Positions 1 through 27,791 of a stretch of 27,791 nt of DNA are shown piece after piece. Under the pieces are notes generated by a model. That model did not search any database. It worked only from the letters and a program-made list of their open reading frames with translations, and was not told where the DNA came from. The position numbers and the translations under genes were made by a program. Each line of letters starts with the position of its first letter. The first letter of the stretch is position 1. The stretch is taken from positions 1 to 27,791 of IMG/VR virus record IMGVR_UViG_3300009620_002209. The stretch is one strand, 5' to 3'. This DNA comes from a virus.

Positions 1-111
1 ATAACCGAACGTTTCGAGCTGCAAAGCGCCGAGCCCGTGGCGATCTTCCTTCAAAACTTCACGACCACGACCACCGCCGAACTGGAACAGGGGATCGAGT
101 TTGGGAAATGA
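1..111 (+). CDS. Partial unknown protein (C-terminal end only)
   Basis: Reading frame 1 is open from the first base to a TGA at 109-111 and encodes the last 36 residues of a protein cut by the window edge. The tail has a run of five threonines followed by an acidic end. No family can be recognised from this fragment. It lies just upstream of the terminase, where a small terminase subunit is common, but nothing in the residues proves that. The next small ORF overlaps its end by 11 bases, which suggests a shared transcript. Confidence 0.5.
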   Translation: MTERFELQSAEPVAIFLQNFTTTTTAELEQGIEFGK

Positions 112-277
112 AGCCGAAAAGCGGCGCCGGGTGCTCGAGGCCGTGATCGCGATCTCCATGGATTCCATGGGCCCCGGGAAGGGCGAAGAGGCCGACGAAA
201 TCGAAGGCCAAGAATTGGAGCATATGGCGATCACTATGTTTGGATGCCCGGCGCCCGACGAAATCGACGACGAATGA
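101..277 (+). CDS. Small acidic hypothetical protein (58 aa)
   Basis: A 58-residue ORF begins at TTG 101, seven bases after an AGGGG Shine-Dalgarno-like run (89-93), and stops at 275-277. It overlaps the upstream gene by 11 bases and the terminase start by the ATGA junction at 274-277. The product has a short basic/helical N-terminus (EAEKRRRVLEAVI) and a strongly acidic C-terminus ending DEIDDE. No family is recognised. An internal ATG at 158 is possible but has no ribosome site. The tight coupling to the terminase argues that it is translated; a packaging accessory role is only a guess from position. Confidence 0.5.
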   Translation: MGNEAEKRRRVLEAVIAISMDSMGPGKGEEADEIEGQELEHMAITMFGCPAPDEIDDE

Positions 278-1674
278 AAACGATCACAAACTGGGCGGAT
301 CTTTGGGGCTTCACGCCATATCCGAAACAAGAGGCTTTTTTGCGAACCCCGAAGAATCGGGCGGCCTTTATCGGAGGATTCGGCTCGGGCAAATCCTGGG
401 CGAATGCGGCCCGGTGCGTGCTCGCGGTTTTGGAGTCGGCGGAATGGTCCCGAAAAAACAGCATGACCGGGATATCCGATGGCATTATCGTCTGCCCAAC
501 ATACGACCTTTGCGTTAATGTCATGTTGCGCGCGTTAGAGGAGATCAACGACGGTATGACGGGGGCGACTGGGCACGGCATAATCTCCCAGGTAAACAAA
601 TCCAAAATGGAAGTGATAACGCACTGGGGCTCGAAGATCCTCCTTCGGAGCGCGACCCGTTGTCAAAATCTCGTCGGGTTGAATCTCGGTTGGGCCGCCA
701 TGGATGAAGTAACCACAATGGCCCGGGAAGAGGAGGTTTTTGATTTGCTCCAGGCCCGCCTACGTTGCCCCAAAATGCCGCCGGGCCGCCGTTCCCTATG
801 GATAAGCACCACCCCCCAAGGGTACACCGGGTGCATAAGACGCCTTGGCGAGCTTCGAAAGGCCGACGAAAGCGCCGTCTGTATGATCCGCGCGGCCTCG
901 CACGATAACCCGCACCTTGATCCCTCGTTTATTGAATCGCTTCGGGCCACCTACTCAAAGGCCCGATGGAAGGCCGAGGTGCTCGGAGAAGTCTCCGCCC
1001 CCACAACGGCTATATTCCCCGAGTTTTCGGCGAAACACGTGATCCCATGGGTCCAACACGAGGGCGATTGGATAGCCGGCGCCGACTGGGGGCTGACGCG
1101 TCACCATTTCCTCGAGATCGACGTGGTGGAACTGGACCCCGGGATCAAAACCTACGTAGTGGTAGGCGAACACTTCACGCCGAACGAGTCGATCGATCGT
1201 CAAAACCGGTGGTGGCACGAGCTGAAGGCCCGCCGCCACAAACACCCGATCGCGGTGGGCATTGACCGGGCCGACAACTGGAAACAGGGCCGGATGGTTC
1301 GCCAGTGGGGATGGCGCACCAAACAAAACGACGATTCGCGCGGGATGGCCGCGAGGGTGCTCCCGGGGGTGGAGCTTATCCGCGATCTCTTAGACCCCGC
1401 CGACGGCGGACCCCCGCGGTTGTATTTATCTGATAAGCTTGTGCGCGAAGGACGCCAGGATCGGTGGTCAATTTTCTATTGTTTGCAGGAATACAAATGG
1501 ATGCTAGCACCTGACGGGATATCGCCGATCGACGCCGTTCAACGTTCTGGGCATGAACATGCGATCGATAGCCTGAGATACGCAATTTTGAGCCAGGAAA
1601 AGTGGCGAACTACCCGTGGATATTACGCTTTAGACACAAAACCGAGGCCTGAGAATGCTCTCCGTATCGTTTGA
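274..1674 (+). CDS. terL: Terminase large subunit (DNA-packaging ATPase/nuclease)
   Basis: The 466-residue product is the motor that pumps DNA through the portal and cuts the concatemer. The N-terminal ATPase shows a Walker A motif GGFGSGKS (residues 34-41), a Walker B AAMDEV (141-146) and a coupling motif STTPQG (178-183). The C-terminal RNase H-fold nuclease shows the expected acidic residues: D271 in AGADWG, D331 in GIDRAD and D432 in HAIDSLRYA. Length is normal for the family. I chose ATG 274, which overlaps the preceding stop as ATGA, rather than the upstream ATG at 244, which would add ten Arg-rich residues and overlap the previous gene more. The portal gene overlaps its end by 20 bases. 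Confidence 0.95.
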   Translation: MKTITNWADLWGFTPYPKQEAFLRTPKNRAAFIGGFGSGKSWANAARCVLAVLESAEWSRKNSMTGISDGIIVCPTYDLCVNVMLRALEEINDGMTGATGHGIISQVNKSKMEVITHWGSKILLRSATRCQNLVGLNLGWAAMDEVTTMAREEEVFDLLQARLRCPKMPPGRRSLWISTTPQGYTGCIRRLGELRKADESAVCMIRAASHDNPHLDPSFIESLRATYSKARWKAEVLGEVSAPTTAIFPEFSAKHVIPWVQHEGDWIAGADWGLTRHHFLEIDVVELDPGIKTYVVVGEHFTPNESIDRQNRWWHELKARRHKHPIAVGIDRADNWKQGRMVRQWGWRTKQNDDSRGMAARVLPGVELIRDLLDPADGGPPRLYLSDKLVREGRQDRWSIFYCLQEYKWMLAPDGISPIDAVQRSGHEHAIDSLRYAILSQEKWRTTRGYYALDTKPRPENALRIV

Positions 1675-3322
1675 AAATCTTGACGAATCCACCTTTGACA
1701 AACAGTCTCGGGATCTCGAGAAATTCCACATGCGGGATTATTCGCCGGCGGTGGCCGCGCTAAAGCAAATGTTCCCGACGAGTTGGAAAAATATACCCCT
1801 CCGATCTTGTCCGTTTGTGTATTCGGTGGCCCGGGAGCTTGGGAGCCTATACAGCACCCCGCCAAGCCGCACCTTCGAGGGCGTGCGAAACCCCGAAACC
1901 GAAACGGCTATCAGGAAATTGTACGCCTCAACGCGAATTGACGAAATCATGAGATCGGCGCAAGAATACCTCGTGATTCAAGGGAGCTGCGGGATCTTGA
2001 TCCTCCCCGACCCTTCGGGCACCCCGGGTCTTTTCTCCCTCCACGTGCTCGCGCCCTGGAGGATAAAGCCGGATCGGCCTTCGCCGCTTATCACTGACGA
2101 GCGGGCGATCAGGCGATGGCGGATCCGCCTCCCGCGAAAGGAAACGGCATATGGCACGATTCAAGAGGACGATCTCGTCCTGACCCCCGAGGCGATCACG
2201 TGGGCCGACGGCACGCCATATTTCGAAACCGCCGAAAACCCGATCGGGCCAAATATCCCCCTTGTGATTTTACGCGCGGCGCCGGCTGGAACTGCCAGCG
2301 GGGGCCGGTTTCTACCTGTCCCAAACGGCGATTTATTGGCGGCACAATTGGCCCTTGTGTGCGGCTACAGTGACCTCGGCGCAATCTGCTCGTCCCAGGC
2401 ATGGGGCCAAAGAATTTTGACGGGTGGCAATATGGAAGCCTCCGAGGTTCAGGTGGGCCCCGATACCGTGCTCGCGCTCGAAGAGGGCCACGACTTCAAA
2501 ATTGTATCAGGCGATTCCGGCTATCAGGGATTTATTGCAAGCCTGGAATCCTATTTGAAATTGGTTTGCAGCCAGAACAAAATTGACGCCTCGGCGCTCC
2601 TGAGTTCCGGGGCATATACAGCCGCTTCTCGCATTGTAGAGCGGGCAGATCGCACCCTGGAAAGGCGGATCCACATCATGGAATGCGAGCGGGCCGAGGG
2701 GCGGATCTTCCGCTTCCTGGCGCGATGGACAAACGCGATCCGCGGGCTCCCGGTTTTCCCGGTGGCCGACATTTCGGTCAAGGTGGAGTATCACGAATTT
2801 ATTCTTCCCTTCGATCCCCTCCACGAATCGCAAGCCTCCCAAATCCGCGCAAGCTCGGGCCTCGAGTCTATCGTGGAACAAATCGCAAAGGAACGCGGGA
2901 TCTCCCAGGATGCCGCCGCGCTCGTGCTCGAAGAGAATCTTGCGGTGCAGCGGAAGATCAAAAACGCCACGAGCGATCAACCCCCGCCCGAGTTTATCCC
3001 CAAAACGATCGCGGTGGACTTCGACGGGGTGCTGAAGCCGGGGGCCTTTGATTCAACCTCTGGGCCCACCCCGGCAACAGTGGCCGCGCTCGAACAATTA
3101 ACGCTGGACGGCTACCGCTTGATCATTGTATCGAGCCGGCCGGTTGACCAGATCAAGCAATGGCTTGCCGATCATGAGATCTCGCACTATTTTGAAGAGG
3201 TAACGAACACGAAAAACCCCGCGCTTTTTTATATCGACGATCGCGCGATCCGATTCCCGGGTGGCGCCGGCGGGTGGGATGGCGTGGTTGATATGATCAA
3301 ACAGGGGAGGGCCTCCGCATAA
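1655..3322 (+). CDS. Portal protein with fused C-terminal HAD phosphatase domain
   Basis: This 555-residue protein directly follows the terminase and starts at ATG 1655, seven bases after GAGG. Residues about 1-440 have the size and position of a siphovirus portal, the dodecameric ring through which DNA enters and leaves. Residues about 449-555 are a separate small HAD-superfamily hydrolase domain: motif I DFDGVL (D455, D457), motif II SSRP (S493/S494), K520 as motif III and YIDDRAIRF as motif IV (D528, D529). This domain normally occurs as a stand-alone phage or bacterial protein of about 110-140 residues. A short polar, Pro-rich linker (about 436-448) joins the two. The portal call rests mainly on position, length and the downstream genes; the HAD call rests on motifs. 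Confidence 0.82.
   Translation: MLSVSFENLDESTFDKQSRDLEKFHMRDYSPAVAALKQMFPTSWKNIPLRSCPFVYSVARELGSLYSTPPSRTFEGVRNPETETAIRKLYASTRIDEIMRSAQEYLVIQGSCGILILPDPSGTPGLFSLHVLAPWRIKPDRPSPLITDERAIRRWRIRLPRKETAYGTIQEDDLVLTPEAITWADGTPYFETAENPIGPNIPLVILRAAPAGTASGGRFLPVPNGDLLAAQLALVCGYSDLGAICSSQAWGQRILTGGNMEASEVQVGPDTVLALEEGHDFKIVSGDSGYQGFIASLESYLKLVCSQNKIDASALLSSGAYTAASRIVERADRTLERRIHIMECERAEGRIFRFLARWTNAIRGLPVFPVADISVKVEYHEFILPFDPLHESQASQIRASSGLESIVEQIAKERGISQDAAALVLEENLAVQRKIKNATSDQPPPEFIPKTIAVDFDGVLKPGAFDSTSGPTPATVAALEQLTLDGYRLIIVSSRPVDQIKQWLADHEISHYFEEVTNTKNPALFYIDDRAIRFPGGAGGWDGVVDMIKQGRASA
2999..3319 (+). other. HAD-superfamily phosphatase domain inside the portal ORF
   Basis: All four HAD motifs are present and in order over about 107 residues, with both aspartates of motif I retained, so the domain looks catalytically competent. 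It resembles the small HAD hydrolases that end in a YIDDRA(I/V)RF block followed by a Trp-containing helix. In solved portals the C-terminus faces the capsid interior, so each portal ring could carry twelve copies facing the packaged DNA. A GTG at 2945, preceded by a purine-rich stretch, could allow separate internal translation of the domain. Confidence 0.85.
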
Positions 3323-3990
3323 TGTCAAAAAAAGGACCTATCGCGCACGTCGAGGTAAAATACGCTGGTGGCCTGACGGCCACCTCTCGGAAAATGTACA
3401 AGCCGCTTTTGAGAATGTTTGCGGCCTACGCTGGAAAAATAAAACACCGAGTTACAAAGATCGGAAAAACGAGCACAGGGGCGGCCTTCGGGAATTATCC
3501 AAAAATAAGAACCCCACTAACAAAGGCGGAGAGAGAAATACGGATCGCCAAAGCGAAAAAAAATATGCAGGGGTTGGCGATATGGACCAGCGTACTCGAC
3601 AATATTAAGGCGAAGCGCGGCGGGCGCCGGCGACAATACCAACGCCGGGGCGGAATGTGGAAAGGGCTAACCGTCAAAGCACAGGCCAGCGGAAAGCGCG
3701 TGACCATGAATTTCCAGCGTAGCTCGCTAGGCCGCGACGGGAAAAAAATACCCAACAAAACAAAAGCGTGGTTTTCAATGATCCACCGGGGCCGGCACGC
3801 CGAAGCCTCGCACCTTTTCCAGCCAACTGATGCGGAATTTGAGGCGTTGAAATTGGCTTATTCGCTTAACGTGGTTCCGGGGATGATAGACGAAATCCAA
3901 GCTAGACAGAAAATGGTTGCAGATATAAAAAAGAAATTTAAGGGCGATCCCAAACTCAAACAGATGATCGCGGCCGTGTTGAAAACGTAA
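3322..3990 (+). CDS. Basic head/virion morphogenesis-like protein
   Basis: The 222-residue product starts at ATG 3322, sharing one base with the portal stop (TAATG). It is very rich in Lys and Arg, with a dense basic patch at about residues 98-110 (RGGRRRQYQRRGG). The segment GGMWKGLTVKA (110-120), followed by a beta-rich stretch and a region ending in LFQPTDAEFEAL (165-176), is reminiscent of small virion-morphogenesis or tail-completion proteins, but the match is by eye and weak. It sits between portal and scaffold, where many phages encode a minor head protein. A structural role in head or connector assembly is the best guess; function is not established. Confidence 0.7.
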   Translation: MSKKGPIAHVEVKYAGGLTATSRKMYKPLLRMFAAYAGKIKHRVTKIGKTSTGAAFGNYPKIRTPLTKAEREIRIAKAKKNMQGLAIWTSVLDNIKAKRGGRRRQYQRRGGMWKGLTVKAQASGKRVTMNFQRSSLGRDGKKIPNKTKAWFSMIHRGRHAEASHLFQPTDAEFEALKLAYSLNVVPGMIDEIQARQKMVADIKKKFKGDPKLKQMIAAVLKT

Positions 3991-3999
3991 GGGGGCACA

Positions 4000-4614
4000 A
4001 TGGATCAAATTCCGAAGGCCGACGCGCCAAGCGCCGAGGCTACACAACAAACGACACCACCGGCGGCGGAGGCTAAACAGCCCGAGCTTGATTTAAAGCC
4101 CTCGGGCCTGGCGCCTACCCCACCAACACCCGAACCCGCACCAACACCCGAACCCGTGGCGCCGGCGGCCCTGGTAACACCCCCCGAGCCCGAGGCGAAA
4201 CCGAAGGCAAAGCCCGCCGCGAAAAAAACGGCGATCGACCCCGCCGAGCTGGAAAAAATCGCGGGGGACTACGCAGAGCTGAAACAATCGCACGACGCGC
4301 TTCAGGCCGCGATAGTCTCCGCCCAAGGCGACCGACGCCTCCAGGTTATCCGCGCGGCGGGGGTTGAGGCCCTAAGCTCTGAAGAAATCATGAAGCTCGC
4401 GCCGACAGTGGACCCCGACACCACCGAGGGCCGCGCCCAGATCAACGCGTGGATCGACGCGCACCCCGGGCTCGTGGCGCCGCGGCTTCGGATGCAAACG
4501 ACACCGGCCAAAGAGATCGCGGCTACGGCTATCGACAACCCCGCGGTCAAAAGCCTCTTCGGGGACGCGGAAACCGTGAGATCACGAATCAAAACATTGA
4601 TGGGAGGAGACTAA
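4000..4614 (+). CDS. Scaffold-like head assembly protein
   Basis: The 204-residue protein starts at ATG 4000 behind a GGGGGCACA ribosome site. Residues 1-75 are Pro/Ala/Glu/Lys-rich low complexity. Residues about 80-110 (DPAELEKIAGDYAELKQSHD) look like a coiled coil, and the C-terminus is helical and charged, ending RSRIKTLMGGD. This composition and its place two genes before the major capsid protein fit a scaffolding protein that lines the procapsid during assembly. No protease motif is visible in this gene or its neighbours, so scaffold removal by a phage protease is not supported. Confidence 0.7.
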   Translation: MDQIPKADAPSAEATQQTTPPAAEAKQPELDLKPSGLAPTPPTPEPAPTPEPVAPAALVTPPEPEAKPKAKPAAKKTAIDPAELEKIAGDYAELKQSHDALQAAIVSAQGDRRLQVIRAAGVEALSSEEIMKLAPTVDPDTTEGRAQINAWIDAHPGLVAPRLRMQTTPAKEIAATAIDNPAVKSLFGDAETVRSRIKTLMGGD

Positions 4615-5115
4615 ATGGGACGCCCACGGAAAGATCTAAGCGCCGCCGAAGAACAGGCCTCAAGACTTATCTCCGCGCAAAAAATATATGAAAGCCTGCA
4701 ACACGGCCGCGCCTTCGGGATCCACGGGGTACCGCAAAAGCACCGAGCCGGCGCCCCAGACCCGCACGACCGAACGGGAAACGCCAAGCTCCCCGCCGAT
4801 TATCGGTATTACCGGATCGCCGCACCGGACACGAACGAAGGCCGGAGACAAACCGAATTCATAAAATCCATGGGATACGTGGAGGCCACCGACGGCGAAT
4901 ATTTTCCCTCCATGCCCGGGGGCAAGATCTACAAATGCCACCCCGCGCAGCACGACGAGGCTAATAAGGCTATGAAAATGATAGCGGTGCGGGAACATTC
5001 CAAGGCCGCCGAATCCGAGCGGCACCGGCTCCAAGAGTCGGCCCGATATAAGTTTGGCATGGGCGAAGTAACCGCCGAGATCGACTCCCGCGAAATCGAC
5101 CCGAGAAATTTATAA
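4615..5115 (+). CDS. Hypothetical head-module protein with MGRPRK N-terminus
   Basis: The ORF begins at ATG 4615, immediately after the scaffold stop, behind GGAGGAG, and encodes 166 residues. The N-terminus MGRPRK carries the GRP core seen in AT-hook-type minor-groove binders. The middle is rich in charged and aromatic residues (ADYRYYRIAAPD), and the C-terminal third is a charged helix rich in His, Glu, Lys and Arg. No family is recognised. Its place between scaffold and capsid genes suggests a head assembly or decoration role, but DNA binding is equally possible from the N-terminus. Confidence 0.7.
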   Translation: MGRPRKDLSAAEEQASRLISAQKIYESLQHGRAFGIHGVPQKHRAGAPDPHDRTGNAKLPADYRYYRIAAPDTNEGRRQTEFIKSMGYVEATDGEYFPSMPGGKIYKCHPAQHDEANKAMKMIAVREHSKAAESERHRLQESARYKFGMGEVTAEIDSREIDPRNL

Positions 5116-5153
5116 GCCCCAAACGCCCACAAGCGCGATTTTTTATGTTAGTT

Positions 5154-5168
5154 CTGGAATAACTCCAG
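5154..5168 (+). promoter_or_regulatory. Small hairpin before the capsid gene ribosome site
   Basis: CTGGA and TCCAG form a perfect 5-bp stem around the loop ATAAC, ending shortly before the GAGG ribosome site of the capsid gene. The 68-base gap 5116-5183 is one of the few real spacers in the structural region. A role in controlling capsid translation is inference; the stem is short and could be chance. Confidence 0.25.
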
Positions 5169-5183
5169 CACGAGGATCGCCCT

Positions 5184-6077
5184 ATGGCCGCACAAACGAC
5201 CTTTTCGCAAGCCGCGAGCACACAAGTCACCGAAGCATTTTTCGACGGCATAGGCGACGGCGCCGCGGCCCTCGCGCAAATGGAAAAAGTTGTAAAGATC
5301 GACCGCGACGACGTGGCGAGCTTGAAAAAAGCCGCGATGCACGGGATCACGACGTTAGCCGCGTGGGATGGTGTTTCGGATCCCTCAAATACGAGCGTTT
5401 CGAGCACCTATCAACAGACAGTGACGTACAATATGTACGTATTGAACGTGCGGCTTCCCAGTCACGACGCAATGGACGTTCCGAACCTCGTTTCGGAGTC
5501 GGCCCGGAAGCTCGGATTTGCCGTATCAAACAGCGTTGCGGATCTCGGGTGGGCGCAAATGGTTAAGTGCTGGACCCACGACGCCGCCGACGGCAAACCC
5601 CCGATCGACGCGGCCCACCCCACAAGCGGCGGCGGCACCTTCGACAATAAAGAAACCACGACCTTGGACGCCGCCGGCCTGGCCGATGCCCTCGCGCGCC
5701 TCCGGAAATTCAAGGATTACGATAATTCGACTTATGACGCGGCCCTCGGTGAGCTGGCCCTTGTGGTTCCAGCGGAACTGGAGCGCACCGCCCAGGAAAT
5801 AATTTTGCCGGCCTTTTCTGGCTCGGATCTGTCTGCTAACTTCTTCGCCGGGTATAATATGAGCTGCGTTTCTTCGGGCAAGCTCACGGATGATAATAAT
5901 TGGGCAATTATTCCCGTGAATTCTACCCCCGTGCACCTCTGGCTTCGCGAGGCGCCGTCTGTGACGAGTTACCGCGACGATGCGAGCAATTCTCTTAACC
6001 TCAGAGTGCAAATGGCCGCCGCGGCATACTTCGTTCCGCCAGGATGGAATACCATCGTTGGAAACACTCCCGCCTAA
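5184..6077 (+). CDS. Major capsid protein (Mu gpT-like HK97 fold)
   Basis: The 297-residue protein forms the icosahedral shell. Its layout resembles the Mu-like major head subunit group: a helical N-terminus, a central AHP block (144-146), then LDAAGLADALARL (161-173) and LALVVPAELERTAQEIL (191-207), followed by a beta-rich C-terminus. Length fits an HK97-fold capsid protein without a large processed delta domain. The start ATG 5184 follows GAGG by nine bases. It comes after the scaffold gene and before the head-tail joining genes, the usual order. The family assignment is by eye; that it is the major capsid protein is likely from position, size and composition. Confidence 0.85.
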   Translation: MAAQTTFSQAASTQVTEAFFDGIGDGAAALAQMEKVVKIDRDDVASLKKAAMHGITTLAAWDGVSDPSNTSVSSTYQQTVTYNMYVLNVRLPSHDAMDVPNLVSESARKLGFAVSNSVADLGWAQMVKCWTHDAADGKPPIDAAHPTSGGGTFDNKETTTLDAAGLADALARLRKFKDYDNSTYDAALGELALVVPAELERTAQEIILPAFSGSDLSANFFAGYNMSCVSSGKLTDDNNWAIIPVNSTPVHLWLREAPSVTSYRDDASNSLNLRVQMAAAAYFVPPGWNTIVGNTPA

Positions 6078-6095
6078 ACTCGGAGGGCTTCCGGT

Positions 6096-6992
6096 GTGCC
6101 ATATTTGCGACCGATCGAGGTTATTCAAAACCAGGCGGGATCCGCTTCAGTCATAGTTGACGAAGAGGCGGCCTCGGCCGTTGTCACGCTGGAAAAGCTA
6201 TCGGGCGAAACGGTCGCCACCCTATCGGCCACGGTGGACACCTACAGCGCGACGATCGCCACAGTGACGGGCGATCAAGCGGTGGTTTCCTCTTCCGGCT
6301 CCGCGCTCGTGGCCGGCGATCCCCTGTTGCACGTCCCGGCCTCCGGTGTGCCCTCCAGGTTGTGGATCTCCACGTACACCTCGCCGAGCACTATCACCTT
6401 TGAGGCGCCGCCGGTTTCCTCGTTTGCGGCTTCAGACGCGATCAAGGGGTGCAAGATCACGGCCCCGATCCCCTCTTCGGCCACGGCGGATTTGGGTGTA
6501 AACTATCGGATCCGGTGGGTGATTACATACGCGAGCGGGGCGGTAAACTCCTACGACCAGCGGCTCTACGTGGTGCGCTCGGGCTTTCCGGCCACCCCTT
6601 CGATCACCGACACCGGCCGATTCGTGGCCGCAAATTGGCCTTCGGAGTACGAGCTGCAAGGCGGCGAGCGTTTGCGCCGGGTATGCTTCGCGGCCCAGGA
6701 TAAGCTACGAAACGAGCTTTTGGGCCGCGGGCGGTATGCACACCTCACCGGCGCCGATAGCTCCACGTTTGCCGAAGCCGGGCTCCTGGCGCTTCAATCG
6801 GTGCTTTTAATGGAGGGCTTTTTCCATGCCGACACCGATCGCGTTGCATACGGCGAATCCCTAAACAAACGCTTTTTCGGTGCGGTTATGACCGGCCTCC
6901 GCGCCCTGTCTTTTTATGACAAAGACGGCGACGGCACGATCTCGGATTCTGAAAAGATAAAATGGGGCGGGATTCCGGCGGTGCGTTATTGA
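6096..6992 (+). CDS. Head-completion/decoration-type protein with EF-hand loop
   Basis: The 298-residue ORF starts at GTG 6096, eight bases after GGAGGG. Residues 1-165 are beta-rich with many Thr, Ser and Val, consistent with Ig-like or decoration folds. Residues about 170-270 are helical, with a block around ERLRRVCFAAQDKLRNELL (191-209) that resembles head-tail connector proteins. Residues 275-286 form a canonical twelve-residue EF-hand calcium loop, DKDGDGTISDSE, with acids at positions 1, 3, 5 and 12 and Gly at 6. It lies directly after the capsid gene. A fused decoration plus connector role is plausible but unproven. Confidence 0.75.
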   Translation: MPYLRPIEVIQNQAGSASVIVDEEAASAVVTLEKLSGETVATLSATVDTYSATIATVTGDQAVVSSSGSALVAGDPLLHVPASGVPSRLWISTYTSPSTITFEAPPVSSFAASDAIKGCKITAPIPSSATADLGVNYRIRWVITYASGAVNSYDQRLYVVRSGFPATPSITDTGRFVAANWPSEYELQGGERLRRVCFAAQDKLRNELLGRGRYAHLTGADSSTFAEAGLLALQSVLLMEGFFHADTDRVAYGESLNKRFFGAVMTGLRALSFYDKDGDGTISDSEKIKWGGIPAVRY

Positions 6993-7429
6993 GCACACGG
7001 GCCCATACCCTGGTTGCGAACCTCATAACAAAGATCGAGGCCATAACGCCCGACGAACAAGCCGGGGCCGCCGATAAATTCCGGCACGCCCCGGGCATGG
7101 ACCCCGACGCCGCGATCAGTCGTGATCGTTCATTCGCGCTCGCGCCCACGGCGCCAGTGATTCGGGATAATCGCTATATAAGCGCAACGCGGCCCGCGGT
7201 GGTTGTGCTCGATCTCGTGCTCGTGGTGGCTTACCAGGCTACCCGCAACGCCGCCGATCGCATTTTGAAAGATTCGGAAAGGCTCCTAGATGCGCTCGAA
7301 GGCTTCCAAAGCGAATACTCGGAACACGTACTAGAGCTTGGGATCACGAGCGGGACAATTACCGCGCTCGATCGCACTATTCTAAGCGAATTTGTGTTAT
7401 CCATATCTTATAGCCTCGATCTCAGTTAG
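6989..7429 (+). CDS. Tail-terminator/tail-completion-like protein
   Basis: I chose TTG 6989, which overlaps the previous stop as TTGA and gives a natural N-terminus (STRAHTLVANLITKIEAITP); an ATG at 6962 is the alternative and would add nine residues. The 146-residue product starts with a helix and contains strand-like segments such as RPAVVVLDLVLVVAY, then a helix RILKDSERLLDALEG and a beta C-terminus ending FVLSISYSLDLS. This alpha/beta pattern, size and position just before the tail-tube gene match proteins that cap the tail tube and join it to the head. No diagnostic motif exists, so the call is positional. Confidence 0.68.
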   Translation: MSTRAHTLVANLITKIEAITPDEQAGAADKFRHAPGMDPDAAISRDRSFALAPTAPVIRDNRYISATRPAVVVLDLVLVVAYQATRNAADRILKDSERLLDALEGFQSEYSEHVLELGITSGTITALDRTILSEFVLSISYSLDLS

Positions 7430-7440
7430 GAGGATCCCCG

Positions 7441-8673
7441 ATGCCCAATTATTCCAGCTCGAAAATCGCCCGCCTATCGGTCAAAAACCAGGCGGCCTGG
7501 GGGACGGCGGATGTAACCTCAATGATCGATCTCGAGTGCGAGGTGCCGAGCTTCGATTTTCCTACCGAGCTTTTGGAAATCGACTCCATTCGATCCGGGT
7601 TTTTCTCGCCTCCACCTATCGCGGGCGCTCGAAGTGGCGGAACGCTATCGTTCAAAATGCGAATGCACGGCTGGAGCACCGCGGGCACAGGGATCGGCGT
7701 AAGCCCGACCGAGCACGCCGATTCCTTGATGCTGAAGTATGCTCTAGGCGCGAACCTTTCCGATAACTATACAACGGAGCTGGGCACGGGCTCCACGACC
7801 ACGAACGTTAAGGTGGGCGATGGGACAACCGCGAGCCTTTCGGCCGGGGGCGGAATTGTTGTACCCTCAACCACGGCGGGCGAATACAAATTGGGCGTGA
7901 TCAAAAGTGGTGACGGCGACCCCGACCCCGAAGAGCTTACCCTTTCCTATCCTTTGGCCGCGGCTGTCGCTTCGTCTGGTACGATTTATGGCACGAACAC
8001 CGTTTATCTATCGACAGGAATCACCCCCTTAACGTTTTTGTGGACCGGCCAAAACGAGGGCGAATATTATACCCTTTCGGATTGCGTCGTGGAGTCGGCC
8101 TCGATTACGTGCAGTCCGGCCGGCCACCTCGAGGTAGACTACTCTGTGAAGGTTGGAAATTGGTCCCAAACCCCCGCCGGGGCCGCCACAACCTCTTACA
8201 CCGTGTCAGATCCTTATCTCCCCGTGGCCGTGGGGCGCTCCGGTGGCTCGCTCGCGACGACTACAGGATCGGTCAATACAGAATTGCCAGTCGGCGATCT
8301 GACCATTACGATCACCAATACATTGATCGAGGCTCGCCAGTTTGCGGCCTCCGAAGGGATCGCCCAGTACATCCTATCCGATCGCGTGGTGGCGCTTTCC
8401 ATGACCATTCCCACGACCGACGCCCTCACCACCTCCGCGTGGGCCGACCTTGTGGGCACCACCGGAGACGCCGTGCGCTATGAGCTTGGGACAACCCCGG
8501 GAAAAATGTTTGGGATGTATATCCCCGCACCGTTCTACAAATCATTGACGGCCGAGGACCAGGGCGGGCTACACGGGCTTTCGGTCGATTTCGGGGTGGG
8601 CACGTATTCGGGTGACACCGCGATCGCCGCCGAGGCCACCGCAAACACCGATTTTCGCGTATATTTTGGGTGA
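7441..8673 (+). CDS. Major tail tube protein
   Basis: The 410-residue product begins at ATG 7441 after a strong AGGAGG site. It is beta-rich with Thr, Ser and Gly, as expected of a protein that polymerises into the tail tube. The outer parts (about 1-100 and 200-410) carry the tube-like pattern. Residues about 100-195 look like an inserted module with GDGTTASLSAGGGIVV, a segment resembling small surface domains in other phage tail proteins. It is followed by the chaperone frameshift pair and tape measure, the canonical order for a tube gene. No sheath gene is present, which supports a non-contractile tail. Confidence 0.8.
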   Translation: MPNYSSSKIARLSVKNQAAWGTADVTSMIDLECEVPSFDFPTELLEIDSIRSGFFSPPPIAGARSGGTLSFKMRMHGWSTAGTGIGVSPTEHADSLMLKYALGANLSDNYTTELGTGSTTTNVKVGDGTTASLSAGGGIVVPSTTAGEYKLGVIKSGDGDPDPEELTLSYPLAAAVASSGTIYGTNTVYLSTGITPLTFLWTGQNEGEYYTLSDCVVESASITCSPAGHLEVDYSVKVGNWSQTPAGAATTSYTVSDPYLPVAVGRSGGSLATTTGSVNTELPVGDLTITITNTLIEARQFAASEGIAQYILSDRVVALSMTIPTTDALTTSAWADLVGTTGDAVRYELGTTPGKMFGMYIPAPFYKSLTAEDQGGLHGLSVDFGVGTYSGDTAIAAEATANTDFRVYFG

Positions 8674-8676
8674 TTT

Positions 8677-9183
8677 ATGAAGGGCAACGGGCAAAAGAAA
8701 AACGGGAACGGAAAGATCCGCCACGAGGCCGGGGCTCAGCCCTGGTATATCCGATCGGTTGATACGGTTGATCTGGTCTATCGCCACGATCCCGCCGTCA
8801 AAAAGTTTCCCAAACAGGACACCGACGCGGCCCCGATCGAAGCGTGCACGATCCGCGAGGGCCAGGCGCCGGCGGTTTTCGTCGCGCGACCCCTTACAAA
8901 CCGCGAACACTTGGGAATGGCGAGCCTGTCGATCCGGGGGATTCAAGAGGACAAGCTCCACGAGCAATACCTAGCCGCCGCATTCGAGATCGCGCAAATG
9001 TGCATAACGGAAATCCGCAACCCCGACGGATCGATCATAACCGGCGACGAGTGGCGGGAGGTTATAAACCAAGCCCACCCCGGCCTCGTCGTGGGCCTCG
9101 GGCTTTGGATTTTGGGGGAGAGCACGTGGGATCCTGTAGCCTCAAAAAAAAAGCCGCAACAACCGCGAACCTCCATAAGCTGA
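8677..9183 (+). CDS. Tail assembly chaperone, short form (gpG-like)
   Basis: The 168-residue product starts at ATG 8677, three bases after the tube stop. It has a basic Gly/Asn/Lys N-terminus, a central FVARPLTNREHLGMAS block and a helical region LHEQYLAAAFEIAQMC. Chaperones of this type bind the tape measure while the tube assembles and are absent from the finished particle. The reading frame ends soon after a run of nine A (9144-9152) that contains an in-frame A_AAA_AAG heptamer, so a longer frameshifted product is expected from the same start. Identity rests on position between tube and tape measure and on the slippery site. Confidence 0.82.
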   Translation: MKGNGQKKNGNGKIRHEAGAQPWYIRSVDTVDLVYRHDPAVKKFPKQDTDAAPIEACTIREGQAPAVFVARPLTNREHLGMASLSIRGIQEDKLHEQYLAAAFEIAQMCITEIRNPDGSIITGDEWREVINQAHPGLVVGLGLWILGESTWDPVASKKKPQQPRTSIS

Positions 9184-9473
9184 GGAAGATTTACGGGATC
9201 ACGTGCGCGGTTTCGGGGTGCGTGGGCAAATGCGAGGATCTCGCGGGCACCTACGGCGATCACGAATTTGACCGGTGCCCGGTGGCGGCGCTAAGCGCCC
9301 CGCGGTGGGCGGTAGTCCTTGAGTTGTACAACGCCTCGAAGGTGGCGCCGTTGGCAGAGTGGCCGGAAGGGTGGACGCCGTGGATCGTGCGCGGGCTTTC
9401 CGACCTCACCACTGAGATCAAACAGGCGGAAAACGCCGCAACAATGGAGGCTTATAAATCCCATGGCCGCTAG
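8677..9473 (+). CDS. Tail assembly chaperone, -1 frameshift form (gpGT-like)
   Basis: A -1 shift at A_AAA_AAG (9147-9153) moves ribosomes from the short frame into a frame open to TAG 9471-9473. The fused product would have 159 residues from the first frame and 106 from the second, 265 in all. The second part looks like real protein (CPVAALSAPRWAVVLELY, then LAEWPEGWTPWIVRGL) and has several Cys residues, whereas the same frame upstream of the slip is Arg/Pro-rich noise. It has no convincing start of its own. This is the arrangement known from lambda G/GT and many siphoviruses. Its end overlaps the tape-measure start by 11 bases. Confidence 0.85.
9147..9153 (+). other. Programmed -1 ribosomal frameshift slippery site
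   Basis: The heptamer A_AAA_AAG lies in the zero frame of the chaperone gene at the end of a nine-A run (9144-9152). Both tRNAs can re-pair after slipping back one base. The zero frame stops 28 bases later at 9181-9183, while the -1 frame stays open for 106 codons and carries coherent protein. Confidence 0.88.
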
Positions 9474-12216
9474 CGTTGGAAAATATGAAATGATCTTTTC
9501 CCTGAAGGGGGAGGACAAGGCGACCACCGTTTTAAAGAAGGTGGACGGGAGCTTTAAGAAAACCGCCAACCAGGCGAAAAAAGCGGGGGCCTCCTTTCAG
9601 GGCACAGGAGGCGCCACAACGGACTTGACCGGATCGATTATGGGGTTTTTGCCGGGTGGGGCGGCAATGTCGGCGGCAATGCAGGGAATGAGCGCCAGCA
9701 GTGGGCTTGCCACCCTCGGCATTTCCGCGCTTACGGCGGGGATCATGGCGGCAGTGGGCGCGCTTTTCATGATGCGGGGAAGGGCCGAAGAGGCCGCGGC
9801 CCTCACCTTTCGATTGTCACGCCTCGGGGATGGATTCGCCGAGACCACGATCAAGATCCGCAAGCTCAAACGGGAATCCGGCGGGGTATTTTCCACAAAG
9901 CAACTTGTTGATTTCCTGACAGTTCAAAAGGAAATGAACGTCGATCTGGGGATCACGGCGCAAAACCTCAGAATGCTAGATCTACGGTTTACCGCGCTCG
10001 GCCTGGACGTTGGGACCGGGCTCCGGCAAATGACGGAAGCGATCAAAACCGGCCGGCAAATGTATCTGCAAAAGCTCGGGCTCGTGGATAACCTGACCGA
10101 AGCATGGAAAAAAGAGGCCAAATCGATCGGGCACGTTCTCTCACAGGAAGAGAAAATGGTAGTGACGATCCGCGAGGTCAAAAAGGGGATGGCGAATATA
10201 CAGGTTGGCGGCTCGGGTGGGCCAATAACAGCATTCGAGCGTATAGCCGCCACCTTTGAGGAATTCGGGGTTGCGCTGGGGGAACTGTTCGATCCCCTTT
10301 TCGAGGCCCTGGCGCCGTTCCTGGAAGGGCTACAGGGAATCTTCGAATCCCTCGTTCCGGTGGCCTCGCTTGTCATGCGACCGTTTCAGGCCGGCTTTCA
10401 GCTCATAGGCGAGGTTTTGCGGGGAATTGTGGACGTGCTCGGATCCTTTATTATCCCCCTTGTGAAAACTCTCGACCGGCTCCTGGGCGACCGGATAGCG
10501 GTTACAACCGAAGCGATCCGAGACGGGTTTGTGATAATTGCGGGGTGGGCCGAGGGGCTCGCGCTTTCAATAGCCGATTGGCTTGACAGCATAACCCGCG
10601 TACACGAAGAATACCGCGATTTTCTCGTGACCGTGGGCTATTACACCCAGACCGAATTGGATAATCTTCGAGCCCTGGAAAAGGCCCTAGAGCTTGGCCG
10701 CGCGCGCACCGCAGAATTTGAACGAGGCCGGGGCGTTATTCGGGATTCCGCGAGCCTTCAAAAACAGATCAACGATTTGGGCGCGAAAAACCTATCGATC
10801 AACGAGAAAATCGAAACCGTTTTGCGGCGATCTGAAAAGTGGAGGCTCGAGCAAAAAAAGGCGGCAGTCGGCCTCACGGGCGAAGAGCTGAAACGCCTGG
10901 ATGCTTTGGCGGTTATTTTGCGCGTGGAGGGGGCGACCTCGAAAATCAAAGCCCAAATGGCTGTCAATGCGAAAAACATTCTTGCGATCGAGTTGAAGCG
11001 TGCGGAGCTGCAAGCGCGGGTACGCGAGGGCGGTCCCATGGTTGGGCTTGCATTTGCTGGCGAGATCGCCGCGATGAACACCGCGCTTTTCCTCGCACAG
11101 GATAACCAAAAAATCCTCGCCGCAGAAATGCAAGCCGCGGGCAAAGCGGCGGCTAAATTTGCGCCGGCAGAAAAGGCAACGAAAGCGCGCGGAGGGCCTA
11201 AAAAACTTACGGAAGAGGACGCCGCAAGGGCAAAAGAAATCACGAACGAGCTTCGAGAAATAGAGCTGGGGTTGATTGGCGAGAAAAACAAATTGACCCG
11301 GGCAAGCGCGGAGATGGAGCGCGGGGTTTTGCGGGCATCGCTGGCGGCGCTCCAGGGCGATCAGAAACTAGCCGACCACCAAAAAAAGGTTGCGTTTCAA
11401 AAGTGGGATAACGCGTTGACCCAAATCCGGGGCCTTGAAGCGGTGCAGGCCGCCACCAAAAAGGCTTTCGGCGAAGAAACCGTATTGTCGATCAAGCTCG
11501 CGCGCACCACCGACGAAGCGCAAAAAATAGAAATCCAACACAAAAAGGATCTAATTAAGGTTCAACTCGCAGAAATGGCCGGAAAGGAGCTTCTGGCGGA
11601 TCGCCTCCGAACCGAAGCCGACGCGCGCCGGGCCGTGTCTGTCGCAGCCCTGGACCAGGCCCGCGCAATGGACGCCGCCCGCGAAAAAACCGCGAGCCTA
11701 TCGCAGTCGATCGGCGTGCTTCAGGGAATGTCAGGGCAATTTGCCGACAACGAAGCCGCCGCGCTTGGTACGGCTTTGGGGGGCCTCGGGGGCGTGGCGC
11801 ATAATCTCGAGCAAAACCAAATTGGGGTAACCCAGGCAATTTCCCAGTCGGGCCCTGTTGTCGCCCAGGCCGCCGACGCCTTCGGAGCCTCACAACGGCA
11901 AATGGCGGGAATTATGGCCGCCTTTGAATTCGCCTCGGGGTGGGCGGCGCTTGGCGCCCTTAATCCAATCTCCGCCGCGGCTCACTTCCTAGCCGCGGGC
12001 CTCTTCGGTGCGGTGGCTTCGGGCGCCGGGGGCGTTTCCGACGAAGGCGGCGCGGCCTCTGGAAAACTGGGCGCCCTCGCGCGCGAGGACAGGGGCGCCG
12101 AAAAAGCCGGGGATCGCACCGTTGTAATCAACATTTCGGGGGTTGTGACCGACGCCCAGGGAGTCGGAAAACAGGTTAAATTAGCCCTGGGATCGCTCGA
12201 GGGCACCGGAGCTTGA
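9463..12216 (+). CDS. Tail tape measure protein
   Basis: The 917-residue protein sets tail length and is threaded through the tube. I start it at ATG 9463, twelve bases after GGAGG; the frame is open further upstream but that part overlaps the chaperone. Features: a basic N-terminus with KKVDGSFKKTANQAKKAG (25-42), a hydrophobic Gly/Ala/Met region (about 59-104), a second hydrophobic segment (about 285-345), long charged coiled-coil regions rich in Ala, Glu and Lys, and an Ala/Gly-rich hydrophobic stretch near the C-terminus. At the usual ratio of roughly 1.5 angstrom per residue this would suit a tail of about 140 nm. No peptidoglycan hydrolase domain is recognised inside it. Confidence 0.92.
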   Translation: MAASVGKYEMIFSLKGEDKATTVLKKVDGSFKKTANQAKKAGASFQGTGGATTDLTGSIMGFLPGGAAMSAAMQGMSASSGLATLGISALTAGIMAAVGALFMMRGRAEEAAALTFRLSRLGDGFAETTIKIRKLKRESGGVFSTKQLVDFLTVQKEMNVDLGITAQNLRMLDLRFTALGLDVGTGLRQMTEAIKTGRQMYLQKLGLVDNLTEAWKKEAKSIGHVLSQEEKMVVTIREVKKGMANIQVGGSGGPITAFERIAATFEEFGVALGELFDPLFEALAPFLEGLQGIFESLVPVASLVMRPFQAGFQLIGEVLRGIVDVLGSFIIPLVKTLDRLLGDRIAVTTEAIRDGFVIIAGWAEGLALSIADWLDSITRVHEEYRDFLVTVGYYTQTELDNLRALEKALELGRARTAEFERGRGVIRDSASLQKQINDLGAKNLSINEKIETVLRRSEKWRLEQKKAAVGLTGEELKRLDALAVILRVEGATSKIKAQMAVNAKNILAIELKRAELQARVREGGPMVGLAFAGEIAAMNTALFLAQDNQKILAAEMQAAGKAAAKFAPAEKATKARGGPKKLTEEDAARAKEITNELREIELGLIGEKNKLTRASAEMERGVLRASLAALQGDQKLADHQKKVAFQKWDNALTQIRGLEAVQAATKKAFGEETVLSIKLARTTDEAQKIEIQHKKDLIKVQLAEMAGKELLADRLRTEADARRAVSVAALDQARAMDAAREKTASLSQSIGVLQGMSGQFADNEAAALGTALGGLGGVAHNLEQNQIGVTQAISQSGPVVAQAADAFGASQRQMAGIMAAFEFASGWAALGALNPISAAAHFLAAGLFGAVASGAGGVSDEGGAASGKLGALAREDRGAEKAGDRTVVINISGVVTDAQGVGKQVKLALGSLEGTGA

Positions 12217-12857
12217 CCACGTTTTTAACCATAGCGGATCAGACCTTCGACGGATCGGAGGCGATCCAAATTTCAACCTCGTTTGGGGAGATCTGGACCT
12301 ATTACCCCGAAGGCCGCGCCGCCGCCTCGGAGGTTTGGGCAAACTTCCAAACGGTTTTGGGGATCAACAGTACACAGTTTTTTTTGACGATCACCGCCGC
12401 AAAGCGGCTAACCGTTATGAATTTCTCTGGGGCGGGAACCTATACTCTGATGTTTAAGGACGCCGATCTTGGCAATGACGCAACGGTAGCCGCAAAATTT
12501 GGCTTTGCCTCTGCGAGCACAACCGCCGCCGCCGGCGCCTCAATTACCGCCACGGGCGCGATCACGGCCCACGAGGTTTCGCACCTCGATCCGCGCTTTA
12601 CGGATATAAGCGAAAACACCGCGGGCCACGGCGCCGGGGGATTTTCGCCACCCTCACGAACCTTTGAGCTGTCGGCGGTATGCACCCGAACAGTCGCCGC
12701 CGCATTCGCCGCCGACATTGAACAAGACGGATTCGTCGGGGTGGCCGACACAGAAAACGGCGGCCTCAACTGGACGATCAGGATCGGGAGCACACAAATT
12801 ATTTCGGTGGGCACAACCAAAGCCCAGATCATGATCACGGGCTCGGGGAGGGTATAA
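12213..12857 (+). CDS. Tail protein following the tape measure
   Basis: The 214-residue ORF begins at TTG 12213, overlapping the tape-measure stop as TTGA, with GAGGG nine bases upstream. It is rich in Thr, Ala and Ile and predicted by eye to be mostly beta. The segment AAKRLTVMNFSGAGTYTLMF followed by an AAKFGF block resembles a short module, strands then a (L/F)GF-type turn, seen in various phage structural proteins. Position directly after the tape measure fits a distal tail or tail-tip component. No enzyme motif is visible. Confidence 0.72.
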   Translation: MTTFLTIADQTFDGSEAIQISTSFGEIWTYYPEGRAAASEVWANFQTVLGINSTQFFLTITAAKRLTVMNFSGAGTYTLMFKDADLGNDATVAAKFGFASASTTAAAGASITATGAITAHEVSHLDPRFTDISENTAGHGAGGFSPPSRTFELSAVCTRTVAAAFAADIEQDGFVGVADTENGGLNWTIRIGSTQIISVGTTKAQIMITGSGRV

Positions 12858-12858
12858 A

Positions 12859-13563
12859 ATGCCCTATCTATACGGATCCCTCCCCGTCGGCCTCACGGCG
12901 CTAAAAAGCCTTACCCTGGAGCATCCTGATTACAACGGCGGAACGGCGGCCACGGTTACGATCACAAGCTCCGCCGATGCCGTGGGCTTCGAAGCCGCCG
13001 CCCCCCTCTTCAACGCCGCGCTTTCCACGGCGTCGGGTGGGGATCTTTCGTTTACGTGGTCTGATATGAACGGATATTGCACGATCACGAGCGCGGGCGG
13101 GAAAACGTGGAATATCTGGAGTTTCCCGGCGCGCGGGTTTTTTGGCTTCAAAGAATACCCCGGAAATTACAACGAAACCGGAGGATCTCCATTTGGCGCT
13201 CTATATCTCGAGGGCCTCTCCGTGGATAACATAGAGCTTCCAACCGCCCACGAGGGCCGCAAATCCCCCGGCGACGGATATAGCCTGATAAAGGGCACGA
13301 TCCTAAACTGTACGGGCTTTTTTAAGGTTCAAAACACGCGACAAAGCCGCCGCGTGGCGCCGGGCACAGGAACCGCGCTTGATTGGGTGGCCTACAAGGG
13401 CGTGATAACGATACAGCCAAACGCCGCCGACGCCACCGCCTGGAGCATTTCCAACATGGACGGAAAGATCACGGATGGAAACCTCGTGGGCTATAACATG
13501 CGCGCCCAGGAAACATTTTTAGGATCGAAGATTTGGGAAATTGATATGCGGATTCAGGTATGA
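12859..13563 (+). CDS. Tail-tip/structural protein
   Basis: The 234-residue protein starts at ATG 12859, one base after the previous stop, with GGGGAGGG upstream. Near residues 48-100 it carries a sequence pattern (LFNAALSTASGGDLSFTWSD, then CTITSAGGKTWNIW and FFGFKEY) like the module in the preceding gene, so the two may be distantly related or share a fold. The rest is beta-rich. It overlaps the large tail protein gene by ATGA at 13560-13563. It is probably part of the tail tip; exact role unknown. Confidence 0.72.
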   Translation: MPYLYGSLPVGLTALKSLTLEHPDYNGGTAATVTITSSADAVGFEAAAPLFNAALSTASGGDLSFTWSDMNGYCTITSAGGKTWNIWSFPARGFFGFKEYPGNYNETGGSPFGALYLEGLSVDNIELPTAHEGRKSPGDGYSLIKGTILNCTGFFKVQNTRQSRRVAPGTGTALDWVAYKGVITIQPNAADATAWSISNMDGKITDGNLVGYNMRAQETFLGSKIWEIDMRIQV

Positions 13564-16163
13564 CCACCCCCGCGCTCGCCTTTCGACACCGGGTGCCGGT
13601 GCATTATTACGCCCGATTTAATGGGCTCCCCCTGGTCTATTTTGGCGATGGCCCACAGGTTGACACCTCGGGCGGCGGGCCTTTCAACGATCTGGCATAT
13701 TGCGCCGCCCTTCGCGTTTCGGATCAACAGATATCAGCGCAAATCGAAAACGGGGCCCCAGTCGGCCAGGGCCGCGCGCTTGATCTGGTCCTGGACGCCG
13801 ACACCCTCGCGGCTTCGGGGGTTTACGCCTCCCATTTCACCGCACCGACGAAGATCACGGCTACGACGGCGGCTGTTCCTATCGCCGCCACCACGATCGC
13901 CGCGGATTCAACGGCTGATTTCGCAAGCTCGGGCGCGTTCTATTGGGGGCATGAGCGGATAACATACAGCGGGAAAACCGCTACGAGTTTCACAGGATGC
14001 ACCCGCGGCACGGGCGCGGCTTCGGCGTTTCTTAATTATGCGTCGGCGGCGCCGGCGGGCATAACCGGCACGTGGGGCCTGATATCGGATAAGCCTGTAC
14101 TGTGGCGCGGGCGCCTGGTGGAGATCTGGGCGGTGGCCGCCACCCCGGAGGGCGATCTATTGGGGCAACCTTTCACCGCGGGCGATGCCTCCTGGCGCGT
14201 TTGGGTGGGGCATGTAGACGGGCAACCCGTGATCGTTCCTACCGGGATCTCGATCCGGGCCCTTCCCGCGGAACGAAGCGCGGATCGGGAATACGGATGG
14301 GGCATGAAATGGGAGCACGCGCCGGGGGGCGCCGACAAGTGGTATCAGCGGCTTCTATACTGGCCGGATGGCGGGAAAATGCGGCTCGTGGTGACTAAGG
14401 ACACCGGCGGCACGATCTCGAAATACACCGTAGATGTAGAGCCTTTGTCAGGGGTGGCCGCGACTTCGACAAAACGCGTTATAACGCCCCGGGCGCTTTT
14501 CGATTTGGCGGAACCGCTATGGGAGGCCGACGCTCAAATTACCTCTGTAATTCTGTCATATGCAGACAAGTTTAAAACCTCGGGTGTTGACGACAAGATT
14601 TTGAAGGTGATCGCTGGCGATCCGATCTATATGAAGGTGATATCAAACGGGGCTACGACAAAGAAATTCGGCGTTCAAACCGTCGGCGCCGCGGGGGGGC
14701 TAGCCGCCCTTGGTGGGGTGGTCCTGGAATATCCAGACGGCGCGGTATACGAGGCCGGAATCCTCGGGATGCCTACGAATTCTGTTATGGGGGCGGGGGG
14801 GTTTTTCGTCCTACAACCCGAAGAGGCTAGCGATCAAATATTCTCGGCGCCTCCCGTTGCGGGCCAATTCCTCCGGTGGGAATCCGACGGGCGGCAATTT
14901 ATTGGCGAGGTTGCCAGGGTGCTCGAGCTTTCGAGCGGGTTTCCTGGCGCTTATTTCGTCAATATAAAAGAAATGGTAGTCGATCAGATTGGGAACGAAA
15001 GTTTCAGCGGGGGAACGGATCCGATCAATATAGCCGAAGTTTTGTATATCACCGGCGGCGCCATGACCCTAACGGATATTTGGAAGAGGATTTTAAACAC
15101 AAGCGGCGGCGCTTTGATTTTGCCCTCGACGGCGGGAGCTTTCGGCGCCTCGGATCTTTTGCCGATTGGGTGGGGCGCCAGGATTCCAGATCCGTGGATC
15201 TCCGCCACCTTCGCCGATGGGACCGCCGAGCCCGCACCCGATCCGTTTATTTCCTACGACCTGGACGCCCGCGCCCTATTTATTGACGCGGTAGCCCTGA
15301 AGCTCGCGATCACGCAAAAATTCACGAGCGCGGGGGCGGTTGTGGACCTCGCGCCAATGTTTGCGCCCCAGGAGGCCGATCCCCTAGTTGAGATCACTAC
15401 CGCCGACTTGATGGCCGACCCGATCGGCGTGGGGCCACGGGACAAGCCGCCGAACGTGGTTGAGATCGAGTTTTTCTCAGAATCAAAGCCGAAGATCGTG
15501 ATCCGAAACCCCCTTCGAGTGCACGCCGAGGGCACGATTAAAAAAGAAACTTTCAAGGTGCCCGACCATTGGGCTAACGATCGCCTGACCGGGGTAATTC
15601 AGAGCGTGACAACCCCGGATCAACTGCTATCCGACGTGTATATATACGAGCTTTCCGTCACGCCCGAAAAGGCGTGGTCCGTAAACCCCGGGGACAAACT
15701 CAAAATTAACGGGAGGCACTACGCCTTCGCCGACTTCGCCGCGGGCTCCCACAGGGCCTCATCTATCACGGGCCGCGTTTTGGGCGTGACGCGCAAATTA
15801 GACGGCTCAGGGGGTACAATACAGATCGGGGTTTGGGGCCAAGTTACGGCGGACTACTACGCCCCAGATTCGAGAATTGTTAGCTTCAACGCGGGCACCA
15901 ATACCGTTACATTTCCCGCCGCACAGGCCGCCTGGTTTTGGGCGGGATCCGGGGCGGAACTCCGGTTCTATCGGCCAGGCGTGGAGGACACAAAACAGGA
16001 AGAACACGGGATGGTAAGCTCCACCGGGGCAACCATAACCTTCGACGCGCTTCCGGCCTGGCTTGATGAGGATTTTGACCGGGTAACCTTCCCCACCTAT
16101 ACCGCCGCGTCCACCCGCCAAAAGAATTGGGCGTATACAAATGATTCCGGGATTTTATCATGA
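13560..16163 (+). CDS. Large tail-tip/hub-like protein (867 aa)
   Basis: This is the largest protein after the tape measure. Residues about 118-165 form a repeat-like unit (TTIAADSTADF, then ERITYSGKTATSFTGCTRG) common in phage tail proteins. The N-terminal 300 residues describe a hub or adaptor-like beta fold with many Trp residues. The central part is Gly/Ala-rich beta, and the region around TPDQLLSDVYIYELSVTPEK (about 683-702) resembles tail hub proteins that carry the central tip. The gene follows the two small tail-tip genes and precedes fibre-like genes, the normal place for the hub. No lysozyme or peptidase motif was found. Confidence 0.75.
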   Translation: MTTPALAFRHRVPVHYYARFNGLPLVYFGDGPQVDTSGGGPFNDLAYCAALRVSDQQISAQIENGAPVGQGRALDLVLDADTLAASGVYASHFTAPTKITATTAAVPIAATTIAADSTADFASSGAFYWGHERITYSGKTATSFTGCTRGTGAASAFLNYASAAPAGITGTWGLISDKPVLWRGRLVEIWAVAATPEGDLLGQPFTAGDASWRVWVGHVDGQPVIVPTGISIRALPAERSADREYGWGMKWEHAPGGADKWYQRLLYWPDGGKMRLVVTKDTGGTISKYTVDVEPLSGVAATSTKRVITPRALFDLAEPLWEADAQITSVILSYADKFKTSGVDDKILKVIAGDPIYMKVISNGATTKKFGVQTVGAAGGLAALGGVVLEYPDGAVYEAGILGMPTNSVMGAGGFFVLQPEEASDQIFSAPPVAGQFLRWESDGRQFIGEVARVLELSSGFPGAYFVNIKEMVVDQIGNESFSGGTDPINIAEVLYITGGAMTLTDIWKRILNTSGGALILPSTAGAFGASDLLPIGWGARIPDPWISATFADGTAEPAPDPFISYDLDARALFIDAVALKLAITQKFTSAGAVVDLAPMFAPQEADPLVEITTADLMADPIGVGPRDKPPNVVEIEFFSESKPKIVIRNPLRVHAEGTIKKETFKVPDHWANDRLTGVIQSVTTPDQLLSDVYIYELSVTPEKAWSVNPGDKLKINGRHYAFADFAAGSHRASSITGRVLGVTRKLDGSGGTIQIGVWGQVTADYYAPDSRIVSFNAGTNTVTFPAAQAAWFWAGSGAELRFYRPGVEDTKQEEHGMVSSTGATITFDALPAWLDEDFDRVTFPTYTAASTRQKNWAYTNDSGILS

Positions 16164-17014
16164 CGTGGATCAAGGGCAAAAAGGATTTGGCCGGGACCAC
16201 CCGCACGACCGCGCTCTATCAAACCCTGTGCGCCCGCGCGCTCCACGTCCAAACGTATTATTTGCCGATCTTGGGCGGGCTTTCGCCGTGCTCCCTTTTC
16301 GCGACGGCCTCGGCTACGTATGTAACGGCGGCCAATTCGCTCATAACCCCCGCAACTTGCCAATGGCGAATTGTGTTTTTGGCGAAGGTTTCGGGCGGGA
16401 CAGGCACGATTAAAGCCACGGTTAATTCTGTGGCAATAGAGCAAACCCTGACGAATACGGGCATTTCTAGGACCCCTCTAGGATTTTTCACGGGCACGGG
16501 CGATCCCGAAAAGGTGGAAATAGAGGCGAAGTGCTCCGGTGGAAACACCCTGACGATCTATTCCGCGGTTTTCCTACCCCGGGAAAGCTACGTGACCGGG
16601 ATAAATACCGCATATTACGCCCCCCTCGTCGACGCGCTGGACTCCGCCACCGGCGCCCCGATTTCCAATAATATGATCCGTCGGCTTCAGGCTAACACCG
16701 TTGAGCTCATGAAAACCCGCCCCGCGGCTTTGGCTTATCACGCCGACGCCGAAACCCGCGCGGGAATTTCCGCCGGGGGCGTTATTCGAATCTCCGACGC
16801 TTTCGCGATTACGTTGTGGGATTATATCCCCTCATTTCGCGTGACGATCTTGGGGCCAACGGCTACGACTGCCACCCTCAGATCAAACGGGGAGCTGCAA
16901 ACCGCGTCCTGTTCAGACGCCGCCGTTGAAGTGTCAAGCGCGACGGTTTCCGGCTGGAATTTATCGCTCGAGTTGGACGGGCCGATCGAATCCTTCGTGG
17001 TCTACGAGGTGTAA
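16160..17014 (+). CDS. Minor tail/receptor-end structural protein
   Basis: The 284-residue product starts at ATG 16160 within an ATGA overlap. The N-terminus is short and basic (MTWIKGKKDLAGTTRTTALY). The middle region (about 50-145) is a Thr/Gly-rich beta domain that reads like a carbohydrate-binding or jelly-roll fold, and the C-terminal 80 residues are also beta-rich, ending in IESFVVYEV. No specific family is recognised. Its place downstream of the hub suggests a tail-tip or fibre subunit. Confidence 0.7.
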   Translation: MTWIKGKKDLAGTTRTTALYQTLCARALHVQTYYLPILGGLSPCSLFATASATYVTAANSLITPATCQWRIVFLAKVSGGTGTIKATVNSVAIEQTLTNTGISRTPLGFFTGTGDPEKVEIEAKCSGGNTLTIYSAVFLPRESYVTGINTAYYAPLVDALDSATGAPISNNMIRRLQANTVELMKTRPAALAYHADAETRAGISAGGVIRISDAFAITLWDYIPSFRVTILGPTATTATLRSNGELQTASCSDAAVEVSSATVSGWNLSLELDGPIESFVVYEV

Positions 17015-17016
17015 CC

Positions 17017-17529
17017 GTGCCAAACCAAAACGCCGTCAATGATTCTACCAGTCCATGCTATTACCCCGCGGGGCTTCGAAGCGCCGCCCAGGACGAGCCC
17101 GCCGAGGGGACAAACGTTAAGGTTTTAGCCGCCCACCATAACGAGGTTTTAGCCCGCCAACTCGCGGTTTTTCGCGGGTATCCGGAGGTGCAGGGCATAT
17201 CGATCGGAAAGATCACCACGACCCAGAAATTCGGGCTTTTCATTAGCCCGCCCGGCGCGAAGGGCGTGCTCGTGCATTTCAAAACCGCCGCCGTTTTCAG
17301 CTCAACGGTATTCAACGTCACATATGAGGGCGTCACAAAAACCAAAACGATCGCCACCGACGAGCCGCCCTTTTTGTCGGCTGTAACCGAATTGACCTTC
17401 GGGCCCTGGAATCTCGCCAGCGGTGGGCCCGGCGACGTTACGGGGGACGGGATCGTACAATTCCAGGCGGGGGCGGGATCGGTAACAGTTTTTGATCTTC
17501 GGTATTCTTTCACAATAAACACCACGTAA
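17017..17529 (+). CDS. Small tail-fibre-region protein (170 aa)
   Basis: The start GTG 17017 follows GAGG by seven bases and the previous stop by two. Residues 1-55 contain an adaptor-like helix (KVLAAHHNEVLARQLAVFRG), and residues 60-170 form a beta domain with alternating hydrophobic strands (GVLVHFKTAAVFSSTVFNVTY). A GDVTGDGIV stretch (139-147) is dockerin-like but incomplete. The pattern of a short helical linker plus a beta sandwich fits a small tail-tip or fibre subunit. Function unproven. Confidence 0.68.
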   Translation: MPNQNAVNDSTSPCYYPAGLRSAAQDEPAEGTNVKVLAAHHNEVLARQLAVFRGYPEVQGISIGKITTTQKFGLFISPPGAKGVLVHFKTAAVFSSTVFNVTYEGVTKTKTIATDEPPFLSAVTELTFGPWNLASGGPGDVTGDGIVQFQAGAGSVTVFDLRYSFTINTT

Positions 17530-17579
17530 GATCAGCACACCCAATTTTCATGATATGACACAGGAACCAGGAGGCAAAA

Positions 17580-17879
17580 TTGCAAATCAGTACGTTTTCA
17601 CAGACTGGCGGCGCCGCAAGCTCCACCGAGATCGACCCTTCATATTTGGCAAATTACACCGTTCACCAAATCCAGGCCGCGGGCATGGGATCGGACACCG
17701 CCACCCTCTCCGCGAAGGGCCCCGCCGATCAGTTTTCGGACGTGGTGACACTCGCCAATAATGATATTTATATTTTGGAGGGCGTGTTTTCGGTGTTAAA
17801 AATGACTTGGGCGGGCGCAAGTGGCGGATCCGCAACGATCCGATCGTATAACCTGGATGCAATCGACGGGGGCCGCTAA
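17580..17879 (+). CDS. Small tail-region hypothetical protein (99 aa)
   Basis: TTG 17580 is placed five bases after a perfect AGGAGG, the best ribosome site in this part, so the start is well supported despite the rare codon. The 99-residue product is Ser/Thr/Ala/Asp-rich with strands such as DIYILEGVFSVLKMTW and probably one small beta domain. It shares one base with the next gene (TAATG at 17877-17881). It probably belongs with the adjacent fibre-type gene; no family is recognised. Confidence 0.65.
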   Translation: MQISTFSQTGGAASSTEIDPSYLANYTVHQIQAAGMGSDTATLSAKGPADQFSDVVTLANNDIYILEGVFSVLKMTWAGASGGSATIRSYNLDAIDGGR

Positions 17880-18817
17880 TGGCTTTAATTTACTCGAAAA
17901 CCACCACCGCGCACCCGCCGCTTCCCTCGTATGGCTTGGGCCTGCAATTCTACACAAACACGGTTTCGGCGGTGGCGGTATATTCCAACCACGTGACTGG
18001 AAAGGCGTTTGTTCCTGTGACCACCGCCGCGAGCGTGCAACGCGTGATCGAGATCCCGGCGGCCTCGTTCCCGCTATCCCTGGACCTCGCCACGAGCGGC
18101 GCCGGCGGGCTTGATACGGGCGCAATTGCCCAAAATAAGGGCTATGGGGTGCGCCTAATCACAAACGCGGCGGGCGGTGCGCCGGCGCTCCTGGCGACGC
18201 TCAACGGCGGCACGCCGACGATTCCGGCGGCATACGCGGGCGGCAGTCAGTCAGATCTTATATGGTTTTTGAGTGCTTCGGCGGATTGGGCCGGCGGGAC
18301 CACCTACGACGATTTGCACCCCTTCGCAAACGTCGCGCCCGGGCATTGTGTATATCAAGCCGGCGGGGGCGGTTACGTGGGCGAGGGTATTATGCTCCTT
18401 GAAAACGGCGCTCAGCATACAGAATCCGCCGCGGTGGACATGGCGCACGTGGTCCCGGCTCCGGTTGCAGACACCGCACAGGAGGCGCGCGGCCTCGCAT
18501 ATCTGGCCGGCTATGCGGTTTCTACCGACGCCTCCACCGCCGCGAATTGTGACGTTTTATGGAGCGCGGACGGGCGCACAACCGCCGATGGCGACACAGA
18601 GGATGCCTTAGAGTTGATCCACCGTTTCGCCGATCTTCGGGGTTCAGCGGGGTACGCGGCTAACCAGTGGGCGAAATTCGAGTTTCCGCTGGTAGCCGCC
18701 AAAACGGTTATGACCGCCACCGCTACAGGCACGATCTCAACGATCCTCCAATACCGCTACGCCTCCGGTGTAACGGGCCGCGCGCTTGATCTTTGGTGTA
18801 CGGGCTGGAAGCTATAA
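17879..18817 (+). CDS. Tail-fibre or receptor-binding-type protein
   Basis: The 312-residue ORF is the last long structural gene. The product is rich in Ala, Gly and Thr with many aromatic residues, mostly beta by eye, with a distinct C-terminal part (TISTILQYRYASGVTG, then LDLWCTGWKL) typical of a compact jelly-roll end. Position at the end of the tail operon, after the hub, fits a receptor-binding or fibre protein. No known binding domain can be named. Confidence 0.68.
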   Translation: MALIYSKTTTAHPPLPSYGLGLQFYTNTVSAVAVYSNHVTGKAFVPVTTAASVQRVIEIPAASFPLSLDLATSGAGGLDTGAIAQNKGYGVRLITNAAGGAPALLATLNGGTPTIPAAYAGGSQSDLIWFLSASADWAGGTTYDDLHPFANVAPGHCVYQAGGGGYVGEGIMLLENGAQHTESAAVDMAHVVPAPVADTAQEARGLAYLAGYAVSTDASTAANCDVLWSADGRTTADGDTEDALELIHRFADLRGSAGYAANQWAKFEFPLVAAKTVMTATATGTISTILQYRYASGVTGRALDLWCTGWKL

Positions 18818-18818
18818 A

Positions 18819-19112
18819 TTGGATGAATTCTTGCCCATATTTTCGGCGGCGGGCGGGGTGCTTTGCGCCGGGCTTCCGATTATCTGGCGCCTGGCGTCCC
18901 GGCTTCAGAAAATTGAATCCATGACACAGGGCCAAACCGACGAGATCAAAAGCAAATTGGAATCGGTCGAAGAGGATATTTTAGGCGTTATTACAGCCCA
19001 AAAAGAAACCGTGGAAACTGAGCGCGGGGCCCGCAAAGAACTTTGGAAAGAATTCGCCGATATGCGGGAACGCATGGTCAAACTCGAAACCAAAATTAAT
19101 GGAGGATCTTGA
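18819..19112 (+). CDS. Small membrane protein with coiled coil (lysis-module candidate)
   Basis: I start this 97-residue protein at TTG 18819, one base after the previous stop, with GGAAG seven bases upstream; the frame is open to 18786 but that would overlap the fibre gene. Residues about 5-24 (LPIFSAAGGVLCAGLPIIW) form one membrane segment, followed by a long charged coiled coil. The layout is a membrane anchor then a cytoplasmic or periplasmic coil. Together with the next small holin-like protein it probably belongs to the lysis set; haemolysin XhlA-like proteins have the opposite order, so the family is uncertain. Confidence 0.6.
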   Translation: MDEFLPIFSAAGGVLCAGLPIIWRLASRLQKIESMTQGQTDEIKSKLESVEEDILGVITAQKETVETERGARKELWKEFADMRERMVKLETKINGGS

Positions 19113-19113
19113 T

Positions 19114-19281
19114 ATGCGCGCATTTGCCGAAAAACTACTGTCCCGAAAACTCTTAGCCGTAATCGTGGCCGGCGCCGCGGTTTGGCTTGGCATTGTCACC
19201 GGCGATCAGTTTCAGCAAATTTTAATGGCATATCTCGGCGCTCAGGGCCTGACCGACGCCGCCGCCGCCTTCAAATCATAA
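19114..19281 (+). CDS. Holin-like small membrane protein (55 aa)
   Basis: The 55-residue product starts at ATG 19114, eight bases after GGAGG. It has a basic N-terminus (MRAFAEKLLSRK), one hydrophobic segment (LLAVIVAGAAVWLGIV) and a second amphipathic helix ending in LTDAAAAFKS. This is the shape of many tiny phage membrane proteins, including class II or III holins that time host lysis. The gene is followed by a terminator and a large inverted repeat. The holin call is inferred from size, membrane segment and position. Confidence 0.62.
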   Translation: MRAFAEKLLSRKLLAVIVAGAAVWLGIVTGDQFQQILMAYLGAQGLTDAAAAFKS

Positions 19282-19285
19282 TTGC

Positions 19286-19324
19286 AAAGAGCGGCGGCCC
19301 CCAAGGTTCGATCGTCGCTCTTTT
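19286..19324 (+). terminator. Rho-independent terminator after the structural/lysis genes
   Basis: AAAGAGCGGCG (19286-19296) pairs with CGTCGCTCTTT (19313-19323), giving an 11-bp stem with one G-U pair and a 16-base loop, ending in TTTT (19321-19324). It sits five bases after the holin-like stop, the natural end for the late transcript. The U tract is short, so efficiency may be moderate. Confidence 0.65.
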
Positions 19325-19330
19325 GCCCCT

Positions 19331-19380
19331 GGCGCCGGCGAGGGCCCATAGTGCACCATCCCGCACTACTCGCCGGCGCC
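19331..19380 (+). repeat. Perfect 12-bp GC-rich inverted repeat with inner stem
   Basis: GGCGCCGGCGAG (19331-19342) and its exact complement (19369-19380) flank a second perfect stem TAGTGC/GCACTA (19349-19354 and 19363-19368) with an eight-base loop. Only six bases, on the left side, are unpaired between the stems, giving 18 paired bases. No T run follows. It ends five bases before ATG 19386. Confidence 0.85.
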
Positions 19381-19385
19381 CCTAA

Positions 19386-19721
19386 ATGATCGAATTCATA
19401 AAAAAAACAGCTGCCTCCTGGTGGCTTTGGATTTTGGGCGCCTTCGCGCTCCTGGTGGCGGTGGTGGTCTACCTCTTTTCCCGAGCTGCAAGCGCAAACG
19501 CCCGCGCGGTTGTAGCCGCGAAACGGGCCCGGGTGGAGATCAGTCTCTACAAAGCCCGGAAAGGGGCCGAATTTCGCGAAAAGGCCGGGATCGAAGCGGT
19601 GGAGGCAGAGCACGCCGAAAAGCTCGAAGCCTTGCACGTACGCGCGCGAGAAATAAAGGAAGCCGCCGAAGATAGCCGCGCGGCGCTCGCGATGGCGATC
19701 AATCGGAGTTTCGGGCGATGA
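19386..19721 (+). CDS. Inner-membrane spanin-like protein
   Basis: The 111-residue product has a short basic N-terminus, one membrane segment at about residues 12-32 (WWLWILGAFALLVAVVVYLF) and then a long Ala/Glu/Arg-rich coiled coil to the end. That is the layout of Rz-type inner-membrane spanins, which span the periplasm and disrupt the outer membrane at lysis. ATG 19386 has no visible Shine-Dalgarno and lies just after a large hairpin, so translation may be regulated or coupled in an unusual way. The next gene overlaps by ATGA. The spanin call is inference from topology and neighbours. Confidence 0.62.
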   Translation: MIEFIKKTAASWWLWILGAFALLVAVVVYLFSRAASANARAVVAAKRARVEISLYKARKGAEFREKAGIEAVEAEHAEKLEALHVRAREIKEAAEDSRAALAMAINRSFGR

Positions 19722-20161
19722 ACTGGGCACCCTTGATCCTTTTGGTGCTGGTGGGCGATTCGGGCTCATGGCATCATCGGTGGCTTCGCGACCAGTGCGA
19801 GCGCGATCCGTCGGGGTGCGTTGTGGTATGCACCCAGGCCGCCCCGATCGAAGGGGGCGAGGTTTCCCCATGCGACGGGATCCTATTGCCCGAGGCTTGG
19901 GCCTTGCAGCTCGTGGAGCTTCGAGACGTGACCTTGCCGAAGTGCGAGGCGGAGGCGGAAAGGGGCGCGAAGGTGGCGGCCGCAAGCCTGGAGCGGTGCG
20001 ACCAGGAACGCCGGGCCCTCGCGGAAGCGTTGAGGGATACCGATCAAATGCTCGAAGCGGTGGGGCCGCCCGCGCCTCCCCAGTGGTACGAATCCCCGGC
20101 CCTGTGGTTTTCGGTGGGCCTGGTGGTGGGCGCGGTTACAGTCGGCGCCGCTTCGCGCTGA
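19718..20161 (+). CDS. Cys-rich protein with two terminal hydrophobic segments (spanin partner candidate)
   Basis: The 147-residue protein has a hydrophobic N-terminus (WAPLILLVLVG) that may act as a signal or anchor, several Cys residues between 27 and 90, a coiled-coil stretch (about 80-115) and a C-terminal membrane segment (LWFSVGLVVGAVTVGA). There is no lipobox before a Cys, so a classic outer-membrane lipoprotein is not supported. The ATGA overlap with the preceding membrane/coiled-coil gene suggests a pair that work together. The Cys pattern hints at disulfides in the periplasm. Function remains a guess. Confidence 0.6.
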   Translation: MNWAPLILLVLVGDSGSWHHRWLRDQCERDPSGCVVVCTQAAPIEGGEVSPCDGILLPEAWALQLVELRDVTLPKCEAEAERGAKVAAASLERCDQERRALAEALRDTDQMLEAVGPPAPPQWYESPALWFSVGLVVGAVTVGAASR

Positions 20162-20166
20162 GTTTA

Positions 20167-20204
20167 CCTCCCGCAAGTGATCGACTTTGGGGAGTTACGG
20201 GAGG
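20167..20204 (+). repeat. Inverted repeat CCTCCCG/CGGGAGG
   Basis: Seven perfect base pairs (20167-20173 and 20198-20204) around a 24-base loop, just after the last lysis-type gene. There is no T tract. The right arm contains GGGAGG, which could also act as a ribosome site in another context. It may end the upstream transcript weakly or be a protein site. Confidence 0.4.
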
Positions 20205-20212
20205 ACCATAAA

Positions 20213-20228
20213 CCCGCAAACGTGCGGG
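20213..20228 (+). repeat. Hairpin upstream of the early promoter
   Basis: CCCGCA and TGCGGG form a perfect 6-bp stem with a four-base loop AACG. It overlaps the first of the CGTGC repeats and lies 17 bases before the -35 box, so it could be a half-site for a DNA-binding protein rather than an RNA structure. Confidence 0.4.
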
Positions 20229-20255
20229 CGCGTGCAAATAAGTGTTGACACGTGC
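20221..20255 (+). repeat. Ten-base-phased direct repeats over the promoter (operator candidate)
   Basis: CGTGC occurs at 20221, 20231 and 20251, with a degenerate AGTGT at 20241, so the motif recurs exactly every 10 bases. The last two units flank and touch the -35 box. Repeats on one face of the helix are typical for a cooperatively binding regulator. Confidence 0.55.
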
Positions 20256-20273
20256 GGCGGAACGATCAATTAT
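20245..20273 (+). promoter_or_regulatory. Sigma70-type promoter for the early/replication operon
   Basis: A perfect -35 box TTGACA (20245-20250) is followed after 17 bases by AATTAT (20268-20273), four of six matches to the -10 consensus. Transcription would start near 20280. This makes an upstream ATG at 20279 unlikely as a translation start and supports ATG 20333, which has its own ribosome site, for the first gene. Confidence 0.7.
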
Positions 20274-20332
20274 GAATCATGAGCAACGCAAAAAACACCC
20301 CCCCCACTGAGCCGAAAGGCGAAGGAGCCGCG

Positions 20333-20518
20333 ATGCTTTGTATTTCTATTCATCAAAACCGCTTCGGCGATGTTTACTTTTCGGTCAACGCATATTGCGA
20401 CGGTCGTTGGGAGATGGTTTCTGTTTACAATGCCGACGAGCGCGATCTCGCGGACTTGCATCTCGAAACTGGCCGCCCTCAGTACAGGGCGGCGGTTCCT
20501 TTGGTTTCCTTTTCCTAA
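20333..20518 (+). CDS. First early gene: small hypothetical protein (61 aa)
   Basis: I choose ATG 20333, which follows GAAGGAG, over ATG 20279, which is at the predicted transcript start. The 61-residue product begins MLCISIHQNRFGDVYFSV and looks like a small alpha/beta protein with a strand-rich N-terminus and an acidic middle (YNADERDLADLH). No family is recognised. Being the first gene behind the early promoter, it may act on the host or on regulation, but that is inference from position only. Confidence 0.6.
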   Translation: MLCISIHQNRFGDVYFSVNAYCDGRWEMVSVYNADERDLADLHLETGRPQYRAAVPLVSFS

Positions 20519-20530
20519 CCCACTGACGAT

Positions 20531-20565
20531 GGCCCCCGGCGGGGGGCCGAAACGCCGCGAGGCGT
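20531..20565 (+). other. Two strong hairpins between the first two early genes
   Basis: GGCCCCC (20531-20537) pairs with GGGGGCC (20542-20548) around a four-base loop. ACGCC (20552-20556) pairs with GGCGT (20561-20565) around GCGA, a stable GNRA tetraloop. No T run follows. They occupy most of the 89-base gap before ATG 20608 and may tune read-through, processing or mRNA stability. Confidence 0.5.
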
Positions 20566-20607
20566 CTGGGACGCAGAACCCAAACAAACCACAGACAGGG
20601 GCAGCAA

Positions 20608-20901
20608 ATGAAACCGAACAAACGACAGATCGAAACACTTCGAGAGTTCATGGGGGGCGCGTGGAGCTATCGCGTTTGCCGCGCCGCTTCAGACTGGACA
20701 AACGGGAGCGGGCGACACGTCACCAAGCGCGCGACGCCCGTCTATTGTGCAGAGATGACCATCGCCGACGCTATGGCCCTTCCCGGGCTTTCTGGGAAGG
20801 AGGCGCGCAAACTCCACAAAGCGCGGCCGCGGGTATCTCGCGTGGTGGTGGTGGTGGACCGTCGGGCCGCGAATCGCGTGACGAAGGAAAGCAGATCATG
20901 A
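20608..20901 (+). CDS. Small basic hypothetical protein (97 aa)
   Basis: ATG 20608 follows a GGGGCA ribosome site by a few bases. The 97-residue product is strongly basic with many Arg, Lys and Ala, a helix ADAMALPGLSGKEARKLHKA and a hydrophobic strand RVSRVVVVVDRRA, so it may bind nucleic acid. No family is recognised. It ends in an ATGA overlap with the next gene. A competing long frame starting at 20370 passes through here but reads as low-complexity noise until about 20898. Confidence 0.58.
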   Translation: MKPNKRQIETLREFMGGAWSYRVCRAASDWTNGSGRHVTKRATPVYCAEMTIADAMALPGLSGKEARKLHKARPRVSRVVVVVDRRAANRVTKESRS

Positions 20902-21227
20902 AAACCAACCAGGGGCAGAAAATGACGGACTGCCAGAAAAATCACCACGTTGAGATCAACGGCGCCACGGTGGAGGAATTCGGAGCACCACCCGCACCAC
21001 CCGCACCCGAAACGCAAGGCGAGCACCCAGAGGCCCGCCGATGGCGCTTGCAGCTCTGCGAGGAGCAGGGGCGGCGCTTCAAGCTCGAGCGCGAAAGCAA
21101 GGGCCTCCGCGGCGCGCTGGCTTCGACTCTGGGGCGATTGGAGCGGCTCGAGGCCGCGATCATTGAACACCGCGCGAAATGCACCGCACACGATTGCTTT
21201 TGTGGGTGGGTCGAGGTGATCGAATGA
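20898..21227 (+). CDS. Hypothetical protein with C-terminal Cys cluster (109 aa)
   Basis: The start ATG 20898 overlaps the preceding stop (ATGA) and follows AAGGAAA. The 109-residue product has a short polar N-terminus, a Pro-rich spacer (GAPPAPPAPETQGE), a central coiled-coil or helical region rich in Arg, Glu and Leu, and a C-terminal CTAHDCFCGW that could bind a metal. It overlaps the next gene by ATGA at 21224-21227. No family recognised. Confidence 0.6.
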   Translation: MKTNQGQKMTDCQKNHHVEINGATVEEFGAPPAPPAPETQGEHPEARRWRLQLCEEQGRRFKLERESKGLRGALASTLGRLERLEAAIIEHRAKCTAHDCFCGWVEVIE

Positions 21228-21637
21228 TCGCGGAAAACACCGACAGGATCGGCTTAATTGTTTCGGTTGTGGCCGAATCATTCGAGCGCAAATTATCGGA
21301 TGCAAACGAAATCCACGGGCGGGAGATGGCAACCAAAGCCGAGGAACTAGCGCGCGCCAACGCCGCGATCGAAAACTTCGAAATGTTTCGCAAGGCGGCG
21401 CGGCAAACCTCGGCGGAGGCCCGGGGCAAGGTGGAGCAAAGGGCGGCCGCGGAGGTGGCGAAGGCCGCCGAGGAAGTGGCAGGGGCGAAACAAAGGACCG
21501 CCGACGCGATGGCCCTCGCCGACGAAAAACACAACCAAAACGCAAAACTGCGCGAGCGCCTGGCGGTTTTGGCGGGGGAATTGTCCCTTGCACAATCCGC
21601 GGCCATTGGCGAAACAACCGAAGAGGGCACGAAATGA
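21224..21637 (+). CDS. Coiled-coil hypothetical protein (137 aa)
   Basis: ATG 21224 overlaps the stop of the previous gene; a longer frame from 21179 is less likely. The 137-residue product is almost entirely predicted helix with high Ala, Glu, Lys and Arg content, for example REMATKAEELARANAAIE and AAAEVAKAAEEVAGAK, so it is a long coiled coil. Such proteins occur as small recombination or replication accessories, but no family is identifiable. The next gene overlaps its stop by ATGA. Confidence 0.62.
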   Translation: MIAENTDRIGLIVSVVAESFERKLSDANEIHGREMATKAEELARANAAIENFEMFRKAARQTSAEARGKVEQRAAAEVAKAAEEVAGAKQRTADAMALADEKHNQNAKLRERLAVLAGELSLAQSAAIGETTEEGTK

Positions 21638-21840
21638 ACACCCCCGAAACGCTCCAGACCTACACCCTGGCCGAGGTATGTGGGATCTTGAAAATCTCTA
21701 CGCGCACGTGTAAAGCTATGCTTTATCAGGGCAAAATTAACGGCTTCAAGGTGGGCAACCAATGGCGCATATCCGACAACGAATTGCGACGACTCCTGGG
21801 CTACACGGGCGCCCGAGGGGCGGAGGATGATCAAACCTGA
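21634..21840 (+). CDS. Helix-turn-helix (excisionase/MerR-like) DNA-binding protein
   Basis: The 68-residue protein has the classic small winged-helix pattern: YTLAEVCGILKISTRTCKAM then a turn and VGNQWRISDNELRRLL, seen in excisionases and phage regulators of the HTH_17 type. It could regulate early genes or bend DNA. Because no integrase is present in the window, an excisionase job is not supported. Its start ATG 21634 overlaps the preceding stop and has GAGGG before it. Confidence 0.82.
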   Translation: MNTPETLQTYTLAEVCGILKISTRTCKAMLYQGKINGFKVGNQWRISDNELRRLLGYTGARGAEDDQT

Positions 21841-22852
21841 CCGCGGGCCCGCCGCGCTGGATCCATACGTGCGCGACTTCGACACCTTCGAGCGCAACGG
21901 CGGGCTCGGCGGGACCGACGCCGCCGCGCTCTTAGGGCTTCACCCGTACAAAACCGCGCTTGGCGTCTACCTCGAAAAAACCGGCGCGGGATCGGACTTC
22001 AAACCCAATTCGGCGATGGAATGGGGTACGCGATCCGAGCCTATGATCGCGGAAAAATACTCGGATCGCATGGGCCTAGAATCCGATGGGCGCGGCCTTT
22101 ACCTCTTCACACCGGGCACCTTGATCCACCCTGACCAGGATTGGGCATATGGTAGCCCGGATCGCATTGTGACCGATTCGGAGGGCCGGTGGTTGTGGGG
22201 CCTGGAGATCAAAACCACCGGGTTTCGCTCAGAGCACCGATGGGGCGAATCGGGATCCAACAAATTCCCGCAAGAATATCTCCTTCAATGCGTCTGGTAT
22301 ATGGCGATCACCCGGGCCCTGGGGCGCCGCGCGGGGTGGGATCCGATCCCTTTCTGGGATCTGGCGGTGCTCATAACCGGCCAGGAATACCGCCAGTACC
22401 GGATCATGCACGATCAGGAGTTGGAAGATATCCTTTTAGGGGAGGGCGCCGAATTCTGGGAATCGTCGATCCTACAGGAAAACCCGCCCGATATTGTCGC
22501 CCGGGATTCGAAGGATCTCCCGCGGCTATGGCCCCGCGACGATGGATATATGATCGAGGCCGACGAAACCCACGATGATCTTGCCCGGGATTTGTTGCAG
22601 CTCAACGGCCAAATCGACGAGCTGGAAGAAAAGCGGGAAGATATCAAAACCGCGCTCAAAATCATGATCGGCGAGGCGGCCGGGATCGAGGGCTCGGGCT
22701 TTCGCTTCACGTGGAAATCACAGAAAGCCGGGAAAAAAGTGGACTATAAGGGCCTCGTTAAGGCGATGAACCCGCCCGCCGACCTTGTGGAATCCTACAC
22801 CTCTTTTCGCAAGCCGGCGCGGCCATTTCTACAGAAATATTACGACAAATAA
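21827..22852 (+). CDS. YqaJ-like viral recombinase/5'-3' exonuclease
   Basis: The 341-residue protein is a lambda-exonuclease-type nuclease that resects double-strand ends for annealing. The N-terminus shows the G-GT-D-A-A-LG pattern (LGGTDAAALLGLHPYKT), E71 in GTRSEPMIAEKY, then the catalytic triad D112 in SPDRIV and E127-x-K129 in GLEIKTTG. The C-terminal third (about 250-290) is a coiled coil, as in YqaJ proteins longer than lambda exonuclease. ATG 21827 follows GAGGGG by six bases. It stands directly upstream of the RecT gene, the usual recombination pair. Confidence 0.9.
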   Translation: MIKPDRGPAALDPYVRDFDTFERNGGLGGTDAAALLGLHPYKTALGVYLEKTGAGSDFKPNSAMEWGTRSEPMIAEKYSDRMGLESDGRGLYLFTPGTLIHPDQDWAYGSPDRIVTDSEGRWLWGLEIKTTGFRSEHRWGESGSNKFPQEYLLQCVWYMAITRALGRRAGWDPIPFWDLAVLITGQEYRQYRIMHDQELEDILLGEGAEFWESSILQENPPDIVARDSKDLPRLWPRDDGYMIEADETHDDLARDLLQLNGQIDELEEKREDIKTALKIMIGEAAGIEGSGFRFTWKSQKAGKKVDYKGLVKAMNPPADLVESYTSFRKPARPFLQKYYDK

Positions 22853-22863
22853 ACGGGGGCAAT

Positions 22864-23850
22864 ATGAGCGATTTGATTCAATACCTATCCGGGCGACAAA
22901 CCGCTATCGCGGCGGGCTGCAATCTCACGAAGAGGCTAACGGCCCGGCAAATGATCCAGGCCGCGTCAATAGCGATCCACAACACGCCGGCGCTGGCCAA
23001 GTGCACCCGCGAAAGCATATTCGAAAGCGTGCTCTCCGCCGCGCGTATGGGGCTGGATTGCTCGGGGCTCCACGGGCACGGCTACCTGATAGCATACGGG
23101 CGAAAATGCACGTTTATTCCAGGATGGCGCGGCCTGGTATCCATCGCCCGCCGAGCTTCCGGCGTGCAGGATCTCAAAGCGAACGTTATCCACGAGCGGG
23201 ATGATTGGGAATACCGCGAGGGCCTCGAGCCTGACCTAGTGCACAAACCGTGCTTATTGACCGACCGCGGGCCCGTGATCGCGGCCTATGCGGTGGCATA
23301 CCTGGACACGGGCCGGGTTCATTTCGAGGTGGTGGGCAAGGCGGAGATCGACGCTATCGCCAAAGATTCCCGATCTGATAGTTGGAAAAACCACTACGCC
23401 GCTATGGCCCGAAAAACCGCCGTTCGGCGCCTGTGCAATAACCTCCCGCGCTCCCTGGAGCTTGACGACGCCCTCGACATTGAAAACGCCGCGGAGGGTG
23501 ATCGCGAAAACTCCGCCGAGCTTCGGATGATGCCGCCGGAAGAAATGTTCCTGGGCGAGCGGGAAAACACCGCCGACGAGGTGAAAAAGCAGATCAGCAA
23601 ACGGAAGCCCCGGGCCCCCAGGAAGCCGCGGAAGCGAGCTGAGGCGCCGCCCGAGCCGCGTGGGAAGCTGAAAAAGATCGACAAGGTGGAGGTTTTGCGC
23701 CACCAAATCGAAGATTTCCCCGAACAGTTCGCCGATCAAAAGCCGCGCCTTGCGGCCATGGAGGCGGAAAAGGCCGACGCCGTGATCCTGGGCGCGAACC
23801 CCTCCGCCATCCCGGCGGCGGACTTCACCGACGAGGAGATCCCGTTTTGA
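22864..23850 (+). CDS. RecT-family single-strand annealing protein with SSB-like C-terminal tip
   Basis: The 328-residue protein matches the RecT core: RMGLDCSG (61-68), FIPGWRGLVSIARRASGV (84-101), NVIHERDDWEYREG (107-120) and YAAMARKTAVRRL (178-190). It binds ssDNA and anneals complementary strands made by the exonuclease. After residue 240 there is a basic linker (KRKPRAPRKPRKRAE), a helical part, and the last ten residues ADFTDEEIPF, close to the conserved acidic tip of bacterial SSB (DF, D/E, then IPF). ATG 22864 follows GGGGGCAAT. No separate SSB gene is visible in the window. Confidence 0.9.
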   Translation: MSDLIQYLSGRQTAIAAGCNLTKRLTARQMIQAASIAIHNTPALAKCTRESIFESVLSAARMGLDCSGLHGHGYLIAYGRKCTFIPGWRGLVSIARRASGVQDLKANVIHERDDWEYREGLEPDLVHKPCLLTDRGPVIAAYAVAYLDTGRVHFEVVGKAEIDAIAKDSRSDSWKNHYAAMARKTAVRRLCNNLPRSLELDDALDIENAAEGDRENSAELRMMPPEEMFLGERENTADEVKKQISKRKPRAPRKPRKRAEAPPEPRGKLKKIDKVEVLRHQIEDFPEQFADQKPRLAAMEAEKADAVILGANPSAIPAADFTDEEIPF

Positions 23851-24092
23851 ATATATACCTCGAAAACGCCCCCAAATCCGATTCTTTCACGTGGCGCCAT
23901 GCCCGATATAGATACGATCAAAACGGGATCTGGCACCCCACCCTGTCCGCCGTTCGAACTGGTTTCCTTTACGTGATCAACGGACAAGAGGTTTTCGAAT
24001 ACGTGGCCCTCTCTAATATCCCGTGGGTCGATTGGCGCGGCGCCTGGGGTGTTGTACGCGAAAAAACACAGGGCTTTAGGTGGTTCGAATGA
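23847..24092 (+). CDS. Small hypothetical protein (81 aa)
   Basis: TTG 23847 overlaps the RecT stop (TTGA), with GAGGAG eight bases upstream. The 81-residue protein is rich in aromatic residues (WHPTLSAVRTGFLYV, then WVDWRGAW) and probably a small beta fold. It is flanked by recombination and muralytic genes and overlaps the next ORF by ATGA. No family recognised. Confidence 0.6.
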   Translation: MNIYLENAPKSDSFTWRHARYRYDQNGIWHPTLSAVRTGFLYVINGQEVFEYVALSNIPWVDWRGAWGVVREKTQGFRWFE

Positions 24093-24484
24093 GGCTTACA
24101 GATAACTTTAATTTGGATGAATTCGAGCGCGCAAATCGGAAGGTGCCGCCGGAACTCCTGCCAAACATTCAAAGATTGGCCGAGAATCTTCAACGGCTCC
24201 GCGAGCGATTGGGCCGCCCGATCCGCATACATTCGGGATTCCGAACACCGGACACCAACACAGGCGCGAAAAAGTCTCAACACCTCCTGGGAAAGGCGGC
24301 TGATGTTATGGTGGGCGGAATGAGGCCCGAAGAGGTGCACGCCGTGATCCTAGATATGATCAAAGAGGGCACAATGGATCCCGGCGGCGTGGGCCTATAC
24401 CGCGATGGCGTGGGGCGCCGCGTTGGGTTTGTCCATTACGATATCAGGGGCCGGAATGCCCGATGGGGTGGCCGCAAGAAATGA
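24089..24484 (+). CDS. M15-family peptidase (endolysin-type)
   Basis: The 131-residue protein shows the Peptidase M15 zinc site: SGFRTPDTN (49-57), SQHLLGKAADV (63-73) supplying H65 and D72, and FVHYDIRG (114-121) supplying H116. Such enzymes cleave peptide bonds in peptidoglycan stem peptides. No signal peptide is visible, so it would need a holin for access. ATG 24089 overlaps the preceding stop. It is small for an endolysin but within range of single-domain members. It lies in the replication operon, next to a transglycosylase. Confidence 0.86.
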   Translation: MRLTDNFNLDEFERANRKVPPELLPNIQRLAENLQRLRERLGRPIRIHSGFRTPDTNTGAKKSQHLLGKAADVMVGGMRPEEVHAVILDMIKEGTMDPGGVGLYRDGVGRRVGFVHYDIRGRNARWGGRKK

Positions 24485-24879
24485 TCCTGTTATGCTCTGT
24501 TCTTTTGTTCATGCCGCATAAGGGCACGCACGCCGAAGCAATGGCCGTTTGTATTGAGATCGCCCAGGCCGCCGAAGCCGCCGACGAAGATCCCGCGCTC
24601 CTGATATCGCTTGCATACGTGGAATCCAGGCTACACCGCACCGCGGTTTCCAAAGTTGGGGCCGTTGGACCGCTCCAGGTTATGCCGCGCTTTTGGCCTG
24701 GCGACCCGGTGTTAGCCGGAATAAAAGCATGGAAATACTGGACCGGCCGCACGAATTCGGTTAGGCATGGAATAGCAGCATACAACGCCGGAAAGCGCGC
24801 TGGGCCGCGAGCTTACCGACACGCCGATCGAGTGCTGCAATTAGCCGAAAAAATCAGGGGGTGGGCAAGTGGTAGTTGA
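24481..24879 (+). CDS. Lytic transglycosylase (SLT domain) with signal-like N-terminus
   Basis: The 132-residue protein has a catalytic Glu48 in AYVESRLHRTAVSKVG, followed by GPLQVMP (63-69) and AAYNAGK (99-105), the three hallmarks of SLT-type transglycosylases that cleave glycan strands. The first 18 residues (MILLCSVLLFMPHKGTHA) form a signal-like hydrophobic leader. ATG 24481 overlaps the M15 stop. The pair may act together on peptidoglycan, but they are not next to the holin-like genes. Confidence 0.86.
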   Translation: MILLCSVLLFMPHKGTHAEAMAVCIEIAQAAEAADEDPALLISLAYVESRLHRTAVSKVGAVGPLQVMPRFWPGDPVLAGIKAWKYWTGRTNSVRHGIAAYNAGKRAGPRAYRHADRVLQLAEKIRGWASGS

Positions 24880-25882
24880 TATCCCGGATCAGTGGATAAC
24901 CGATCCACCTTCGCCGAGCGCGTGGCGTGTTTGGGCCGTCGTGGCCTCTTCGCCCGAGCAGCTCCCGATCCGACAGATCGCACACCGCGCCAGGATGGAC
25001 CGACGCACAGTATCAAGGGCGCTCCTGGAGCTTCACAAATCACAAGCGCCGATCACCTACGTTTCGGGCTACGGGAACGCCGCGAGCACCTACACGATCC
25101 ACGGGGGGAGTGGATCAAACTCTCCACGGGGGGAGGGGATCGAACCGTCCATACCTATCGCCAACGATTCCGCGCACTTCCACGGGGGAGGGGATCAACC
25201 CGTACACTCCCTGGAGCACGATCAGGCCGCAGAGCCCGCCACCTCGCGCCCGCGTGGACCCGCGCGCGCAGTGGTTAACAACCTCAATTCCATACAGAGA
25301 GTTAAGAACAAACAATTAACGTTAATAGATCCCTCGGAATTAGATCATGATACGAAAGGGGGGGTGCAGGGGGGGAATCGGCGCGTGCCATTTCGCAAGA
25401 TTCTGGCGGCCTATGATGAAACGATCCGGGGCCGGTATGAATGGCTTGCATACGTTGACCGCGGAGCACAGGCGCCGAAGTGGATCGAGGGCGGCACAAG
25501 CGGGAAAAGCCTGGCCGATTCAAAACTTGGCAAGCGGATCGCCTCCGCCTGGAAACGCAACCCGGATCTTTCGTGGTTTGTTTCGTGGTTCGAGCGTAGC
25601 CTTTCGGAGTGCTTAGAGATCGCACCGTGGGCCCGGGGCGAAGGCGGGGGCGACTTCCAAGCGTCGCTTTATTGGATACTGGGCCGAAACTTCCGAGGGT
25701 GGATGAAGGCGGGACGGTGGATAAACGAAGAGGCAGAGCGGGCAAAGCGGGAGGAGGATATCCGCGCACGAACACCGCAAAGAGGGCGCGAGGTTACGGG
25801 CACGACCTTTATCCCTGAGGATAAAACGATTATAGATTTACAGCCACAAGGGGGCATACAATGGCAACTCCAGACGCATTAA
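24869..25882 (+). CDS. Replication initiator-like winged-helix protein
   Basis: The 337-residue protein starts at GTG 24869 after GGGGG and overlaps the previous gene by 11 bases. Residues about 30-57 (IRQIAHRARMDRRTVSRALL) are a winged helix. Residues 75-165 are low complexity and coincide with three DNA iterons and an AT-rich segment, as in lambda O, whose origin lies inside its gene. The C-terminal 170 residues contain KWIEGG, WFVSWFERSLSECLE and YWILGRNFRGWM, resembling phage replication proteins. The next gene is a loader-like protein, which fits an initiator/loader pair. The C-terminal family is not identified with certainty. Confidence 0.8.
   Translation: MVVDIPDQWITDPPSPSAWRVWAVVASSPEQLPIRQIAHRARMDRRTVSRALLELHKSQAPITYVSGYGNAASTYTIHGGSGSNSPRGEGIEPSIPIANDSAHFHGGGDQPVHSLEHDQAAEPATSRPRGPARAVVNNLNSIQRVKNKQLTLIDPSELDHDTKGGVQGGNRRVPFRKILAAYDETIRGRYEWLAYVDRGAQAPKWIEGGTSGKSLADSKLGKRIASAWKRNPDLSWFVSWFERSLSECLEIAPWARGEGGGDFQASLYWILGRNFRGWMKAGRWINEEAERAKREEDIRARTPQRGREVTGTTFIPEDKTIIDLQPQGGIQWQLQTH
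25098..25200 (+). repeat. Three iterons inside the initiator gene
   Basis: Three copies share TCCAC, then five or six G, then AG(T/G)GGATC followed by an A-rich AAC(C) end, at 25098-25120, 25123-25146 and 25179-25200. They are read in three different frames (residues IHGGSGSN, SPRGEGIEP, FHGGGDQP), so conservation is at the DNA level. Confidence 0.78.
25098..25358 (+). other. Predicted replication origin (iterons plus AT-rich unwinding region)
   Basis: The iterons are followed by an AT-rich stretch 25271-25358, where about 57 of 88 bases are A or T against a GC-rich background. It contains the 12-base palindrome ATTAACGTTAAT (25315-25326) and a GTTAAC at 25274-25279. This order, iterons then an easily melted segment inside the initiator gene, is the lambdoid type of origin. 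Activity is inferred. Confidence 0.68.
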
Positions 25883-26451
25883 GGGCAGCACTCCAAACGC
25901 TTATCGACAACGGAAACAGGATTCCAGACGGCACCACGGCCGCACGAATCGGCGAGCACTGGGCCCGCTACTTCGAAGAGGTATCAGACAACGACCTGGA
26001 GGAAGCGATCCACAGGGTGATCCTCACGCGATGGGCCAACACGTGGCCGACCATTGGCGCCGTGCTCAACCAACTACCGCGCAACCAAAACCTGAAACGC
26101 CTAGCCGCCCTGGATGATGCCGACGAAATATTCGGCCAGGTACTCGAGCTTGTGGGCAAGCGCGGGCATATGCGACCACCCCAAGCGCACGAATACGACG
26201 ACGACGCCGCGCGCTCCCGGGCTATCGCGGCGGGTGTCAGGGCCGCCGGTGGTTGGAAAGCCCTCTGCATGCAAACAGAATTTACACAAGCCGCAAACCG
26301 CGCCGCCTTCCGCGCGGCCTACAAATCCAACCGCGAGAAATCCGAGATCCTCGGCGACTGGAACCCTTCGCGCACACTCGAAAACCTGGGATCAAATGGC
26401 GAGCCCGTATCCATAGCAGGGATCCTCGAGCACTTGGAGATCGGGCGTTGA
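25861..26451 (+). CDS. Helicase-loader-like replication protein
   Basis: The 196-residue protein starts at ATG 25861 after GGGGGCATACA and overlaps the initiator by 22 bases. Residues about 30-75 (RIGEHWARYFEEVSDNDLEE, then TWPTIGAVLNQL) match the helical pattern of phage helicase loaders such as SPP1 G39P, while the C-terminal half is Ala-rich and helical. It would deliver the host or phage helicase to the origin bound by the initiator. No AAA+ ATPase motif is present, so it is the small, non-DnaC type. Identity is by pattern and by its place after the initiator. Confidence 0.72.
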   Translation: MATPDALRAALQTLIDNGNRIPDGTTAARIGEHWARYFEEVSDNDLEEAIHRVILTRWANTWPTIGAVLNQLPRNQNLKRLAALDDADEIFGQVLELVGKRGHMRPPQAHEYDDDAARSRAIAAGVRAAGGWKALCMQTEFTQAANRAAFRAAYKSNREKSEILGDWNPSRTLENLGSNGEPVSIAGILEHLEIGR

Positions 26452-26912
26452 CCTACGAGATCAAATGCACGATCCCCGTTACGCCGCAACCGAAGCGCCG
26501 AGTGCGGGCCGCGTCCCATGGCGGGCGCGTTGTCACCTACAAGGACCGATCAACGAAGCTATTCGAACGAAGCGTGGCGCTATACCTTCGCCAATATGCG
26601 CCGCTACAACCCTTAGAGGGCCCGGTGAGGTTTCGGATTGATTTTATCCACCCACGACCCCGCCGACTACTACAACGCACCAAATCCGGCCAACCCGTGG
26701 CGCCTGGGCTACACTGGAAACCCACAACACCGGATCTCTCGAACCTATGCAAGGCGATCGAGGACGCCGCACAGGTAGCCGGAATCATCCACAACGATTC
26801 ACAGATCGCCGAGTTACACGCGCTTGACTTCTACTCGGAGCGCGACCAGGAACCCCGGATCGTGCTCACGATTTCCGAATTGCCGGAGTGGGGGGGTGCG
26901 CGTGAAGATTAG
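26448..26912 (+). CDS. RusA-family Holliday junction resolvase
   Basis: The 154-residue protein starts at TTG 26448, which overlaps the previous stop (TTGA), with GGAG eight bases upstream. The RusA signature is present as TTPDLSNLCKAIEDA (93-107), followed by IIHNDSQIAEL (113-123): D96, K102, D106 and D117 fit the active-site pattern. The second acidic residue of the PDxDN motif is Ser98 here, so activity may differ. Together with exonuclease and RecT it completes a recombination set that resolves branched DNA before packaging. A longer upstream frame from 26253 overlaps the loader gene and is unlikely. Confidence 0.82.
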   Translation: MTYEIKCTIPVTPQPKRRVRAASHGGRVVTYKDRSTKLFERSVALYLRQYAPLQPLEGPVRFRIDFIHPRPRRLLQRTKSGQPVAPGLHWKPTTPDLSNLCKAIEDAAQVAGIIHNDSQIAELHALDFYSERDQEPRIVLTISELPEWGGARED

Positions 26913-27007
26913 CCAACTTTTCCCGCAAGCTCAGCTCTTTGGGGGCCTCGGCCTTTTTCGGCGCGGGCGGTGCTTTCGGGGCAGTCTTTTTCTTTTTCGG
27001 AGCGGCC

Positions 27008-27271
27008 ATGATCGAACCTCAGAGGGTGGAGGACCACCATACCATAGCCGACGGCCTGGGGGAGTTTATGCACGTTTGGCTTGCCTATTGCGCGATCCTC
27101 GCGCTATTCCCAGGCGTGATCGTGCTCCTGGTATGCGGCGCGGTGGGATCTTTGTTCGCGCTCGTGATCTGTCCATGGCGGGCCGCCGTCTATCTCGGCG
27201 CATTGATCGAGGCCACGAAGAGGCTCGTGCAAGCGTGCTCAATGGGGGTGCTCAATGACCGCGACTCGTAG
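27008..27271 (+). CDS. Small membrane protein
   Basis: I choose ATG 27008, five bases after GGAG. The 87-residue product has an acidic N-terminus and one long or two close hydrophobic segments (WLAYCAILALFPGVIVLLVC, then VGSLFALVICPW), so it is a membrane protein. A TTG at 26939 would add a further hydrophobic segment (FFGAGGAFGAVFFFFGAAM) but lacks a ribosome site. A GTG at 26902 opens another frame with a good G-rich site, making 26902-27008 ambiguous. The next gene overlaps its end by 17 bases. Function unknown. Confidence 0.55.
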   Translation: MIEPQRVEDHHTIADGLGEFMHVWLAYCAILALFPGVIVLLVCGAVGSLFALVICPWRAAVYLGALIEATKRLVQACSMGVLNDRDS

Positions 27272-27677
27272 ACTCGGATGCAACGCGGGGAGTTTCAAAG
27301 CCGCGAAATCCTACTTTGCCGACGTGCGCATCATATCCGACGGGCCGGGCCGCCGCGGTGCCCGCGAGCTGATCGAGGCCCTGGCAGACCTCGGGGCGCC
27401 TTGCACGGTGATCGCAACATATTTCGACACCACCGCCGAAACGGTTATGGACTGGCACGACGCAAACGCCGATCTCCCTGTCATCGTATGGGACGCACTG
27501 TTAGACCTCGGATCGATCATGATTCGGGAGGCGGAGATCCGCGAAGCAAGGCGAGAGGCCCTGAACACGTGCACCTGTTCCGCGTGTAGGCGCCGCCGCG
27601 CCGGGAAACGCCCGATCGCATTGACTGATATATTTGCCGAGATTGTAGGCGTGGGGGCCAACTATGCGGAATCATAA
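27255..27677 (+). CDS. Hypothetical protein with HTH-like and CxCxxC segments
   Basis: ATG 27255 follows GGGGG. The 140-residue protein has a helix-turn-helix-like region (about 38-70: ARELIEALADLGAPCTVIAT, then TAETVMDWHDA), an acidic helix, and a CTCSACRRRR cluster that could bind zinc or nucleic acid. It is the last gene before a regulatory-looking spacer. It might regulate late genes or be a packaging subunit, since small terminases often begin with an HTH and the window starts near the large terminase; neither is proven. Confidence 0.62.
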   Translation: MTATRRLGCNAGSFKAAKSYFADVRIISDGPGRRGARELIEALADLGAPCTVIATYFDTTAETVMDWHDANADLPVIVWDALLDLGSIMIREAEIREARREALNTCTCSACRRRRAGKRPIALTDIFAEIVGVGANYAES

Positions 27678-27791
27678 GGGAAAGAGCGGCACAGCTAATG
27701 TGTCATTGTGTCAGGGCCAGGGCGGCGCCGGGAGCGTGGATCCGCCTGTTAACAGGCCAAAACGCCCCCCCACCCCTAAAGGAGTGACAGA
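27678..27791 (+). promoter_or_regulatory. Regulatory-looking spacer and ribosome site of the next gene
   Basis: This 114-base stretch has no ORF. It contains a tandem octamer (TGTGTCAT then TGTGTCAG, 27699-27714), a 14-base perfect palindrome GCCTGTTAACAGGC (27744-27757), a C-rich run, and AAAGGAG at 27778-27784, probably the Shine-Dalgarno of a gene that starts at or beyond the window end. No clear -35/-10 pair was found. Confidence 0.5.

Follow-up and report, generated by a model that had tools for sequence, protein, structure and literature searches.

Several bacteriophages initiate replication from origins embedded in their own initiator genes. The annotated iterons of lambda lie within O and the annotated origin of P22 lies within gene 18. 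The layout of lambdoid origins has been described (PMC7466680) and agrees with the one reported here. In SPP1, oriL is located inside gene 38 and comprises direct repeats and an unwinding element, and the helicase loader gp39 is required for initiation (PMC6316719). By analogy with these phages, a region carrying three G-rich repeats in an early gene of the virus record studied here is quite likely to be an intragenic origin with iterons, of the type found in lambda, P22 and SPP1. The arrangement is already known from lambdoid and SPP1 origins, and the locus probably represents a new example of it rather than a new mechanism.

Gene context of the candidate origin

The window, that is, the whole stretch of DNA analysed, is a complete IMG/VR virus record of 27,791 bp with roughly 58% GC, possibly a genome fragment. 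The open reading frame list and PHROG/Pfam profile searches identified terminase, structural, lysis, RecE, RecT and RusA genes in the record. The genes around the candidate origin are as follows.

21827-22852: RecE/YqaJ-like exonuclease, in the same early module as RecT (PHROG/Pfam profile searches)
22864-23850, + strand: RecT-like annealing protein, same early module (PHROG/Pfam profile searches)
24869-25882, + strand: probable gene for the replication initiator, 337 aa, starting with GTG (open reading frame list)
25861-26451, + strand: gene in the helicase-loader position, 196 aa, sharing 22 bp with the initiator gene
26448-26912, + strand: RusA-like Holliday junction resolvase (PHROG 140, E 1e-33; Pfam RusA, E 2e-20)

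The candidate initiator gene is flanked by the RecE, RecT and RusA genes. The 196-aa protein encoded next to it matched two PHROGs without assigned function, both weakly, and nothing else; it is the position of its gene, compared with those of lambda P and SPP1 gp39, that suggests a putative helicase loader. Two overlapping genes for cell-wall enzymes, an M15 peptidase and an SLT transglycosylase (24092-24879), lie directly upstream of the initiator gene, and the pair sits within the replication and recombination module.

Packaging sites may lie within genes and carry repeats, and G-rich repeats inside a gene could accordingly mark a site of another kind, for packaging (pac/cos) or recombination for instance. 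The location of the repeats makes this very improbable: the large terminase gene (244-1674) is far away, at the opposite end of the record, and the gene that hosts the repeats sits among RecE, RecT, RusA and other early genes.

The repeats and the AT-rich stretch

The elements of the candidate origin within the initiator gene are as follows.

25096-25120, + strand: iteron 1, GATCCACGGGGGGAGTGGATC AAAC, with the core copy TCCACGGGGGGAGTGGATCAAAC at 25098-25120
25122-25145, + strand: iteron 2, CTCCACGGGGGGAGGGGATCGAAC, with the core copy TCCACGGGGGGAGGGGATCGAAC at 25123-25145
25178-25200, + strand: iteron 3, TTCCACGGGGGAGGGGATCAACC, reading TCCACGGGGG-AGGGGATCAACC from 25179, with one G fewer
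25273-25357, strand not applicable: AT-rich probable DNA unwinding element, 34% GC, stability minimum of the window
25315-25326, strand not applicable: palindrome of 12 bp, ATTAACGTTAAT, located in the AT-rich stretch
25358-25375, + strand: G-quadruplex motif GGGGGGGTGCAGGGGGGG, the only canonical one in the window, abutting the AT-rich stretch on the right

The initial annotation had placed three near-identical G-rich repeats here in different reading frames, and this proved accurate. The copies are offset by 25, 55–56 and 80 bp; since the main offsets are not multiples of three, they are translated in different frames and yield different peptides. The sequence common to the copies reaches beyond the G-run, to TCCAC on the left and GGATCRAAC on the right. 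The pattern common to iterons 1 and 2 has no further site in the window when up to three mismatches are allowed, and just one direct repeat elsewhere in the window is stronger, an in-frame tandem repeat of 18 nt in coding sequence at 4121.

The annotation had also held that these repeats do not result from protein coding. Codons were permuted within the gene (24869-25882) in 1000 trials that preserved both the protein and the codon usage. The observed repeats score 17 for the best pair and 43 for the sum of the top three, compared with maxima of 15 and 34 in the shuffles, none of which matched the observed score (0/1000). A coding by-product would be a glycine-rich linker written in GGG codons within a GC-rich gene, with no function at the DNA level. 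The linker is indeed of low complexity, and GGG accounts for 10 of its 13 glycine codons versus 6 of 19 elsewhere in the gene. However, the copies differ in reading frame and in the peptides they specify, their common sequence includes the non-G flanks, and synonymous shuffling never yields such repeats, so that we give this explanation hardly any credence.

All three repeats are inverted repeats. Iteron 1 is a perfect hyphenated palindrome, GATCCAC-GGGGGGA-GTGGATC, with 7-bp arms and a 7-nt spacer, and iterons 2 and 3 are imperfect ones in which TCC-AC/GG-GGA is retained with one mismatch. The dyad of iteron 1 had been overlooked in the initial annotation. Iteron 1 starts at about codon 77, directly past the recognition helix and the wing (second strand) predicted by a low-confidence model. 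The small number of iterons, only three, and the 55–56-bp gap between the second and the third count against an origin.

The AT-rich stretch begins about 70 bp downstream of the repeats. It is the lowest-GC 85-bp window across the 27.8 kb, and the least stable 60- and 100-bp windows of the record, calculated from nearest-neighbour energies, fall at the same place (25269-25368). Both the amino acids encoded and the codons used for them contribute to its low GC content (GC3 of 43% versus 64% in the gene), and 13 of the 1000 synonymous permutations reached the minimum. The sequence of 25273-25357 is that of a probable DNA unwinding element. The 12-base palindrome noted earlier in this stretch is as real as the stretch itself, but it is no commoner than chance: the window contains seven palindromes of at least 12 bp where about 11 are expected, and ATTAACGTTAAT by itself therefore carries no weight. 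The G-quadruplex motif at the border of the AT-rich stretch had escaped the first reading. About three canonical motifs are expected in shuffles and one is found in the window, so the presence of GGGGGGGTGCAGGGGGGG is unremarkable and only its position is notable.

Cumulative GC skew, which had been proposed as a check, has its maximum near 25800 and its minimum near 8436 of the record. A maximum is the reverse of the classical bidirectional origin signal and lends no support to an origin; with the main genes on one strand, skew says little in this phage. No DnaA box was found near the repeats. The best other site for a fourth iteron or a second origin, the weakly iteron-like CGTTACGGGGGACGGGATCGTAC at 17436-17458 in the late region, has a score that was reached in 38 of 200 shuffles and is thus probably due to chance.

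In the collections searched (IMG/VR protein and pattern scans and a genome collection), no relative covering the repeats was found. The IMG/VR protein scans, with the initiator, the 196-aa protein, RecT, TerL, RusA and RecE as queries, yielded one near-identical fragment (IMGVR_UViG_3300009418_003956), which ends short of the iterons; the other matches were to distant RecT or RusA loci that lack an O-like gene. The genome collection searched with the initiator returned nothing, and in 388 genomes from one arbitrarily chosen phylum the only matches were due to chance, for example antisense to a recD-like gene. The iteron sequence had been called unfamiliar; the strict iteron pattern has no match elsewhere in IMG/VR. 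A loose pattern for iteron pairs matched nine stretches there, nearly all of them coding tandem repeats, and one intergenic look-alike was judged to be a chance match.

IMGVR_UViG_3300009418_003956, the only close relative, is a perfect palindrome of 4206 bp (1-4206), whose turning point coincides with the centre of a 14-bp palindrome of the window, GCCTGTTAACAGGC (27744-27757). It is probably an amplification or assembly chimera; a hairpin end is a possible alternative. Over the ∼2.1 kb to the turn, all 24 differences from the window lie within 25771-25968 (∼200 bp), and both sides of this segment are identical, a pattern as after local recombination. The 196-aa protein is 100% identical between the two despite the clustered differences.

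The candidate initiator and a proposed opening mechanism

The product of 24869-25882 is predicted to be arranged as follows.

Residues ∼15-78: N-terminal winged helix-turn-helix
Between the two domains: linker
Residues ∼165-290: C-terminal domain

Residues 16-80 gave winged-helix profile matches that are weak and below the cut-off (HTH_IclR, E 0.006; HTH_11, E 0.009; also MarR_2), and the PHROG annotated 'replication initiation O-like' matched this part with an E-value of 0.46. No significant match to the protein was obtained in PHROGs, Pfam, NCBIfam, PDB sequences or the phage and plasmid collections, and comparison with the lambda O/P22 gp18 family revealed no significant similarity (BLASTP E 0.45 and 0.075; hhalign probability <1%). 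Two fold models of the initiator, with pLDDT of 40 and 46, were both unusable; in the single-sequence model, the one with a pLDDT of 46, the N-terminal part has a helix followed by two strands, which is winged-helix-like. The C-terminus and the P22-type O proteins have two collinear motifs in common, one around FRKILAAYDE and the other around APWARGEGGGDFQASLYWIL. Their E-values are not significant, and the collinear score was beaten by 79 of 5000 shuffles (better than 98.4%), so that the resemblance to the P22-type domain is suggestive only. The description of the host gene as initiator-like therefore holds as far as the weak winged-helix and P22-type C-terminal matches go, but not at the level of a significant family match. 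The product is probably a replication initiator.

The N-terminus resembles IclR, MarR and HTH_11 regulators as much as any initiator, and dyad symmetry is typical of operators. The repeats could thus be operators: a winged-helix regulator would bind them within the gene that encodes it, repressing or modulating the early operon. Such sites would lie ∼230–330 bp inside the gene, however, and a scan for promoters of the sigma-70 type found none near the repeats; the stability minimum of the window comes after the repeats, and the layout agrees with that of known origins in O-like genes. We consider operators unlikely on these grounds.

The intragenic origin proposed in the initial annotation is supported by analogy with O-like genes. 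All elements of the lambda type that are visible in sequence occur in the right order. Out-of-frame iterons with a dyad lie in the linker-coding part and are followed by the stability minimum and then by a short early gene. We infer that the N-terminal winged-helix domain of the 24869-25882 product would bind the three iterons, probably as dimers, with each iteron serving as a two-armed site of ∼19–21 bp. The complex of initiator and iterons would strain the DNA such that the AT-rich stretch at 25273-25357 melts open. The C-terminal domain of the initiator and the product of 25861-26451 might then recruit a DnaB-type helicase. In a variant of this scheme, the G-run cores of the iterons and the G-quadruplex bordering the AT-rich stretch would take part in opening, the folded G-rich strand holding the melt open or marking the edge of unwinding; we regard this variant as quite improbable.

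The locus adds a probable origin, with iterons whose sequence is found nowhere else in IMG/VR, from a lineage of phages of which hardly any relatives have been sequenced. The intragenic layout of lambda and SPP1 appears to be recognisable even where the initiator has diverged beyond recognition. Out-of-frame repeats combined with a stability minimum could serve as a test to locate origins in other unannotated phages.

Comparison with described intragenic origins

The same script for repeats and AT minima was applied to nine O-like genes. Significant repeats were detected in lambda, P22, HK97, Providencia phage PSTCR7lys, MagusPhagus and mEp013, most of them out of frame and at offsets of 20–24 bp. 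The O-like gene of Aaphi23 has a weaker repeat pair at 23 bp, the repeats of BUCT709 are in frame and explicable by the protein sequence, and those of Pmp14 are not significant. Most of the nine genes have repeats at offsets of 20–25 bp, placed past the DNA-binding domain, and in seven an AT-rich minimum lies downstream of the repeats. By the script's score, the out-of-frame repeats described here equal or exceed those of most of the compared genes. The order of elements had been said to mirror lambda gene O, and the script does find the same layout in lambda O, P22 gene 18 and HK97 O.

The locus resembles lambda in that the iterons lie in the initiator gene just past the winged-helix part, each as an inverted repeat of ∼19 bp, with an AT-rich stretch downstream and an overlapping next gene. 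Iteron 1 and the lambda iteron both conform to ATCC-N11-GGAT over 19 bp; the arms being symmetric, this amounts to sharing about four independent bases and may be a coincidence. Lambda differs in having four iterons rather than three, spaced 20–24 bp apart in contrast to 25 and 55–56 bp here. The G-run core is a distinction of the present repeats, and the two proteins have no detectable sequence similarity.

As in P22 and HK97, where repeats at 20–24-bp offsets are mostly out of frame, the repeats are followed by an AT-rich minimum. In P22, as here, a G-run after this minimum encodes the Lys-Gly-Gly with which the C-terminal part starts. P22 also has C- and G-runs just past the AT-rich region, comparable to GGGGGGGTGCAGGGGGGG. 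The iteron sequence differs from those of P22 and HK97, whose next gene encodes a DnaB-type helicase in place of the 196-aa protein, and the C-terminal match of the initiator to P22 is only weak. SPP1 has a second origin, oriR, whereas no second credible site is present in the window; the two share, by the published description, an initiator gene that contains direct repeats as well as an unwinding element, and a small loader protein (PMC6316719), here the putative one encoded next to the initiator.
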